DNA of 64,000 nucleotides, from the IMG/VR virus record IMGVR_UViG_3300028608_000012, positions 1-64,000 of that record. One strand, given 5' to 3'. This document shows, one piece after another, positions 1 to 64,000 of the stretch. How positions within the stretch are numbered: the first letter of the stretch is position 1; the number at the start of each line of letters is the position of its first letter. This stretch comes from a virus. The position numbers and the translations under genes are program-made. The notes beneath the pieces are model-generated. The model was not told the DNA's origin and searched no databases. It was given only the letters and a program-made list of their open reading frames with translations.

Positions 1-4
1 TACC

Positions 5-976
5 TCATGTGTACACGATGTCGGTTACCACTAGCTGGTTTAGTAGACTAGTTTCTAGCTGTACTTCGGTCCGTTTAATTTTCAGTACCTGACTTGGGTA
101 CGTGACGTCGGTAACGACTGCTGGTTCATGAATGACGACCGTTGTAGTAGTCCCACGGTACTTGGCCAGCCCTACACTCTGGATGACGTCAGTGATTGAT
201 GCGGGTTGTAGCGGATCAAGCTGCGCTGCCAAATCGATATACGGCAACAGCGGTAGTTCGTTCCCAGGAATCAACTCAAGTACGGGAAGCCAATAGTTAA
301 GCTCCGTCTTAGGTGAGGAATACGTATACGTGTTATCGACGTGTTGTGCGTATGACGGGCCGGCGACGTAGGTACGTTGTGTAGGAACCTTTCGGCCACC
401 CCAAGCAAAGGAGCTAGCGGAGAAGATACCCCACTTAGGCCCGCTGTAAGCAGCAGGTGCACCTTGTACCAACGCGTAGATCAACTGTACGAATTCAGAA
501 CTGGCGATGTTGGCGCCAGCACCGGTCAACAATTGCTGCGAACCAGAACTGGTAGGATCTGGGTTTGAATCGGCGGCAAACAAACGAACTTTTAGAACAT
601 CGGTTCCGACGTTCATGATTTTAAACTGATTCGTCGGAGTAGCGGTTGGATAGTTACCATTACTGTCCACACCGTAAACTAGACCGGCGTTGTACAACTG
701 GTTCCAGTTGAGGTTGTAAGCAAGGGTGTTGGTCGGAAAATAAAGGACCTTGCCTTTGTAGAACATCTTTACCCAGGTGAAAGCAGCACCCTCATCGCTC
801 CCGTTAAAGAAGTTAAACAAACTTCTTAGTTTTCCTAAGGTGACAAGTTCAGCCTGGGTAAGTGTTCCGAAGTAACCTAATTGTTCGTTGCCGTAAAGAA
901 GGTTCTTCGAGCCAGGACCAGAGTCAGGGAAATTTGTCTGTCCTCTTGAACCTATCCCCACGAGTGCTTCAAACAT
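5..976 (-). CDS. Tail-tip or receptor-binding structural protein
   Basis: A 323-residue protein without signal peptide or membrane segment. Its middle holds a block rich in aromatic residues (FTWVKMFYKGKVLYFP, then LNWNQLY) and later KVRLF and NYWLPVLEL. I recall this order of motifs from C-terminal domains of tail-associated proteins in many tailed phages and prophages, but the family cannot be named securely. It lies just downstream of the collagen-like fibre gene on the same strand and is separated from it by a hairpin, which fits a fibre-associated adhesin or accessory protein. The start is supported by AAGGAG seven bases before the ATG. The stop lies at the very edge of the window. A virion location is inferred. 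Confidence 0.6.
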   Translation of the reverse strand: MFEALVGIGSRGQTNFPDSGPGSKNLLYGNEQLGYFGTLTQAELVTLGKLRSLFNFFNGSDEGAAFTWVKMFYKGKVLYFPTNTLAYNLNWNQLYNAGLVYGVDSNGNYPTATPTNQFKIMNVGTDVLKVRLFAADSNPDPTSSGSQQLLTGAGANIASSEFVQLIYALVQGAPAAYSGPKWGIFSASSFAWGGRKVPTQRTYVAGPSYAQHVDNTYTYSSPKTELNYWLPVLELIPGNELPLLPYIDLAAQLDPLQPASITDVIQSVGLAKYRGTTTTVVIHEPAVVTDVTYPSQVLKIKRTEVQLETSLLNQLVVTDIVYT

Positions 977-995
977 AACGCAACTCCTTTAAATA

Positions 996-1038
996 AGCAC
1001 ACAGGAAACCTCCCCGTGAAGGAGAGGCTCCATGTGCT
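996..1038 (-). terminator. Composite hairpin between fibre genes
   Basis: On the minus strand an inner 7-bp stem (positions 1009-1015 with 1021-1027) is flanked by a second 6-bp stem (996-1001 with 1033-1038). A short T-containing stretch follows on the minus strand. It sits between the 1,308-residue fibre gene and the 323-residue gene, so it would terminate or attenuate the upstream transcript. Confidence 0.55.
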
Positions 1039-1044
1039 CAAGGG

Positions 1045-4000
1045 TTAAGGCACTACTGCACCAGCTGCACCCACCCACTCAACACCATCCCAGGTGAACG
1101 TGAGGTAAGTACGGCTGCCAGTCAAGGCCGGAGGAGAACCAGTATTCCAAACCAATGCGGTTGCACCAGTAGGAGCGAAGGTAATCACACCAGCAGCACC
1201 GTTGACTTTCACTACCAGAACCAGCGCACGAGCGCCGATTGGACCACCGGTTTTCGGGCCGTCTGCCAGCGTAATGGTTTTAGCAGTTGCACCACTGTTG
1301 TCGATCCGGCAGAACAGGTTAACGTTCGGATCGATACCACCAGTTGCAGACAGAGCCAGAATCGGCACGTCGTAACGGTCGAAGGAAGTCCAGCCAGTGC
1401 CTTTGTAGACGTATTGCTTACCGTCGTTCGCAGGCGCCGCGATACCCGCCGCAGGAGGTGTGTACAGCGACCAAGTGTGGTCACCTTTACGAAGGTACAG
1501 GTTGCTGTCCGTTGGGACGTCGGCGAAGCCAGGTACGAACGCAGTGATCTGCGCCTGGATTTTACCGAAGGCCGTGAGGACAGTATCCGCGGCAGTGATA
1601 GCACCACCAGTACCGAAGGAAACGCCCGCCAGCGTAGTCGCACGTACACGAGCAACTGTGTGGTAGAGGTTAGTGGTACCCTCTGCAACAGCGTCCGTGG
1701 TACCAGGCGAAGCCACCAGACCGATATACACGCTACCCGTCCAGCGGAACTGCGCGTTGGTCGCGAGGGAAATGTAGATCTTCCCTGTTTCACCAGTCGC
1801 CGGGAAGGCCGCTTGGTTAGCGAATTCCAACACGTCATCGACGTAGCTAGGTAGTTGGCCTGCTGGGACTTTACCAGCTACCAGTGTCGCAACCGAAACA
1901 CCCAGCTCAGTAACGGCCACACCACCGAGGCTTGTCAGCGTAGGCGGCGTGTACTGGAACCAAGTGTGGTCACCTTTACGCATGTAGGTGTTGCTGTCGG
2001 TAGGAACATCGACAACGTAAGCCGGAAGCTCAACCCACTCACCGATTGTGTCACCAGCCTTCAACTGACGAGCATACAGCTTACCGTTAACCAGCGACGG
2101 AACTTCATCGACTGGCAATGGGATCCACTGAGTACCGTAACGCACAACCTTGCCTTGACCGAGGAATGGAGAGTTAACATCACCCGCCACCAACTCACCC
2201 CAGAAGACCCAGCCTTGGTCAGCGGTTTTGTAGTAGACTTTGAACGTTTCGGAAACCGCCCAGTCACCCACGTTACCGGTGAACCCCACTTCTGGCACAT
2301 CAGTACCCACAGGCAGTTTCAACCAGCGGCTACCAACCAGACCACGAGGACCCGGGATACCTTGGATACCTTGAGGACCAGGGATACCCTGGATACCTTG
2401 AGGACCACGGATGAGGCCGATGTCGATCCACTGACCACCACCAGCGGTAGTCCAGATTGCCAGGTTGTTACCAACCAAGTAACCGTCACCCAACGCACCC
2501 GTAGGGTGAGCTGCTTGCAGTGCCGCCAGAGTGGCATACGAACCGAGGATGGAGATCGACTTACCGGCAGGACCCTCGTTACCCTGAGGGCCTTGGATAC
2601 CTTGCATGCCGTTGATGTCGAACGGACCTGTCCACTCGCCGTCAGTCAAGACATACAGCATCTTGTCATCTTCGGTGAACCAGCCGTCGCCATCTTCAGC
2701 AGTCGCTTTGGCAGGGAGTGCTGTTACGGTAGCTACGGTACCACGAAGCGAGAGACCCGTACCGGCTTCACCTTTGTCGCCTGCCGCACCAACCTTACCA
2801 CCCAGCACCCAAGAACCAGCGATGCAGAAGTAGATGTTGCCATCCATGTCAACGTAAGCTTTACCGTTGTTACCGGCAACCGACGGGACGTTCGGATCGA
2901 GGATAGTGAGGACCTTGATGATTTCGACGGAACTACCGTCTTTACCATCAGTACCGTTGGTACCATTGATACCATCAGTACCTTTGAAGGTACCCATGTC
3001 TTTCCAGGCGCCAGCAATGCGTGCGTACAGCTTGTTGACATCCCGCACTGCATAGACCGACTTGTCGGCTGGAGCGAGTGGCAGTGCGCTGTAGGTGTTT
3101 ACAACGTCGGTGATAACCATGTTGAGGCCATCAGCGCCGTCTTCACCGTCTACGCCGTCAGCACCCTTCAGAGAGGCAACGAACTGGGCTTCAGTACCAA
3201 CGTTACCCACGTCCAACCAGCTCTGGTAAGCAGACTTACCGTCCACACCGTCTGGACCGCGAACTGGACCCGCGTCGATCCACGAACCACCGCTTGCAGT
3301 GCTCCAGATAGCGACGTTCGAGCCGATCAGGTAAGCGTCACCCAATGTACCGGTAGGATGAGCCGCTTGCAGCGCACCCAGGTTGGCGTAGCTACCCATG
3401 AGCGAGAACGAGTGGCCCGCAGGACCTTCAGGCCCTTCTTCACCCTGCTCACCTTTAAAGGTACCCAGGTTGTTCCACTGGCCGTTCGTCCAGAGCTGGA
3501 TGGTGTTGGTGTCACGAACACCGTAAGCGTCCTGATCAGCTGGGGAAGCTGGCAGAGCCGACTGAGTCGCCACAGCACCTTTAATGACCAGGTTGGTTGC
3601 TTTGAGGGAAGCCAGGAACTGAGCCTGAGAACCGACGTTGCCCGCTGCCAACCAAACTTGGTAAGCACTGAGACCCGCCAGGCCGTTGGTACCGTTGATG
3701 CCGTTGGTACCGTTAGCACCACGGAAAGTACCGAGGTCAACCCATCCCGTGCTTGCCAGCACGTATACCCACAGGTGACCGGTGTCGAGAGTGACGTAGG
3801 CCGCTTGGTCAACCAGTGGTTTACCCGCCAGACCCGATTGGTCAGCCACAGTGCCGAGAACCTGGAGGTTCTTACCGGAAGGACCGGTCTCACCTTGAAT
3901 ACCCTGAATACCTTGGTCGCCCTTGATCTTCATGGCAGTCAGGAAGGCAGCCGTACCGCCAGTACCACCAGCATCGACCCAAGTCTGATAAACAGACTTA

Positions 4001-4971
4001 CCGGACAGGCTCGCGATCCACTGGGACTGAGTACCGCTGTAACCGCCGAGAACAGCCAGGTCGTAGGCGCTCTGACCACCCATACCCGGCAGGGCCAGGT
4101 AATCGCCATCAACCCAGACGTACAGGGTGGTGCCAACAAACCAGGCGTCCGCTTCATTACCAGGACGAGGCAGTGTGCCAACGTTGGCTTTGATACCTGC
4201 TACGGTGAACGCAACCGCAGGAGCGCCAGTTTCACCTTGGATACCTTGGATACCCTGATCACCTTTGATTTTCATCGCAGTGATGAAAGCATCTTCGTTG
4301 CCGATGCCGCCACGGTCCTTCCAGATCTGGTACGCCGATTTACCTACCAGGCTGCCGAGCCAGGCATAAACATCACCTGCAAAGCCGTTGTCCTGAGCAA
4401 TCTTGAAAGCGTCTTTACCTTTCAGCGTTTCCAGCCACTGAGTGTCGGTACCAGTGAAACCGGCTTCCACCGCTACTTCATAAGCGGTTTTACCTTCGGC
4501 ACCCGGGATACCGATCTTGACCCAGTTATCAGGCTGAGGCAGGAGCAGGAAGATGTCGTGCTGCCAGACGTAAGCGTCGCCGATTTCGTTCAGCGATGGA
4601 TCAGGCAGCTGTTGGTTGTCAGGCCATACACCGAGGAAGGTGATACCGCGTTGGCCAGCCAGGTCGCCAGAGTCAGCCCAACCGCTACCGTTCCAGACGC
4701 GCAGGTGGTTTTCGACGAAGTAACCGGTACCCACCATCATGTCGGTGGTGTCGATTTCGTACAGCTCGTCTTCGGTCGTCAGCGTGCCGATAACCTTGAT
4801 GCCCTGAGCGCTCAGTTCTTCAACCAGGTCTTTCAGGTAACGAGTACGGTTAGCCAGCAGGATTGCTGCACGGTTGTCCGGACCATCAGGACCGCCACGG
4901 ACTGGTTCCCCAACCTCAATGAGGGGGATGTCTTCCGGAAATTCACTTACTTCTGTGATGTTGGTAGGCAT
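1045..4971 (-). CDS. Collagen-like long tail fibre protein
   Basis: A 1,308-residue modular fibre. The N-terminus (about residues 1-55) has the LANRTRYLKDLV type of segment common at the base of phage fibres. The middle, up to about residue 900, alternates globular repeats with Gly-X-Y collagen-like stretches such as GDQGIQGIQGETG and GPQGIQGIPGPQG, which form triple helices in trimeric fibres. Two module families recur: one beginning KSAYQ.W followed by FL.SLK, and one beginning LGSYA.L.ALQAAHPTG. The C-terminal third carries KVPAGQLPSYVDDVLEFA and paired DVPTDSN.Y.RKGDHTW segments, known from other phage fibres. Start supported by AAGGGAAGAG upstream. Expected at the tail or baseplate and to determine host range. 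The repeats make expansion and contraction by recombination likely. Confidence 0.88.
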   Translation of the reverse strand: MPTNITEVSEFPEDIPLIEVGEPVRGGPDGPDNRAAILLANRTRYLKDLVEELSAQGIKVIGTLTTEDELYEIDTTDMMVGTGYFVENHLRVWNGSGWADSGDLAGQRGITFLGVWPDNQQLPDPSLNEIGDAYVWQHDIFLLLPQPDNWVKIGIPGAEGKTAYEVAVEAGFTGTDTQWLETLKGKDAFKIAQDNGFAGDVYAWLGSLVGKSAYQIWKDRGGIGNEDAFITAMKIKGDQGIQGIQGETGAPAVAFTVAGIKANVGTLPRPGNEADAWFVGTTLYVWVDGDYLALPGMGGQSAYDLAVLGGYSGTQSQWIASLSGKSVYQTWVDAGGTGGTAAFLTAMKIKGDQGIQGIQGETGPSGKNLQVLGTVADQSGLAGKPLVDQAAYVTLDTGHLWVYVLASTGWVDLGTFRGANGTNGINGTNGLAGLSAYQVWLAAGNVGSQAQFLASLKATNLVIKGAVATQSALPASPADQDAYGVRDTNTIQLWTNGQWNNLGTFKGEQGEEGPEGPAGHSFSLMGSYANLGALQAAHPTGTLGDAYLIGSNVAIWSTASGGSWIDAGPVRGPDGVDGKSAYQSWLDVGNVGTEAQFVASLKGADGVDGEDGADGLNMVITDVVNTYSALPLAPADKSVYAVRDVNKLYARIAGAWKDMGTFKGTDGINGTNGTDGKDGSSVEIIKVLTILDPNVPSVAGNNGKAYVDMDGNIYFCIAGSWVLGGKVGAAGDKGEAGTGLSLRGTVATVTALPAKATAEDGDGWFTEDDKMLYVLTDGEWTGPFDINGMQGIQGPQGNEGPAGKSISILGSYATLAALQAAHPTGALGDGYLVGNNLAIWTTAGGGQWIDIGLIRGPQGIQGIPGPQGIQGIPGPRGLVGSRWLKLPVGTDVPEVGFTGNVGDWAVSETFKVYYKTADQGWVFWGELVAGDVNSPFLGQGKVVRYGTQWIPLPVDEVPSLVNGKLYARQLKAGDTIGEWVELPAYVVDVPTDSNTYMRKGDHTWFQYTPPTLTSLGGVAVTELGVSVATLVAGKVPAGQLPSYVDDVLEFANQAAFPATGETGKIYISLATNAQFRWTGSVYIGLVASPGTTDAVAEGTTNLYHTVARVRATTLAGVSFGTGGAITAADTVLTAFGKIQAQITAFVPGFADVPTDSNLYLRKGDHTWSLYTPPAAGIAAPANDGKQYVYKGTGWTSFDRYDVPILALSATGGIDPNVNLFCRIDNSGATAKTITLADGPKTGGPIGARALVLVVKVNGAAGVITFAPTGATALVWNTGSPPALTGSRTYLTFTWDGVEWVGAAGAVVP
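2400..2557 (-). repeat. Fibre module, copy B of a divergent repeat
   Basis: Encodes a module running from SISILGSYATL to the IRGPQG collagen segment. It closely matches the module encoded at about 3250-3412 (SFSLMGSYANL to VRGPDG), with the same ALQAAHPTG core. Boundaries are approximate. Confidence 0.75.
3250..3412 (-). repeat. Fibre module, copy A of a divergent repeat
   Basis: Partner of the module at about 2400-2557 within the same fibre gene. The shared features are LGSYA/MGSYA, ALQAAHPTG, GDAYL/GDGYL and a Trp-Ile-Asp segment before a collagen-like stretch. Boundaries are approximate. Confidence 0.75.
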
Positions 4972-5014
4972 AACTCTTCCCTTTAGGAATTAACCCTTAA
5001 AAATGTGACGTCAT

Positions 5015-5587
5015 TTACTGGTAAGTAAGTGTACCGTCGTGGAGGTATGTGCCGTCGTGGATCGGGTCAGCCATTTCAACAACGGTCAACGTACCTACAA
5101 CGGTGTGTGAGTCGATAGTCACGGTAGTCACACCAGCATTAATGCCGATCTCCGCATCGACCAGGTTGTACAGACAACCGGCTTTAACGAGGGCACGTAC
5201 CTTTGCCGCCGTCTTCTGTCCCTGGGGTACCAGTACTGCTCCTGTGTTGCTACCACCCTCTCCTGACAAGAGGTAAATGCCCTGTGTGCTTTGTATTTGT
5301 AGATTCGCCAGGGTGAGCGGATCAGGGTCAATCAGTGTGGAGACCTCATTGACAATGTAGTCTGCGGGGGTGTACTTCTGGTCAACCCCAACAAACTGGT
5401 TAGGTGAATCCACGTCCACCAAATAACTGGTGGTACCGGCATTAACCGACTTGCGAAAATTCGTGAAGAGGGCGGTACCGAGCGTCAGGGAGCCCAGCAC
5501 GTTTACGAAGTCAGGTTCATCCTTATATCGATCCTGGTTATAAGCAATGAACCTGTCCAAAAACAGTTGTTCGTTTGGAAAGGCCAT
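5015..5587 (-). CDS. Small protein of the tail-fibre cluster
   Basis: About 190 residues, starting MAFPNEQLFLDRF. A GTG four codons upstream is also in frame, but the ATG has the purine-rich GTGGAA at better spacing. No family was recognised. Residues about 90-130 read as a run of short strands with Gly and Ser, and the C-terminus is TVVEMADPIHDGTYLHDGTLTYQ-like beta structure. Lack of signal peptide or membrane segment and its position directly upstream of the collagen-like fibre on the same strand suggest a virion attachment or fibre-linker protein. That role is inferred from position only. Confidence 0.6.
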   Translation of the reverse strand: MAFPNEQLFLDRFIAYNQDRYKDEPDFVNVLGSLTLGTALFTNFRKSVNAGTTSYLVDVDSPNQFVGVDQKYTPADYIVNEVSTLIDPDPLTLANLQIQSTQGIYLLSGEGGSNTGAVLVPQGQKTAAKVRALVKAGCLYNLVDAEIGINAGVTTVTIDSHTVVGTLTVVEMADPIHDGTYLHDGTLTYQ

Positions 5588-5679
5588 ATTAAGTTCCACT
5601 GTGGCGTCAAGGGGTGGTAGATCATAAAATCAATAAATAAGATAGCACTGATACTTTCATTTATAATTAAACTCAAACC

Positions 5680-5687
5680 TACATTAT
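5680..5687 (+). promoter_or_regulatory. Possible variant early promoter core (TACATTAT)
   Basis: In the AT-rich divergent gap, preceded by AAACC as in the clear copy at 25217. It matches TATATTAC at six of eight positions and lies about 50 bases before the first gene of the plus-strand cassette. Weaker than the other four. Confidence 0.35.
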
Positions 5688-5734
5688 CTACTTGTGAACC
5701 CACGTAATTTACTTTTTGTCGCAAGGAATCTATC

Positions 5735-6358
5735 ATGAATAAACCGCCAGTAGAACCACGCTTCGAATGCACCAACTTGCACACCGGTGAAAAGCATCAT
5801 CTCACTCAAGATGAGGTGGGGGAACTTCTGGAAACGGGTGTTGCACCTACGCCCACCATTATCCCTACTCCTGAATCTCGGGAGCGCGTTGTAACTGCCG
5901 ATACTGAAACAGCGAACCGGCTGTGTGTCCCCGTCATCCGTGCTGATAAGGATGGAAACGAGATCAACTACGGCCGACTGGCAGTTGGTCATCTGAACGG
6001 CATTCCCTTTGTTGCTCAGGTAGAGAAGCTGATCAGCATGGGGCTTCCTTGTATCTACGTCCAGCGTATTCCGAAGTTTGTCGATGACATCAAACTCGAA
6101 GTGCGGTGGAAGGATGAGTCGGCACCAGGCGGTCATCCTCGTTCAGGGGAACGTGAAGCCACGATCTACGCGTTGGAGAAGGAAGACCTCGCTCCATTGG
6201 GGTTAGCTTTGTCCAAGAACGATTGCACTGTGATGGCGTATCACAGAGGCTGTTATCTGCAAGTCTGGGAGAACGGCAAGGCAGCCAGTGATCGCAAAAC
6301 GATCGACAAGTTCTATCCAGGCATGACTCCAGAAGAAATTGAACACTCCAAGTTCTGA
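5735..6358 (+). CDS. Early protein, paralogue of the 8676-9101 product
   Basis: A 207-residue soluble protein of unknown function. From about residue 65 onward it aligns with the 141-residue product at 8676: shared features are NYGR, an L(N/D)GI(P/K)F segment, a K(E)DL.PL..A.SK block, and an almost identical C-terminus MTPE(E/Q)IEHSKF. The first 60 residues, including HTGEKHHLTQDEVGELL, are an extension absent from the paralogue. SD-like AAGGAA precedes the ATG. It heads a tightly spaced run of small genes behind an AT-rich, promoter-like gap, which suggests early expression and a role in host interaction. The function is not recognisable. Confidence 0.75.
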   Translation: MNKPPVEPRFECTNLHTGEKHHLTQDEVGELLETGVAPTPTIIPTPESRERVVTADTETANRLCVPVIRADKDGNEINYGRLAVGHLNGIPFVAQVEKLISMGLPCIYVQRIPKFVDDIKLEVRWKDESAPGGHPRSGEREATIYALEKEDLAPLGLALSKNDCTVMAYHRGCYLQVWENGKAASDRKTIDKFYPGMTPEEIEHSKF

Positions 6359-6368
6359 GGAGTGGGGC

Positions 6369-6476
6369 ATGGGCAGTATACGTAACAAACAAGCGTTGAT
6401 CATCTTTCTGATTCAAACGCTGGGACCTTTCGTTGCTATTGGTGTGGCAATTCTGATAGCACCTTACGTTAGATAG
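6369..6476 (+). CDS. 35-residue single-span membrane microprotein
   Basis: A short reading frame, MGSIRNKQALIIFLI onward, ending PYVR then TAG. A strong SD, TGAGGAG, overlaps the stop codon of the preceding gene and lies about six bases before the ATG. Residues about 9-31 are almost wholly hydrophobic, giving one transmembrane helix with a basic N-terminus. It exactly fills the gap between the genes ending at 6358 and starting at 6488, which supports it being real. Possible roles include a small inner-membrane effector, but none can be assigned. Confidence 0.6.
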   Translation: MGSIRNKQALIIFLIQTLGPFVAIGVAILIAPYVR

Positions 6477-6487
6477 GGGGATCTGCG

Positions 6488-6754
6488 ATGGATAACGATC
6501 AAGCGGTTGATAAAGTCTTTCTAGGCCTTGCTAAGCTTAACGGGGGGTTGTTCATCGCAGATCAGGATGTTCTGATCAGGCTGAGGATAAACTTCAGACC
6601 TTATCAAAGTGAGCACGAATATAAACGCTTTGCTGTGCCGACTGTTTATGCCATGACTCGAGGGTGCGAGAAATTGTTGGTGGCTTACTTCACCAAGCAC
6701 CGAATTGAAGCGAGGGTCATGCTGGAATACAAGGCACGCAAGAAACCTATTTAG
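6488..6754 (+). CDS. Hypothetical small protein
   Basis: An 88-residue basic protein, MDNDQAVDKVFLGLAKL, with a Lys/Arg-rich tail (EYKARKKPI). SD AGGGGG lies seven bases upstream. No signal peptide, membrane helix or known motif was seen. It is co-directional with its neighbours, with gaps under 12 bases, so it is part of the same small-gene operon. No function is proposed. Confidence 0.65.
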   Translation: MDNDQAVDKVFLGLAKLNGGLFIADQDVLIRLRINFRPYQSEHEYKRFAVPTVYAMTRGCEKLLVAYFTKHRIEARVMLEYKARKKPI

Positions 6755-6763
6755 GGAGGACTT

Positions 6764-7060
6764 ATGGGCGAAGTTGTATACATGCAGGCGTGGAAGGCAC
6801 GGCGTCTCTTGGAACAAGTAACAGGAGAGGATTGGAGTCGCGGTACTCCCATCCCTACCATTTCGAGTTGGGTTATCCCAATGTCGTTCAGTACGGATCA
6901 GTTGTTAATCCTTAAACTGGAAGGGATGGTAAAGACACAAAAGGAAATCTTGCACACCAGCCGTCACGTGCATGTGCGAGAAGAAGCCGCAATAAAAATC
7001 GGTGAGCTAAAGATACAGCTAGCTCGTCTCAGAAATAAATTGGAGAACAAAGATGGATGA
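6764..7060 (+). CDS. Hypothetical protein with C-terminal coiled coil
   Basis: A 98-residue protein with a strong SD (AGGGAGG). Residues about 50-95 are rich in heptad-like Leu/Ile with Lys/Glu (LKLEGMVKTQKEIL, GELKIQLARLRNKLE), predicting a helical hairpin or coiled coil. The N-terminus MGEVVYMQAWK resembles MGQVVQMFATK of the 90-residue product at 9537, so the two may be distant paralogues. The last eight bases overlap the start of the next gene, indicating translational coupling. Function unknown. Confidence 0.65.
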   Translation: MGEVVYMQAWKARRLLEQVTGEDWSRGTPIPTISSWVIPMSFSTDQLLILKLEGMVKTQKEILHTSRHVHVREEAAIKIGELKIQLARLRNKLENKDG

Positions 7061-7703
7061 GAAAAAAGTGGTGACAATAAAGGCCGATGTATTCGAGACC
7101 AACAGTGATATCGAGGTCGGGCCACACTTCAACCACGTGGCTAAGGTTTCGTTAGTGTTGCCTGGCCATGAGCTTGACTACAATCTCTTCGTTGTTTTCC
7201 TCAGTCACGAAGGTCCCGGTAAAGGTCGTATGTTTGTTCACCAGGACGAGGCCCGTAAGCTATTCAGGGCGGTCCAAAGTAACCTCGCTGCCTGGGAAGA
7301 CAAAGCGATCAATGGCAAGAGTGTTGCTGAACTGAACACTTGGATCGAGTCGATGACGCCCGAGCAGTTAATCGAAACGTTCCGTCCGGAAGTGGTAGAC
7401 AAGTACGTCGTCTCCTTGGATATCGCCGGCGTCCAAGTGGTAAACACCAATGGCGGATTCAAGCTGTTGGAGTTGTTAGGCGCCAATGAAACAGGTGTAC
7501 GGTTTATCGGCAATGAAGATCCTTTCTTCACTGTTGTTGTTTACTTGCACGATCACAGTAACGAAGAAGCGGTGTACCTGCGTATTAAGGACAAGAACGG
7601 CATTGTTCCGGTAATGGAGAAGTTGAAAGATCTCTGGATCGATGTACGTCTTGAGGTAACTAGCACCGAACAGCTTCTGGAGCTGTTGGGCGACGAATCG
7701 TAA
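7053..7703 (+). CDS. Hypothetical soluble early protein
   Basis: A 216-residue acidic protein overlapping the preceding gene by eight bases, with SD GGAG seven bases before its ATG. It alternates predicted strands and helices (GKGRMFVHQDEARKLFRAVQ; MTPEQLIETFRPEVVDKY). The MTPEQ segment also occurs near the C-terminus of the 141-residue protein at 8676 but this may be chance. No catalytic motif was recognised. A role in early takeover is inferred from operon position only. Confidence 0.65.
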   Translation: MDEKKVVTIKADVFETNSDIEVGPHFNHVAKVSLVLPGHELDYNLFVVFLSHEGPGKGRMFVHQDEARKLFRAVQSNLAAWEDKAINGKSVAELNTWIESMTPEQLIETFRPEVVDKYVVSLDIAGVQVVNTNGGFKLLELLGANETGVRFIGNEDPFFTVVVYLHDHSNEEAVYLRIKDKNGIVPVMEKLKDLWIDVRLEVTSTEQLLELLGDES

Positions 7704-7711
7704 CAGGGAGC

Positions 7712-7930
7712 ATGACTGTGGAAAATGATGAACAAGTAAAGCCGCCTATAGTCTTCAGGGCCTCGTGCAGTTGGAGTGGCTTTGTGGCCTGCCTTCTCTT
7801 CCTGGTAGTGTGGGTAGCGGGATGGGTGCTGGCTAAGGGGTTTTGGTGGACGTTTGTTTCCGTCTTCTTCTTCCCTTACAGCTGGTACCTTGTGGTACAG
7901 AAGGTCATGATCGCTTACGGTTTGGCATAA
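7712..7930 (+). CDS. Small two-helix membrane protein
   Basis: A 72-residue protein with two hydrophobic helices, about residues 22-42 (FVACLLFLVVWVAGWVLA) and 46-66, joined by a very short turn. An in-frame GTG at 7718 has better spacing from the GGGAG box than the annotated ATG, so the true start may be two codons later. Expected in the inner membrane. Its short hairpin topology is seen in small phage membrane effectors and some holins, but the sequence alone does not show lysis function. Confidence 0.65.
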   Translation: MTVENDEQVKPPIVFRASCSWSGFVACLLFLVVWVAGWVLAKGFWWTFVSVFFFPYSWYLVVQKVMIAYGLA

Positions 7931-7945
7931 GCAAGGGGACTAACG

Positions 7946-8215
7946 ATGGACGAATTGTTTGGCAACATCGAACTGGTAACAGAAGGACTGACTCCAGAGA
8001 GCAAGAAAAAGATTGAGGATCTGGCGCATGTCCGCAGCAACATGGACAGTCTCTGCTGCAACATGCTGATGGCTTTGGTGAACTCTGACGGAGGTGGTGA
8101 TACCGGCGAGTTTGAGGAGCTGGAGAAAGCGTTCGTGCTGTTGGGCAAAGATCTCGAAGAACTGCGTGAAACTCTCTTCAGTAAGAAAGGGGGTAGTCCT
8201 TACGGTTGTTCCTAA
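7946..8215 (+). CDS. Hypothetical helical acidic protein
   Basis: An 89-residue protein with SD AAGGGG. The sequence is predicted mostly helical, with a central Gly-Gly-Gly break around residue 50 and a Glu/Leu-rich second helix (FEELEKAFVLLGKDLEELRETL). It contains two adjacent cysteines (LCCNM) and a C-terminal cysteine. No known family. It is followed closely by another gene in a different frame whose start is uncertain. Confidence 0.6.
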   Translation: MDELFGNIELVTEGLTPESKKKIEDLAHVRSNMDSLCCNMLMALVNSDGGGDTGEFEELEKAFVLLGKDLEELRETLFSKKGGSPYGCS

Positions 8216-8264
8216 GGAAGGGTTTGCTGTAAAAGAACCTACCCCTCCGGTAATTGTTAAAGAA

Positions 8265-8552
8265 GTGAAACGGATTGGTGACAACGTAATGGTTAACGCA
8301 CTCGCACGTAATCCTGTCGCTATCCGTGGTAACAAGGAACTGAAAACCTGGATCATGCAAAACCGAAAGTTCCACGATCAATTTGCAGGGGCACCAGGTG
8401 TTGAGCTGTACCCGGAGAAGAAACATCCATCAGACCCAGACCCTGTATTTGAAGGATTGCTTGGCTACCTGGCCGGTGTTCCTGTCTGGATTCTCCCGGT
8501 AAGCGAGAAGCTCGATCAGTTTTATATTCAGTTTGAGTACAACAAAAAGTAA
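8265..8552 (+). CDS. Hypothetical protein, start uncertain
   Basis: The frame is open from before 8094, but the part overlapping the 7946-8215 gene reads like out-of-frame sequence (RSWRKRSCCWAK), so the real protein begins later. GTG at 8265 and ATG at 8289 are the candidates. Neither has a convincing SD, while a good one (AAGGAAGGG) sits at about 8213, too far upstream. The clear coding part includes NALARNPVAIRGNKELKTW and LGYLAGVPVWILP, ending FEYNKK. A strong terminator follows. Function unknown. Confidence 0.5.
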   Translation: MKRIGDNVMVNALARNPVAIRGNKELKTWIMQNRKFHDQFAGAPGVELYPEKKHPSDPDPVFEGLLGYLAGVPVWILPVSEKLDQFYIQFEYNKK

Positions 8553-8567
8553 TTGGCTGCGCTGGTC

Positions 8568-8596
8568 CCCCTACCCCTTTATGGGGTAGGGGTTTA
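8568..8596 (+). terminator. Rho-independent-like terminator
   Basis: A perfect 10-bp stem CCCCTACCCC with its complement (8568-8577 and 8583-8592) and a 5-base loop, followed by TTTATTTA. It ends the first small-gene cassette just before a new early promoter. Confidence 0.85.
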
Positions 8597-8621
8597 TTTA
8601 AGATACATTGTTTTTTGGGCC

Positions 8622-8629
8622 TATATTAC
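8622..8629 (+). promoter_or_regulatory. Early promoter core TATATTAC
   Basis: An exact copy of the octamer that forms the conserved core of phiKZ early promoters. It lies directly after a terminator and 46 bases before the ATG at 8676, within the duplicated 62-base element. Confidence 0.75.
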
Positions 8630-8639
8630 CAGTGTGATT

Positions 8640-8655
8640 AAGACAATAAAGTCTT
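8640..8655 (+). promoter_or_regulatory. Leader hairpin after early promoter
   Basis: AAGAC pairs with GTCTT around a 6-base AT loop, beginning ten bases after the TATATTAC core. The same stem occurs at 53724 and a related CAGAC/GTCTG stem at 49151. It would lie at or near the mRNA 5' end. Confidence 0.55.
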
Positions 8656-8675
8656 TCACATCTTGGAGATCTACC

Positions 8676-9101
8676 ATGGAAAATGAAGTACGTGTTGCTG
8701 AAGTCCTGATCCGTAAAGGTGAAGAGGGTTTCGAACTCAACTATGGTCGTCAGGTCATGGCTGAGTTGGATGGTATCAAGTTCTGTTCAGAGGACTGGTA
8801 TCTGAAGATGTTCGGTATTCCGTTTACTGTGGTGGAAGAAGTTCCAGAGTTCCTGCTGGACTTCAGGGTTGACGTTGAGCTGGGTAATGATAAAAAGATG
8901 ATGCACGTCTTCTCCAAGGAAGATCTGCGTCCTCTGGCTATCGCGTTCTCCAAGCACAACGGTGGTCGTTGGACAGGCGTGAGTCACAAGGCCCGCTGGT
9001 TGGAGACCTATCGTGACGGTCATGTAGAGAACGCTCATCAGACCATTGATGCGTTCTACCTCGACATGACCCCTGAGCAGATCGAACATTCCAAGTTCTG
9101 A
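8676..9101 (+). CDS. Early protein, paralogue of the 5735-6358 product
   Basis: A 141-residue protein beginning MENEVRVAEVL; SD TTGGAGAT is seven to eight bases upstream. The frame extends further 5', but that part crosses a terminator, an early promoter and a leader hairpin and is not coding. It shares NYGR, the LDGIKF segment, KEDLRPLAIAFSKH and the terminal MTPEQIEHSKF with the 207-residue protein at 5735, but lacks that protein's N-terminal extension. It is the first gene behind a strong early promoter, so it is probably made immediately after infection. Function unknown. Confidence 0.78.
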   Translation: MENEVRVAEVLIRKGEEGFELNYGRQVMAELDGIKFCSEDWYLKMFGIPFTVVEEVPEFLLDFRVDVELGNDKKMMHVFSKEDLRPLAIAFSKHNGGRWTGVSHKARWLETYRDGHVENAHQTIDAFYLDMTPEQIEHSKF

Positions 9102-9143
9102 TCTGCTTCATCGTCTCCCCCCACTTTGTAAAAGGATTCTGAA

Positions 9144-9512
9144 ATGAGCAATGAACTTAACACCCCTAGCCGTCGTCGCGTTATTGCTACCATGTATCGT
9201 GGTAAGTCCAAAGACGTCATCATGGCTAGACACTACAGCTACTTTGACACCGCCATGCCGCGCATGCTGCAATTGGCAATCAGCTACTGCAACGAAGGTG
9301 ACTTCATTACCTTTGACAGCGCTGAGTTCGGGCACCAGCTGGGTGTGCTACACATCCGCAAGGGTGGTCGTTTTGAAATGGAGATGAGCCCCCTGGTTAA
9401 GTCCAGTCCATCTCTGCTGAAGCTCATGAACGAAGACACCAACTACACTAACAGTTTGGTGACTGCGGCCATGAAGAAAGCTACCAGCAATCAGTCACGT
9501 TCCATTCACTAA
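9144..9512 (+). CDS. Hypothetical early protein
   Basis: A 122-residue basic protein with SD AAAGGA. Contains a Tyr/Met-rich stretch (HYSYFDTAMPRMLQLAISYC) and a C-terminal helical, Lys/Ser/Asn-rich tail. No signal peptide, membrane helix or known motif. It is the second gene of the operon started at the TATATTAC promoter at 8622. Confidence 0.65.
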   Translation: MSNELNTPSRRRVIATMYRGKSKDVIMARHYSYFDTAMPRMLQLAISYCNEGDFITFDSAEFGHQLGVLHIRKGGRFEMEMSPLVKSSPSLLKLMNEDTNYTNSLVTAAMKKATSNQSRSIH

Positions 9513-9536
9513 TCCCAACTATCAAGGAGCAAGATC

Positions 9537-9809
9537 ATGGGTCAGGTCGTTCAGATGTTTGCAACTAAACCAACTAGCACTCCATTCGTCCGTAGCCAAA
9601 AAGCTATTGCGCTGGATAACAAGTTGAAGTTGTATCGCAAGATTGAGAACCTAGAGTTCGTCAAGAAAACATTTGTCGACCTGATCACGCAATTGGAGAA
9701 TCCAAAAGACTCCTTCGTGGCTCGGCAAATGGCAGCAGAAACTCAACGCGACATCGACAAAGCTGTAGCTGAGTTCACTGGTAAATACGGTTCACTCGAT
9801 AACTGGTAA
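9537..9809 (+). CDS. Hypothetical early helical protein
   Basis: A 90-residue basic protein, SD AAGGAG, predicted mostly helical from residue 22 on (LDNKLKLYRKIENLEFVKKTF). The start MGQVVQM is similar to MGEVVYM of the 98-residue product at 6764, so the two small-gene cassettes may descend in part from one duplicated segment. Function unknown. Confidence 0.65.
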   Translation: MGQVVQMFATKPTSTPFVRSQKAIALDNKLKLYRKIENLEFVKKTFVDLITQLENPKDSFVARQMAAETQRDIDKAVAEFTGKYGSLDNW

Positions 9810-9824
9810 CATTAGGAGATTTAA

Positions 9825-10046
9825 ATGAGCAAGTCTGAAATGATTCAGCTGGAATTCAATAACCTCCGCAAACTGGCTAATGAATTAAGGCCATGTGGTC
9901 ATAGTTTTTTGAAGCAGTCGTGGGATCGCAAAGGCGGGGTGTTCCGCATGAGCGTTGCACAACAAGTGGTCACGAATATCAGGGCTACTTGTGCCGATAT
10001 TCGGGAAAAGATGAACGTATTGCGAGCAGAAAGAAAGTTGATATGA
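9825..10046 (+). CDS. Hypothetical early helical protein
   Basis: A 73-residue basic protein, SD TTAGGAG. Two predicted helices flank a central CGHSFLKQSWDRKGG segment. It is the last gene of its operon, ended by a 15-bp hairpin. No family recognised. Confidence 0.62.
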   Translation: MSKSEMIQLEFNNLRKLANELRPCGHSFLKQSWDRKGGVFRMSVAQQVVTNIRATCADIREKMNVLRAERKLI

Positions 10047-10070
10047 GAGCATTATAACTGGTAATCCTTA

Positions 10071-10104
10071 TACTCCTCCTAACCCATGTGGGTTAGGAGG
10101 AGTA
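10071..10104. terminator. Bidirectional terminator hairpin
   Basis: A 15-bp perfect stem (10071-10085 with 10090-10104) and a 4-base loop, between converging genes. A T-rich stretch follows about ten bases later on the plus strand. Confidence 0.8.
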
Positions 10105-10118
10105 CTCTGGACTATCTT

Positions 10119-11111
10119 TTATTTTTTGGTTTTGACTACGGCGCCTTCGATGATCTTGGCAATCTGACTGATGCAGTCACGGGCGTGTTCTGCGGTCTTG
10201 ATCACTTGCACAACACTGGCCATCGTGCGTTTAAGCTCGGTGATCTCTTCGATCAGTTCCTTCTTGTTGTACTGGCTGCTCTTGGCACCGTCGATCTTGG
10301 CTTGCGTATCGCTGATCGCATGCTGAGTCTCAGACTTCATCGCCTTGATAGTTTCCAGGCTGTTGTCTGTGGCTTCGAGGCAGCGGTGTGCGTAAGAAAC
10401 CCAGGCCTTGGATTCAGCCAAACCTTTACGTGGCTCCTTCATGCCTTTGAAACCGTTCAGGAACGTTTCGATAGCATGACCCAATACCTTGCGGTCACCA
10501 TTGGTTGTTGCATACTCTTCCTTGCGAGCATTCAGATCGAAGATCAGCTTGTTGAACGTTTTAGCCAGTTCGTTCAGCCGTGGCTTGTCGAGCAGTTCAG
10601 CTTCGAAGGTTTCCTTAATGAGGGCCGCTGTTGCCTGCTTAGCCTTGGCGGGTTCAGCCGCTTTGACTGCCTCGACCTTCTTCTTGAGTTCCTTTTTCTT
10701 CGGGCTCTCAGGAAGCTTGTCGATCTTCTTCTCTACCTGGGCAGCGACCGCTTTAACGTTCTCCTCGGTAACCTGTGGGGCTTCGACTTCCTTAATAGCC
10801 TCCTCGGCGGACTTGACGTCTTCCTTGGCTGCTTCGGAATCTTCCTTGTTCTTCTTGCCGAAGAAGAAATCCCAGATGTTCTTGAACATCTTCAGGATGT
10901 AATCCCAGGCGGCTTTGAGGCCGTCACCGATAGTGCTGAAGAAGCCTTCAGTACCGGTAACAGACGAACGAGTAATCTCGTTAGCGTCGAGTACACCGAT
11001 GACGTAGCGTTGTGCTTGGGTCAGGTCCAACGACTCGTTACCGCTGATGGAATCGATTACACCGTCCATCATGGTTTCAACGTGGCTTACTTCCGGAATT
11101 GTCTCGTACAT
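10119..11111 (-). CDS. Probable internal head (inner body) protein
   Basis: A 330-residue, Lys/Glu/Ala-rich, strongly helical protein. The N-terminal 55 residues are acidic and end with GTE followed by GFFSTIGDGLKAAW and then a basic amphipathic stretch (MFKNIWDFFFGKK). A propeptide ending in Gly/Ser/Ala-x-Glu, cut by the phage head protease, followed by an aromatic-rich segment, is the layout of phiKZ-type internal virion proteins, so cleavage after Glu55 is predicted. Residues about 90-180 are a Lys/Glu/Ala-rich linker and residues 180-330 a helical domain with long coiled-coil-like runs. SD AGGAAG. The role, packing with DNA in the head and possibly injection, is inferred. Confidence 0.6.
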   Translation of the reverse strand: MYETIPEVSHVETMMDGVIDSISGNESLDLTQAQRYVIGVLDANEITRSSVTGTEGFFSTIGDGLKAAWDYILKMFKNIWDFFFGKKNKEDSEAAKEDVKSAEEAIKEVEAPQVTEENVKAVAAQVEKKIDKLPESPKKKELKKKVEAVKAAEPAKAKQATAALIKETFEAELLDKPRLNELAKTFNKLIFDLNARKEEYATTNGDRKVLGHAIETFLNGFKGMKEPRKGLAESKAWVSYAHRCLEATDNSLETIKAMKSETQHAISDTQAKIDGAKSSQYNKKELIEEITELKRTMASVVQVIKTAEHARDCISQIAKIIEGAVVKTKK

Positions 11112-11126
11112 GGTGTAACTTCCTGA

Positions 11127-13973
11127 TTAGTTAAAAAGGGTTAAGGCACTGTTGGTCATCTTGAGGGGACGTCCAAGCAATTCTTCACTGATGTCCAGGG
11201 TCTCTTCACCGGTTACGTTAGCAAAGGCCACGTGACCTTCCATACGTCCCATCAGAGCATCCACCTGTTCTTTACTCCAGGCCAGGATGTCCAGACTACG
11301 GGTGGTGATGTTGAGCTTATCCCCGGTGTCCATATCCAGCATACGGAAGAAGCACTGCGCAGCGTCCTGTCCGGTACGCCAGATCCTTCCTTTCACTTGT
11401 CGCAACTCATGTTCCCGGAATGGGGAGTCCAGCCCGATGATCTGGTTAGCCATCAACAGAGGATAGCCTTCCTTCAGACTGTTATACACAGCCACCAGGG
11501 GGTTGACACGAGCGTCTTCACCAAACTTCTTGATCGTAGGTTCACGGTCGCTGCTGTTCTCGCCATACACCGATACAGGCTTGTAGCCCTGAGCAGACAG
11601 ATAGTCCACCGAGAGTTTCAAGGCTTCAACGTAAGAGGTGAAGATAACCGTCTTCTTCTCTACGTCGTCGATGTACTTAGGCAATTCGGCGTGAGCGATG
11701 AGGTCTTTGATGGCATTGATGCGGGCGCGACCCAAAACGTTACCCAGGGCCTCACCACGGATCTTCAGAGCCAGGTACTTAACAGCCGATTTCACGTTAC
11801 GGAACTCAGCCAGCTCAGGACCACGGATACCCCGTTCGATATCCTCCTCTACAGTCTTACAGAAGGCGCTGTCAGCCGCATCCGTAAAGTTGTTGTACCC
11901 TTGAGTGCGGAACCGATTAACGATTGCCTTGTAGCGTTGTAGGTCAGCCAGCTCTTTCGGGTGCTTCATGACCGTGTACTCATAGCGTTGAACTGTCTCG
12001 TTATAGAACACGATGAATTCAGCCATGTGTGCGTTATAGAAACGAACCCGCTCTATAATGTAGGTCTGCATCTCCAAACGAATGGCGTCCAAGGTGTACT
12101 TCTCCCCGTTAGGGATTTTAACCTTGATGATTTCAAACGGAGGAGGATCACCCATACCGGCTAGTTCAGGGATAGAGAACTTACCTCGACCAATACGGTT
12201 CGCCAACAACGAGATAAGCGCAGGACGGTTACGACCATAGCTCGCCATGAAGAAGTCCCTGGCGTGCCTGTCGAAGTGTTTGTCGATAAGGCAGGTGATG
12301 GGGTAGATCTCACTGCCAAGCGCCTTCAGCGGCGTCCCAGACATCGGTAGCGCATCTTCGAACAACCCATCGTCCGCCAGCTCCACCAAACGGCGAGTTT
12401 GCTTAGATTTGATATCGTTGAAGTTGTGCGACTCGTCGAGGATCAGACTGAACTTCTTCTTGTTGCGCTTCATGGCTTCATTAAACCATTTACGCAAGTG
12501 GTCGTAGTGATTGCCCTGGAGGAACTCGTAGTGCACGATGTAGTAGTCGTAGTCATCCGTCAACAAACGACCCGACGTAGACGTCCACACCCGAGGCATC
12601 TCTTTGAAGCGGGTCTTCATGTTACCGATCCACACTTCTTCCACGATGTTCAGTGGGCAGATGATGATGCACTTGTTGTCACTCACCAAGACCGACCACA
12701 TCAGCGAGGTGAAGGTGTTGTGCGTCACCACCCAGTCATCAACAATATACAGACAGTCTTCACTGTCAATACTGATGCAGGCAGTTTCAGCAACCGGTTG
12801 CTGTTGGATAGCCACCAACTTGAGCTGGAGGTTCTCGTATTGATGCAGATCAACGATCTCACCCAGCGGTACGCCCACTAGACTGTCTACCAGACCGACC
12901 ATATCACGGTGCTTGAAGTTCACCTTGAACAAAGTACCGAGGGGTTCCTGAGAAGCTATCCCACCAAGGCTCCACATGAGCTTCTGGAAGTTGCTGGCAC
13001 CATAGACGTTGTCCATGACCACCGACACACCCGCCTCGCTCAGATGGCACCCTGAACGCTCGATCATAAGCCTGGCAATCTCGTAACGATCCCCGTAGGA
13101 AAGTTCTGTCACTGGATCAGCCATATGTATACCAGCAGTCAGCAGTCCGGTGGCTATCTGGATTAAATCGAGTTCAGAAGGCGGAGTGTCTTCATTAACG
13201 TTTCCAACCAGAGGGATGTGATAACTGAACTGGTCGAAGTGATTAATGATGTCGCGGGTAGTGGTGACATAACGCTGACCTACGATATCACCTTGTTCGT
13301 CAACACCTGACTCAGCGACTTCCCACAGATGCAGGGGATGGGATTCAGCAGTGCGCCCGTCTTCAAAGGTAAAGCGGAAGTTCTCGGTAACACCCTGAGG
13401 GAAGTAACCGGTAACATTTGCGGTATTCCCCCTGGGTCCTATCACCTGGTCACCTATCTTAAGGTCACCAAGGCGCTTCCAGCCTCCCGGTACTTTAACC
13501 TGCGTGTGCAGGGGCATGGCCTTACCGCTACCTACCGCTGCGTCTAGCAGCAATCCTTTAAGGTGGTAGCTAGAACGAATGATTGGGTATTGCTCCAAGA
13601 ACTCACGTTGTTTAGGGAACGGGGGAGTGTTAAAGCGTTCCAGTTTCTTGAAGTCAAACTGTTTGCCGATGGGGTTGACAGTATCTTTAATCCAGGTTTC
13701 CGTTTCAAGCAGGTGCTTGAGTTCGGCTAGCTCTCTACGACGACTACGGAGGTTACGAACTTTCAGCAACTCTCCCAACACCAGATGCAGTTCTACCAAG
13801 AAGAAGTTATGAACCTTAATGGTGTCCCAGGTTTCCCTGCGGATCTGCCACTTGGTGATCAGGGAGCTGCTGTAGAACTTCTCAATGTCTCGTGCCAGTG
13901 CGCCGTATGAAACTCCTGTGATGTGTACAAAGACCCCAGTTTGCTTTACAGCAACTGAAAATAAGTTAAACAT
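11127..13973 (-). CDS. SNF2/SF2-type helicase interrupted by an intein
   Basis: A 948-residue precursor. The host protein is split within the Walker A motif: ...DAAVGSGK at residues 144-151, then the intein (152-419), then T420 FTSLM. Splicing would restore GSGKT and give a 680-residue helicase. Motif II is LDESH (512-516). Motif VI is QVKGRIWRTGQ (859-869), of the SNF2/RapA-like type that translocates on double-stranded DNA. The precursor cannot bind ATP normally before splicing, so activity should depend on it. SD GGAGG precedes the ATG. The neighbours are a probable internal head protein and an unknown gene. A role in replication, transcription or recombination cannot be chosen from sequence. 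Confidence 0.9.
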   Translation of the reverse strand: MFNLFSVAVKQTGVFVHITGVSYGALARDIEKFYSSSLITKWQIRRETWDTIKVHNFFLVELHLVLGELLKVRNLRSRRRELAELKHLLETETWIKDTVNPIGKQFDFKKLERFNTPPFPKQREFLEQYPIIRSSYHLKGLLLDAAVGSGKAMPLHTQVKVPGGWKRLGDLKIGDQVIGPRGNTANVTGYFPQGVTENFRFTFEDGRTAESHPLHLWEVAESGVDEQGDIVGQRYVTTTRDIINHFDQFSYHIPLVGNVNEDTPPSELDLIQIATGLLTAGIHMADPVTELSYGDRYEIARLMIERSGCHLSEAGVSVVMDNVYGASNFQKLMWSLGGIASQEPLGTLFKVNFKHRDMVGLVDSLVGVPLGEIVDLHQYENLQLKLVAIQQQPVAETACISIDSEDCLYIVDDWVVTHNTFTSLMWSVLVSDNKCIIICPLNIVEEVWIGNMKTRFKEMPRVWTSTSGRLLTDDYDYYIVHYEFLQGNHYDHLRKWFNEAMKRNKKKFSLILDESHNFNDIKSKQTRRLVELADDGLFEDALPMSGTPLKALGSEIYPITCLIDKHFDRHARDFFMASYGRNRPALISLLANRIGRGKFSIPELAGMGDPPPFEIIKVKIPNGEKYTLDAIRLEMQTYIIERVRFYNAHMAEFIVFYNETVQRYEYTVMKHPKELADLQRYKAIVNRFRTQGYNNFTDAADSAFCKTVEEDIERGIRGPELAEFRNVKSAVKYLALKIRGEALGNVLGRARINAIKDLIAHAELPKYIDDVEKKTVIFTSYVEALKLSVDYLSAQGYKPVSVYGENSSDREPTIKKFGEDARVNPLVAVYNSLKEGYPLLMANQIIGLDSPFREHELRQVKGRIWRTGQDAAQCFFRMLDMDTGDKLNITTRSLDILAWSKEQVDALMGRMEGHVAFANVTGEETLDISEELLGRPLKMTNSALTLFN
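12717..13520 (-). other. Class 3 intein in helicase P-loop
   Basis: 268 residues between GSGK and T. It starts with Ala (AMPLHTQVKVPGGWKRLGD), not Cys or Ser. Block B is SHPLHLW, with His215 and Trp217; block F has Cys399 in TACISIDSEDCLYI; block G is VVTHN with Asn419, and the next residue is Thr420. This Trp-Cys-Thr set with a non-nucleophilic first residue is the signature of class 3 inteins such as those in mycobacterial DnaB. The centre keeps traces of a LAGLIDADG endonuclease (LDLIQIATGLLTAGI and WSLGGIAS) but lacks clear acidic catalytic motifs, so homing activity is probably lost. Confidence 0.88.
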
Positions 13974-14014
13974 GAACTGCCTCCGATGGCACCCATTTAA
14001 AAAGAGGGAAAGTG

Positions 14015-15604
14015 ATGAGCGAAGAAAAGAAAGCAGGACCGGCTGGCAGTGTTGCTATTAAAAGCTTGCTGGAGAATCCAGTTGACTTCTCTCAACAGTC
14101 GGTTGAGCTGGCCGGCTACGTCGCGCCTACCTACGAAAACGGTGTGGCCAATGGTTTCGTAGGTGCCGACGAAGAATGGAACGAACTGGTAGCCAAGACT
14201 CGCGCAGAAGCGCCTAAAGAAGGTTACATCGAGCAGATGGTTGTTGAAACCCACACCCCAGAAAGCACCATGGAACTGCTGAAAGAAATGACCACTCCAA
14301 AAGAAGGCGAAGATACCGCCGCGATTAAAGTTGGTCAGGTGGAAAGCTTTGCCAGCAGCACCAAAGAAGCCAATCTTGCCGCAAAGATCGCCAGCGCGTT
14401 GCACTCGCTGCCTCAGATCTTCCCCATGACCGATCGCGGTATGACCCAACCAACACCAGGCTGGGTGAAGTCGCTGCTCAAGTTCTATCAACTGGCGGTT
14501 ACCGACATCCCCGTCACCAAGGTAGAAGTGGATCCTTCTGCTGGCGGTGTGATGTATCCGGCTGACCTGCGCATCTTCCGTTATGCCGGTATGGACGGTG
14601 ATCAGGAAGTTACCTGGTTCCGGTTCCAAGTGGGTGAGCAATCGCGGTCGTTTGTTGTGTTGTCCAAAGACGTACCTACATTCCTCGGTCAGATGACTGA
14701 AGAAGATCCAATGGTGTGGACCCATAAACGACGCCATTCGGAGAAGGGCTTCTTCCTGAATGTGACCCAGGCACCTATAGAGTTGCCGTTGAGCTTCTTC
14801 CCAATGGAGTTCAGTAAAGGTCCGCTGGATGACCTGTTCGATGGTGACTTCACCGTGGTGCGTGATGTCATTGAACGCCTGAACGAAGACCTCCGTGGCC
14901 GTCTGTCGGAACTCAACCGCTTCGCCATGAAACTGGCCGACCAGATCAAGGAAAAGGACCACGACCTCTACCTGAGCTTCAAGGGCGTCAACGGCCTGAA
15001 GGCGATGAACGTTGCGCTGGATCGTGTCTATCCAAAGCTGCCTGAATCCGGTGAGATCGTTCTGGGTGATGAGCCGATCAACATCTTCGAGTGGGCTGAC
15101 TACAGCAAAGTTGTTCAGGTCAACATCAAGCGGCTCAGCCACGGCACTCGCCAGATCAACCGCATGTTCGAACGTTACCGTGCGATGATCAATCCACATC
15201 CAGCTATCCAGGAGATCTTTGATACCAACCTCAAAGAACAACTGATGGCTTCCAGTCACTTCCTCAACCGTGTGTATGGTTTCTCGCCTACCTACGGTGT
15301 GAAGTACATGGAAGAAGTGGCCAACGAAGTGATCGGCAAGCTGAACGCTCACGGCGGTGCTATCGGTCTGGACCTGAATGAGTGGGTCGTTTACGAGTAC
15401 CACGAAGAAGGTCGTCCTACTCCAATCGAAAGTGAAGAGCTGGACTTCAAGAAGCAGATCCTCAACAGCTACACACAGAGCTTCGTAGACGCCATCTACG
15501 GCTACCTGCTCGACGTACAGAACCCGTACATCAAACCGTACACCTACCGTGAAGTAGTGGAAGGTGACGACGGTATTGAAGTAGGTTCGATCCGTCAGGT
15601 GTAA
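14015..15604 (+). CDS. Large hypothetical core protein
   Basis: A 529-residue soluble protein; the ATG at 14015 is chosen over an in-frame GTG one codon upstream because AGAGGG is then well spaced. The N-terminal 110 residues are acidic and low in order; residues about 150-260 are predicted beta-rich (EVTWFRFQVGEQSRSFVVL), and the rest is helical with many aromatic residues. No recognised motif, signal peptide or membrane segment. Divergent from the helicase gene and ended by a bidirectional terminator. A conserved jumbo-phage core or virion protein is plausible from size and context only. Confidence 0.7.
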   Translation: MSEEKKAGPAGSVAIKSLLENPVDFSQQSVELAGYVAPTYENGVANGFVGADEEWNELVAKTRAEAPKEGYIEQMVVETHTPESTMELLKEMTTPKEGEDTAAIKVGQVESFASSTKEANLAAKIASALHSLPQIFPMTDRGMTQPTPGWVKSLLKFYQLAVTDIPVTKVEVDPSAGGVMYPADLRIFRYAGMDGDQEVTWFRFQVGEQSRSFVVLSKDVPTFLGQMTEEDPMVWTHKRRHSEKGFFLNVTQAPIELPLSFFPMEFSKGPLDDLFDGDFTVVRDVIERLNEDLRGRLSELNRFAMKLADQIKEKDHDLYLSFKGVNGLKAMNVALDRVYPKLPESGEIVLGDEPINIFEWADYSKVVQVNIKRLSHGTRQINRMFERYRAMINPHPAIQEIFDTNLKEQLMASSHFLNRVYGFSPTYGVKYMEEVANEVIGKLNAHGGAIGLDLNEWVVYEYHEEGRPTPIESEELDFKKQILNSYTQSFVDAIYGYLLDVQNPYIKPYTYREVVEGDDGIEVGSIRQV

Positions 15605-15616
15605 AGACCACGACTA

Positions 15617-15648
15617 CCTCTAACAGCCCTTGTGGGGGCTGTTAGAGG
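15617..15648. terminator. Bidirectional terminator hairpin
   Basis: A 13-bp perfect stem (15617-15629 with 15636-15648) and a 6-base loop between converging genes ending at 15604 and 15662. Confidence 0.8.
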
Positions 15649-15661
15649 CGTTATGGCTGCA

Positions 15662-16426
15662 TCAGGTTGGAACTGGTATTGGCGGTAAGCTTGCTGCCAC
15701 CAATGCAGCGTTAGCCTCTAGGAGTGCTGCTTTCATTGCGGCGGTTTTAGCTTTCTCTGTGACGACGTTAGCCTTCTCAGTAGTCAGCTCTGCCTTGGTC
15801 TGTATCAGGTCAGCTTCCAGTTTAGCGATGTACGCATCCTTGGAAGCCACCTTAAGAGTCAAGGCTCTGTTCTTCGCCACGTCGTTGCTAGTGTCGGTGA
15901 TCAGGCCCTTACGTGTATTCTCATACGCGGTAGCTTGAGCCTGGCTCACATACCCAACCGTTGGAACGGTACCCAGCCTGACCACTGAGGAGATCCCCAG
16001 AGTAGCTTGGATGTACTGCTTGGTGTGATCCAGCACCTGTTCCATTGCTTGCGCCATGGATGGCGGTACAGGACCCAGGTCAGCAATCATGCACATGCGT
16101 TCGTACGACACACCATCTACCAACGGGAACGAAGTCAGATAGGTGGTCGGTACGTAAACAGGAAGCCCATTACGATCCAGCAAAGCACAGATGATCGCAC
16201 CAGCATCTCTTGCGCGTTTAAGCACTACTGGAAAGTCTTCAGGTGTAACCCCAACTGGTGCAAACACCAGCGTGTAAAGATCCAGCTTAGCCCCTTCCAT
16301 CTCGTGGATGGTTCGAGTGGCCTCTACCGTATAAAAGGTAGACTGGTTTACAATCTGGTCAAATGGAGCAGCAGCTTCGAAACGCCCCGCCGCATTAATA
16401 GCGGGGATCATGTTTTGATCAGCCAT
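15662..16426 (-). CDS. Probable structural protein with C-terminal coiled coil
   Basis: A 254-residue protein. Residues 1-170 form a mixed domain (TFYTVEATRTIHEMEGAKLDLYTLVFAPVG-like strands and helices); residues about 185-245 are an uninterrupted Ala/Lys/Glu-rich heptad stretch (AKLEADLIQTKAELTTEKA), predicting a trimeric or dimeric coiled coil, ending with SLPPIPVPT. It starts two bases after the stop of the upstream 448-residue gene, with SD GGAAG, so the two are cotranscribed. A virion component, perhaps tail or baseplate, is inferred. Confidence 0.6.
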   Translation of the reverse strand: MADQNMIPAINAAGRFEAAAPFDQIVNQSTFYTVEATRTIHEMEGAKLDLYTLVFAPVGVTPEDFPVVLKRARDAGAIICALLDRNGLPVYVPTTYLTSFPLVDGVSYERMCMIADLGPVPPSMAQAMEQVLDHTKQYIQATLGISSVVRLGTVPTVGYVSQAQATAYENTRKGLITDTSNDVAKNRALTLKVASKDAYIAKLEADLIQTKAELTTEKANVVTEKAKTAAMKAALLEANAALVAASLPPIPVPT

Positions 16427-16428
16427 GA

Positions 16429-17775
16429 TTATTCTTCCACTACGCCGTCAGTCAGCATTTGATACTTCGTCAGCACCAGGATTTTAACCTTACCAACACG
16501 CTTTGCAACGTAGGTCTGGCCGAAGCGTTCAACACGGGTGATACCTTGAGGCGGCAGGCTGATAGGGGTTACCGTTTCAGCAGCAGCCAACAGACCTTCC
16601 ATCTCACGGACGAACTCCATGGTCACACCATTCATCAGATCGAAATCCGTGTCGAGTGGCGAGATCAGGGAATAGTCAGGGAACAACGCCGTGATCTTTT
16701 CCATGCCTTCACGGTTGTTCAGCTTAGCCACAAAGGCACAGTTGAGCGACTTGTAAAGGAAGGGAACTTCCTGCATCGATTTTATGACGTGTGCCGGCGT
16801 CATGTTCGGTGTTAGGTAGCGGTCAACCAGCGCCATCATGGTTTCACGATCGGTGATTGGCGAGTACTGCTTAGCGCCGTTGGTCTTGTTTGTCAGGCCA
16901 TAGCGGTCGAAGTTCGGGATGACGTAGAACTCGAGCGGGTTGAACAGGTCTGGGATCTTCTCTTCCCAACGCGGTCGACCGAACTCGGAGTTGTCGAGGA
17001 TTTCTTGTTGCAGTTGATCGAACAGCTGATCTTCCGCATCCTGACCGTTACCCCACCAGATGAAGGTCCAGCTACCGATGTTTACATTCGGGGTGTTGAT
17101 GAGGTCCACGATTGGGAACTCAAGAACATCACGGTCGGTATAGGGCCATGCACTTTGGTTGTTCAGGGTCTTCAGGCGATCTTCGATAACCTTCGGAGTT
17201 TCCAGCGCCAGCCGAGCAGCAATCTGCTGGTAGTTGGCGTTCATCAGGAAATCCATTTCCCCTAAAGGAAGCGGATGTACTGCGGTGAACTTCACACGTG
17301 GAAACTGATCCTGGAAGTAGGCGTCAGCAAACCAGAGGTAGAACTCTTGTTTCTCGCCACCAGCTACAATGTGATTACCGTGCACAAAGCTCGGGAGCCA
17401 GATCGCATTGTTGGTTGCCATTTCGCCGATGTCGGTAATTTCGATATCGTTCGAGAAGTTGGCTTGCAACAGGGCCAGTGTGTTGGGACGGCTGCTGGTG
17501 ATGTTACCGAGTTTGGCTTGGGCATAAAGCCAGTCACCCATGCCAATTTGGCGTAAGGCAATTGTGGTCGACATCTTGACTTCGACGTTATCCGTAGTCG
17601 TCAGGAAGTTAACCAGTTCGGTAACTGTAGCACCGTCTGTTTTTGTAAAGGTCCCAGGGTCACGTTGGTAACTTCTGGATTTATTAGAAAGCTCTCCCAA
17701 AGGAGCGGCATTCTCTGGATTGTTGTTATAAAGTGGTGATATACTACCGAAAGACAAATACCTTGTAACGCTCAT
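16429..17775 (-). CDS. Probable virion structural protein
   Basis: A 448-residue protein beginning MSVTRYLSFG; this ATG has SD AGAGGTG at correct spacing, while an in-frame GTG three codons upstream overlaps that SD. It is aromatic-rich with an even mix of strand and helix, has no signal peptide or membrane helix, and ends in a basic beta hairpin (RVGKVKILVLTKYQML). No family recognised. Its pairing with the downstream coiled-coil protein suggests a structural two-gene unit. Assignment rests on composition and context. Confidence 0.55.
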   Translation of the reverse strand: MSVTRYLSFGSISPLYNNNPENAAPLGELSNKSRSYQRDPGTFTKTDGATVTELVNFLTTTDNVEVKMSTTIALRQIGMGDWLYAQAKLGNITSSRPNTLALLQANFSNDIEITDIGEMATNNAIWLPSFVHGNHIVAGGEKQEFYLWFADAYFQDQFPRVKFTAVHPLPLGEMDFLMNANYQQIAARLALETPKVIEDRLKTLNNQSAWPYTDRDVLEFPIVDLINTPNVNIGSWTFIWWGNGQDAEDQLFDQLQQEILDNSEFGRPRWEEKIPDLFNPLEFYVIPNFDRYGLTNKTNGAKQYSPITDRETMMALVDRYLTPNMTPAHVIKSMQEVPFLYKSLNCAFVAKLNNREGMEKITALFPDYSLISPLDTDFDLMNGVTMEFVREMEGLLAAAETVTPISLPPQGITRVERFGQTYVAKRVGKVKILVLTKYQMLTDGVVEE

Positions 17776-17805
17776 AACTCTCACCTCTTCAGTAAGGATG
17801 GTCCC

Positions 17806-18258
17806 ATGTTAGCGGTCTTTAGAGAGCTAACCAACAGATCTATAGAATTTGTCCTCTCGTTGACAAAGGGTGAAACGCTTGAAGAGCAATTGACGTCTGC
17901 CTTAAAGACTCTGATCTTCGGGATAACAGTCCTTATGTTTGTGGTGACCAGTCTTGCGATTGCGAACTTCAACATGCGTACTGAACTCGTGGACATGGAG
18001 TCGGGGATATCTAAAGTAAACCTTTTGTTCGATGGGGATAACGGCGGACCTATCAAAGGGTTCATCAGAATCAACGACATGCTGGCAGGTCAGAACGTGG
18101 CCTTAAAGCAAGAAAACATCCTGTTCCTCAAGACCAACACTCGTCTGTTTGAGCAAAACCATTGGTTGCGTTTGCAGTTGCTCCAAACGCTCGACGAGAA
18201 CGAAATCTTGCGTAAAAACAACAAAGCGCTGATTGATCTCGTCCCTCGTAAACGGTGA
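17806..18258 (+). CDS. Membrane-anchored coiled-coil protein
   Basis: A 150-residue protein with a basic/acidic N-terminal segment of about 33 residues, one hydrophobic helix (about residues 36-54, LIFGITVLMFVVTSLAIA), then a long helical region rich in Leu, Asn and Gln (ALKQENILFLKTNTRLFEQNHWL). An N-in topology with an extracytoplasmic coiled coil is the general layout of Rz-type inner-membrane spanins, but also of many other membrane proteins. No small outer-membrane lipoprotein partner was seen nearby. SD AAGGA. A lysis role is only a possibility. Confidence 0.62.
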   Translation: MLAVFRELTNRSIEFVLSLTKGETLEEQLTSALKTLIFGITVLMFVVTSLAIANFNMRTELVDMESGISKVNLLFDGDNGGPIKGFIRINDMLAGQNVALKQENILFLKTNTRLFEQNHWLRLQLLQTLDENEILRKNNKALIDLVPRKR

Positions 18259-18318
18259 TATGTTTCTTCACCCTGGAACCCATTAATGTGTAACTACACC
18301 TCTTAAGGGCACATCACA

Positions 18319-19836
18319 ATGGACGAAATCATTCCGACGGTAAACATGGTCGTTTATCTCATCGCTAATGCCTTAGAACCCAAGGAAGGACGTCGTAAAC
18401 ATCATTACTACTTGGGTGGCCATGGTTATACTTATGATGTCAAGGAAGAAGGCAAAAAGAAACTGGCCAAAGACGTAGCCACCTCAACCGGCTATTACAC
18501 CGGCAACAAACAAAAACCAAACACGGTCGTGGTGGTACAGGATATCGTTAGTCTGACAGTGCCTAATGCGCACAGTTTGATTGACAGCTTGATGAAGGGA
18601 TTCTTGGAGGTTCTTAAAGTAGCAAACGAACGTGGTCAAAAGAACCTGTGGATCATCACTCCCCACAAGGAACTGGAAGCCATCAGTAAGCTGCAAGAGC
18701 CCGCTTGGAAAGTTGTATCGGGTCAAGATGTGAAAGTAGGTAAACACATCCTGACTCCGGAAGAAGTAAAGACTGGTTTGGAAATCTATCAACAGCTGGA
18801 GATTCTTAGAGCCAACAAGGAACGTAAGTTGTTCTTTGATCTTCCAGGGGCTGCTGAAGGCGGTCTGGGTAACCGACTCGCCCACAAGCAGATGGAAATC
18901 GCTGAGATTTCAAGTGTCTGGGGTCATGAGCAGAAGCCTGATGTTTCGGTTATGTCTCGTAAGGAATACGAGAACCCAGAGACAGATTTTAACAAGATGG
19001 TCGATGCCACTCGTTGGTACTTCGAAACCGGTAATCGGTCGAAGTTCTACGATCTGTTGCATGGGTACCGGGTCTACAGTTTCGGTAAAGTAGAACCCGA
19101 CAAGAACTACTACGGCAAAATCACTCCTGACGTCACGTACTCGAAGTTGTACAGCTTGGAACCAATCACGTTGTTGGACAAGATGTATGAGTTTACCGCG
19201 AAGAAGATTGCTAACCCAGACGGGTATCTTTCAGCGGGAACACTTAACAACCTCACGGGCAAAGACGTTGCGCGTATGCTGGACGGGATTCCTGCTGTTA
19301 AGGACAACAACGACCTGGTATCACCTGTTACCAAAGGCAATGGCAAACCGGTACTGATCGAACTGATCTCGCCTGTATTGATGTCGTATCGTATTCGTGA
19401 GTTCTTGGACACCATGGACATCGTGTTGGAATCGTTCCTTAAAAAGGACGAGAGCAATGTTTTTGGTCACACCAAGTTCTATGACATCACGGATCAGATC
19501 TTCGTTAAGGAAGCCAATACCAAGGGTGTTGTCAAGTTGAAGTTACATCCCGAGTTTAACCAACTCAAGACGGCATTCAAGATACCGGTAGAGCACCGCA
19601 ATGCGGTTAAGCCCGTACCGATCATGCTGTCGATTGGTTATGACATTCCAGGGCGTAATGCGTTTAACTCGATTGATGATCCTGATGTAGAAGTGTGGGT
19701 GGCTGTTGATACCCGTAACGAGCAAGGTATGCGTTACTGCACGCTGGTGAAGACTAAGGACTTCATCTACGTGCACACTGCGGCAGGGGCAAATCTTCGT
19801 GTGTTGTCAGAAGCAGAGCTGGGTAGAAAGTCATAA
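18319..19836 (+). CDS. Large hypothetical core protein
   Basis: A 505-residue, Lys-rich soluble protein. Residues 1-160 show alternating strands and helices (MVVYLIANAL, HHYYLGGHGYTYDV, NTVVVVQDIVSL, NLWIITPHKELEAI), a pattern loosely like an RNase H or nuclease fold, but the catalytic acidic residues expected of RNase H are not evident, so no enzyme is claimed. The remainder includes a helical middle and a C-terminal beta-rich part (VEVWVAVDTRNEQGMRYCTLV). It is followed by a bidirectional terminator and precedes the RecA-like gene region. Function unknown. Confidence 0.7.
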   Translation: MDEIIPTVNMVVYLIANALEPKEGRRKHHYYLGGHGYTYDVKEEGKKKLAKDVATSTGYYTGNKQKPNTVVVVQDIVSLTVPNAHSLIDSLMKGFLEVLKVANERGQKNLWIITPHKELEAISKLQEPAWKVVSGQDVKVGKHILTPEEVKTGLEIYQQLEILRANKERKLFFDLPGAAEGGLGNRLAHKQMEIAEISSVWGHEQKPDVSVMSRKEYENPETDFNKMVDATRWYFETGNRSKFYDLLHGYRVYSFGKVEPDKNYYGKITPDVTYSKLYSLEPITLLDKMYEFTAKKIANPDGYLSAGTLNNLTGKDVARMLDGIPAVKDNNDLVSPVTKGNGKPVLIELISPVLMSYRIREFLDTMDIVLESFLKKDESNVFGHTKFYDITDQIFVKEANTKGVVKLKLHPEFNQLKTAFKIPVEHRNAVKPVPIMLSIGYDIPGRNAFNSIDDPDVEVWVAVDTRNEQGMRYCTLVKTKDFIYVHTAAGANLRVLSEAELGRKS

Positions 19837-19845
19837 GCAATTATA

Positions 19846-19881
19846 CTAACTACAGGAGCCCCGTAAGGCTCCTGTAGTTAG
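19846..19881. terminator. Bidirectional terminator hairpin
   Basis: A 15-bp perfect stem (19846-19860 with 19867-19881) and a 6-base loop between converging genes ending at 19836 and 19897. Confidence 0.82.
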
Positions 19882-19896
19882 GTTTATGGCTGCTTG

Positions 19897-20718
19897 TTAC
19901 TTCAGGTCGGCCAACGTCTTGACTTGTTCGTTGAACACCGCTGTGAGGTCGTTCAGGAGCACCAGGACTGCACCCGACAGGTTCACCAGACCAACAAACT
20001 TGTTGACGATGGTTTCGATGTCGTCGATACCCTGTTCACCGATCACCAGTTCGTTCGACTGGATCTTGTGTACCAGCAGTTGACCGAGTTCGTAAACGTT
20101 GGTCAGCTCTTTGGCCAGCAGTTCAACGTCACGCGCCCCCAGAGTCTGCACGGTGTTGTTGAAGGTATCAACGCAGGCGAAGAACTCGTCCCAGTTGAAA
20201 TACACCTGGCCGATGGAGAACTTCAGTTTACGGCTACCGCTAGGCAGTTGACGCACGAAGTTTTCGGTCTTGCTCAGTGCGGTATCGAAGTCACGAATGC
20301 TCCAGTTGAAGCTGCGGTCGATACGGCCGTTACGAATGACTTGCTTCAGCCAATCATATAGTCTCGACGCCTCGGTTTTCAAACTGCACACGATGTAGAT
20401 GCCATCGGTTACAGCTTTGGTGTGTGCCATCATGTTACCCATGCCAGCTGCGAAGCCTTCTGGGGTCAGGATTTCAACACCGGTGTTCTTAACGTACAAC
20501 ACTTTGTTGCCGACGAGGTTGTGTTTTGCAGCTGAGGCATCCACTTTGTGGATAGAGCGGCTCAGCACCGCCATGCGGCTGTCGATCGAGGTAGTGAACT
20601 CTTTAAAGAACAGCTTAAAGTTTTCACCGATGCTCAGAGCTTCGAAGCCCTGAACAGTAAATGGCTCTGGCTTTTGGACCAGTGCCAGGTAGTTTGGAGT
20701 ATCGGTAGATTGTTCCAT
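19897..20718 (-). CDS. Possible internal virion protein
   Basis: A 273-residue protein starting MEQSTDTPNY; the ATG at 20718 has SD AGAGG eight bases upstream, whereas a longer in-frame start at 20799 lacks one. Near residue 26 is QGFEALSIGENFKLFFKEF, in which GFE would fit the Gly/Ser/Ala-x-Glu cleavage rule of phiKZ-type head proteases, followed by an aromatic segment. The rest is largely helical. By analogy with the 330-residue protein at 10119 it could be an internal head protein, but the motif is short and could be chance. Confidence 0.58.
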   Translation of the reverse strand: MEQSTDTPNYLALVQKPEPFTVQGFEALSIGENFKLFFKEFTTSIDSRMAVLSRSIHKVDASAAKHNLVGNKVLYVKNTGVEILTPEGFAAGMGNMMAHTKAVTDGIYIVCSLKTEASRLYDWLKQVIRNGRIDRSFNWSIRDFDTALSKTENFVRQLPSGSRKLKFSIGQVYFNWDEFFACVDTFNNTVQTLGARDVELLAKELTNVYELGQLLVHKIQSNELVIGEQGIDDIETIVNKFVGLVNLSGAVLVLLNDLTAVFNEQVKTLADLK

Positions 20719-20820
20719 TACTGACCTCTGTATTGATATAGTTTGGGGGAGGGCAGTTGCCCAGTAATAATTGGGCGGGTGGCCCTGGATTGAATTCATA
20801 AAATTATCAGGAAGGTAGCA

Positions 20821-22314
20821 ATGTCGAGTACAAGTCCGTTTTCTTTTGTTGAATCGATCAAGTCATCTGATTCGGTGATTCCAGCTTATAACGTATCGCC
20901 GATTAACGACATGGTTAACGGCGAGCACGTGATCGGCCCAGGCGGCGTTACTTACCTTAACGGCGGCGCCTGTCGTAACAACGCGGTGTGTGGCGGTAAC
21001 AACACGCAGAAGACCGGTGAAGCCGCGCTGCAAATCGTACGCATGTTGTTCCGTATCCCGACGTCGGTTGCTTTCGTCATGGATATCGAGGCCACGTTGT
21101 CGGTTAAGCGTATGGCAGACATGTATGACCGGGAATGTGGGATTCCGGGCTACTTCAACGAACACGTTCTCAACAAGCGCTTCTTCTACTTCAACCGTAA
21201 CGACCATAAAGCTAACCCTTTCGGCCGTCATGATCCGAAGGCAGAGATCGCTGGCGTTGATGGTACTTGGGTGCATAACTTCTTCAAAGACCTGAACGTC
21301 AAGGTTAAAGAAGACATCAAGGCCAAGAAAGACATTTACATCACCACGCCGTACCTCGGTAACGATGGCTTGCCAATCAAGCTGATCACTCCGATCATTA
21401 CCTTTGTGGACTCGATCTCCGAGATGCACTTCCACAAGGTATCGGCACACTTCCAAGACGGCGACGTCGACGAGGGTGGCGAGAAGCGTACCCGTGACAT
21501 GGCCATCGGCAACATGAAGCGCATCGTCTATGAAGACGCTGACGTACTCGGTGGCGAAGTCGGCTGTGTGCAGTTCTGGACCGCTCAGGTTGTTGACACC
21601 ATCAACATGTCCGGTCGCCCCCAGGAAAAGGAATCGGTCTTCATCCGTCCTGGTAAGAAACTCAAGGGGCCGAAGTCTCTGATGCGTATCCCGCAAGTAG
21701 GCTGGGAGATCATCAAAGGTTCCGCTCTGAAAAACGGCCAGGAATGGCTATACCCTAACCCTTATGGACGCGACATTGTTCTCGATGCAGACGCTAAAGA
21801 AAACCCAGACCTTTTGTTTTACCCATTTACTGCCTATCGTAACAAGAGTGGCTCTAGTGGTGGCAGTTTCTTCTTTATTGGTTCCCAAAGTCTAGGGATT
21901 CAAGAAGGCTTGACCATGTATCATGCTATGAAAACCAACGGCATGTTCGGTCTTGAAGGCTCGGCGATCAGCCACGCCTGCGTTCTGTACCCGGAATGTA
22001 AACTGGGACGTACCACCATCTGGGAGAAGACTCTCACCGATGCCAAGTTGGAACGCGCCCTGACCATCTGCTACCAGATGCTGCACATGCAGTCCTTCTG
22101 GCTGGATACACCGAAGCGTTACCGCATCACCCCTCAAGAACTGTACACCAAGATCAAGGAGCAGGGGATCAGTTGGGACGACATTCTGGAAAACACCGTG
22201 TACTACTGGCACACGAACCCAGAGATCAAGAAGCACACCGTCTCCACCATGGAGCTGTTGAAGATCGCCATCGGCGAACGTAAGCCGTACTGGCTGGAAG
22301 CTGCTAAGAAATAA
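20821..22314 (+). CDS. RecA/UvsX-like P-loop ATPase
   Basis: A 497-residue protein. Residues 58-65 (GGNNTQKT) occupy the place of a Walker A loop, with Gln where the second glycine of GxxxxGK[ST] is usual, preceded by a predicted strand and followed by a helix (GEAALQIVRMLF). ITFVDSISEM at 193-202 matches the Walker B strand of RecA-family proteins, with Asp197. A conserved FVMDIEATL strand lies between. phiKZ-like phages encode a RecA/UvsX-like protein with this layout. The likely role is homologous recombination or replication restart. SD AGGAAGG. Followed in the same direction by three unknown genes and the RNA polymerase beta C-terminal gene. Confidence 0.7.
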   Translation: MSSTSPFSFVESIKSSDSVIPAYNVSPINDMVNGEHVIGPGGVTYLNGGACRNNAVCGGNNTQKTGEAALQIVRMLFRIPTSVAFVMDIEATLSVKRMADMYDRECGIPGYFNEHVLNKRFFYFNRNDHKANPFGRHDPKAEIAGVDGTWVHNFFKDLNVKVKEDIKAKKDIYITTPYLGNDGLPIKLITPIITFVDSISEMHFHKVSAHFQDGDVDEGGEKRTRDMAIGNMKRIVYEDADVLGGEVGCVQFWTAQVVDTINMSGRPQEKESVFIRPGKKLKGPKSLMRIPQVGWEIIKGSALKNGQEWLYPNPYGRDIVLDADAKENPDLLFYPFTAYRNKSGSSGGSFFFIGSQSLGIQEGLTMYHAMKTNGMFGLEGSAISHACVLYPECKLGRTTIWEKTLTDAKLERALTICYQMLHMQSFWLDTPKRYRITPQELYTKIKEQGISWDDILENTVYYWHTNPEIKKHTVSTMELLKIAIGERKPYWLEAAKK

Positions 22315-22329
22315 GCAGCATTTGTATAG

Positions 22330-22354
22330 GGGACCCAAACCATCGGGTCCCTTT
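22330..22354 (+). terminator. Intercistronic hairpin
   Basis: A 7-bp stem GGGACCC with GGGTCCC (22330-22336 and 22345-22351) followed by TTT. It may attenuate transcription between the RecA-like gene and the downstream cluster. Confidence 0.55.
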
Positions 22355-22376
22355 CACTATTAGGGGAATGCAGGCA

Positions 22377-22751
22377 ATGGACAATACCGAACAATGTGGA
22401 AACGTCGTGTTAGTGGTTGCCGACAGTAATTTTATCAACCTCTGTGCAGACCCTTTCGCTTATATGGCTCGCTTAAAGGCCAAGCTGTCTGAACGCTCTG
22501 CCCAAGGCCTTACCATGTTCACTGTTTCTGGTAAGTTCGGCGTGGGCAACATCGACGACACCATCGGGGTGATTCCGGTCGATGACAAGAACAAAACGGT
22601 GTTTGGTCAAACGCTGGAAAACGTCACCATGCTGTTCGACCAACTGGTCACGATCACCATCACTCAAAACGATCCCTTCCTCTCGATGGCATGTGAGGTG
22701 GTGACCAACGCCAACAAGCCTTATACCAAGTACGGTTATCAGAGGAAGTAA
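22377..22751 (+). CDS. Hypothetical small protein
   Basis: A 124-residue protein starting MDNTEQCGNVVLVVAD; the SD AGGGGA is nine bases from this ATG and too close to an in-frame ATG three codons upstream. It has strand-helix alternation with a Gly-rich segment (SGKFGVGNIDDTIGVI). No recognised motif. It sits between the RecA-like gene and the beta C-terminal fragment and is separated by only two bases from the latter, so is probably co-expressed with it. Confidence 0.62.
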   Translation: MDNTEQCGNVVLVVADSNFINLCADPFAYMARLKAKLSERSAQGLTMFTVSGKFGVGNIDDTIGVIPVDDKNKTVFGQTLENVTMLFDQLVTITITQNDPFLSMACEVVTNANKPYTKYGYQRK

Positions 22752-22753
22752 TC

Positions 22754-23434
22754 ATGGCGAAGAACCGTAAAGGTTTTGAAGACTTTATCCTGACCTTTAT
22801 GGGTAAAGTTACGAAGGGTGGAGGCAACCGGATCATTTATGAACGGTTGTTCAAAGCCATGAATGACAAACAGTTTGAAGAGTTCATGGTCAAACTGGAA
22901 GAGATTGAAGTGCTGGCCATCTGGGGCAGTAACAACGATCCGAATGAAATGATCGACTGGGAGAACCTCAAGAAGCTCGCAAAGGAGTATGGGGTCTCCC
23001 TGGAACAAAAGCTCGTGATCTACGACGAGGAGACGGGCATCAAGTCGATGACTCCGTACACCGCGATTGTGGGTACCGATGTGCTGCGTAAGCAACGTCA
23101 GATGTGGGTAAAAAAGTTCTCCGCTGCCAAAGACGACACAGCCATCGACGACCTTACAGGGCAGGTCATGGGTGACAGCCGTTCGACTGGTATCAGCCAA
23201 CCCGAGATTACCGTGTTGCGTAACCTTGGGTTGACCACGATGGCCAACGAACTGTACAACGTCAAGGGTGGTGATCAGCAAGCTCTGCGTGCGTACAAGA
23301 ACGATATCCTCACTACGGGTAAAACCAACACCAACTCCAGCTTGGCTCGGGGTGATATTGCCAAGGTGTTGAAAACCGCACACTATCTGTTGCGGGCTCG
23401 TGGTATCGACAACAACATGAATAGCAGGGCGTAA
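22754..23434 (+). CDS. RNA polymerase beta subunit, C-terminal fragment
   Basis: A 226-residue protein. Residues about 85-185 follow the C-terminal part of bacterial RpoB in order: KLVIYDEETG (like RLYDGRTGE), a helix with VLRKQRQMWVKKFSA (like the segment before LVTQQPLGG), LTGQVMGDSR (like QQPLGGKAQ), ISQPEITVLRNLGLTTMANELYNVKGGD (like [27 protein letters not shown]). The known phiKZ polymerases are split into several genes, and a beta C-terminal piece near the RecA-like gene fits phiKZ gp149 as I recall it. It must associate with the large beta piece at 39456, which stops short of this region. Residues 1-80 are a helical domain without clear counterpart. Confidence 0.78.
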   Translation: MAKNRKGFEDFILTFMGKVTKGGGNRIIYERLFKAMNDKQFEEFMVKLEEIEVLAIWGSNNDPNEMIDWENLKKLAKEYGVSLEQKLVIYDEETGIKSMTPYTAIVGTDVLRKQRQMWVKKFSAAKDDTAIDDLTGQVMGDSRSTGISQPEITVLRNLGLTTMANELYNVKGGDQQALRAYKNDILTTGKTNTNSSLARGDIAKVLKTAHYLLRARGIDNNMNSRA

Positions 23435-23436
23435 GT

Positions 23437-23868
23437 ATGGATGACATGAATGACCTGTTGCACCTTAAAGCGGTGATCAACAACGCCCTGATTGACCTCC
23501 AGGCTGATACACGCCCTGATCTGAAGATTCCCCTGTCCGGTATCTTCCTGACTCCGCTGATTCGCTTTGGCGAGGGCTACGACGTCTTTAACCGTGGCAT
23601 TGGTATGTCTGGTGCGGCGTATGACAGCTGGATCAACTACCAGATGCAGGTACTGACGGATCTGGGTGTGGCTCGTGAGAAGCTGATCGATAACTTCGAG
23701 AAGCTACTGGATAGCGTGATCGGCGGTACACCTGGCGGTGAAGTGGCTCAGCGGCATGACGACCATAAGGCGTTGTCTTACCTCGTGTTGTTGGCCACTC
23801 GTGTCTACGGCGATGCCATGCGTCTTGCGGTGGAGCCTGAGCCTGAGAAGAAGGAAGATAAGAAATGA
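23437..23868 (+). CDS. Hypothetical helical protein
   Basis: A 143-residue acidic protein, mostly helical (DMNDLLHLKAVINNALIDL), ending in a charged PEPEKKEDKK tail. It begins two bases after the beta C-terminal gene and overlaps the next gene by four bases (ATGA), so the three are translationally coupled. No family recognised. A polymerase-associated or structural role is possible from context only. Confidence 0.62.
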   Translation: MDDMNDLLHLKAVINNALIDLQADTRPDLKIPLSGIFLTPLIRFGEGYDVFNRGIGMSGAAYDSWINYQMQVLTDLGVAREKLIDNFEKLLDSVIGGTPGGEVAQRHDDHKALSYLVLLATRVYGDAMRLAVEPEPEKKEDKK

Positions 23869-24602
23869 ACAAGGTCCTGGAAATCTATACGGAGATCGAT
23901 TGCATCTATGATCCCCGTCGTGGGTTGCTCAGTCTGTTGATGACTCCTGACATCACGGATGACGCTGAACGCGTAAAGCAGGGCAATGCTCTCTGGGACC
24001 TGCACGTTGCTGACAACTACAAGGAACGTCAAATCGACTACTTCAACTACCCGTTCTTCAACATCGATCGGGTCAAGTATGAAGCGGCTTGGAAGAAGCG
24101 TTCCATCAGCGACTGGCTTATGTACTACCCGTCTAACTTCTACAATGACTTCATCCGCACTGTGGTGGAGCTGGAGCAGTTGGACGAGAAACCTGTGGCG
24201 ATCAAGACGGTTAACCTGAACGTTAACACCTTTCCGTATGACTTTGATCAGGCGATGCTGGATGACTTTGTCCTTCATTGCAAAGCTGCGTTCAAAGGAC
24301 TGGTGACAGTCAAGACGTTTAAGAGTGATCCGGCTAAAATGGATTCCTTGTACTACAAGCAATTCCGTTATGTATTCAAATACGATTCGCTGATTGGCGA
24401 AGACTCCAGGCTGTTGATTGAATCCCTGGGTAAGAATCCAATCCCGAATACGGCGTTTGTAGTACCTGACATCCTGGCACAGAAGCTCGACACCTTTACT
24501 GGTAGTGTTTCTGACTTGATCTTCAGCATGAGCATGTCGTTGGGTACAGCGATTACCCTGGTTCCAATCAAGCACCGGTTCTTCGATTACGCAGAAGCAT
24601 AA
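23865..24602 (+). CDS. Hypothetical core protein
   Basis: A 245-residue protein starting within the stop of the preceding gene (ATGA overlap), SD AAGGAAG. Tyr/Phe-rich first half (NYPFFNIDRVKYEAAW, DWLMYYPSNFYNDF), no signal peptide and no long hydrophobic helix. The operon ends after it at a strong hairpin. Function unknown; its linkage to the RNA polymerase fragment is the only clue. Confidence 0.65.
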   Translation: MNKVLEIYTEIDCIYDPRRGLLSLLMTPDITDDAERVKQGNALWDLHVADNYKERQIDYFNYPFFNIDRVKYEAAWKKRSISDWLMYYPSNFYNDFIRTVVELEQLDEKPVAIKTVNLNVNTFPYDFDQAMLDDFVLHCKAAFKGLVTVKTFKSDPAKMDSLYYKQFRYVFKYDSLIGEDSRLLIESLGKNPIPNTAFVVPDILAQKLDTFTGSVSDLIFSMSMSLGTAITLVPIKHRFFDYAEA

Positions 24603-24614
24603 ACGTCCCGTTAC

Positions 24615-24648
24615 TAGAGTGGAGGCATTGCCTCCACTCTAGCTTTAT
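24615..24648. terminator. Bidirectional terminator hairpin
   Basis: A 13-bp perfect stem (24615-24627 with 24631-24643), 3-base loop, followed by CTTTA, between converging genes. Confidence 0.8.
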
Positions 24649-24660
24649 GCTCGGTTATTT

Positions 24661-25203
24661 TTAAACGGGGTTACCATCTATGTCGACCAAAGAGTTACCC
24701 TGTACGAGTTCTTCTGGCTTGATCGGGGCGATGTCTTTGGCAGCATCCAGCAGGGACTTATTAGGGTCCAGCAAGAACCGCGTCATGTCGAATACCGGCA
24801 GAGATACCGCACCACTGCTGATGGTCTTCATAGCTTCCAGCATTTCGTTGAAAGCCAGTACGTTGGTTTCGCCTTCTTTCTTTTTGGCTTTTTCCTTACG
24901 GTTATCCCGTACGGTTTTTTCCATGTGCCCGATCAGTGAGCTGACACCTTCCAGAAGAGATGCACTGGACGGCTTAGCCAAATACTGCTGCATCGCGTAG
25001 TTCAACAGCAGGGCCCGGTTTTGCTGGATCGCTTCTACCAGTTTATTCTGGTCTTCGTCTTCCAGGTCCAGGACCAACGCCTTGCGCAATGCTTGCATCG
25101 CTGCGGCGGCTTCTTCATCCTCGGTCCGGTGCTTCTTATCCAGATCCGAGAGCTTGTCTGCGAATGGGGAAAGCTCTTTTACTGGCTGTTCGGTAGTGTC
25201 CAT
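24661..25203 (-). CDS. Hypothetical helical acidic protein
   Basis: A 180-residue protein, mostly helical and rich in Glu, Ala, Lys and Leu (EDEEAAAAMQALRKALVLDLEDEDQNKLVEAI), with a Lys-rich stretch near residue 105 (RKEKAKKKEG). No catalytic motif. The 5' region has no good SD; the AT-rich leader overlaps the divergent TATATTAC promoter on the other strand. Size and composition would be compatible with a scaffold or terminase-associated protein, but nothing specific supports this. Confidence 0.6.
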   Translation of the reverse strand: MDTTEQPVKELSPFADKLSDLDKKHRTEDEEAAAAMQALRKALVLDLEDEDQNKLVEAIQQNRALLLNYAMQQYLAKPSSASLLEGVSSLIGHMEKTVRDNRKEKAKKKEGETNVLAFNEMLEAMKTISSGAVSLPVFDMTRFLLDPNKSLLDAAKDIAPIKPEELVQGNSLVDIDGNPV

Positions 25204-25216
25204 AAATTTATAAACC

Positions 25217-25224
25217 TATATTAC
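25217..25224 (+). promoter_or_regulatory. Early promoter core TATATTAC
   Basis: An exact octamer, preceded by AAACC, in the divergent gap and 31 bases before the ATG at 25256. Unlike the copies at 8622, 49131 and 53706, no leader hairpin follows. Confidence 0.72.
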
Positions 25225-25255
25225 TAGATTGAGAGAGCAGTAGGAGCATGGTTTC

Positions 25256-25882
25256 ATGATACTAACTAAACGGTCCACACTTCAGCTGCTAAGCAAACTC
25301 CCTATTGTTGGGAAATGGGCACAGCTGGAACACTGTAATCAGTTGTTGGAACAATTCGATGAAGTGCAGAGAGGCTATGGGTCTGCAAAGGTCCGTTTTA
25401 TTGACTCTGTGACACTTCTATACGATGCGCTGCTAGAAGTCTGTGTCTTCGAGTTACAGGAAGACTTTGACTGGCTCTATACCCTAGAACTCAGTGTGTA
25501 CACACGCACCTCTGGGGATGCTCATAGGCTGTTAGCGGGGCTATCAAGCGGGACCCCCGTCAAGGTGGAAGATTGCTTCCGCAGTTTTGACGTGGGTAGG
25601 AAGATACCATTCATGGACTGGTATAGCAGTGGTCATACAGCGGCACTCTTCTTTACGTATGGGGTTAACCTGATCAAGCAGTACTGTGAGCAGCATGCTG
25701 AGGAACTCACACCCGAACAGGTTAAGGCGAAGAAGCGTGTTTACAATCCACCACTCGATGCATTCATGACGAGCAAACACTTCAAAATGTTAACTGAAGA
25801 CCTAATCGCATTTGCTCGGGTCATGGTGCAATCTCAACAAAGGGTGCTTAATGGAGAAGCCAAAGAAATACCTCAGGGCTAA
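25256..25882 (+). CDS. Hypothetical early protein
   Basis: A 208-residue protein with SD GGAG nine bases before the ATG. Mostly helical, with aromatic pairs (DFDWLYTLELSVYTR; FMDWYSSGHTAALFF). No known motif. It is the first gene after a TATATTAC promoter, so early expression is expected. It overlaps the next gene by 32 bases. Confidence 0.65.
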   Translation: MILTKRSTLQLLSKLPIVGKWAQLEHCNQLLEQFDEVQRGYGSAKVRFIDSVTLLYDALLEVCVFELQEDFDWLYTLELSVYTRTSGDAHRLLAGLSSGTPVKVEDCFRSFDVGRKIPFMDWYSSGHTAALFFTYGVNLIKQYCEQHAEELTPEQVKAKKRVYNPPLDAFMTSKHFKMLTEDLIAFARVMVQSQQRVLNGEAKEIPQG

Positions 25883-26294
25883 CCAGCTGGACAGTATCTC
25901 CCACAAGTATGTCGATGACGATCAACTTCAGGACACACCCGCACGGTTGTACCGGAAGCTGTTGCATCAGATGGACATGAACCCACGTAAGTGGATCAGC
26001 TACTTGCGGGATTATCTGGACTGGCGGGTTACTACCACTGATCCTGATAAAGCGAAAGAGGAACGTACCACTCGAACTGGCAACATCAAGGACACGTACT
26101 TTCAGAAGCCTGGCTTAACGTTTAGCAAGTTTCTGGAAGGACTTTCAATTTTAAGGATGGCTAAGGTGGAGATTATCTTTAAGGTAACCGACACTGAAGG
26201 CAAGGAATATATCGTGTCAGAGGTGCAGCGGATTGTAGGTAAAGACCGTGCGCAGTTGCCTCCAGTACGTGATGACGAACCTGAAAGTTCTTGA
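25851..26294 (+). CDS. Hypothetical early protein
   Basis: A 147-residue protein starting MEKPKKYLRANQL, with SD AAAGGG six bases upstream inside the previous gene; a longer in-frame ATG start at 25812 has no SD. Basic N-terminal half, then FLEGLSILRMAKVEIIFKVTD and an acidic tail (PPVRDDEPESS). The middle segment RKWISYLRDYLDWRV is helical. Function unknown. Confidence 0.65.
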   Translation: MEKPKKYLRANQLDSISHKYVDDDQLQDTPARLYRKLLHQMDMNPRKWISYLRDYLDWRVTTTDPDKAKEERTTRTGNIKDTYFQKPGLTFSKFLEGLSILRMAKVEIIFKVTDTEGKEYIVSEVQRIVGKDRAQLPPVRDDEPESS

Positions 26295-26306
26295 CCGGTA
26301 CGGTAT

Positions 26307-26347
26307 AGGTGGGGGTCTTCCCCCACCTCAACCTCCTTTATTTTTTT
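26307..26347 (+). terminator. Terminator with long T tract
   Basis: A 9-bp stem AGGTGGGGG and complement (26307-26315 with 26320-26328) with loop TCTT, then a TTTATTTTTTT run from about 26338. Confidence 0.75.
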
Positions 26348-26365
26348 GTTTGATTAGGGGTTCAC

Positions 26366-27472
26366 ATGATGGATTTATTCAGCGGACTGGATCTCAGCCC
26401 TTCTGTTAGCAATTTCCAGAGTAACACCAACACCGCAATGAAGACGGTCAAGGAGTCTTCTCTGACACCGGCTGACGTAACCACTGCTAACCAGAAGCAG
26501 GGTGTGGCGTTAAAGACCAGTCGCGATACAGGCGTATTGGGTACAATCTCCGAATACCGCTCTACGGCCGTAGAACAACTCAACGGTATCATTGGTGACC
26601 TGTCGGGTGGTTTCCTTAACTTCAAGGACCTCACCAAGAGTATCCGGATGGGGCCTGATGGCATAACCTTCAGTGACAGCGCGATCATCCAGGCAGTAAC
26701 GGGTGCAGCAGGCTACAAGGTTAGCGGTCAAAGCGGTGCGGCCCGTGCGTTGTCGTCTGAGCTGGCCAACCAGTTCAAGAAGATCACTGGCTTGAACATC
26801 AGCAGTATCCTGACCACTAACGGTACCAAGTTCCGGGTCAATGATAACTGGCGTGGGCAGTTGGGGAAACAGACCCTGAACATGCTCGGTAAGGCAGCTG
26901 GTCTTGATGACTTGCTGGACACCAGTGTTAAAGGGGCCTTCTACAACAGCGTACTGAAGAATGCGGCTATCTTCGGTATGTCGGATAGCTACCGCAAGAT
27001 CTGGGACTCTTACCCGAAAGGGTTTGACATGATCCGTCGAGATGCTGCCATTGAAGCCATGCAGGACGTGATCACCAACGGTGACGTTGAATCCATGGAT
27101 GAGATGCTCAAGCTGTTCGACACTCAAACCAAGAACGTATTGCTGGGCAAATACCCACGGTTCGTTTCGACGTTGTTCAGCAACTTCAAGTTCGACAAGA
27201 CCGCTATCCCGGAAGAGTACCCGATCATCCGTGGTAAGTTGTTGGCTATTCTGACTGAACTGATCGGACCGGAATGGTACCTGAAGCAAACTTACTTCGG
27301 TAAGGTACTGGACCTCGGGTTGATGAATGCTGCAAGTCGTGACCTGATCAAGTTGCTACAACCGGTGGATGAATTGGTTCCCCTGTTGTGTACGGCAGGC
27401 ATGTTCCACGACCAGTCAGCCTTGGTACAGTTGCGTGGTCAATTCCCTGGTGCTGCAAAGTACGCCTTCTAA
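26366..27472 (+). CDS. Probable virion structural protein
   Basis: A 368-residue protein starting MMDLFSGLDLSPSV. It is Ser/Thr/Asn- and Gly-rich in the first 170 residues (SGQSGAARALSSELANQF; ITGLNISSIL), then helical. No membrane segment or catalytic motif. Two tandem ATG codons follow SD AGGGG; the first is preferred by spacing. It converges on the 724-residue structural gene. A tail or head-associated role is inferred from composition and neighbourhood. Confidence 0.55.
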   Translation: MMDLFSGLDLSPSVSNFQSNTNTAMKTVKESSLTPADVTTANQKQGVALKTSRDTGVLGTISEYRSTAVEQLNGIIGDLSGGFLNFKDLTKSIRMGPDGITFSDSAIIQAVTGAAGYKVSGQSGAARALSSELANQFKKITGLNISSILTTNGTKFRVNDNWRGQLGKQTLNMLGKAAGLDDLLDTSVKGAFYNSVLKNAAIFGMSDSYRKIWDSYPKGFDMIRRDAAIEAMQDVITNGDVESMDEMLKLFDTQTKNVLLGKYPRFVSTLFSNFKFDKTAIPEEYPIIRGKLLAILTELIGPEWYLKQTYFGKVLDLGLMNAASRDLIKLLQPVDELVPLLCTAGMFHDQSALVQLRGQFPGAAKYAF

Positions 27473-27480
27473 ACACGCTT

Positions 27481-27516
27481 TAACCCCTCCTACCCTTTGC
27501 GGGGTAGGAGGGGTTA
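27481..27516. terminator. Bidirectional terminator hairpin
   Basis: A 15-bp perfect stem (27481-27495 with 27502-27516) and a 6-base loop between converging genes ending at 27472 and 27535. Confidence 0.83.
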
Positions 27517-27534
27517 TAGTTACCACTAAGTTTT

Positions 27535-29709
27535 TTATCGGGCCATCGGTCTTACAAAGATGCGTGCCAGGTCGCCCACGATCGAATCGTTCACCTTGGC
27601 TGCAATGTTGTCAGCCCGGATACTTTGTTTCATGTCGAGGACAATGCCTGTCAGGTTACGGTTGAGACGTGCGTACTTCATCACGGTGTCGAGGTAGTCA
27701 ACACCGGTCAAACGAGACAGGTAGTTGTTGTAAGCCGTATCGTCGTTGAACAAACGGTTCGCTACCTGAGACGGGTTGGTGGCATCCAGCAAGCTGATAG
27801 AGCGGTCAACTGGAACGGTGATCAACGGCTCAAGGTCAACGATGGTGAAGTCGATCTTGATGTTCAGTGGCTTACGATCCAGAGTCCAACCACCGTCACC
27901 CGAACCAATGGTAAAGCTCAGGCTTTCCATCATGCCAGTACGAATGATCGAACGGGACTTACAGAAAGCTTTCAGCATGAACGGCGAGGTGTAGGTCGAA
28001 CCACCCGCAGAGTTCGGAGCCACCATCGGCAGGAACAACGCCAGCAATACCCAGATCTTCATGATCTGTTCGTAAGGGTGGGCGTAGTTACAGTTGGACG
28101 AGATCGAGTAGTTCTCCTTATGCAGGTTAGTCGTCGAACCGTCCCAGTGGTCAGCGATCTTCACGTAGCTGTTGTTCACCAGCGCCAGCGGGATGTTACC
28201 GATCACAGTACCAGACAGAGCACCGATTGCACCGTCTTTAAGGGTGTTCACAACGGTGTCGATGATACCGATACCCGTTGCACCACCAGCCACGTCAAAG
28301 CGGAAGTCGTTCGCTGCCTTAACCACCGAGTTGAACTTCTCAGCCATAGGGGACGGAGAATGGCTGTTGGAGAAGCTGTCCGTTACAGGACCCACGCCGC
28401 CATCAACACGGAAGGTGATTGCATCGAGACCGCCAGAGAACGCTGTCTGCACCAAGTCGGCTACGTCGCCTGCCCAGGTACGGTCGTTAGGGTTGTCTTC
28501 ATACGAGATGGTTTGCCCACTCGCAATGGCCTCGTTACCCCCGGTGTATGACGAAGCAGGTTGTGGACGGGTAGAACTCTGGTTAGGGTTGATCCCCGGC
28601 GTAGCACCCGGCGCACCTTGGCTGGAGTTCTCCATCCCAGTGCTTGAACCCGCAGTAGCACCAGTACCAGCACCGCCACCACTTAGATCGTCGACCTGTT
28701 CCTTAAAGCCGTTGTTGACGTTCTTGTAGGCTGATTCGTTGGCATACGCACTGTCCTGCTCAACAAACTTACCTTCATCCTCACCACGGTACTTACTGAC
28801 CGAGTTCATTTCCTTCTCAATAAACTCTTGAGTTGGATCACCTGCCCAAACAGTGTCATCGAAAGTAACTTCTTCCATGAGCTGTTGAGCGCGGTCGAAC
28901 TTCTGGTCCGGTGTGGTCAGCGCCTCGTTATCCATCGCTGCCAGTTTATTCAACATGACACGGTGTTTACGAGTACCCTTCATGATCAACCGCATTAGGT
29001 CGATCGTGCCGTCGGCGTTGATAACGTCAGGCATCAGCAGGCTCATGTCCGCCACAGCCTTGCTGTTATCGTAATCAGGCTTACGGCCGTACAGACCGTC
29101 AGTTTGTTCCTGGGTACGCTTAGGCAACACTGGATCGATGTAACCCAGCTTAACCATGAGGTCGTTGAGGATACCCGTGGCCGCCATGGTGTACGCACCC
29201 ATCGCTGGCTTACAAGTCCAGAAGTTGTTCTTCGGTGCATCCGTCAGGAACGACAGGAACTGAATGCCGATGCTGATCAACTGCATAGGCCAGAAGGCAA
29301 TAGCGGTAGCCGCCTGTCCCATGTAGAACGCCAATCCAGGAGCACGACCTTTGTTAGCAATGATCGCAGCAGAAGGGCTGAACATGTTGGTAATGAAACT
29401 GAGCAAACCAGCAAACTGCGGAACGCTCGGTGTCAGGGTCAATAGGGTAACGTTGTTTTCGTATACCTCTTTGTACATGCTTCCCATACCACCCTCAGAC
29501 GAATTCAAGAATCGACTGTAACGAGGGTCGGTGGCTGGGCTGCTTTGGGGAATAGGGTTAACGTAGCGGTTATCACCTGTTGCGCTGCTAAACACGTTGA
29601 AGTAACGATCCCAGTCCATTTGCTGTAACAGGTCGCTGGGTTGGACACCACGTGTAAGCAAACGAAACGACTTGGTGATAATGTCGCGATCTCGAACACT
29701 TACGGTCAT
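27535..29709 (-). CDS. Tail or baseplate structural protein
   Basis: A 724-residue protein directly downstream of the giant tail lysin. Residues about 90-180 contain hydrophobic Gly/Ala/Phe-rich stretches (FAGLLSFITNMFSPSAAIIA; IAFWPMQLISIGIQFLSFL) that might insert into a membrane. Residues about 345-395 are a Gly/Ser/Thr/Pro linker. The C-terminal 200 residues carry SLSFTIGSGDGGWTLDRKPLNIKIDFTIVDLEPL, a beta-rich pattern like that in baseplate or hub proteins. The ATG has only a weak SD, unusual here, so its level may depend on coupling. The position next to the lysin resembles phiKZ gp181-gp182. Exact role unknown. Confidence 0.65.
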   Translation of the reverse strand: MTVSVRDRDIITKSFRLLTRGVQPSDLLQQMDWDRYFNVFSSATGDNRYVNPIPQSSPATDPRYSRFLNSSEGGMGSMYKEVYENNVTLLTLTPSVPQFAGLLSFITNMFSPSAAIIANKGRAPGLAFYMGQAATAIAFWPMQLISIGIQFLSFLTDAPKNNFWTCKPAMGAYTMAATGILNDLMVKLGYIDPVLPKRTQEQTDGLYGRKPDYDNSKAVADMSLLMPDVINADGTIDLMRLIMKGTRKHRVMLNKLAAMDNEALTTPDQKFDRAQQLMEEVTFDDTVWAGDPTQEFIEKEMNSVSKYRGEDEGKFVEQDSAYANESAYKNVNNGFKEQVDDLSGGGAGTGATAGSSTGMENSSQGAPGATPGINPNQSSTRPQPASSYTGGNEAIASGQTISYEDNPNDRTWAGDVADLVQTAFSGGLDAITFRVDGGVGPVTDSFSNSHSPSPMAEKFNSVVKAANDFRFDVAGGATGIGIIDTVVNTLKDGAIGALSGTVIGNIPLALVNNSYVKIADHWDGSTTNLHKENYSISSNCNYAHPYEQIMKIWVLLALFLPMVAPNSAGGSTYTSPFMLKAFCKSRSIIRTGMMESLSFTIGSGDGGWTLDRKPLNIKIDFTIVDLEPLITVPVDRSISLLDATNPSQVANRLFNDDTAYNNYLSRLTGVDYLDTVMKYARLNRNLTGIVLDMKQSIRADNIAAKVNDSIVGDLARIFVRPMAR

Positions 29710-29729
29710 TGATAAATACTCGGCTTGTG

Positions 29730-29765
29730 AAAATAAAAAAGAGAAGGTGGGAGTGACCCCACCCT
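29730..29765 (-). terminator. Terminator between lysin and structural gene
   Basis: On the minus strand GGTGGG pairs with CCCACC (29746-29751 with 29758-29763), followed by a CTTTTTTATTTT run. It may reduce read-through from the lysin gene into the 724-residue gene. Confidence 0.65.
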
Positions 29766-29773
29766 CTGTAACA

Positions 29774-32700
29774 TCAGATGTTTACGCTGTTAGGCGCAGG
29801 CTCTGAGTTCTTAGCCATCTTCTCTAGGAGAGCATGGATACCCGCCAACAGTTGGTTCGTGTCGCTCTGCTTACTCACACCCTCCTCCGTAGTGGTGGTG
29901 AGTTTCGCCATCAAGCCACCCGGATCGGCAGGTTTCTCCGCTTCCGGAACTTGTACACGAGGTACTGGCTTGTATGGTTCAGGCGCCAGCTGGGCACTTG
30001 GCTGTGGAACAGCGCTAGGGCCAGCAACAGGACCTTGTGGGTTAGCAGTTGGACCACCTGGTTGTCCAGGCAATGGCAGGGAAGTATAAGGTCCAGGGAT
30101 TGCCCCTCCACCTGCTCCCGGCGCAACTTGAGCACCCCCGCCTTCTGCTGGGGCGTTGCTTTTCATTGCTGGTGTTGGAACGGTCGTTGTATCTGGCGGA
30201 GCAGAAGGCATCTGACCTGGATCGTACTGCTGATCCTTTTCAGTTACCGTACCACCCGCTGTTGTGTCCTGACCGGCTGGTTGTTCAGCACCAGACGCTT
30301 GTGCGAACTTATCCGCTGCTTCCTTGGTCTTGAAGCCCACATGCACGTGACCGCCAGTAGCACCAGCCGAAGCCTTAGCGTACTCGTCGATCAGAAGGAA
30401 CTCACTAGGCGCCATGTTGGCCGACCGCAGAATCCCCATCACGACAGCCATCCCCACCCTGGCACCGGCCGCGCCGTTGGTCAGAGTAAAGTCTAGCGCC
30501 AGCCCTTGAGCATGCTTGGAGTTGGGCTTCTTGTTTTTGTGGAACGCGTCGTTCAACGCAGAGAAGTAACGGAAGTTAGGGCACTTACTCTGGATCAGTT
30601 GAGCCAGACGGATAATACCAGGGTGAGCGTTACCGCCCGCAATGGCCTCTCCTGACTTCAACCGCAAGCCACTCGAGTTAATACCTGCCCCGCCACCTAC
30701 CAGAGAACCAGGTTCACTAGGAGCCTCGTTACCGTAGTTGCCACTGTAATCTCCGCCACCGCCACCGGGAGCCATCAGACTTGGAGGAGTCCCGTAGGAA
30801 CCACCGCCGCCGCCGCTAGCAGCACCGGCTGCGTTACGCGAACCGCCGCCTGGAGCCACACCGATCGGCGGAGTAGTACCGCCACCAATGGTTGGACCAG
30901 CAGGAGCACCATACATACCACCAGCACCCTGAGAAGGCGCAGCATTGGTACCCTGTGCAGCAGCATCATCCGCTTTCAACTGACCGCTTTGCAATTGCTT
31001 CAAGTAGTCAGTGTAGAGCTGGAAGCGCTTAGGCATCCCCGGCAGTTCGTTACCACCATTCAAGCCAGTGGCTGCACGACCGAAGTTACCGTCCTGCGTG
31101 ATGCTTTGCAGCAGCTTGCTGTTTTTGTAGAAGTTAACCGCAATAGCAGCCATGACGTTTGGATCGTTAGACGCCAGCTCTGGATTGTTCACCAGGTCAA
31201 TGCCCAGTTGTTGTCCAATGCGAGCGTACATTGACCGACCCGTCAGTTGTACCAAGCCACGACCGCGATACTTCCACCCATCTCCCGGTGCCACGTTACC
31301 GATCGACTGCCCCTTACCGCCACCGTAAACAGTGTTGGCGATAGCTACGGGACCTGCCGCGATAAGCGCACGCGCCTGTGGCAGGCTGGTAACTTCCCTG
31401 AACGTCTTCACCAGGTTTTCAGGTGTGGAGTAGTTCATGTTCTCTACGGTACGGCTGTAACCGCCGGTCTCGTAGTTGGTAAGTGCCAACATCTCAGCAA
31501 TCGCACGAGGATCCGTAAACCCTTGTTTCAACATCTCGCGAATGATGAGCTGCTCTGCCAACGACTTAGGTACCTTAACCCCGTTGTCCTTCCCGTCGGC
31601 TTGTTGCACACCACTGAGGTCCAGGTGACTGGTGTCGCTGTCGCCTGTTAGCGGTGCATAGCCGTAGGAGTTGCCAGGGGTCTGATAAGTACCGCCAAGC
31701 CCAAAGGTGTTGCCCGTACCAGAACCACGGCCGGTACTCGTACCAAACTGTCCACCGAGCGCAACGTCACGGCTGGTTTTAGCCTTGCTCACGTCATCGA
31801 CGTTTGCCCGTTTCGTTGTAAAGTCACCACCCGTCTTGTGAGGGGAGATGGTCGTAGCCCAAGCTTGAGTGTTGGTTTTACCGGCTTCCTTCTCTGGATC
31901 CTTCAGCTTAGCCGTTGTACTGGCTTCCCCGAGCACAGCCAGCATCCGGTCTACCCGGTCTGGTTTACCTGGAGATACCGAGTCCTTAAACGGCGCAGCC
32001 CTGACTACCCAGATCGGCACCAGCGTCGATTTATTGATCTCGACCTTAGTCTCTACCAGCCCACGAGCGATTTCATACCGAGCAGTTACCGACAGCGTAC
32101 GCCACACCACCCCAGGGTTACCACGGCGGTAGTTTTGTACCAGGTTGAAGTAGTTGATGAGGACTGGCATGAAACGGTCTTTAAACCACTTACACCAGTT
32201 GTCCGCATCTCCTGCATCCAGACGGAAGGCTTCCTTGAACAGGCCAAACACATCACCGACTTGACCGTTGAACTTAGCACCCCCTTCACCGATGGTCATC
32301 AGGGATTCGCAGTAGCGTTCCAGTCTCAGAACGGCATCCACACGCCAGGTCATATCCAGGTCGTTACCGTAGCACGCCAAACGAATACCAGTGAGCATAT
32401 CCACCGGACGGTCGTCAGGCAGCAAGTCCTTAATAAAGACCTGCGACGCCACCACACCTACCTTGTAGTTGCTGTTCAACTGCGCCAGCTGGCTATTCAC
32501 CTCATTCAGACGAGTTTGTGCTTTGATTACAGTCTGCAACTTTTCATTGCTATCAAAGAACCCACGAGGTGCGTCTACCTGCGCTTGCAACGCAGACTGT
32601 TCCTTCTTCAGCGCATCCACACCTACAGGCATAGCCACCGGTGCATTTTCAGCCACGCCATCGGTTTTACGGTCGATGTACTTCTTCAGCTCTTCCAGCA

Positions 32701-35700
32701 AGTTGTTGCAACGGACGACTGTAGCCTTCTCACCCAAGATAGGGGTTTCCGGATCGATCTTGGCGCTAATCGAGTACGGGAACGGCATCACCGAACCGAG
32801 GGTCTGGTGAACCTGCTTGGCTACCTTGTAGACGTCCTGACTCACCGCATCGTCATACTCCTTTAACGACTTCATCTTGACAACGTCGAGACAAGCCATG
32901 TAGGTCATGAAGACGGGTTTGAAACGACCGTTGAACCAGCTGAACACACTGCCCGCTTGTTGCTTGTCTTTAGGGTCGGTGATAAAGGCATTGAGGACTT
33001 CTTGAAGTGGAGCATCTTTGGACAACGATGCGCGACCGTTACCGATCACAACGAAGTCTTTCAGTTTCTCCTCGATCTGCACGATCTTCTTCGCGAGGTC
33101 ACTATCAGGATCAGACACACCGTACTGAGTCATCCGGAGTTCGTACTGCTTACCCGAACCACGTTTAACGTAGCGGTAGATCCCGTAGCCAATTGCACCT
33201 ACTGCAAGCACACCCAAAGTAACTGGGTTAAACAGCAGTGGAGCCGCCATCCCCCAACCAGCCGACAATGCAGTACCGGCACCCGCCGCAAGAGCACCCA
33301 CACCGATGTCCACACCAGCAGCCGCAGCCACGCCAGTGGCCACCTGGTAAGCACCTACCACGTTAGTGGCCGTTGCTACGGTGTCACCCAGCGACTCCAG
33401 CGCTCCACCCTCGTCGATCATTCCGGAACTAACCAGAGCATCGACACCCAAACCAACCGCCATACCGGCACCCAGTTTCCAAGCACCCTTCCCTACACGC
33501 CCACCAGGGGTCTTACGACCAGCTTCACGTGCAGCACGTTCTTCTTTGGTACGCTTCTTCCCACGCAGTTGGTCAAAGGCATCAGCACCTGCGCTAGTGA
33601 CACTGCGAGTGCGGATCAGTGTAAACAGACCCTTGGCAATGGCACCAATCCCCGTGGCGATAAATGGCAGCGTCTTGATACCGATACTGGCAAAACTGCC
33701 CAGCGTCTTGAAGCTGTTCCACCACGAACCCATGAAGAACGAAGAGAGACCAGCGATACCACCGGCAATTGCACCCAGTCCGTCTTTCAACAGGCCGAAG
33801 ATACCGGTGCGCTCTTTCTTCTCTTTCTCACCCTTCTTACCGAAGAACCCCATGCCCTTGCTCATACTGATCAAGGCATCTTTGGCGTCACTGTCTTTCT
33901 TCTTCTCGGCCTTTTCCAGCTTATCGGCACGAGAGTTAAGACGGTTGTTCTCTTCAGGTTGTTCACCCAGTTGCTCGCGAACACGAGCCTTGATACCTTC
34001 TTCCACAGAGCCGAGGAACTTATCCTTAGGTCGAGTATCTTCCGTCTCCCGACGTTCCACTTCCTCTGGACTTACCAAAGGTTGTTGCGAAGCCTGAGGA
34101 ATTTCCAGGCGATCGTGAACAACTTTGTTTTCCTCGTACTTCTTGTAGGCAGACTGCTTGAGCTTGATCTTCAGCTTCGGAGGCTTAACACCAGACTCAG
34201 GCACTTCTACCATATCGCCGCTCGGTGGAACAACCGAGGTAACAGGTGGAAGCTCCAGCTCAGCGTAACCCCAGTGCTTCAGCAGCAAGTGGTAGATACG
34301 GTCGACTGAGTTGACGATCGGACTGTAGTCGGCCTTGAGAGCCTTTACAGTGGCGTCCTTAGCCTTAATGAGACCAGGCATTGCCTTGGCACGCGCTTTG
34401 TTGAACAGGTCAAGACCAAAGACGCCCAGTTTCTTGCTAGCATCGCCCAGCTTGTTGATGCTCACACCCATCGAGGTTTTCAGACCACGGTCGTATTCCT
34501 CTTGGGTAATGATGACCTCACCGTCCTTGTCATAGACCGGACCCTCGATCTCATGCCAGCCTGTCAACTGAACCGCAGTACCGTCTTCACCACGTTTCCA
34601 GTAAGCACCAGCAGCAAAACGTTTGCCTACCAACACCGGAGAGCTGTCGCCCTCTTTGTAAACGTCCATCTGGTGGAAACGGTTAACGATCTTGTTCTTC
34701 AGACCTACAGCACGCCCAAACGGATCGACCCACTTAAACGCCTTGATTGCGAGCGAGCGGATCTTGCTCAAACCGCTGAGAAGAACTTCTTTGTTCTCTT
34801 TGGTGAAGAGCTTAGCCGACAGACGACGAGCACCAATGATGGTTTTCGTCACACCGTCTCGAACGCTACCAGAGATCTGCTTCCACGACGTGATGAGGAA
34901 TCCTTTCGTTGCATCGTAGTAGTCCTGGTTCGCCAGCTTGTGCGCTTCGAGGATTGGGGTATCAGAACCTTCCTCGTAGAGATCTTCGCTGTCCAGTGGG
35001 TCTCTGGCTTTCGCCATGGCGTGGTACTTGCTGTAAGCCAAAGCCACCGCAGCACCACCGCCTAACAGCGCAGCCGCTTTAGGGTCATGCAGGGCATAGG
35101 TAGCCAAGCCACCCAACAGACCACCCAACACCAACGGCTGGTTATCCAGCAGTTTACCCACGCCCTTGTTGAACATGTCCTTCAGGTTGGTTGCCTTCAG
35201 ACGGTCAATGATCGAACGCTTACCGGCGTTCTCGTCACGTACCTCTTCAGAGGTCTTCGGGACGCCACCGGTTGGCTGGCTGTTGAGGATACGAGTCAGG
35301 AGATCATTACGCTCACCCCCCATCTCTACCAGACGCTTAACCTGTTCGTTGAGACTGTCCATCCCTGCGGTTACAGGAGTCAGGTCCAGCAGCTGGCTCA
35401 TTGGGTTACTAGGACCCATGTTGGCAAACGCGTTCTTCAAATCACCCATGCTAGCCAGTGATTCAGTCAGCTTGTCCATCCCCTGAACCTTGATGCCCTC
35501 TGGAGCGGCTTCATCAGGGATTACAGGCGTTCTGTTGCCGAAGGTCGGCACAGTGTAGGGGAAGCCACCGAAACCGCCTGAGCGAGTTGGCAGAGGCGCA
35601 CGATCAGGGATCTGTTCACGTGTACGACGGTTAGGGTCAGCAATGAACTTACCCATCACGTCCCACATCATTTCCATGTTGACATCATCACGGCCAAACT

Positions 35701-37807
35701 CATCCGTGGTGATTACGCCCGATTCCTTCAAGGCATCATAACTGCCGGTGCCTTTCAGGATGTCCAGCTGGTTGGTGATGTCTGGAACAACGTTACCCAG
35801 ACTCTTAACCGCATCAGCAATCCCGACAACGTTCTTACGGGCCTTTTCAGTTGGCAGGTAAGCTGCCTTCTTAATACGGTCCACGTCACTGCCAGTTTCA
35901 AAATCAGCAATGTGTTTGTCGGTAATGTCGAAGGCAGCCTTCATGGCACGAGCGATTTCACGAGCGATCTTCGGAGAGACGCCAGCATGCTCATCCAGCT
36001 TCAGGTAGTTCCATGGCGTGAACGCCTCTTCCTTATCTGCACCTTGAATCAACTGCATCGACAGGGTGCGCTTGGCCTCAGGGCTGAGTGTACCCATACC
36101 CAGTTGGTCAATCGTGTCGGTCACGTTGTTAGACGCAGTTGCAGCCGACTGGAAGTTGTTACGGTTGAAGACCTGGTTAACAGCACTGTTAACCTTTTGT
36201 TCGTGGGTGATGAACTTAGCCTTCACGTAGTCATACGACGCTGGCTTCAGCTTGTCATCGCCGGTACGGGTCTTTTCCAACGACAGGTGGATCTGGCTCA
36301 ACCACTGAGGAATGATTTCGTTCAGGGTGCGATCACTACGACGGCTCCACTGAGTTTGCTCGTAGCTGTCTGCCAGCGTACGGTTGGTCAGGGAGTAACG
36401 GTTGCCGGAACTGGACCACGAGTTCTCGTAGAGCATCCCCAGGCCTTTGTTAGCGCCCTTCTTCAGTCCGTTCATGACGTTCCATTCCAGTTTCGAAATG
36501 GGTTTGTCAGTTGGACCTAGGGACGCCAGGTACTCGTCGTAGTCTTCGTGACCAGTCGTGTCGAAGCCGCCACTGTAGTGACGCTGCATGGCGTTAACCA
36601 GGCCCTCGGCGTTACCCGTGGTGTAGGTCGCTACGTTACCCAGATCCTCCATTCGCTTGTAAGCGTCTTCCGCCCACTTCGCTTGTTTCGGATAGTTCTT
36701 CTTGAACTTGGCTACGTACTCACGTGCCTTACCAGACTTCAGGAGGCGAGGCAGGTTGCTGATAAACAAACCAGCGGCAGCATTACCTGCGATGTCACCG
36801 AGATTGAGGCTCATCCCCTCAGTCATCTCGGAAGCCATGCGCAGAGAGCCTACAACGTCGCCTACGCCCTGGATGCCATCACGCCGTGCATCCTTACCGA
36901 ACTTGTCGTTGATGAACTCAGAGATGCCACCGAACTTGCTCTTGACCGTGCTGAAGAACTGCGAACGGATTTCCTTGCGGATAGCCTGGCTGTGAGAGGT
37001 CTTCTCATAGTCCGACATCTCCGAGAATTTACGGATGCTCTTCAGTTCGTTGATAACCCGGTGTTGAGCAGCTTCCTGGAACTTATAGTACTTGGCGTTG
37101 GTCAGGTACATCCGCGTCATGACGTTCAGTTGCATGGCATCGCTACGAGCTTTCACTCGACGCTGATGATCCAGCAACTGTTCCATGAGTTGGTTGTTAC
37201 GCACCAGAGACCGGTTGAGGGTGTTGATACCACCAATGGTCCGCCCGCCGACTTCAGACATCATGTCCATGGTACGGTCAGCGATGGTTTCCATCGTCGA
37301 ACGTTCTAGCAGGGAATTAGCTTCACCTGCCTCCATGACCATTTTGATTTCGTCGTCGTTGACGCCTTCCATCCGAGGAGCGCTGTCACTGTCCCCTTCA
37401 TAGTCGACCTTTTCCCAGTCAGAAAAGTCGTGATCACTGAATTTCATCAGTTGATCGGAGATTTTATTAGGACCCCCTTTACCCAGTTTGCCCGCAGCTC
37501 TTTTTGCGAGATACTGGAGATCCTGTACCGTCTGGTAACTATCCCCCTTAACTTCCTCCATTACCTCTTTACGGCGGCGGTTAAGTTCAGCGACGTTACT
37601 GAAAGCGCCGAGCCAGGTATTGGGCAAAGCCATTTTGAGGGTGTTGACCCTGGCGTCTGTGTCACCAATCGTCTTTCCGACGACCCCCGATAGGAAGCCC
37701 GTAGCAAAGCTTCTGATAAAGCCCGCTTTGGGTTTATCAAAATCGTCGTCAAAGTCTAGATCGCCACCGAAGGGATCATCGTCCCACGAATCGAAATCAT
37801 CGGCCAT
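29774..37807 (-). CDS. Giant tail-associated lysin (GH19-like plus M15-like)
   Basis: A 2,677-residue virion protein. Residues about 2085-2265 form a GH19 chitinase/lysozyme-like domain, with YETGG as the likely catalytic Glu and YRGRGLVQLTGRSMYA as the hallmark. About 2290-2360 is a Gly-rich linker. Residues about 2380-2500 resemble M15/VanY-type peptidases, with SKHAQGLALDF and HVHVGF giving the His-Asp-His zinc set. A Pro/Gly-rich tail follows. Hydrophobic stretches near 888-922 and 1496-1544 could contact membrane. A domain is duplicated at about 1595-1645 and 1847-1893 (FSWFNGRFKPVFMTY against CKWFKDRFMPVLINY). The place next to the beta' gene matches phiKZ gp181. Function: local cell-wall opening at infection. 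SD TAGGAG. Confidence 0.85.
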   Translation of the reverse strand: MADDFDSWDDDPFGGDLDFDDDFDKPKAGFIRSFATGFLSGVVGKTIGDTDARVNTLKMALPNTWLGAFSNVAELNRRRKEVMEEVKGDSYQTVQDLQYLAKRAAGKLGKGGPNKISDQLMKFSDHDFSDWEKVDYEGDSDSAPRMEGVNDDEIKMVMEAGEANSLLERSTMETIADRTMDMMSEVGGRTIGGINTLNRSLVRNNQLMEQLLDHQRRVKARSDAMQLNVMTRMYLTNAKYYKFQEAAQHRVINELKSIRKFSEMSDYEKTSHSQAIRKEIRSQFFSTVKSKFGGISEFINDKFGKDARRDGIQGVGDVVGSLRMASEMTEGMSLNLGDIAGNAAAGLFISNLPRLLKSGKAREYVAKFKKNYPKQAKWAEDAYKRMEDLGNVATYTTGNAEGLVNAMQRHYSGGFDTTGHEDYDEYLASLGPTDKPISKLEWNVMNGLKKGANKGLGMLYENSWSSSGNRYSLTNRTLADSYEQTQWSRRSDRTLNEIIPQWLSQIHLSLEKTRTGDDKLKPASYDYVKAKFITHEQKVNSAVNQVFNRNNFQSAATASNNVTDTIDQLGMGTLSPEAKRTLSMQLIQGADKEEAFTPWNYLKLDEHAGVSPKIAREIARAMKAAFDITDKHIADFETGSDVDRIKKAAYLPTEKARKNVVGIADAVKSLGNVVPDITNQLDILKGTGSYDALKESGVITTDEFGRDDVNMEMMWDVMGKFIADPNRRTREQIPDRAPLPTRSGGFGGFPYTVPTFGNRTPVIPDEAAPEGIKVQGMDKLTESLASMGDLKNAFANMGPSNPMSQLLDLTPVTAGMDSLNEQVKRLVEMGGERNDLLTRILNSQPTGGVPKTSEEVRDENAGKRSIIDRLKATNLKDMFNKGVGKLLDNQPLVLGGLLGGLATYALHDPKAAALLGGGAAVALAYSKYHAMAKARDPLDSEDLYEEGSDTPILEAHKLANQDYYDATKGFLITSWKQISGSVRDGVTKTIIGARRLSAKLFTKENKEVLLSGLSKIRSLAIKAFKWVDPFGRAVGLKNKIVNRFHQMDVYKEGDSSPVLVGKRFAAGAYWKRGEDGTAVQLTGWHEIEGPVYDKDGEVIITQEEYDRGLKTSMGVSINKLGDASKKLGVFGLDLFNKARAKAMPGLIKAKDATVKALKADYSPIVNSVDRIYHLLLKHWGYAELELPPVTSVVPPSGDMVEVPESGVKPPKLKIKLKQSAYKKYEENKVVHDRLEIPQASQQPLVSPEEVERRETEDTRPKDKFLGSVEEGIKARVREQLGEQPEENNRLNSRADKLEKAEKKKDSDAKDALISMSKGMGFFGKKGEKEKKERTGIFGLLKDGLGAIAGGIAGLSSFFMGSWWNSFKTLGSFASIGIKTLPFIATGIGAIAKGLFTLIRTRSVTSAGADAFDQLRGKKRTKEERAAREAGRKTPGGRVGKGAWKLGAGMAVGLGVDALVSSGMIDEGGALESLGDTVATATNVVGAYQVATGVAAAAGVDIGVGALAAGAGTALSAGWGMAAPLLFNPVTLGVLAVGAIGYGIYRYVKRGSGKQYELRMTQYGVSDPDSDLAKKIVQIEEKLKDFVVIGNGRASLSKDAPLQEVLNAFITDPKDKQQAGSVFSWFNGRFKPVFMTYMACLDVVKMKSLKEYDDAVSQDVYKVAKQVHQTLGSVMPFPYSISAKIDPETPILGEKATVVRCNNLLEELKKYIDRKTDGVAENAPVAMPVGVDALKKEQSALQAQVDAPRGFFDSNEKLQTVIKAQTRLNEVNSQLAQLNSNYKVGVVASQVFIKDLLPDDRPVDMLTGIRLACYGNDLDMTWRVDAVLRLERYCESLMTIGEGGAKFNGQVGDVFGLFKEAFRLDAGDADNWCKWFKDRFMPVLINYFNLVQNYRRGNPGVVWRTLSVTARYEIARGLVETKVEINKSTLVPIWVVRAAPFKDSVSPGKPDRVDRMLAVLGEASTTAKLKDPEKEAGKTNTQAWATTISPHKTGGDFTTKRANVDDVSKAKTSRDVALGGQFGTSTGRGSGTGNTFGLGGTYQTPGNSYGYAPLTGDSDTSHLDLSGVQQADGKDNGVKVPKSLAEQLIIREMLKQGFTDPRAIAEMLALTNYETGGYSRTVENMNYSTPENLVKTFREVTSLPQARALIAAGPVAIANTVYGGGKGQSIGNVAPGDGWKYRGRGLVQLTGRSMYARIGQQLGIDLVNNPELASNDPNVMAAIAVNFYKNSKLLQSITQDGNFGRAATGLNGGNELPGMPKRFQLYTDYLKQLQSGQLKADDAAAQGTNAAPSQGAGGMYGAPAGPTIGGGTTPPIGVAPGGGSRNAAGAASGGGGGSYGTPPSLMAPGGGGGDYSGNYGNEAPSEPGSLVGGGAGINSSGLRLKSGEAIAGGNAHPGIIRLAQLIQSKCPNFRYFSALNDAFHKNKKPNSKHAQGLALDFTLTNGAAGARVGMAVVMGILRSANMAPSEFLLIDEYAKASAGATGGHVHVGFKTKEAADKFAQASGAEQPAGQDTTAGGTVTEKDQQYDPGQMPSAPPDTTTVPTPAMKSNAPAEGGGAQVAPGAGGGAIPGPYTSLPLPGQPGGPTANPQGPVAGPSAVPQPSAQLAPEPYKPVPRVQVPEAEKPADPGGLMAKLTTTTEEGVSKQSDTNQLLAGIHALLEKMAKNSEPAPNSVNI

Positions 37808-37834
37808 CTTTAACTCCTAAGGGATAATTTTTAA

Positions 37835-39451
37835 ATGAAACCCACAAACCTAACGTTACTGGACTTTAACAAAATCGCACCGCCTGTGTTCAAGCCGGTA
37901 ACGTCCACTGACGCGTTTGAAGGCATGACCCAAAACCTCAATGATGAGGGCCTGTATTCGCTGGAAATCTTTGGCAAGCTGGGTAGCAAGGAGCGCGACG
38001 AAACCGAAGCGTACATTGACACCAAATTAGAAATTTTCAACCCAACTTACTTTAAAGCGATGATTCAAACAAAGTCGCTTTACCTCGGAATTCTCAAAGG
38101 CACGGAATACGCCACCTGGGACCCACAGGCCAAAGATTTCATAAAATCCAACCTCCTCGAAGGTGAGACAGGTTTCAGTTTCTTTGTAAGCCATTTCAAG
38201 GAACTGATCCCCACAATGACCGAGAGTTACAAGCGCAAACAAAAGGTTGAAATGGTTAAACGTTTCAAACCGATTGCCTTGGCAGCTAAGGTCTTGGTTC
38301 CTCCTGCGGGTCTGCGAGACATCGAGTTCCAACCGGATGGCACTGTAGTAGAGCCAGAGATTACCGACTTCTACCGCAAGCTGCTGTTCCGTACTCGAGT
38401 GGTTTCGCTGGGTAGCAAGGAGGATGGCGAGAACCCACTGTACGATACCGTGCGTTGGGGTCTGCAAAGTTCTTACAACGACATCGACCAGTACATCTTT
38501 GATCTCATGGATGGCAAGTCGGGTCTGTTCCAGCGTCGCGTATCGACTCGTGGTGTAGTGTCGGGTACACGTAACGTTATTACCGCACGTAAGGTCTCCA
38601 GAGAGCATTTGCACAGAGGGAACGGGGTAAGCCCCAACTCGGTGGATATGGGTCTCTATCAGGCGCTGCTGAACTTCCAGTACGTCTGCATTCACGCATT
38701 GCTCACCAAGTACCTGGGCACTATCTTCAGTCCAGGATCCCAAAACGTCAAATTGGTCAATACCAAGTCACTGGAGTATGAATATGTTGAGGTCTCAGCA
38801 GCCGTTGTCGAGAAGTGGTCAACGGCCACAGGCATCTCCAAACTCTTCAACGGTTTTGGAAACGCGCGTCTTCGCTCAAAACCCATCGTCCTTTCGGGCC
38901 ACTATCTGGCGCTGGTGTACGACGACGGTAGCGATGTTTGTGTCCTGAGTGATATCAACGATTTGCCAGCCGGTAAAGACCGTAAACTGGTGACTCCGAT
39001 TACCTACATGCAACTCTACTACCTCTCCTGCCACAAGGTTATTGGTGATCAGGTCTCCCAGCAGACTCGTTACCCGGTAATTGGTATCGGCTCGATCTTC
39101 CCTGCCAAGGTTAACCTCTTGAGCATTGAAGGTGCCAAGCCGCGTACCATTCGTGACACTGAGTGGGAAGTGGTTGAGCAGTGCATGCGTTATCCTCACA
39201 ACGTTGACCACCCTGACTACTTCGACGCAATGTCGGTAGACCCTAGCCGTGAAGCGGGTCTCGATTCCGACCACGACGGTGACATGCTCAACAGTAACAG
39301 CGTGTGTGCCGAAGACAGTAAGGCTCAGGTCAACGACCTGTTCGGTAAACGCGAGTACTACATCAGCGGCAGCGGTCGGTTCCTCTACGACCCTGTGAAC
39401 GAACCCATCTTGTTTATGCTTAAAGCCGCCACCAGCGGTATGGAGGAATAA
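37835..39451 (+). CDS. RNA polymerase beta'-like N-terminal fragment
   Basis: A 538-residue protein. GLDSDHDGDMLN at about residues 474-485 matches the universal NADFDGD active-site motif of beta' subunits, keeping all three Mg-binding Asp residues (D-x-D-x-D). The first 60 residues (EGMTQNLNDEGLYSLEIFGKLGSKERD) correspond to the beta' N-terminus, and LHRGNGVSPNSVDMG with the following helix lies where the lid/rudder region would be. The protein ends about 50 residues after the catalytic loop, so the beta' C-terminus must be supplied by another gene outside this window. Four bases separate it from the beta gene. By position it matches phiKZ gp180, a virion polymerase subunit, injected with the DNA. 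Confidence 0.87.
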   Translation: MKPTNLTLLDFNKIAPPVFKPVTSTDAFEGMTQNLNDEGLYSLEIFGKLGSKERDETEAYIDTKLEIFNPTYFKAMIQTKSLYLGILKGTEYATWDPQAKDFIKSNLLEGETGFSFFVSHFKELIPTMTESYKRKQKVEMVKRFKPIALAAKVLVPPAGLRDIEFQPDGTVVEPEITDFYRKLLFRTRVVSLGSKEDGENPLYDTVRWGLQSSYNDIDQYIFDLMDGKSGLFQRRVSTRGVVSGTRNVITARKVSREHLHRGNGVSPNSVDMGLYQALLNFQYVCIHALLTKYLGTIFSPGSQNVKLVNTKSLEYEYVEVSAAVVEKWSTATGISKLFNGFGNARLRSKPIVLSGHYLALVYDDGSDVCVLSDINDLPAGKDRKLVTPITYMQLYYLSCHKVIGDQVSQQTRYPVIGIGSIFPAKVNLLSIEGAKPRTIRDTEWEVVEQCMRYPHNVDHPDYFDAMSVDPSREAGLDSDHDGDMLNSNSVCAEDSKAQVNDLFGKREYYISGSGRFLYDPVNEPILFMLKAATSGMEE

Positions 39452-39455
39452 AGGT

Positions 39456-42400
39456 ATGAATCTCCCACCGGCGATTACATTCAGTGCTCTGGATGCTGTG
39501 ACCGGGGACGAAGCGCTGTACCCCCAGTTTTACCGCGCCTTTGTTCAGCGTAAGCGTCAAGAGTTGATCGCCCCTGTCTTTATCGGGATTGGCGAGATTA
39601 TCTTGCCACGTGCCTCGCTTGTTCACTTCTTCCCCAGCAACCCACAAGAGATCGGTCCTTCCGTCTCTGAAGCCTTTATCAGTAACTACCCTGATGAGGT
39701 GTTTGTTGAGTTCCCCGCTAAATACACTCCGGTGATTGGTAACGGTCGTGCTGTACAGATCGAACCCCGCAAGATCATCCAGGGTTATCGCGGCTCGCAT
39801 TACAAGTACAATTGGACCAAGGATATCAACACGGTCTACAACAAGGAGAAGGTACTGGTTGTTAAGAGCTACGGTCTTGCCGATATGCTCTGGCACCCAC
39901 GTGCTTCTCTGTTCATCAACTTCGAGCGTCATTACAACCACTTCAACTTGTTGATGGAAGGTGTTAACGAAGAGGCAGTTAAAGGCAAGCGCAAGCAGTT
40001 CTTCCGTATTGACCTGCCGCTGCACATGCCGTCCTTTACCGACTTGATGGTCGACTACGATCATTACATCGATAGCTTCCGGGATGGCTTGCCACTGCCA
40101 AGCAACAGGACTGTACGCACTACCAAGCAAGAGAACTCCTACTGGTTGATGGACTGGATGGCATTCTTGTTTGGCGACTACGAATACAGCCAGCTGAATA
40201 AGTTGTCTGCCAAGGCAATCGAAGACTTCCACCTGATCTTCGTATTCAACAGTCGTGCCCTTGTGATTCACCTGGGTACACTGAAAGGGTGGCTGGACGC
40301 TGAGATGGACCCGCGTGCAAAAGACAAGGGTAGCAGTAAGAAAAGTGAGCGTGAGAAACACGGTAAGCGCTTGAATGCGTCGAAGCGTGTCTACTTGGCC
40401 CTGATGAATCTTACCCGTGGTGGTGTCACGGAAGAGGAAGTAGTAAAAGAGGGAGAAGGAAATGGAAGAGGAGAAGAAGGAGGGGAAGAAGCCTCGGCGG
40501 CTGACCGTCTGGATGCAAAAAAGAAGGGAACTCAGAAAGGGTCGGGCACGGCATCCAGTGGATCCGGAGAAGGAACGCTTCCTGGCAAAAATGACGGTGG
40601 GCGAACTCATGGTAATCCTGATCCTCTCCGTGATGCTTTCGGTGGTGGTAAAGGAACTGACCACGGAGATCCTGAAGGGGCCGGACAAGAGGGAGACGGA
40701 ACAAATTCTGAAAGCATTGAGGACTGGACATCCCACGTAGATGACAGTTTGCTCGAGCAGGAAAAGGTTGTTGCCGAAACCTCTACCAAGAAGGACCCGT
40801 TCCCCAAGTTTGAAAGTGGCGTTAGCGCTGCTCTGGAAGAGCGAGCACGTGAAGGCCAGCTGACAGTTGCTGAACAGCAGTTCTTCATGCGTAAGGCAAC
40901 CCAGGTTTATCACATCGAAATGGAAAACGGTCAGAGTTTGGCTGAATACATGGAGATCAAGCCTGACGAGCTGAAGACACTTACAGCCGACGCCAAGATC
41001 GAGGGTACCTTTCCTACGATCCTGGACGAGTCGATGCTCCAGAGCCGCGCCAAGGTCTTGAAGCAGGGTTATGTCGACAAGTTCCTGCACAAAGACATGG
41101 CCGCCATGGCTGTGGCTGTTCAGAATGCCGGGTTTGCCCTCAACGACTATCGTCACGAGGTGCTTAATGGTGTTGAGGGTTCCTACGACGTTATTACCAT
41201 TCAGGTTCATCCTGTTGACGGCGAGCAGTCCACTCATGCGATTCGTTTCCCACGGGTTAGCAACGACGATGCTTCCTTTACCGTTGATGGTGTGAAGTCT
41301 CACCTGCAACTGCAACGCATGGAGCTACCGATTCGCAAGATCGATTCGGGCACTGTGCTGTTGACCAGTCACTACGACCGCCAGTTGATGGTGACTCGTA
41401 GCAAGAAGGTGGTCGACGACCTGGGCGTGTGGCTGAAGAAACAGATCCTGCTGAAAGCCATGAGTGACAAGAGCATCACGTTGAGTCGTGGTAATGGCCG
41501 TAACCGTGACTACACTGGTCCACGGATCTACACCATTCTTGCCAGTCGCTTCCAGTGGATCAATGTGGGCGGCTACATGTTGGACTTCCGCATCGAGAAG
41601 CTGTTGGAAGACCATCCTGAGTTCAAGAAGTTTACCAAGCCAGAAATGTTCTTGGTGGGTGTCAAGGACAAGAAGCCAATCACCATCGACAGCTACGGCA
41701 ACCTCTACCTGGACGGTGTTGAGTTTAACACCTTTGAAGGGCTGATGGGGATCAACACCGCTAAAGCGCCTAACGAACATGCCGTGGTTAACATCAGTGG
41801 CTATCTGTTCCCGTTGGGTGTTGTGCTGTGTTACTACTTCGGGATTGATGAACTGCTGAAGGTCATCAAGGCTACCACCCGGGCAGTCCCTATGGGTACC
41901 CGCCCTAAGCTGACAGAAGACGAGTACGCCATTCAGTTCAACGACGAGTATCTGATCTTCAACCGTCGTGAGAAGCTGACCACCCTGATTTTTGGTGGCA
42001 TGCCTAAGTTGAACAACATCAGTAACTTCAGCCGAAGTGACCTGAACAACAAAGGTATCTGGGGTCCTCTGATGGGTGATCCGAAGGTTCGTCCTGCTCA
42101 GTTCATTGAGATGAACCTGCTGTACAAAATGTTCATCGACCCAATCACCAAGAAGCAACTGCACCAGCTGGGTTACAGTGAGTCGTTCCATCACTTGCTC
42201 ATCGATGCAGCTAAGCTGTTGGAAACCGACTACACCCCTCATGAGGTGGAATTGGAAGAACAGCGGTTCGTGGGTTACGAGCGTTTTGCGGGTCACTTCT
42301 ACAAGGTCCTGGTGGGCGCACAACGTCAGTACTTCAACAAGGGCAAGGGTCGTAAGCAGAAGCTTGAGATCAACCCTGAAGCTGTGATCATGAACATCCT

Positions 42401-43835
42401 CAAGGACACCTCGGTTAACCGAGTCGAGGAAGTAAACCCGATCCACCAGTTGAAGGATCAAGAGGAACTGACCTTCGGTGGTACCGGTGGGCGTAGTGAG
42501 ATCACAGTAGTTAAGCGGGCTCGTGTACAGCTGCCAAGCTACCGTGGCAAGATCTCTGAGGCGAACAAGGACAGCGGTAAGGTAGGCTTCGTAACCTACA
42601 CTACCTCTGACCCACAGGTCCTCGACTACCGTGGCAATATCGACACCAAGAGCAAACCATCCGCTACCTCGCTGTATTCGGTGACGGGTAACTTGGCGTT
42701 TGGTATGAACAAGGATGACACCAAGCGAGGCATGTTTACCTCGACTCAGGCGTCTCAAGCGGTCAGTGCTCAAAACTACACCATGCCGATCACCCGTACG
42801 GGTTATGACAACGTCATTGCTCACCGGACTTCCGAACTCTACAGCAAAGTCGCTAAAGAGGCCGGTAAGGTAACGGCTGTTGAAGAGGACTATCTGGAAA
42901 TCACCTATAACGACGGCAACACTGAAAAGTATCCGTTGGGCTTGGTTATTGGTGAGGCCAGTGGTGAGTACCATCGTCACACCCGTGTTACCGATATGAA
43001 AGTCGGCGACAAGTTTGTTAAGGGTGACATCTTGGGTTGGGACCAGCAGTGGTTTGCACGGGATCCTTTCTGCCCAGGACAAGTAGTCTGGAAGAACGGT
43101 CGTCAAGTTCGTATTGCACTAGTAGAAGACCAGGATACCTACGAGGACTCCATTGCTGTCTCGAAAGAGATCATGGGCGAATCGATTACCCCATTCCTCA
43201 CGAAGAACTCTTTCGCGGTGGATGTGGATAAGGTTGTCACCTTTAAGGTTAAAAAGGGTGACCAAATCGACTACGATGCGATTTTATGCGAAATTGAAGA
43301 GGACCACCTAGCGGGGGCCGGAGCGGGGGCTAGCCAGGTTGACGAGATCAACCGTTTGGGCATTAAGCAGATCCGTTCTAAGTACCACGGCGAGGTGGTC
43401 AAGATCGAGGTGATGTACAACTCACCTGTGGAAAAGATGACTGACAGTGTGCGTAAACTTATCGCTAGTTCGGATAAAGAACGCAAACGCATGTCCGCGA
43501 TTGACGGCAGTTTTGAATCAGGTAGCGTGAGTAACAACCTCAACGTGAGTAAACCTGTTTTGTCGCCAGGCAAGGTATTGTTTACTGTATACGTCGAATC
43601 CATGGATGGGTCTACCACCTCGGACAAATACGTTATCGGTAACCAGATGAAAGGTACAGTCAACGGTGTAATGAAGAAGCCGTTGATGACTCAAGACGGT
43701 CGAGTAGTGGACGTCAAGTGTAGCTTTAAAGGCGGCTTCAACCGCATGGTACTGAGCTTACGGGATCGACTGGGCACAAGTGAACTGTCGGTTGGGGTTA
43801 CCAAACAGGCTATTGCCATTTACAGAGGTAAGTAA
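39456..43835 (+). CDS. RNA polymerase beta-like large fragment
   Basis: A 1,459-residue protein. Residues about 985-1060 (VNPIHQLKDQEELTFGGTGGRSE... LPSYRGKI) follow the RpoB order NPLSEITHKRRISALGPGG...HPTHYGR. About 1221, VEDQDTYEDSIAVSKEI, matches the GYNFEDAIVISE region. About 1389, DKYVIGNQMKGTVNGV, matches GDKLAGRHGNKGVI. It ends soon after, lacking the RpoB C-terminus, which is the separate gene at 22754. Residues about 325-430 are a Gly/Glu/Lys-rich low-complexity insert that carries a second, out-of-frame reading frame. The probable counterpart is phiKZ gp178, a virion RNA polymerase subunit. SD GGAGGAA lies in the end of the beta' gene. Confidence 0.87.
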   Translation: MNLPPAITFSALDAVTGDEALYPQFYRAFVQRKRQELIAPVFIGIGEIILPRASLVHFFPSNPQEIGPSVSEAFISNYPDEVFVEFPAKYTPVIGNGRAVQIEPRKIIQGYRGSHYKYNWTKDINTVYNKEKVLVVKSYGLADMLWHPRASLFINFERHYNHFNLLMEGVNEEAVKGKRKQFFRIDLPLHMPSFTDLMVDYDHYIDSFRDGLPLPSNRTVRTTKQENSYWLMDWMAFLFGDYEYSQLNKLSAKAIEDFHLIFVFNSRALVIHLGTLKGWLDAEMDPRAKDKGSSKKSEREKHGKRLNASKRVYLALMNLTRGGVTEEEVVKEGEGNGRGEEGGEEASAADRLDAKKKGTQKGSGTASSGSGEGTLPGKNDGGRTHGNPDPLRDAFGGGKGTDHGDPEGAGQEGDGTNSESIEDWTSHVDDSLLEQEKVVAETSTKKDPFPKFESGVSAALEERAREGQLTVAEQQFFMRKATQVYHIEMENGQSLAEYMEIKPDELKTLTADAKIEGTFPTILDESMLQSRAKVLKQGYVDKFLHKDMAAMAVAVQNAGFALNDYRHEVLNGVEGSYDVITIQVHPVDGEQSTHAIRFPRVSNDDASFTVDGVKSHLQLQRMELPIRKIDSGTVLLTSHYDRQLMVTRSKKVVDDLGVWLKKQILLKAMSDKSITLSRGNGRNRDYTGPRIYTILASRFQWINVGGYMLDFRIEKLLEDHPEFKKFTKPEMFLVGVKDKKPITIDSYGNLYLDGVEFNTFEGLMGINTAKAPNEHAVVNISGYLFPLGVVLCYYFGIDELLKVIKATTRAVPMGTRPKLTEDEYAIQFNDEYLIFNRREKLTTLIFGGMPKLNNISNFSRSDLNNKGIWGPLMGDPKVRPAQFIEMNLLYKMFIDPITKKQLHQLGYSESFHHLLIDAAKLLETDYTPHEVELEEQRFVGYERFAGHFYKVLVGAQRQYFNKGKGRKQKLEINPEAVIMNILKDTSVNRVEEVNPIHQLKDQEELTFGGTGGRSEITVVKRARVQLPSYRGKISEANKDSGKVGFVTYTTSDPQVLDYRGNIDTKSKPSATSLYSVTGNLAFGMNKDDTKRGMFTSTQASQAVSAQNYTMPITRTGYDNVIAHRTSELYSKVAKEAGKVTAVEEDYLEITYNDGNTEKYPLGLVIGEASGEYHRHTRVTDMKVGDKFVKGDILGWDQQWFARDPFCPGQVVWKNGRQVRIALVEDQDTYEDSIAVSKEIMGESITPFLTKNSFAVDVDKVVTFKVKKGDQIDYDAILCEIEEDHLAGAGAGASQVDEINRLGIKQIRSKYHGEVVKIEVMYNSPVEKMTDSVRKLIASSDKERKRMSAIDGSFESGSVSNNLNVSKPVLSPGKVLFTVYVESMDGSTTSDKYVIGNQMKGTVNGVMKKPLMTQDGRVVDVKCSFKGGFNRMVLSLRDRLGTSELSVGVTKQAIAIYRGK
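40462..40740 (+). CDS. Overprinted membrane protein inside the beta gene
   Basis: A 92-codon frame, +1 relative to the polymerase frame. GAGGGAG ends six bases before its ATG, a stronger SD than many accepted genes here. The product has a basic, charged N-terminus (MEEEKKEGKKPRRLTVWMQK), one clear membrane helix at about 46-63 (VGELMVILILSVMLSVVV) and a charged C-terminus. Codon choice (ATC, CTG, GTG, GAG, AAG) is like that of ordinary genes here. It coincides exactly with the low-complexity insert of the host frame, as expected if the nested frame is the one under protein-level selection. The N-in, one-helix form and nesting recall phage lysis proteins, but function is unproven. Confidence 0.6.
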   Translation: MEEEKKEGKKPRRLTVWMQKRRELRKGRARHPVDPEKERFLAKMTVGELMVILILSVMLSVVVKELTTEILKGPDKRETEQILKALRTGHPT

Positions 43836-43837
43836 AG

Positions 43838-44764
43838 ATGAGCTTCCAGACAGTCAACGTGGTTAAAGACATTCAAGTGGTCCTCCAAGAGGCCCATGTC
43901 TACTCCGGTGGTATTGACGGTGTCTGGGGTGCTGGTTCAGCGAATGGGGTCTTGAAGCTTCTTCAGGACTACCATTTGTTTCTGAATGGGGGGCGCTCTG
44001 TGCCCCTCCCAGTTACCTCGGGTAAAGGTTTCGATGTTGCTGTTCAAGGTATCAAGGACATCCAGAGCAACCTGAAGCTGGTGGGTATGTACGCTGGCGC
44101 TGTCGACGGTATTCCAGGTGCTGGTAGCCTAAGTGGTTTGCGTCAGTTGGCGTTCAGTTATGCCAAGCGTAATAAGGCACCGTTCTACGACCTGGGTTGG
44201 AGCACTCGTGTTCCGCCTGCCTTCACCATGAAGGTGCGTGACTGGTGCATCAAGCAAAACATGTTCCCCGGCGCAGCCTCTGCGTTGATGGCCTGCATGT
44301 GCTTCGAATCGGGCGGTACGTTCCGTCCTGATAAACAGAACAACGGCGGTAGCAACTACTGGGGCCTGATTCAGTTCGGTACCGCAGCAGTGATTGACCT
44401 GGCGAAGACCTTCGGGCTGAAGATCACCCTGGACGACGTCAAGGGCATGAGCCAACTGGATCAACTCGATCTGGTGTTCAAGTATTTCGAGATGTGGCAG
44501 AAGCGCGGTAAGGCTTACAAGCGTCTTGAGGATTTCTATCTGACGATCTTCTATCCCGCTGCTGTGGGTAAAGGTCCGGACGAAGTTCTGTTCCGCAAAG
44601 ATTCACCTGTCCCTATTGAAGCCAAGTCCTACCTGCAAAACAGCGGGTTCGACATTGACAAAGATGGTGACATCACCGTTGGCGAGATCTGTACCCGGCT
44701 CTACGACACGTATTACCAAGGGATGTCGGTCAAGAACCGTACCTTCAGCAACGCTCCACTTTAA
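43838..44764 (+). CDS. Endolysin: two PG-binding repeats plus SLT-like domain
   Basis: A 308-residue protein. Two peptidoglycan-binding repeats occupy about residues 8-45 (IQVVLQEAHVYSGGIDGVWGAGS) and 72-108 (IQSNLKLVGMYAGAVDGIPGAGS). The catalytic domain from about 125 has CFESGGTF with Glu157, then NYWGLIQFG, as in lytic transglycosylases. A canonical EF-hand loop DIDKDGDITVGE (272-283) suggests calcium stabilisation. phiKZ gp144 has a similar PG-binding plus transglycosylase plan with one or fewer repeats. No signal peptide, so release would need a holin or equivalent. It starts three bases after the beta gene, SD AGAGG, thus late expression with virion proteins is likely. Confidence 0.88.
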   Translation: MSFQTVNVVKDIQVVLQEAHVYSGGIDGVWGAGSANGVLKLLQDYHLFLNGGRSVPLPVTSGKGFDVAVQGIKDIQSNLKLVGMYAGAVDGIPGAGSLSGLRQLAFSYAKRNKAPFYDLGWSTRVPPAFTMKVRDWCIKQNMFPGAASALMACMCFESGGTFRPDKQNNGGSNYWGLIQFGTAAVIDLAKTFGLKITLDDVKGMSQLDQLDLVFKYFEMWQKRGKAYKRLEDFYLTIFYPAAVGKGPDEVLFRKDSPVPIEAKSYLQNSGFDIDKDGDITVGEICTRLYDTYYQGMSVKNRTFSNAPL

Positions 44765-44788
44765 GCACCCTACCAGGAGATCGGTCCG

Positions 44789-44965
44789 ATGACTGATAAA
44801 GAGCAACTCATCACCAACATTGTCACGGTCGCCAATACCGTGGAAGTGGTTAAAAAGACCCTCGCCAAAGTAGGGTTGCAATTCCTCGCACCGCTGGGTG
44901 AGTCTGTCATGGACGAGAAGATCAGCAAAGCCATCGTTGCCCGTGTCAAAGGAGCGTCGAAATGA
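44789..44965 (+). CDS. 58-residue helical protein
   Basis: MTDKEQLITNIVTVANTVEV onward, ending ARVKGASK. SD AGGAGA about eight bases upstream, and the stop overlaps the next start (ATGA). Good codon use and tight fit between neighbours support a real gene despite its size. It is predicted amphipathic helical with one moderately hydrophobic stretch (LQFLAPLGESVM), not a clear membrane span. Translationally coupled to the 511-residue gene. Function unknown. Confidence 0.65.
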   Translation: MTDKEQLITNIVTVANTVEVVKKTLAKVGLQFLAPLGESVMDEKISKAIVARVKGASK

Positions 44966-46497
44966 TTCGTGAATCCAGCGTTGCACTTGGCGAACTGATC
45001 GCCGTTGCTGGCGGTAACTTCCGCCCTAGCCCTGTGATTGCCGGTCTGAACGGTGAATCCGGTGGCGCCCTGGCCTTTACCGACAATTTCCGTCAGGAGA
45101 TTCTCGAGGCCAGCCAGGGTAACATGCACACCGAGACCGTCGAAGGCGCCAGTGAACGTCTGGCTGAGATCATTCGTGACTCGCTGGGCAACATCCGCAC
45201 CTATGGCGTGCCGATGGCTCGCCGTGTGTTGAAAGACACCCGCCTGCTGTACTCCCGCAAACAACTGCAAAGCCTGACCGAGCAGTTGATCGAAGTGCAG
45301 TACGTCAACGTCGACAACGGTTTCTTCGAATCGTCGCTGTACCCGACTGAAGTGCGCGACAAGTCGCTCACTTACACCGGTGTTGACCTGGCCCCTGGCA
45401 GCACGCTGAAATGGCGCTACCCTGACGCCCAAGAAGTGCTCGCCTTCATCGGTGCTTCTCACGCTGACCTGGTCTCCATCCTCGAAGATGATGACGAGTC
45501 CATCACCGACGCGGCCGGTCGTATTGGTGACCTCGGCGAACTGATGAACCTGTTCGTCAACAAAGACGGTATCTACGACTTCTCGCAGATCAAATCGGTG
45601 CGCTTTGTACTGCTGCTGAAGATGTACGTCCTGTTGACCAAGATGTACTTCTCCGAAGATCCGGCGCCGTGGTTGCAGACCGGTGAGCTGTCGGCCTACC
45701 GCAGTTTCGTTAGCCTGCTGTGGAACGGCATGACGCTGTACCTCATCAAGCTGAAGCAAGTGGTGGTCACCTACCGCCAGCGTAAACTGGTGATCGTGGC
45801 CGAGAAGCAAGCCGCTCTGACTCCGCACAGCCAGTCGCAGTACGGCGATACCCGTTTCATGACGGCCAAGCTGAAGGTGTTCTACACCAACCAGATCCTG
45901 GAGAAAGTCCAGGCGGCTGGCGTGGGCTTCACTGAAGCGGTTATGGGTTACCACTGGGCTGCGTTGTCTGGCACTCCAATGACCATCGTCGACTTCATCG
46001 AAGACGTGGGTCGTGGTGCCGGTTACGTCAAGGCGTACTACAACCACATCCACGAAAAGCTGTCGATGCAATCGAAGCAGTTGTTCATCAAGGGCGGCAT
46101 CAAGGCGATCAACGACTTCATCAACGAGCACCCTCACCTGCTCGACCGTGCCAAAAGTCAGATGGGTGAAAACACCATGCTGATCAGCTGGGTACAGGGC
46201 ATGTTCTCCGGCGAGCTGGAGAAAGCGCATTACATCCTGTCCGAGCGTTTCCATGGCGATGACGTTGCCGAAGTAATTGCCGGCGGTGTGGAGGACGGTG
46301 CTGATCCTCGTCTAGACGCCCTGCTGGAAACCACCCTGATCCCTGCGTTCCTGCGGGCCTGTGGTGCCACTCTGACGGCTGACATCATCGAAGCCACCTT
46401 CGTGGACACGAGCAAAGAAGACAACGTCATGGACAAGCGTGAGCGCCTGACCGTAGCGGTGATCAACGAACTCGTGAAGCGCTTGCTCGAGGCATAA
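44962..46497 (+). CDS. Probable structural protein of the protease-polymerase cluster
   Basis: A 511-residue protein, largely helical, with GC-rich highly biased codons typical of abundant virion proteins here. Residues about 205-290 hold hydrophobic helices (SVRFVLLLKMYVLLTKMYF; LLWNGMTLYLIKLKQVVV) but with too many charges for certain membrane spans. It begins by ATGA overlap with the 58-residue gene. By synteny it lies where phiKZ gp176-gp177 lie, between protease and polymerase. No motif assigns a function. Confidence 0.6.
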   Translation: MIRESSVALGELIAVAGGNFRPSPVIAGLNGESGGALAFTDNFRQEILEASQGNMHTETVEGASERLAEIIRDSLGNIRTYGVPMARRVLKDTRLLYSRKQLQSLTEQLIEVQYVNVDNGFFESSLYPTEVRDKSLTYTGVDLAPGSTLKWRYPDAQEVLAFIGASHADLVSILEDDDESITDAAGRIGDLGELMNLFVNKDGIYDFSQIKSVRFVLLLKMYVLLTKMYFSEDPAPWLQTGELSAYRSFVSLLWNGMTLYLIKLKQVVVTYRQRKLVIVAEKQAALTPHSQSQYGDTRFMTAKLKVFYTNQILEKVQAAGVGFTEAVMGYHWAALSGTPMTIVDFIEDVGRGAGYVKAYYNHIHEKLSMQSKQLFIKGGIKAINDFINEHPHLLDRAKSQMGENTMLISWVQGMFSGELEKAHYILSERFHGDDVAEVIAGGVEDGADPRLDALLETTLIPAFLRACGATLTADIIEATFVDTSKEDNVMDKRERLTVAVINELVKRLLEA

Positions 46498-46500
46498 TCG

Positions 46501-47226
46501 ATGGACGTCGGCAATCTCAAGCACGATCCCGATATTGCTGACCGACTGTTCACCGAATTGGAAGATGGGTCTGTTATTGCTAAACGCGATTTCGAGATCC
46601 ATCTGCCTAAGCGGTTTGTTGACAGCGGTATGGCGGTGGTCGGGGAAACAGTCACAACGCCTGCGGTGCTTGGGTTGGTGATACCGGGGGAGAGTTACGC
46701 TCCCCTGATGTCATTGATGGACATTACCCTCGTTCCGTTAAGCATTCGTGAAGTTGCAATCAAGGGTACTCAGTATCTGGTGTTGGAGTTTACCAAAGGC
46801 GACACGGTAATCGAGAACACCAACGTCCTGCAAGAACCCAATCAGCCATATGCGTATTACATGGAGTTCCTCTACTACGCCAAACGTCCTTGGTATGTCA
46901 CTGAAAACGCGTTGTCGTCGATGTTTGACTTGGCGGCTACGCAGAGTGGCGATCCGGTGGGTAGCAGTCCCCAGGTAATGCGGGTTTACATGTCGCTGAT
47001 GTTCCGCGATCCAGATAACCTGGAAAAACCGTACCGGTACAGTAAGGCGATGTTGGAAGGCAGGCCTCCAGTAATTGTGGGTCTTAACAACAGTGGGCTC
47101 TTGATCGACGGGACCTTCCCGAAAATCATGGGCGGTTACCAACGCGACAACACGGTAGCAGCTATTGTGAACCCCGACGACCGTGTTACTGATCTGGAGA
47201 AGATTATTAAAGGGGTCCCTGTATGA
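46501..47226 (+). CDS. Hypothetical protein next to prohead protease
   Basis: A 241-residue protein, SD GAGG within the end of the previous gene, stop overlapping the protease start (ATGA). Beta-rich (TPAVLGLVIPGESYAPLM; AIKGTQYLVLEFTKG), no membrane helix. Its coupling to the protease suggests a head-assembly or structural role, perhaps a head-tail connector piece. That is inferred from context. Confidence 0.62.
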   Translation: MDVGNLKHDPDIADRLFTELEDGSVIAKRDFEIHLPKRFVDSGMAVVGETVTTPAVLGLVIPGESYAPLMSLMDITLVPLSIREVAIKGTQYLVLEFTKGDTVIENTNVLQEPNQPYAYYMEFLYYAKRPWYVTENALSSMFDLAATQSGDPVGSSPQVMRVYMSLMFRDPDNLEKPYRYSKAMLEGRPPVIVGLNNSGLLIDGTFPKIMGGYQRDNTVAAIVNPDDRVTDLEKIIKGVPV

Positions 47227-48083
47227 GTCAAGTCATCACATTCGGCAGCACGGTGCTGGAAGGAAGTGGTAAACGTGGCATTCTGAAGCCGATGGAGCCT
47301 AACAGCCCCTACTACCTGATGAATGCCGGTGGGTTCAACATTCAGAACCGCGCTGGTGTGGGTTACCGACTCAATGACTATGTCAAAGAGTGCATGTCGC
47401 CTGACAGCGATCTAAACCGTCGGGCATCCGAAGGTCAACTCTGGTGCGAGTTGGGTCATCCGCCGCAGTACTTCTGGGAACGTCAAGGTGGTCGGATCAT
47501 TCAGACTCCGATCACAGACCTCTACCAGTGGATCCACCGCCTGCGCACGGTGTTGGAACCGAACGTCTGTGGGTCGATCCGCAAGATTCACTGGATCTTC
47601 ACCGGTGGCGATCGCGATCCTGTGCACAACAAAGTAGAGATCCGTTCATTCGGTCCTCTCAAAGATGTGTTCCAGGACAGCCTCGAAGACCCGGACATGA
47701 ACACGGCGATTTCCATCCGTACGGTGACCAAGCCGCAACAGATGGGTGACCGTAACCGTGAGGTGGAATACTTCACCGGTTATGACGTGGTGATGGAGCA
47801 GGGTATGTTGAATGCCTGTAAGCACCGCACTGCTGGTCTGGAAGACTTCTTGTCTTCTGCGCTGTACGACCCAACCCCGGCTGAAGTTGTAGCCACGGTT
47901 GACGAGTTCCTGTTCATGTGCAAGCAAACGGTAAACAACGAAGCAGCCCAGGCTCGCTTTGCTGGTACTGAAAGCTTTGCTCACGTTTCGAAGATGATTC
48001 GTGAAGTAGAGCAACGCCTTCGTGGTCAACACGGCAAGAAGGTGCAGGTCGTTCGCTCCAGCGCTTTGTCTGTTTTCAAATAA
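47223..48083 (+). CDS. Probable prohead maturation protease
   Basis: A 286-residue protein. LNRRASEGQLWCELGHP (64-80) matches the region around the catalytic His of herpesvirus-fold prohead proteases (T4 gp21 type, GxxxGExxHP), with His79. MNTAISIRTVTKP places Ser164 in the usual (V/I)S(I/L)R context of the nucleophile. In phiKZ the protease gp175 has this fold and cleaves after (Ser/Ala/Gly)-x-Glu; the position a few genes from the polymerase fragments agrees. It would degrade scaffold and mature the capsid and internal proteins. The fold assignment rests on two motifs read by eye. Confidence 0.68.
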   Translation: MSQVITFGSTVLEGSGKRGILKPMEPNSPYYLMNAGGFNIQNRAGVGYRLNDYVKECMSPDSDLNRRASEGQLWCELGHPPQYFWERQGGRIIQTPITDLYQWIHRLRTVLEPNVCGSIRKIHWIFTGGDRDPVHNKVEIRSFGPLKDVFQDSLEDPDMNTAISIRTVTKPQQMGDRNREVEYFTGYDVVMEQGMLNACKHRTAGLEDFLSSALYDPTPAEVVATVDEFLFMCKQTVNNEAAQARFAGTESFAHVSKMIREVEQRLRGQHGKKVQVVRSSALSVFK

Positions 48084-48093
48084 GACACCCATT

Positions 48094-48130
48094 AACTCCT
48101 ACTAGGGGCATCCCTAGTAGGAGTTATATT
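48094..48130 (+). terminator. Terminator after protease operon
   Basis: A 14-bp perfect stem (48094-48107 with 48112-48125), 4-base loop, then ATATTTAT. Ends the polymerase-endolysin-protease transcript. Confidence 0.83.
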
Positions 48131-48195
48131 TATTCACGGGTTCACCATACCTATAGCCATTAGTGCATTTTGCCATAGACCAAGAGGAAGAAGTA

Positions 48196-49092
48196 ATGGA
48201 TACTCAATCTCGTGCTGCTGTTCAGCTGTTGGAAACTCTGTCGTTCGTTAACACGCTGCGCGAAACCACGGGCGGCATCAACGTTCTGCACGCTCTGCTG
48301 GAAACCTCGTCCAAAGAGTGGGATAACTCCAAGGACGCCAACACTGACAACCACCTGATCAAAGGTGTACACGTCAATAGCAAGAAGACCGACGCTATTC
48401 ACGTTTACATCGCCAAGATCGTAGCCCAGCACATGCGTTCTGTGGGCAACCGTCTGACGGCCTGGACCAAAGGTACCATCGCTTCCGAAAACCACACCAA
48501 CGTCGCTGTGTCCAACCGTGTGGCCACTGCTGACTTCACCAGCCACGAACAACTGTTCAAAATGGTCGCCGGGCGCCTGTTGGGTTACGACGATGCGCTG
48601 ATCGATATTGCGTTGGCTACTACTCCGCGTCTTCAGGCAGAAGCACTGGTCGCTTACCTGGCCACTCGCTACGACCTGTCGGAAGATCGTGACGCTGCTC
48701 TGGCCGGTTACACCAACGCCATCGACTTCGTTGAAGTCATGCTGGAGAAGCAAGGTTTCAACAACGACTACTTCCTGAAAACCACTGGTCAGGTGATCGC
48801 GTACTACAAGACCCCTGTCAGCGAAGGTGGTAGCCATCTGAGCGATCCACTGGACCTGCTGGACATGCTGGCCACCGACGGCGAGTTCGATACTCTGGGC
48901 GAGGCAGCCGCATTGCTGGGCGTACAAGTTCACACCGTTATCATCGACAAGGATGATCCGGATCCTGCCAGCACCATCGCTGAGCTGCGCAAGGTCTACG
49001 GCGAGCACGTGAAGATCGTCACCCCTACCGGTGAAGTGGACCTGAGCAAAAACGAAGCCGTTGTGGTTCAAGTCGGAACCGCGGCAGAGTAA
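48196..49092 (+). CDS. Probable abundant virion or early protein
   Basis: A 298-residue protein; the ATG at 48196 has SD GAGGAAG, while an in-frame start 11 codons earlier has none. Strong codon bias suggests high expression. Mostly helical with an acidic C-terminal third (ASTIAELRKVYGEHVKIVTPTGEVDLSKNEAVVVQVG). No known motif. Its own upstream terminator and the early promoter after it make it a single-gene unit. Whether structural or regulatory is unclear. Confidence 0.6.
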   Translation: MDTQSRAAVQLLETLSFVNTLRETTGGINVLHALLETSSKEWDNSKDANTDNHLIKGVHVNSKKTDAIHVYIAKIVAQHMRSVGNRLTAWTKGTIASENHTNVAVSNRVATADFTSHEQLFKMVAGRLLGYDDALIDIALATTPRLQAEALVAYLATRYDLSEDRDAALAGYTNAIDFVEVMLEKQGFNNDYFLKTTGQVIAYYKTPVSEGGSHLSDPLDLLDMLATDGEFDTLGEAAALLGVQVHTVIIDKDDPDPASTIAELRKVYGEHVKIVTPTGEVDLSKNEAVVVQVGTAAE

Positions 49093-49130
49093 CCGTCCGG
49101 TCTGTTGTTTGGGTTAGAATATTTCAAGCC

Positions 49131-49138
49131 TATATTAC
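49131..49138 (+). promoter_or_regulatory. Early promoter core TATATTAC
   Basis: An exact octamer in the 143-base gap between genes, 97 bases before the ATG at 49236, giving the longest leader of the four clear copies. Confidence 0.72.
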
Positions 49139-49150
49139 TATCCCGAGCAA

Positions 49151-49165
49151 CAGACTTACCGTCTG
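49151..49165 (+). promoter_or_regulatory. Leader hairpin after early promoter
   Basis: CAGAC pairs with GTCTG around TTACC, 12 bases after the TATATTAC core. Stem sequence shares AGAC/GTCT with the hairpins at 8640 and 53724. Confidence 0.5.
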
Positions 49166-49235
49166 GGGGGACGTGGACACCACCTCTTCTTGCTTCCTAA
49201 TTTCTCAACAACCATAATCACTCACGAGGTTTACA

Positions 49236-49676
49236 ATGAGCTTGAATAAAGAATACACCGCAGCACAAGACGCAGCCGTTAAAGAACTGGTGGAAAACGT
49301 CACTTACAACAAGGCCACCAACCACGCTACGTTCGATGCTACGAAACTGGAACTGCCGGAAGACATCACTCCGGAGTCGATGCAGGCTCACGTCTCTTAC
49401 ATCAATCAGCTGTCTGGCCAGGTTGAAGTTGCCACCGCACAAGTAGCGCGTGATCAATTCGCTGAAAACGACAAGCTGACCACCATCGACGGCACTCTGG
49501 ACTTCGGCGGTTTCACCATCAATTCCCAGCACCACCTGCAACAGCAAGTGGGCGATGATCACCTGTACGGCGTGTCGACCACCGCGATCGACTACTACCA
49601 CAGCGAAGAACAAACTGACTGGTTGCAAGAGCACCGCGACCAACACGTATCGCTGGCCACCAAGCTGTTCGGCTAA
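49236..49676 (+). CDS. Highly expressed early protein of unknown function
   Basis: A 146-residue acidic protein with SD ACGAGG, behind a TATATTAC promoter and a 97-base leader. Codon choice is strongly biased, suggesting abundance. Contains a His/Gln cluster near residue 90-100 (NSQHHLQQQVGDDH) and a helical C-terminus. No family recognised. The gene is flanked by its own promoter and terminator, so is expressed alone. Abundant early single-gene products in jumbo phages are often host-takeover or phage-nucleus related, but no such link can be shown here. Confidence 0.65.
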   Translation: MSLNKEYTAAQDAAVKELVENVTYNKATNHATFDATKLELPEDITPESMQAHVSYINQLSGQVEVATAQVARDQFAENDKLTTIDGTLDFGGFTINSQHHLQQQVGDDHLYGVSTTAIDYYHSEEQTDWLQEHRDQHVSLATKLFG

Positions 49677-49692
49677 TATTCCGCAGTAGTAA

Positions 49693-49722
49693 GGATGACT
49701 AGGGAGCGATCCTTAGTCATCC
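49693..49722 (+). terminator. Terminator after early gene
   Basis: A 13-bp stem with one G-T pair (49693-49705 with 49710-49722) and a 4-base loop GCGA, followed at a short distance by T runs. Confidence 0.72.
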
Positions 49723-49755
49723 ACTATTACGCATTTTTGTTTTTTGGGGTAAAGG

Positions 49756-50070
49756 ATGAAGCCTGACTACGGGAAGTTATATCGCGAGTTAGATAGAACG
49801 GGGTTCTTTACCGACCGTAAGTCCGAAGCGTCTATAAACGGTTTCAGGATAACTTACCAGCTTACGTTTACCATGAAGCCTAATGGCGTTCATATCACCT
49901 GTGCAATACCAGGATACAACCGCAGTAAGGGAAAGATCGCCGTTCCTAATGTGCGTGTTGTGGAGTTCTATTCTGATGGCAGTGCATGGGTCGCTCAACC
50001 GGGTAAGTTAGCCGAAGCAATCCAAGCCGTTGAAACACTTATTGAAGACCGTGAGATACTGGGGACGTAA
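49756..50070 (+). CDS. Hypothetical early protein
   Basis: A 104-residue basic protein, first of a four-gene run. Beta-rich middle (FRITYQLTFTMKPNGVHITC; VRVVEFYSDGSAWVAQ) and C-terminal helix (KLAEAIQAVETLIED). SD GGGG. Stop and next start overlap by one base (TAATG). No motif recognised. Confidence 0.65.
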   Translation: MKPDYGKLYRELDRTGFFTDRKSEASINGFRITYQLTFTMKPNGVHITCAIPGYNRSKGKIAVPNVRVVEFYSDGSAWVAQPGKLAEAIQAVETLIEDREILGT

Positions 50071-50864
50071 TGGACACGTATACACTTGTAGAGCTGCTTG
50101 TTAAATTGGGGATGTTTACAGCAGCCCGTGACAAGTTTGTGTTGGCTGGGTACTTGATAACACTTTACACCACGCCAGAGTTTGACGGGAATCGGCTGTG
50201 TATCTCCGCTAAGCATCCGGTTATTAAGGGTGGATACACGCCTTGGTACAGTTACGATGGAGAAGCTAGGCATGGTCACTGCTTTCATGTGATAGCGTTT
50301 GACGCTAAGGTGTGTCGCACACTGCTACGCTCGCTTATTGTCACCTGGTACACAGCTACTGAAGTCGACGCGTTAACCAAGCCGGGTACTTACCTGGAGT
50401 TCATTAGCGATGCGTTTACACTAGACCCTTTCTTTAAAGGACACTGGAAAATCATGACGTCTAAAGCACACGAGTTCAACGTAAACGCCTTGGATGACGC
50501 TGAGCGTAATCGCATGAGCGGTCATCACTACAGGCCGACTAAGGGTGAACCTAGTCCCTTCGGCTATCCACCGGCCGGTTGTGAGCACCCATGGACGGTT
50601 TGGCGCCGTAGTCACTTCTCCACTCCGGTGGGTGTCAAGGGTAATGAACCGCGTCTCAAGCTGATCGATGTACTGACAAGTGAACCGTTGCGTAAGTTGG
50701 ACATGGTTCATGAGTTAACCGGTCTTGAGATGGAGGACGGTCACGGTCATCTTACACTGGCGTGGGTTATCTGTATGTACTACAACTTCGGCTCTAAGTC
50801 CTGGGCTGACATTCACCAGGTCGGTGTTAACCGCATCAATTTCTATCGCAATATCCAGGAGTAG
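50070..50864 (+). CDS. Hypothetical early protein
   Basis: A 264-residue His/Tyr/Trp-rich protein (PWYSYDGEARHGHCFHVIAF; MSGHHYRPTKGEPSPFGYPP). Its N-terminal 75 residues broadly resemble the preceding 104-residue product in position of YLITLYTTP against FRITYQLTF, so the two may share a domain. The end (WADIHQVGVNRINFYRNIQE) is helical. No catalytic motif is certain. Coupled to the upstream gene by a TAATG overlap. Confidence 0.62.
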   Translation: MDTYTLVELLVKLGMFTAARDKFVLAGYLITLYTTPEFDGNRLCISAKHPVIKGGYTPWYSYDGEARHGHCFHVIAFDAKVCRTLLRSLIVTWYTATEVDALTKPGTYLEFISDAFTLDPFFKGHWKIMTSKAHEFNVNALDDAERNRMSGHHYRPTKGEPSPFGYPPAGCEHPWTVWRRSHFSTPVGVKGNEPRLKLIDVLTSEPLRKLDMVHELTGLEMEDGHGHLTLAWVICMYYNFGSKSWADIHQVGVNRINFYRNIQE

Positions 50865-50872
50865 GGGACTAT

Positions 50873-51253
50873 ATGTCTGTTCTTGAAACAACCGATATCT
50901 TCGAGGAACGTTCTACTTTGTGGCGTGCAATTTTGGAATACAACCCCGAATTGCATCAGGGTCTCAAAGTTGAAGAGTTATCTGATAGCGAGATTGACAA
51001 AATCCTAGCGGATAACGCCGATAAACTGGTGTTGCCACAACGCCTGTTGAAATGGAAGTACCATATGCGCGATAAGCAGCCAGACGGTACGACCAATCCG
51101 TATTACGTTATCCAGGCGATGTACCCTCCGGGCTATCAGCTTACTGAGGAAGATAAGACCTGGCAGGAAAGGAACGACAAAGAAACACAAGCCATGCACG
51201 CCAGCCCTACAGAGGCTGGTTACATCTATCGTTACACTAAACCGGAGCAATAA
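50873..51253 (+). CDS. Hypothetical acidic protein
   Basis: A 126-residue protein with SD AGGAG/AGGGG. Acidic and helical first half (GLKVEELSDSEIDKILADNADKL), then PDGTTNPYYVIQAMYPPGYQLTEEDK. No membrane helix or motif. Three bases separate it from the Nudix-like gene, indicating co-expression. Confidence 0.62.
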   Translation: MSVLETTDIFEERSTLWRAILEYNPELHQGLKVEELSDSEIDKILADNADKLVLPQRLLKWKYHMRDKQPDGTTNPYYVIQAMYPPGYQLTEEDKTWQERNDKETQAMHASPTEAGYIYRYTKPEQ

Positions 51254-51256
51254 AAC

Positions 51257-52066
51257 ATGCTGTTGAACTCTATCCCTAAAGGCGCTGAATTCACTTACGG
51301 TGTTCACGGTCCATCTCTGGCCGCCATCGTTCCTGACAACGCGTTCACGCTGTTGCCGCAGGAAAAGCTACACACGGCACTGCGTGAACTCGATGCCATC
51401 ACCATGGGCTCCGTGCGCGCTCTGAACGGCAAGTTCGAACTGCTGCGTCAAGGCATTGGCTACATCTTGTTCTACCGCATCATCCAGAACCTCCAGCAAG
51501 ACCGTCCTCAAGTTGTCTTCATGGTCTATCGCCGCAACAAGACCAACAACGAAGGTCGTCTGGCATCCAAGCTGAGCCTGGGCGCCGGTGGTCACATCGA
51601 AGGTTACGACGTCTCGTACCACATGATCAGCGATTCCGGTCTGTTGACTCAGACGCCGCTGATCGACATGGACGAAACCACCGACGACTCCGTCGACCGT
51701 GAAGGTAGCGAAGAAGTCAAGCTGTTCGACAAGAACGGCATGGACGTTACCGACAGTGTTATGGTGGACGCCAAAGAAGCTCGTTTCAACAAAGTCGGTT
51801 TCGTGATGGACAGCAAGCCAGAACACGGCTACGTCGGCAACATCCACTACGGTGTGGTGTACGCCATCGACGCGTCTGAAGCCGTTCGCTTCGACATGGC
51901 TGAACCTCAGAACGACGCCGTTGCCTGGGCAACTGCCGAGGAGCTCAAGAACGCTCCACTGTTCAAAGATCCAGAAGTGCCATTCGAACCATGGTCGCAG
52001 ATGATCGTTGACCAGATCGAAGCGGTTGAAGACTATATCCTGTCGCACTTCGCGCCGGCTGCTTGA
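51257..52066 (+). CDS. Nudix-like hydrolase of the predicted-phosphoesterase type
   Basis: A 269-residue protein. VVFMVYRRNKTNNEGRLASKLSLGAGGHIEG (about 87-116) matches the start of the Nudix domain in the bacterial predicted-phosphoesterase Nudix family, which reads VY.R...GE.RL..K.S.G.GGHI. A Nudix-box core, REGSEEV, is at 148-154 and keeps the RE and EE metal ligands. GYVGNIHYGVVYAID near residue 200 fits the family's VGxVHxGxVY strand. The linker between GGHI and the box is longer than usual. Substrate could be a nucleotide derivative or an RNA cap-like end. Strong codon bias suggests abundance. SD GGAG. Confidence 0.65.
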   Translation: MLLNSIPKGAEFTYGVHGPSLAAIVPDNAFTLLPQEKLHTALRELDAITMGSVRALNGKFELLRQGIGYILFYRIIQNLQQDRPQVVFMVYRRNKTNNEGRLASKLSLGAGGHIEGYDVSYHMISDSGLLTQTPLIDMDETTDDSVDREGSEEVKLFDKNGMDVTDSVMVDAKEARFNKVGFVMDSKPEHGYVGNIHYGVVYAIDASEAVRFDMAEPQNDAVAWATAEELKNAPLFKDPEVPFEPWSQMIVDQIEAVEDYILSHFAPAA

Positions 52067-52073
52067 CTGTAAC

Positions 52074-52109
52074 ACCTTACCCTCTTCGGAGGGTAGGGTT
52101 TATTTTTTT
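52074..52109 (+). terminator. UUCG-tetraloop terminator
   Basis: An 11-bp stem with one G-T pair (52074-52084 with 52089-52099) capped by TTCG, then TTATTTTTTT. A canonical intrinsic terminator. Confidence 0.88.
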
Positions 52110-52129
52110 GATCGATTAGGAAGTAGTAC

Positions 52130-52783
52130 ATGAAAGGGCAGTTCTGGGTAGTAGACGGTCTTGACGGTTCTGGCAAGACAGGGTTGATGGACAAGATAAA
52201 GGCGTTCCTTACCGATCACCGCATTCCATTTATTTGGTCGCGTGAACCCGGCGGTACTCCGTTTGCGGAGATGTTGCGTGACGGTCTGAAGTTCGGCTTC
52301 TACGGGTTGGGGGATTACGAACTGTCGCCTATGACACAGACCATGCTGTTTAACGCAGCGCGGGTGGATCACATCGAAAAGGTGATCAAGCCACACATGG
52401 CTCAAGGCAAGATCGTACTGTGCGACCGCTACAAGGATTCCACCTTTGCGTACCAGGGTGGCGCTGGCGGTATCAACGCGTCCAAGCTTACAACGATCCA
52501 TGACCTGGTCTGTGGGTTCAACCCAGACATGGTCTTCATGATGGACGGCGATCCAAAGGTATTCGCTGAGCGCATGGCGGGTCGTGGACAACCGGATAAA
52601 CTGGATAAGCTCCAGTTGGATAAGGCTGATGAGATGCGTGACGTTTACCAGTATCGGGCCAGCCTTGAGCCGGACGTATACCGGGTGATTGACGCAACTC
52701 AGAGCGAAGAACAGGTTTGGGCTCAGGTTCTCCCCCATCTGATGGAGAAACTCAATCAACTGAAGCAACGCCCAACGGCGTGA
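52130..52783 (+). CDS. tmk: Thymidylate kinase
   Basis: A 217-residue dTMP kinase making dTDP for phage DNA synthesis. GLDGSGKT (10-17) is the P-loop, SREPGGT (37-43) the loop that precedes the dTMP site, and DRY (99-101) with DSTFAYQG the conserved dTMP-binding region. Length is typical for the family. The lid region KLDKLQLDKADEM is less Arg-rich than usual. phiKZ also carries a thymidylate kinase gene not far from its lysin-polymerase cluster. SD AGGAAG. First gene of a three-gene unit behind a terminator. Confidence 0.92.
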   Translation: MKGQFWVVDGLDGSGKTGLMDKIKAFLTDHRIPFIWSREPGGTPFAEMLRDGLKFGFYGLGDYELSPMTQTMLFNAARVDHIEKVIKPHMAQGKIVLCDRYKDSTFAYQGGAGGINASKLTTIHDLVCGFNPDMVFMMDGDPKVFAERMAGRGQPDKLDKLQLDKADEMRDVYQYRASLEPDVYRVIDATQSEEQVWAQVLPHLMEKLNQLKQRPTA

Positions 52784-52805
52784 TCTGCATTAGAGGGAGC
52801 CTGAT

Positions 52806-53450
52806 ATGTGTCTGAAACTCTACCACTATTCACCTTTGCTGTATCCCACGTTGCTAACCAAACGTAAGTCTGGTGCTGCGTCGAAGGAAGAGATCAAACA
52901 GGCTGAGCGTCGTGCTTCCGGTAAAGGACCTGATATGAAGCCGTATGTGGATCATATCTCGTTCTTCTTTGATCCTATTCCTTCGGTGATGTTGTCGCGC
53001 ATCTTTGGCACCAATCACCAGGTATGGTTTACAGGCAGTAAGTTGTATGAGTACACGGTCACCGTAGACTCGCTGTCTGATGACTTCTCGTTTGAAGTGG
53101 TGGAGTCTGCCCAGCGCACTAAGCTGCTGGATGTCTTCTCTGAAAAGCATGACTGGGTTAACGACAATCCAGCCACACTCAAACTGTGGGAAGCACACGA
53201 GATCAAGCACAAGTTGCAGTGGGGCGAGATCGGTCGTGGTAAGCAGGCATTGAAGGTTCAGATGTTGGGAACTGATGGTGATCTGGGCAAGGCTTTCTTG
53301 TCTGCGTACAACCGTCCTGACTTCGAAGATGGGCGTTTTAAATACGCTGCCAATGTACCGCATGTTATGATTTACCCCTCCTCGGGCGAGATCCAATATA
53401 CGGCAGTCGAGCGACTTACCATTGGCAAGAACAAGAGAGACCCCCTATGA
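52806..53450 (+). CDS. Hypothetical protein with N-terminal LYHYS motif
   Basis: A 214-residue protein starting MCLKLYHYSP, SD AGAGGGAG. An N-terminal LYHYS followed by a basic helix and HISFFFDPIP is reminiscent of ADP-ribosyltransferase-fold proteins, where a His-Tyr/Thr-Ser strand starts the NAD pocket, but later catalytic residues cannot be identified, so this is only a hint. Cotranscribed with thymidylate kinase; overlaps the next gene by four bases. Confidence 0.62.
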   Translation: MCLKLYHYSPLLYPTLLTKRKSGAASKEEIKQAERRASGKGPDMKPYVDHISFFFDPIPSVMLSRIFGTNHQVWFTGSKLYEYTVTVDSLSDDFSFEVVESAQRTKLLDVFSEKHDWVNDNPATLKLWEAHEIKHKLQWGEIGRGKQALKVQMLGTDGDLGKAFLSAYNRPDFEDGRFKYAANVPHVMIYPSSGEIQYTAVERLTIGKNKRDPL

Positions 53451-53635
53451 CACCTGATGACGAGATGCGTCAAAGGCTTCACCTGGATGCACTGGGCAAA
53501 GTCTATTCGACCGTACCTCCAGAGCGTCAACCTTGGAGCCCACAAGGCTTGAAGGAAGATCCCAACTTCGTGAAACGTGCTGAACCGCCTAAGCAGTTCG
53601 GTTACGGCATGGAACTGCAGATGCCCAAACGTTAA
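53447..53635 (+). CDS. Small Pro-rich protein
   Basis: A 62-residue protein coupled by ATGA overlap to the gene before it. Pro- and Gln-rich centre (TVPPERQPWSPQG) and basic C-terminus MELQMPKR. Probably partly disordered. Function unknown; the overlap suggests it acts with the 214-residue protein. Confidence 0.6.
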   Translation: MTPDDEMRQRLHLDALGKVYSTVPPERQPWSPQGLKEDPNFVKRAEPPKQFGYGMELQMPKR

Positions 53636-53643
53636 CCCGTTAT

Positions 53644-53683
53644 TATTCCTACCTAGCCCTTAACAGGCTAGGTAGGAATATTT
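53644..53683 (+). terminator. Terminator before duplicated promoter
   Basis: A 15-bp perfect stem (53644-53658 with 53666-53680) and a 7-base loop, then TTTAA. The end of the stem abuts the 62-base promoter-leader repeat. Confidence 0.83.
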
Positions 53684-53705
53684 AAGATACATTGTTTTTC
53701 AGGTC

Positions 53706-53713
53706 TATATTAC
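53706..53713 (+). promoter_or_regulatory. Early promoter core TATATTAC
   Basis: An exact octamer, 47 bases before the ATG at 53761, inside repeat copy 2. Confidence 0.75.
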
Positions 53714-53723
53714 TCATGTGATT

Positions 53724-53739
53724 AAGACAATTAAGTCTT
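53724..53739 (+). promoter_or_regulatory. Leader hairpin after early promoter
   Basis: AAGAC pairs with GTCTT around AATTAA, ten bases after the promoter core, at the same place as in copy 1. The one substitution in this stretch (A to T) falls in the loop and leaves the stem intact. Confidence 0.55.
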
Positions 53740-53760
53740 TCATACTCCGGAGTAATAAAC

Positions 53761-54123
53761 ATGTCTCATTTCAACGCTGGCCAGTTCGACGAAATCGTTG
53801 CAGTTGTTAAAGCTAACGAAGGTGTAATCGGTGACGACCACAACAATGGCAACGGCACTATGCAGATCGCCGGTCTTGGCATCTTCCGCAAGCCTGGTGT
53901 ACAGAAAGGGATCGTGGTTCCTCTGTGCCACAGCAAGATTGGTTTCTGTCTGAACCACATGTACCTGGAAGACGGTGCCGTTCGTGTCTCCCGTGACTCG
54001 GTAGGTGGGTTAATCGAAACCGGTAAACACGCCAGCCTGCAAGCCGCAGTTGAAGCATTCAACCGCGACCAGGAACATAACCAGTGGTCCATGGGTGTTC
54101 TTGAACGTGTTGTATATCTGTAA
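53761..54123 (+). CDS. Early protein of unknown function
   Basis: A 120-residue protein with SD CCGGAG, expressed from the duplicated early promoter. Beta-rich (GTMQIAGLGIFRKPGVQKGIVVPLC) with HSKIGFCLNHMYLEDG and a helical end (ASLQAAVEAFNRDQEH). No recognised motif. It is a single-gene unit between promoter and terminator. Not evidently related to the product behind promoter copy 1. Confidence 0.65.
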   Translation: MSHFNAGQFDEIVAVVKANEGVIGDDHNNGNGTMQIAGLGIFRKPGVQKGIVVPLCHSKIGFCLNHMYLEDGAVRVSRDSVGGLIETGKHASLQAAVEAFNRDQEHNQWSMGVLERVVYL

Positions 54124-54138
54124 GTAACTGGATTGAAA

Positions 54139-54170
54139 GGCAGAGGGTAACTCCTCTGTCTTTTATTTTT
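54139..54170 (+). terminator. Intrinsic terminator
   Basis: An 8-bp stem with one G-T pair (54139-54146 with 54153-54160) and 6-base loop, then TTTTATTTTT. Confidence 0.78.
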
Positions 54171-54211
54171 TGGGGGATTAGGAATATTCCCCTTCATCAA
54201 AGGAGTTAGTT

Positions 54212-54688
54212 ATGCGATTGCTTATTGTGCTGTTATTGGCTTTCTTTGCTTCGGCAGAGTGCACCATCGCCAGTGCAGATATCATGGCTGGGATACCTAA
54301 GGATAAACAAGAAGAGGTACTGCTGAGTTGTGACACGGAAGCTGGCAAGAGTTTGCTGGTACTGCGTGACGCTGCAACGGATACCTTCACGATCCTGTAC
54401 GGTAAGGATTTGGTCCAGCCTGAACAAATAGTAGTCAAACTAGGCAATGACATGGGTACCTCCTACCACCACTCCGCGTCGGAAGCAACCGACTCTCGAG
54501 AGATCTACTCGGCGGATGGTAAACAGTTCACTACCGTGGGCTACATGGATAAGGCAGGCGTCATATCAGCGTATTACAAATTACAGACTGGTGTGACGGT
54601 GTTGATCTCGGATAAGTGTACTGCCAGCAGTGTGAGCAGTGCATTTGACTTCTCTGAGAAATTCTCCAATATGACCGAAGTTGACTAG
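54212..54688 (+). CDS. Secreted protein with signal peptide
   Basis: A 158-residue protein with a typical Sec signal: MRLLIVLLLAFFASA, a short basic start, an 11-residue hydrophobic core and ASA before the likely cleavage after residue 15 (a second option is after ASA at about 22). The mature part is beta-rich with three cysteines (positions about 17, 40 and near 144) and no lipobox. It is preceded by SD AAAGGAG and flanked by terminators, so expressed alone. A periplasmic phage protein may act in superinfection exclusion, envelope modification or lysis control; none is shown by sequence. Confidence 0.7.
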   Translation: MRLLIVLLLAFFASAECTIASADIMAGIPKDKQEEVLLSCDTEAGKSLLVLRDAATDTFTILYGKDLVQPEQIVVKLGNDMGTSYHHSASEATDSREIYSADGKQFTTVGYMDKAGVISAYYKLQTGVTVLISDKCTASSVSSAFDFSEKFSNMTEVD

Positions 54689-54694
54689 GACAGC

Positions 54695-54735
54695 GGGGAG
54701 GAAACCCTCCCCCCTGCCTCTTCTTTATTTTTTTG
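54695..54735 (+). terminator. Intrinsic terminator
   Basis: A 7-bp stem GGGGAGG with CCTCCCC (54695-54701 and 54706-54712), then CTTTATTTTTTT. Confidence 0.65.
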
Positions 54736-54755
54736 CCCTAAAACAGGAGTGCACT

Positions 54756-55490
54756 ATGAACCGCTTCCGTATGGCGGACCGTCAGAACTTCGAACTCTTC
54801 CAAGGTACTCTTAATGTGGTAGGAAACCACTTACCCCTGGACTTTATCTTCCGTATTTTTAACCACATGAAGAAAAACCCAGAAGGTTACGATCATGCAT
54901 GGCTCTACAACGCTCTGTGCGCTACCAAGGACCTCGCACAGTTGCATTCCCTACCTGAGGGTGCTCTTCACGTAATGTACGCTGTAACGATGCTCATGGA
55001 GACTGGCAGGACCTATGATGGTTCTACGCCTACAGATGCAGCCGGTGCCTTTGCCGTAGTCTTCTTGAATGAGCACGCCGACCGTTTCTTCGAAGACGAG
55101 GAAATTGAAACCATCTACAAGGCCTGTCGCCGAGTCAGTGTCATGAACATGCGGCCATCCGTGGACACCACGATTGCTGTGATTGCTAACGAAGTGAGAT
55201 TGTTAACTGACGTCTTTTACCCAGACCCCACAAAGATGGTGGTGGACTTTGTCAGAAACAATTCTACGCCTAATCTTGCCCCCATGGAACCTGATGAATG
55301 GTGTCAAGCTCTGGCGAGAAGTTTTGCCGAACGCTTTGGACGACGTGGAACGGCATGGAAAATGCTGCCCGTAATGGTCCTCAACAACAAGCAGGAGCAG
55401 TTAAGGAACTTCCAAGCATTGGCTGATGACGAGAATTATATCACCGAGCTTGTGAAGAATAACTATAACCGCATTTTTGCTCGTAGGTAA
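54756..55490 (+). CDS. Hypothetical helical protein, possibly HD-like
   Basis: A 244-residue all-helical protein; the ATG at 54756 has SD CAGGAG, while a longer in-frame start lies across a terminator. NVVGNHLPLDFIFRIFNHMKKNPEGYDHAWLYNAL and ANEVRLLTDVFY, then ERFGRRGTAWKMLP, give a pattern reminiscent of HD-type phosphohydrolase-like proteins, but no His-Asp pair with convincing metal ligands is present. The assignment is therefore open. Directly followed by a membrane protein gene. Confidence 0.6.
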   Translation: MNRFRMADRQNFELFQGTLNVVGNHLPLDFIFRIFNHMKKNPEGYDHAWLYNALCATKDLAQLHSLPEGALHVMYAVTMLMETGRTYDGSTPTDAAGAFAVVFLNEHADRFFEDEEIETIYKACRRVSVMNMRPSVDTTIAVIANEVRLLTDVFYPDPTKMVVDFVRNNSTPNLAPMEPDEWCQALARSFAERFGRRGTAWKMLPVMVLNNKQEQLRNFQALADDENYITELVKNNYNRIFARR

Positions 55491-55494
55491 CAGT

Positions 55495-55923
55495 ATGTCA
55501 GAGTTCATCATGAATTTGATAACGGGCGTGATCTGGCTAACCGTTATTCTCTTACTGGTGATCAGGCGAAAGGAGCGCCGTGGATTACTCTACGGTTTGA
55601 CTTTAACCGATGACGGTATGACGTTCTGGTACAGATTAGGAATCTACGCCGGGACGGTAACAATGATTCGTGATGTGTTGGTGAAGGAACCTCAGCTGTC
55701 CGGAAATGTTTTAGGCTGGGTGTGTCGCTTCCCTGTGCGTTACACAAATAAGGAGATGTGTAACTACATTAGGGCCTATGCCCCTCACTGTTCAGACTTA
55801 GAACCCCACTCTCAGGATCTTTGGATCTTTAATGAGGTTGTGAATCGGAACAACAACGCACTGATCAGCATTTATGGTCAGGTATATGTGTTCGACAATC
55901 GCGATGGTAAAGGCTTTTATTAA
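55495..55923 (+). CDS. Single-span membrane protein
   Basis: A 142-residue protein, start MSEFIMNLITG chosen at 55495, with a GTAGGT box upstream; a longer frame start overlaps the previous gene. One membrane helix at about residues 5-25 (LITGVIWLTVILLLVI) is followed at once by RRKERR, predicting a cytoplasmic C-terminal domain of about 110 residues. No motif recognised. Last gene before a bidirectional terminator. Confidence 0.62.
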   Translation: MSEFIMNLITGVIWLTVILLLVIRRKERRGLLYGLTLTDDGMTFWYRLGIYAGTVTMIRDVLVKEPQLSGNVLGWVCRFPVRYTNKEMCNYIRAYAPHCSDLEPHSQDLWIFNEVVNRNNNALISIYGQVYVFDNRDGKGFY

Positions 55924-55932
55924 GTTGCAGCT

Positions 55933-55970
55933 ATAACCCCTCCCAGCCTTTGCGGGCTGGGAGGGGTTAT
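55933..55970. terminator. Bidirectional terminator hairpin
   Basis: A 16-bp perfect stem (55933-55948 with 55955-55970) and 6-base loop, between the early plus-strand genes and the minus-strand tail operon. Its sequence is close to that at 27481. Confidence 0.85.
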
Positions 55971-55978
55971 ATTCATGC

Positions 55979-56887
55979 TTAACCCAGGTAGTCGCCTGCC
56001 TCGGCCGCTACGGTTGCTTTCGCCGCCGTCATGCGTTCGATGGTACCAGCGTTGGTCAGGTTTTCCAGAACCGAAGTACGTTCCTGGAAGCCAGCCGGCG
56101 CAGTTACCGCGTCAGGGTTGAACAGTGGGAGCAGTTGCAGCATTTTGCGAGCGATCTGTTTCACCGCGAGGGTGTCCATTTCGATCACGCCGGTGAATTC
56201 CATCTCGATAGAACGGATCTGGTTTTCATCGGCTTTGTTGCGCTTGATCTCGATCGGAACGGTCGTGGTCGGCTGACCGGCAACCAGGATAGCAGCGTGA
56301 GCTACGTCCTTCATGTTGCGGGTTGGCTCGAAGTAGATCGCCGAGTACGAGGTGTCGTCGAGCAGCATGTCTCCCGGATCGTCCAGGATGACCATCTTGG
56401 CGTTCAGGATCTCAGGATCCATAACACCCCAGCGCGACCAGGTCTTCAACATGTGAGTGAAGACTTCACCTTCCACGTCGTAGGCCTTGTGAGTCACGCT
56501 GCCCAGGCTACGAGTAGCGCCGGTAGCGACGGACATTTTGTGACCTGTCCACTCCATCGAACCGAAGTTGATTTCTGTGGAGTCACGGATGCCGCTCCAT
56601 TCCTGCGAACGGTTCTCGAAGAACGCCTTGCACAGGGAATGGAGTTTGTTGCCGCCTGGGAGACGGGAGAAGAAGGCCGGGGTGCTCAGAACGATACACC
56701 AGCCCTGTTGAGACACATGTGGCTGGGCCGACATGTACTCGAAGATGTTGCCTGCCCAGCCGTACATGCCACCGGCGTCGCCATCGATGACTGGACGGTT
56801 ACCGAGGTCCAAGGCCTCGACAAACGGGTCACTCGTTGGCATCAACGTGGTGTCTGTACGGTGCGGGTAGTTAGTATCAGCAGCCAT
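55979..56887 (-). CDS. Tail tube protein
   Basis: A 302-residue protein immediately downstream of the sheath gene, 13 bases apart, the standard sheath-tube order of contractile tails (phiKZ gp29-gp30). The body is beta-rich (TEINFGSMEWTGHKMSVATGATRS; NQIRSIEMEFTGVIEMDTLAV), with a helical Ala-rich C-terminus. Strong codon bias fits an abundant virion protein. SD AAGGAG nine bases before the ATG. Function: inner tube through which DNA passes. Identification rests mainly on context and composition. Confidence 0.75.
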   Translation of the reverse strand: MAADTNYPHRTDTTLMPTSDPFVEALDLGNRPVIDGDAGGMYGWAGNIFEYMSAQPHVSQQGWCIVLSTPAFFSRLPGGNKLHSLCKAFFENRSQEWSGIRDSTEINFGSMEWTGHKMSVATGATRSLGSVTHKAYDVEGEVFTHMLKTWSRWGVMDPEILNAKMVILDDPGDMLLDDTSYSAIYFEPTRNMKDVAHAAILVAGQPTTTVPIEIKRNKADENQIRSIEMEFTGVIEMDTLAVKQIARKMLQLLPLFNPDAVTAPAGFQERTSVLENLTNAGTIERMTAAKATVAAEAGDYLG

Positions 56888-56900
56888 AACTACTTACTCC

Positions 56901-59072
56901 TTACGAGTTGGCCAGATCTTCTTCGTTGTAGGCGAAGAGGTCCAGGTTCATCATGTACTTACCCTTGTTGAAGTAAGCATGGGCGATGGTGTTCATCACA
57001 GCACGACCACCCGGCTGGGTTTCGTCGTAGCTTGGTACGAACGTGATGGACTTGCACAGGCCACCGAGGCGATCGCGGCACTTACGCTCCGCGCCGTCTT
57101 TGAAGTTCGCCACGTAGTCGGAAGCCGACAACGAGGTGTCACCGCAGACGTTGTTCCACTCGTCTTGTGCAATCTTTTCGATGCACACGCAGAGGAAGTT
57201 GGTGACCAGGTCCTTCAGCACGGAATCCGCGTTCGGGTACAGGGTGACCAGGGACGGACGGAACAGCGTTTCCACGTTGCGCGGACGCAGAGTGATACCG
57301 CCGTTGATGAAGTTGTCACCGGCAACGAAGTCTTCCTCGAACTCGATGTTAGGCGAGTGCATGGTACGCAGGTTGCGGTTGTCCTTGCTGTCCGGACTGA
57401 ACGCTGCACGGATCACACCAGCGCCGTTACCGGCGAACAGTGCGAACGCGTAAGCCAGGTCGAGGTTACCCGACATTGCTTCGCCGCTCTTCTCGTCGAT
57501 CACATACGCTTCGATGAGGTTGATGGACGAACGGCAGGACGGAGTCCCCCAGTAAGTCGATTCCGGGAACAGCTTGGCTTGCGCGGACAGCGAAGTGAAT
57601 CGCGAGTACACGTCGGCCAGGGTGTTGGTCTTGCCAGGCACGTACACCGTCGCATCAGGGATAACGATGATGTCTTTACGGCTGGCCAGCAACTGCACCG
57701 CGAGGTCTTTAACTTCCTGGGAGAAACCAACGTCCCAGTAGAAGGATTGACGGTTCTTGGTGTAGTTCTTGGTCTCGGTGCCCGCGAGGTACTCGGTCAT
57801 GTCCAGAGCCATCAGCTTGTTGTTCACTTGCCAGGCTTGTTCACTTGTGATCGGGTACTTGGCGTTGGCCAAGACGTTGAACGGATCGTCGACTGGATCA
57901 ACGACCACGTACTCCGGCAGCTCGCCATCGGCGTTCAGGAACGGAGATACGCCACCGGTGGCTTTAACCGAACCGGTCATGTCCCAGGACACAGCGCCGG
58001 CGTTAACCAGAGAGAAGTACGGGGCACCAGTGTGGTTCACGCAGGTGAACGGGTTCATCTGCTGGTACGGGAACTGGCTGGTATCAACCAGAGTGGTGTT
58101 GTTCGGCTCTTCGACCGCGTACATTGCCTGGCACAGCGCAGTGATCGAGTCTTCGTAAACGTGAACCGAGTTGAACGGTTGCTGAACAGGAACAACCTTA
58201 CGGTTGACGTTCGTGCCGGTGAACTGACCGAAGCCGTCCTTGATGCCGTACTTGGTCTTGTTCAGTTCAGTCTTGAACAAGGTGTAGGTAACGGTTTCCA
58301 GACGTTTTGGCGTCTTGGAGAACGAACGAGAACCAGCTTCGGTCTCGGTGAACATCTTCAGGTCGAACGGGAATACACCCGTAGCAACTACGAAGTCCGA
58401 GATTTGACGCCAGTTGAGCGCGTTGTCCGGAACACCGGTCACCAGGCCGCCGCGGTTGTAGACGTCACCCACACCGGCTACCGCTTCGTAAAGCGGGTAA
58501 ACGATGGTCTCAGGGATAGCCGGGATTTGGCCGTTGGCCGGAACAGCGGCGATGGTACGACGCTGGAGGGCGCCAACCGCAACACCTTTCTTCGCTTCAG
58601 GATCAGGTTTGATCTCGATGCTCAGTGCGGTGGTGAACGATTCGCCGGTTGGAATCTTCTTCCCTTCTGCGTCACGCTTGAACTTGCCGGCCAGGTCACG
58701 CTCGTAGTCTGGCAGAGTCACCAGCTGAACGAACGCAGAGATCGCCACACGGGCAACTTCTTTGTTGGCAGACAAACGACGAACACCGATGGCCGCTTGT
58801 TGGCCCAAAGCGAGCTGAGAGATCAGCGCGGCGTTCGGGTTGTAGAACGGGGTGTTGTGGTCGAAAACGTTACCGAATTTCTTTTGAAAGTCGGAAGTGG
58901 CGATCCACTGAGTACCTTTGTCGTCAGCCAGATCACCCACGGGGGTCACCATGGAAATCACTGGAAGGTGCAGCGGATACGTCGGCTCGGAGATGGTGTA
59001 ATCGGGGATCGACTTGTCGTTGATACCACGATTATTCACTTTCCCCGGAATGATGCTGTTAAGAACAGTCAT
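56901..59072 (-). CDS. Contractile tail sheath protein
   Basis: A 723-residue protein. It begins VLNSIIPGKVNNRGINDKSIPDYTISEPTYPLHLPVISMVTPVGD, the start typical of phiKZ-type sheath proteins, and ends with a compact domain (IAQDEWNNVCGDTSLSASDYVANFKDGAERKC... VMNTIAHAYFNKGKYMMNLDLFAYNEEDL), which in sheath proteins forms the conserved contractile core with the inter-subunit strand. Length is near the roughly 700 residues of the phiKZ sheath. Highly biased codons. SD GAGG. First gene of a two-gene operon with the tube. Confidence 0.87.
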   Translation of the reverse strand: MTVLNSIIPGKVNNRGINDKSIPDYTISEPTYPLHLPVISMVTPVGDLADDKGTQWIATSDFQKKFGNVFDHNTPFYNPNAALISQLALGQQAAIGVRRLSANKEVARVAISAFVQLVTLPDYERDLAGKFKRDAEGKKIPTGESFTTALSIEIKPDPEAKKGVAVGALQRRTIAAVPANGQIPAIPETIVYPLYEAVAGVGDVYNRGGLVTGVPDNALNWRQISDFVVATGVFPFDLKMFTETEAGSRSFSKTPKRLETVTYTLFKTELNKTKYGIKDGFGQFTGTNVNRKVVPVQQPFNSVHVYEDSITALCQAMYAVEEPNNTTLVDTSQFPYQQMNPFTCVNHTGAPYFSLVNAGAVSWDMTGSVKATGGVSPFLNADGELPEYVVVDPVDDPFNVLANAKYPITSEQAWQVNNKLMALDMTEYLAGTETKNYTKNRQSFYWDVGFSQEVKDLAVQLLASRKDIIVIPDATVYVPGKTNTLADVYSRFTSLSAQAKLFPESTYWGTPSCRSSINLIEAYVIDEKSGEAMSGNLDLAYAFALFAGNGAGVIRAAFSPDSKDNRNLRTMHSPNIEFEEDFVAGDNFINGGITLRPRNVETLFRPSLVTLYPNADSVLKDLVTNFLCVCIEKIAQDEWNNVCGDTSLSASDYVANFKDGAERKCRDRLGGLCKSITFVPSYDETQPGGRAVMNTIAHAYFNKGKYMMNLDLFAYNEEDLANS

Positions 59073-59190
59073 GGAGAACCTCGTAGATGTCCTGTTTGTG
59101 GGTCCTAAAACAATCGTATGCTAGCCATTTCTGGGCCGTACAGTGTGTTATACCACTGGCACATAACATGTTATTTTTAGAGGTAACCTC

Positions 59191-60069
59191 ATGCTGATCA
59201 ACGCCTATGACACCACGGTCGGGAAACCCTTCAAGGCCACTGACAAGGTTGAGAGTACTATCAAGACCCTTCATGTGACCCGCAATCTCACCCCGACGAA
59301 GAAGCCTGGGGTGTTTGTAATTACTCATGAAACCGATCTCCCTATTCCCGTTTTCGCCTTTCCAATCACCATGGAAGGGTTCAATCGTCAGATGATCACC
59401 GTCTATGACGAACGTCCATTCCGCAACAAAAGCAACGCCATTGTAAACCAAAACGAAATCACCATCATGCGCTTGGCAGCGTTCCTGCAACACGACGTAG
59501 CCGAAGGTGATGTGGTTCCGTTGAAGAACTGCCGACTGATGGCGACCAAGGCGTTTGCTGAAGCTTTCGGTAGCCGCCTGATCAAACGTGCTGGTCTGGA
59601 CGTTAACGCCGGCATGACCATCAAGGTGCTGCTGGCGTACTTCATGATCTGCACTCAGGAAGATGTAACCACCGATCTCGAGCTGTTGGCCTTGAACGTA
59701 ATCCGTTCGATCTACGGCACCGAGAAAGGTTACATCCTGGGTATCGTTGAAGGCCTGCCGAAGATGTCTACGCTGCAAGACCTCTACGAAGCCATCCGTG
59801 CTAACCCTGTGCTGTATCAACTCAAGGGTGTGGAGTTCAAGGACTTCATGGCTCTGCTGGGTGGCATCACGTTCATGGCACTGGGCAGCAAGATCATCAT
59901 TGCCGCCGCTGAAGCACCGTCGTTGTTTACTGCATTGGTGTATGGTGCAGCTCGTTACAAACTGTATGCCAAGACCCCGTTGGGGATGGCGTTGGATCCT
60001 AAATACAACAAGGGTGTACTGGAGTCGTTTACCAAACACATCGACTACACCTACGACCTCAACGGGTAA
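59191..60069 (+). CDS. Probable virion structural protein
   Basis: A 292-residue protein divergent from the sheath gene, SD AGAGGTAA. N-terminal half beta-rich, with PGVFVITHETDLPIPVFAFPITMEG; residues about 215-260 contain a long hydrophobic helix (FMALLGGITFMALGSKIIIAAAEAPSLFTALVYGAARY) that could be a membrane or buried core segment. Adjacent genes are structural, as around phiKZ gp26-gp30. A tail or connector role is inferred. Confidence 0.62.
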   Translation: MLINAYDTTVGKPFKATDKVESTIKTLHVTRNLTPTKKPGVFVITHETDLPIPVFAFPITMEGFNRQMITVYDERPFRNKSNAIVNQNEITIMRLAAFLQHDVAEGDVVPLKNCRLMATKAFAEAFGSRLIKRAGLDVNAGMTIKVLLAYFMICTQEDVTTDLELLALNVIRSIYGTEKGYILGIVEGLPKMSTLQDLYEAIRANPVLYQLKGVEFKDFMALLGGITFMALGSKIIIAAAEAPSLFTALVYGAARYKLYAKTPLGMALDPKYNKGVLESFTKHIDYTYDLNG

Positions 60070-60074
60070 ACATC

Positions 60075-62744
60075 ATGGGTATTCGTGGACCGGAAGATAA
60101 TACACCGCTGGTCAAATACACGGACGATCGACTCTGGTCTAATCCGGAAGAAAACCAGCAGTACCAGGTAAAGCTTAATCGCATTACCGAAGAGTACGGT
60201 TACAGTAACAACTTCAGCTACATGAACAAGTGGCGGACTGTGCCGAAGAAGAATACCTTCTACCACGTGTTCTCGGCGGGGGGTTTGCATCCTGGGTTCT
60301 GGAACTTCAAGAACAACACCTTGCGTCGTAACCCGCTGGATCGTTGGGTAAACCTGGGGCTGTTGTGTAAGTCTCGAGGTTTGCTGACCGACGTGTATTC
60401 GACTAAGGGCTACATGCAGAGTCGCAGTCACTGCTGGATCATGGTTACCTACGACGGGCTGGTGCTGATCGCTATCGAGAAGTTGACCAAGACCCTGATT
60501 CTTGATGGCGACGACATGCACTTCCGCTGCTACACCCCTTCGGTGTTGGTGGACAAGAGCGATGCCGTTATCAATGAGACCGGTAACCCGTACATCTTCG
60601 AAAGCTGTGTGTACGAGAACCCTGGGGAGTACAGCGTATTCCTCGGTCGTTATAACGCTGTGAAGGCACGTCCTGGTTATACCGGGCTGTTCCATAACGG
60701 TGTGACGATCAATGGTACTCCTACGGCGGTCACCCCCATTGCACCGGGTGACGTGATTGAGTTCTGGCATGACCCGACGGTGATAGGGACGAAGCTGTAT
60801 TCATACAACACCTTGCAGGCGTTCTATTCCGAACTCGACCTGAAGAACAAGGTCATCCTTCACCCACCGAAGATCAAGGGCGACTTCACCCTCCGTTACT
60901 TCGACGACAACGATTACTTCCTTGTCGGCAAGAAGTCCCATGCACTGTACATCCACCGTAACGCCGAGTCGACGGTTCGCCAGTTAACTCATGCGGATGT
61001 GGCCATTGCGGATGACGTGATTCGGACGGCCTGTAACTTCCACCCTGATCTGTCTGCTATTGCATCCAACAAGATCCTGGTGTTGATTCGCAAGACCAAC
61101 TGGGAGTTCCAGTGGCCTCATGAGCATCAACGTATCCGTTACCTGTACCGGATGCCTGATGCGGACATCATGAAAGCCATGGTTGACGCTCGGGCTAATA
61201 TGCCGGAATGGACTGCCAAGCAATTGGAACAAGGTCCGGTGATGTCTCTGCTGCGTAAACAGTGGAAGAACGTTAAGCGTGAAGACGCGATCCTGTCGGT
61301 AGGCTACAACGCCGCCACACGCGTTCTGAGCGAGACGCCGGTTCGAGCGACCTACGAGTTGGGTAGTCGAGGTGTCGACGTCCCTGTGACCTACCAGGGG
61401 GCCTGTACAGCCTGGGAGCATGATGCCAACGGCAAGTTGCTGGAATGGCGCAACATGACGGGTATCCTGTACTACTCGCCGAAGAACCCGGCCTGTGCCA
61501 TGGTAGAGTTTACCATGGGGTCGACCGGCCGTGACCTGGACATGCGTATCACCAACCAGGACGTGGCGGTTACCAAAGACTGGGACTACCAGGTCTACAT
61601 CGTCAACTGGAACATCAACATCCAGGATATCGTCGGTCCTTGGACCAATGTCACTGGCGACGTGACCAAGTATCGGATCGAAAACGGTACGTTGGTGTGG
61701 ACAGGTCTGGATCGTGTCAACAAGCGTGGCATCCTGATCAGCAACAAGAAGATCCTGGGCTACAAGTTCCAACTGGAACACATCGACCACAGTTTGGCGT
61801 TTGCTATCACGGACATCTATCCTGATGGTGGGCATCTGACTGGGCTGACGTGGGCGCAGATCGACATCTGGGTTAACGGGCATCCGTTGATTGATAAGGT
61901 TGACTGGATCTACGACGACCAGTACTGCTACATCAACAACAAGGAGTTCCTCGTAGATGGCCCTCAAGATATTGTTGTGCGCGCTATGGGGCTCGGTAAA
62001 GATGTGGTGCTACCGAACTCTGACACCGAACTCGGATTTGTGGATGGCGGTGTTATTGGCCGCGTTGACCGTTACAATCTGCGTGGTGATCGAGTCACTC
62101 GTACGGTTATCAATGGAGCCCTTTACCTGACCGATGAAGTACCACGGGCAGAGCGAGACGTTCCGGATGACATTGCTAACCCGCTAAACGGTAGACCGTA
62201 CATGGTTAAACATGTCTGGTGTCCGATTCGATTTGTGGAGGATCACAACCAACTCCCTTATCGTCAGCGCAGCCGGGATGTTGACCAACGGGTCAGTGAT
62301 TACCTCACGCTGTGGTTGGAAAAGCCACGGAACAACGCTGAGGAGATTCACTGGGAAAGCGGGGACCCTCTACGTCCGAACGGTTCTGGTGTAGCGGTTA
62401 TCGCGAACCTGCAAGACAAGTATCGGTTGTATAGCCCGTTTATGAACGTCGTGGTAAACGGCGTGCTGAATGGCTTGATCAGGCTGCCGAATAAGACGAG
62501 TGGGGAGACTTACTACAGCGACCAGGACGTACAGGATGCGGTTAGACCTTACCTCTGGTGGTTGCGGTACGATCCAATCGTGCTGAACTACGATCGTCGT
62601 TACTTTGCGATCACACCGTTTGCAAACTTCGGTAAGCTGACGGTAACGGACAAACAACTCATTTTCTTCAAACAGGTGAACGACCTCTACCTGAGTTCGG
62701 TTACTGTGATTGAGGGCTATTTCGAGGTAACCCCTAATGTTTGA
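60075..62744 (+). CDS. Large virion structural protein
   Basis: An 889-residue aromatic- and beta-rich protein beginning MGIRGPEDNTPLVKYTDDRLW. Many Trp/Tyr-containing strands (NWNINIQDIVGPWTNV; VKHVWCPIRFVEDHNQLPYRQRSR) and no signal, membrane or enzyme motif. The five-base gap after the preceding gene and the eight-base overlap with the next imply an operon. Only a weak SD (CGGGT) is present, so coupling is likely. Probably a baseplate or tail component by context. Confidence 0.65.
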   Translation: MGIRGPEDNTPLVKYTDDRLWSNPEENQQYQVKLNRITEEYGYSNNFSYMNKWRTVPKKNTFYHVFSAGGLHPGFWNFKNNTLRRNPLDRWVNLGLLCKSRGLLTDVYSTKGYMQSRSHCWIMVTYDGLVLIAIEKLTKTLILDGDDMHFRCYTPSVLVDKSDAVINETGNPYIFESCVYENPGEYSVFLGRYNAVKARPGYTGLFHNGVTINGTPTAVTPIAPGDVIEFWHDPTVIGTKLYSYNTLQAFYSELDLKNKVILHPPKIKGDFTLRYFDDNDYFLVGKKSHALYIHRNAESTVRQLTHADVAIADDVIRTACNFHPDLSAIASNKILVLIRKTNWEFQWPHEHQRIRYLYRMPDADIMKAMVDARANMPEWTAKQLEQGPVMSLLRKQWKNVKREDAILSVGYNAATRVLSETPVRATYELGSRGVDVPVTYQGACTAWEHDANGKLLEWRNMTGILYYSPKNPACAMVEFTMGSTGRDLDMRITNQDVAVTKDWDYQVYIVNWNINIQDIVGPWTNVTGDVTKYRIENGTLVWTGLDRVNKRGILISNKKILGYKFQLEHIDHSLAFAITDIYPDGGHLTGLTWAQIDIWVNGHPLIDKVDWIYDDQYCYINNKEFLVDGPQDIVVRAMGLGKDVVLPNSDTELGFVDGGVIGRVDRYNLRGDRVTRTVINGALYLTDEVPRAERDVPDDIANPLNGRPYMVKHVWCPIRFVEDHNQLPYRQRSRDVDQRVSDYLTLWLEKPRNNAEEIHWESGDPLRPNGSGVAVIANLQDKYRLYSPFMNVVVNGVLNGLIRLPNKTSGETYYSDQDVQDAVRPYLWWLRYDPIVLNYDRRYFAITPFANFGKLTVTDKQLIFFKQVNDLYLSSVTVIEGYFEVTPNV

Positions 62745-64000
62745 CCAATCCCCCTTGTCTAATGCGATTCAGGCAGTAGCAGGTACGAACATCAGCCCCT
62801 TCAACACAGGGGAACGCAAGAACTTCCACTACATCGAAAACGTCTACGACCCGGATATCCATCCGCCTAGTGACCTGACGAAGTACGTGGTTCCTCAGGA
62901 AGGGGAGTTGGTATTCGACACCTCTAACGGTGTCATCTACTTTGTGGCCAAGGTAGATTGGCAGGGTACCCTGAAGTCGACGCTGGTGCCTTGGCGCTTG
63001 CAGAACATCGACGAAGGTAACACCACCGATCAGGATTACATCTACGGTCTCCGCGGTGGTCCTATGGCTGGTGAAGCCCTGCTGTCGATCGACTACTCGG
63101 TCCGTCCAAACGTGGCGCGTGTGGATTCCACCATCATGCGTCCAGGTGCAGCGTATGCCTACGTCTACCTGGGCAGTGCTGCAATCGAGTCGAACATCAT
63201 CTCGGCTCAGTACGACCAGTCGTTGAACATGATCAGCAAGAAGGTTCCAGTCCAACTGGCGTTGATCAACGAATACACCAATATGTCGATCATGACCTCT
63301 GGTGCGTTCAGCGTGACCAAGAACGAAGAGGCACTGCCTGACGGTGAACGTGCCTGGCTGGTGTTCTTCGACGAGGGGAATAACTTCATTCCTCCTGCTC
63401 AGCCGTTGATGGTTCAGCATTCGTCGTACATGAAGGACCACAACATCGGCGTCAAGTACGTCACTGGTGTGGAACTGATCTCGCCTTGGTTCACTCGCAT
63501 CAACGATCCAGATCGTCTGATCATTCCAGTCAACGTGCAGTTGGCGTCGGTTGAACTGCGTGCTATCACGCATTACTCCGATGGTTCGACCTCTGCACCC
63601 GCTGCGGTCAACGGTGGCGAGTACAGCCTGTTGGGTGTGTCCGAGTATCGTCCGAAGTTCCCTGGTCAAACGGGTGATGTGGTTCTGGTCAAGAAATTGG
63701 CTGAGAACGAACAGCATTACATCGCACAGCCGGGTAACCCTGACTTCGTTCGTCATACCTACACCTTCGAGGCCGGTGCAGCCAAGGGTGCTTACAGCCC
63801 GCGGATCTTCTCCTACCCTCAGTGGGACGCGTCGCTCACGGGTTATCGCTTGCAGCATTACCTGTACGACCTGGACCGCAAGACGTTCATCGACGTCACC
63901 GCCGTTGTTACTTACAACGACAAGAGCCCGGTCTACAAGCCATCTGCGTATGGCCTGTCGCAAGCGTTGATCTTCAACATCAACCTGAAAGATGTCGCTC
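62737..64000 (+). CDS. Virion structural protein, 3' end cut by window
   Basis: Starts with ATG at 62737, SD GAGGTAA, overlapping the 889-residue gene by eight bases, and stays open to the window end (421 codons seen). Begins MFDQSPLSNAIQAVAGTNIS; beta-rich with GGPMAGEALLSIDYSVRPNVARVD and TRINDPDRLIIPVNVQLASVELRA. No motif recognised; a partner structural protein of the same tail operon is likely. The true C-terminus is outside the window. Confidence 0.75.
   Translation, partial: MFDQSPLSNAIQAVAGTNISPFNTGERKNFHYIENVYDPDIHPPSDLTKYVVPQEGELVFDTSNGVIYFVAKVDWQGTLKSTLVPWRLQNIDEGNTTDQDYIYGLRGGPMAGEALLSIDYSVRPNVARVDSTIMRPGAAYAYVYLGSAAIESNIISAQYDQSLNMISKKVPVQLALINEYTNMSIMTSGAFSVTKNEEALPDGERAWLVFFDEGNNFIPPAQPLMVQHSSYMKDHNIGVKYVTGVELISPWFTRINDPDRLIIPVNVQLASVELRAITHYSDGSTSAPAAVNGGEYSLLGVSEYRPKFPGQTGDVVLVKKLAENEQHYIAQPGNPDFVRHTYTFEAGAAKGAYSPRIFSYPQWDASLTGYRLQHYLYDLDRKTFIDVTAVVTYNDKSPVYKPSAYGLSQALIFNINLKDVA

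Follow-up and report, generated by a model that had tools for sequence, protein, structure and literature searches.

A single open reading frame on the minus strand (positions 11127 to 13973) encodes a 948-residue SNF2-family helicase without internal stop in the viral DNA stretch analyzed here (IMG/VR record IMGVR_UViG_3300028608_000012, positions 1 to 64,000; hereafter, the 64,000-nucleotide window). The helicase was identified from the reading frame, a match to phrog_62, the Pfam Helicase_C domain, and tblastn searches. It is interrupted by an in-frame insert of 268 residues (positions 12717 to 13520, minus strand; residues 152 to 419 of the protein), located exactly between Lys and Thr of the Walker A motif GSGK/T. 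The flanks of the insert read LLDAAVGSGK / AMPLHTQVKV ... CLYIVDDWVVTHN / TFTSLMWS, in which slashes mark the junctions. Homology, signature residues, a phylogenetic tree, and a predicted structural model identify the insert, which extends from Ala1 to Asn268, as a class 3 intein. The original prediction had placed an intein at these coordinates and between these two residues of GSGKT; its boundaries were exact, and Ala152, Trp217, Cys399, Asn419, and Thr420 were all found at the positions that it gave.

The N-extein (positions 13521 to 13973, minus strand; residues 1 to 151) ends with AAVGSGK, the first part of Walker A, and was delimited by alignment with RisingSun gp211, which is uninterrupted: LLLDAKAGSGKTFLSLIWS. 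The C-extein (positions 11127 to 12716, minus strand; 529 residues) starts with Thr420, which is both the +1 residue and the Thr of Walker A, and contains motif II and the Helicase_C domain. Following removal of the insert, the extein displays the hallmarks of the SNF2 family (SF2), namely Walker A GSGKT, a DExH-type motif II (LILDESHNF), and Helicase_C (E 1.9e-7 in the Pfam scan), and it matches the DNA helicases of phrog_62 in PHROGs (E 1.3e-103), as expected for the SNF2-like phage helicase that had been proposed. The Pfam SNF2-rel_dom model scored 19.1 bits on the extein, below its cut-off of 24.9. By sequence comparison, the helicase is the ortholog of Pseudomonas phage EL gp166 (YP_418199) and belongs to the group of phiKZ gp203 and RAY gp131. 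The order of the neighboring genes is the same in the window, in phage EL, and in relative L004. The joined extein matched 198 phage records by tblastn, including the gene of RAY, which carries a virion-associated annotation; the RAY relative of the helicase is virion-associated (PMC10299810). In RefSeq, many intein-bearing helicases are named 'DarB-like antirestriction' and several intein-free orthologues are named DNA helicase; the DarB-like name may have spread via the shared intein rather than via the helicase.

The two splicing halves of the HINT domain occupy the ends of the intein. The N-terminal half (residues ~1–89; positions 13254 to 13520, minus strand) was delimited from the alignment and the strands of the model, and the C-terminal half (residues ~233–268; positions 12717 to 12824, minus strand) from the alignment and the signature residues. 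The first residue is Ala152 (Ala1), in keeping with class 3 splicing, for which Cys, Ser, or Thr is not needed at this position. Block B contains the class 3 HxW motif, comprising His64 (B:10, residue 215 of the helicase), Leu65, and Trp66 (B:12, residue 217). In block F, Cys248 (F:4, residue 399), the putative nucleophile, is aligned with the Cys of the class 3 intein of structure 6bs8. The intein ends with VTHN, comprising Thr266 (G:5, residue 417), His267, and Asn268, and is followed by Thr420 at +1 (HN/T). The Trp and the Cys of the WCT triplet had been correctly assigned in the original prediction. The Thr had not, since the T of the triplet is defined at block G:5 (PMC5222942, PMC7891396, PMC5050341) and corresponds to Thr417 of THN. 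Thr420 is a separate nucleophile, which is also required. As both residues are present, the class 3 assignment is unchanged. His64, Leu65, Trp66, Cys248, Thr266, His267, and Asn268 were invariant in an alignment of 14 phage inteins originating from SNF2 helicases, from a second helicase, whose gene in several phages lies close to those for RNA polymerase, and from one terminase.

The whole insert matched 195 phage records by tblastn. It was 43% identical to phage EL gp166 (E 3e-64), with 43–45% identity over the full length of the intein, and 78–88% identical to metagenomic relatives from viral contigs; agreement of this extent lies well outside chance. The intein of EL gp166 occupies the same K/T site in the same helicase and the same gene neighborhood, and has likewise lost its endonuclease motifs; in contrast to the window intein, it comprises 262 residues and has Lys at the block F His position. 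TIGR01445 and the Pfam Hint models did not detect the window intein, which was recovered by PHROGs and homologue searches. Thus, it would have gone unnoticed had only domains been scanned.

Among solved structures, the best sequence matches were gp41-1 and the class 3 DnaB inteins of M. smegmatis and M. chimaera. The presence of Ala1 would by itself fit a class 1 intein that has lost Cys1 and splices in a class 2-like manner, directly through Thr+1; gp41-1, the top match in the PDB, is class 1 in origin. However, the best-scoring gp41-1 chain was 6riz, a WCT-engineered variant carrying the substitutions C1A, F65W, and D107C. Position F:4, which is Asp in class 1, is Cys in the window intein, and both Trp B:12 and Thr G:5 are present. 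Phylogenetic comparison with known class 3 inteins also separated the two classes: in a tree built from the splicing blocks, a split with 94% support set class 1 and gp41-1 apart from class 3. The window intein fell inside class 3, grouped with the inteins of EL-like phages (92–100%). The alignment underlying this tree comprised ~104 columns of the splicing domain, and several nodes inside class 3 are poorly supported. Loss of Cys1 from a class 1 intein, an outcome raised by the original prediction itself, is disfavored by the Cys at F:4, the Trp at B:12, and the tree, and we regard it as extremely improbable.

The predicted structure is compatible with this class. The AlphaFold2 model, based on an alignment of 44 sequences, had a pLDDT of 93.2 and a pTM of 0.90 and displays a HINT fold. 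Foldseek matched it to PI-SceI (2e-9), to class 3 MsmDnaB1 (6bs8; 1.8e-7, TM-score of 0.82 on the target), and to M. chimaera DnaB1 (6rix). Both DnaB inteins share with the window intein the WCT triplet, the THN end, and the HINT fold (TM-score of 0.8 on the target), and MsmDnaBi1 is likewise inserted in a P loop (PMC6195587). Unlike the window intein, they are mini-inteins of 139–145 residues without endonuclease relic, are followed by Ser at +1, and reside in DnaB. Together, sequence and model make it very likely that the insert is a cis-splicing class 3 intein occupying the P loop of an SNF2-family helicase from a jumbo phage.

To place this intein among its kind, 157 distinct class 3 inteins were delimited from viral and bacterial collections and from named phages. 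This set was chosen by intein profile and not by extein and contains many DnaB hosts; conservation of residues is therefore partly built in, but site preference is not. The insertion site was GK/T or GK/S of a P loop in 151 of the 157 inteins; the K/T site has been termed the 'classic' P-loop insertion (PMC5050341). HxW was present in all 157, Cys F:4 in 156, and Thr G:5 in 155. The claim that class 3 inteins are rare did not survive comparison with the literature, where the tally for nr stood at 1701 by 2020, 82.5% of them with LAGLIDADG motifs (PMC7891396). Nor is a SNF2 host unusual. Class 3 inteins reside at the same helicase site in phages EL, VP4B, SL2, PhiPA3, and PS119XW and, at GK/T, in SNF2-type P loops (LADDMGLGK/ and like) of Gemmobacter, Hymenobacter, Longimicrobium, and Planctomycetia loci, the bacterial host type being judged from the P-loop motif only. 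To judge from a title cited in PMC5222942, the Snf2 intein of Deinococcus radiodurans (Brace et al., 2010) is a founding class 3 example and one of those on which the mechanism was shown; it resembles the window intein as a class 3 intein in a SNF2-family helicase, but its host is a bacterium rather than a phage. The window intein is real and well conserved, adds a further example to a common kind, and leaves the known class 3 mechanism unchanged. In Nostoc linckia (L194), the same GK/T site of a SNF2 helicase harbors a class 1 intein with Cys1 and Asp at F:4, indicating that both classes reached this site. The PS119XW intein (L017:3001-4035) combines a full WCT triplet with Ser1, and thereby offers a natural case for asking whether the class 1 first step still competes.

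The helicase site is filled in some phages and empty in others. The same insertion is present in EL gp166 and in metagenomic relatives, including every close relative of the window recovered in the searches, and more distant class 3 inteins occupy the site in VP4B, SL2, PhiPA3, and PS119XW. In RisingSun gp211 (51% identical) and in L183 to L186, GSGKT or its equivalent is uninterrupted, and intein-free helicases align to the rejoined extein of the window without a break at GSGKT. From the 198 phage records matching the extein, a spread sample of 60 was drawn. The joined extein was matched in one piece across Walker A in 49 of these and in two pieces with an insert in seven; one more was a short fragment. 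The three remaining matches (SL2, phiHQ, and PS119XW) were partial, and SL2 and PS119XW were found to carry inteins when read. By this sequence survey, most phiKZ-like phages have an empty helicase site, and the insertion is polymorphic across the helicase family.

Between the splicing halves, the intein contains a relic of one LAGLIDADG half-domain that has lost its catalytic acids (residues ~141–216; positions 12873 to 13100, minus strand), as deduced from the alignment, Pfam, and the model. The relic is ordered in the AlphaFold2 model, as helix-strand-strand-helix-strand-strand-helix, which we take to be the layout of one LAGLIDADG half. The region of the first LAGLIDADG motif is lost, the second motif reads MIERSG versus LMDTDG in PhiPA3, and the window intein contains no D-x-D-G motif; it thus lacks the two motifs with catalytic acids expected of a homing LAGLIDADG enzyme. 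Pfam LAGLIDADG_3 matched the inteins of PhiPA3, PS119XW, BUCT660, and SL2 (2.5e-11 to 9e-7), and no Pfam LAGLIDADG match was obtained in the window or EL intein. The PhiPA3 and PS119XW inteins resemble the window intein in their site in the orthologous helicase and in their triplet, but comprise 345 residues with an intact LAGLIDADG domain, and PS119XW begins with Ser1. With a half-domain devoid of catalytic acids, the window intein should splice but not home; as judged from sequence and model, it is very probably active in the former and inactive in the latter. At one orthologous P-loop site, jumbo-phage class 3 inteins form a clear decay series: full homing inteins in PhiPA3 and PS119XW, an intein in partial decay in SL2, folded relics in the window and EL, the smaller VP4B intein (227 residues), and empty sites in RisingSun and most phiKZ-like phages. 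The EL genome contains four class 3 inteins and most metagenomic relatives contain three; EL-like phages, with two to four per genome, are a good natural system for inteins that persist after loss of homing.

Comparison of the window with five close relatives gave dN/dS ratios of 0.09–0.13 for the splicing part, 0.11–0.18 for the relic, and 0.06–0.09 for the C-extein. Over all pairs, the ratio was 0.05–0.18 for the relic, which rules out free drift of this region and indicates that it is constrained. The constraint probably serves folding of the intein; the relic may also have a regulatory role. Selection bears as well on whether the intein is dead, leaving a helicase precursor that is inactive or non-essential, as might be supposed from the missing endonuclease motifs and from the replacement of the block F His by Cys. 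All other splicing residues are intact, however, dN/dS is ~0.1 in intein and extein alike, and conservation of the extein extends to 198 phage records. A dead intein in the Walker A loop would be expected to result in loss of the intein or decay of the gene, and we consider this explanation very unlikely. Synonymous divergence was higher in the intein (0.69–1.30) than in the adjacent C-extein (0.51–0.76) in every pair involving the window (L004, L005, L006, L019, and L020), perhaps due to recombination in the extein or to a different synonymous constraint.

From the anatomy, homology, predicted fold, selection, and empty sites described above, we propose a route, chemistry, and timing for splicing. 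The helicase precursor would be translated whole. Cys248 (F:4), aided by His64 and Thr266, would attack the Lys-Ala bond to form a branched thioester at block F, and the N-extein would be transferred to Thr+1. Cyclization of Asn268 would release the intein, and an ester-to-amide shift would restore GSGKT and with it the binding of ATP. The element would once have spread by means of its LAGLIDADG endonuclease, of which only one folded half-domain lacking the catalytic acids appears to be left. The intein would accordingly now be inherited vertically, and the need of the helicase for clean excision would keep it in place. Should the helicase be packaged in the virion, like its RAY relative, splicing would have to be completed before packaging, a reasonable inference by analogy.

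The one slightly unusual trait of the intein is that its block F His position is occupied by Cys256 (residue 407 of the helicase); absence of this His could slow the last step, Asn cyclization. The His is present in only 83 of the 157 class 3 inteins (EL has Lys and L006 has His), and Cys was found at this position in four, the window intein and its closest relatives only. In class 3 MsmDnaBi1, a Cys48-Cys118 disulfide involving the F:4 Cys controls the intein and blocks splicing under oxidation (PMC6195587). With this precedent, and with Cys256 located eight residues from Cys248, a reversible disulfide between the two might hold the precursor until a redox change, which would refine cis-splicing by the class 3 route rather than exclude it. 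However, Cys256 is not conserved in the clade (L006 has His at this position, and EL, L022, and L181 have Lys), which makes such a disulfide switch unlikely. It is similarly doubtful that the intein, having lost homing, is a resident post-translational switch, in which the folded half-endonuclease domain, maintained by selection, and the lineage-specific Cys256 would make helicase maturation conditional, for example on redox or on timing before packaging.

Just beyond the window, the gene for the terminase large subunit (L007:4768-8058, plus strand; record positions 64768 to 68058) harbors a second class 3 intein of 315 residues, which starts with Tyr, ends with LTHN/T, and is inserted at QQGK/T of Walker A. 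The same record encodes a PhuZ-type phage tubulin (L007:14396-15397, plus strand; phrog_4733, E 6e-73), a sequence match consistent with a phage related to the nucleus-forming jumbo phages.
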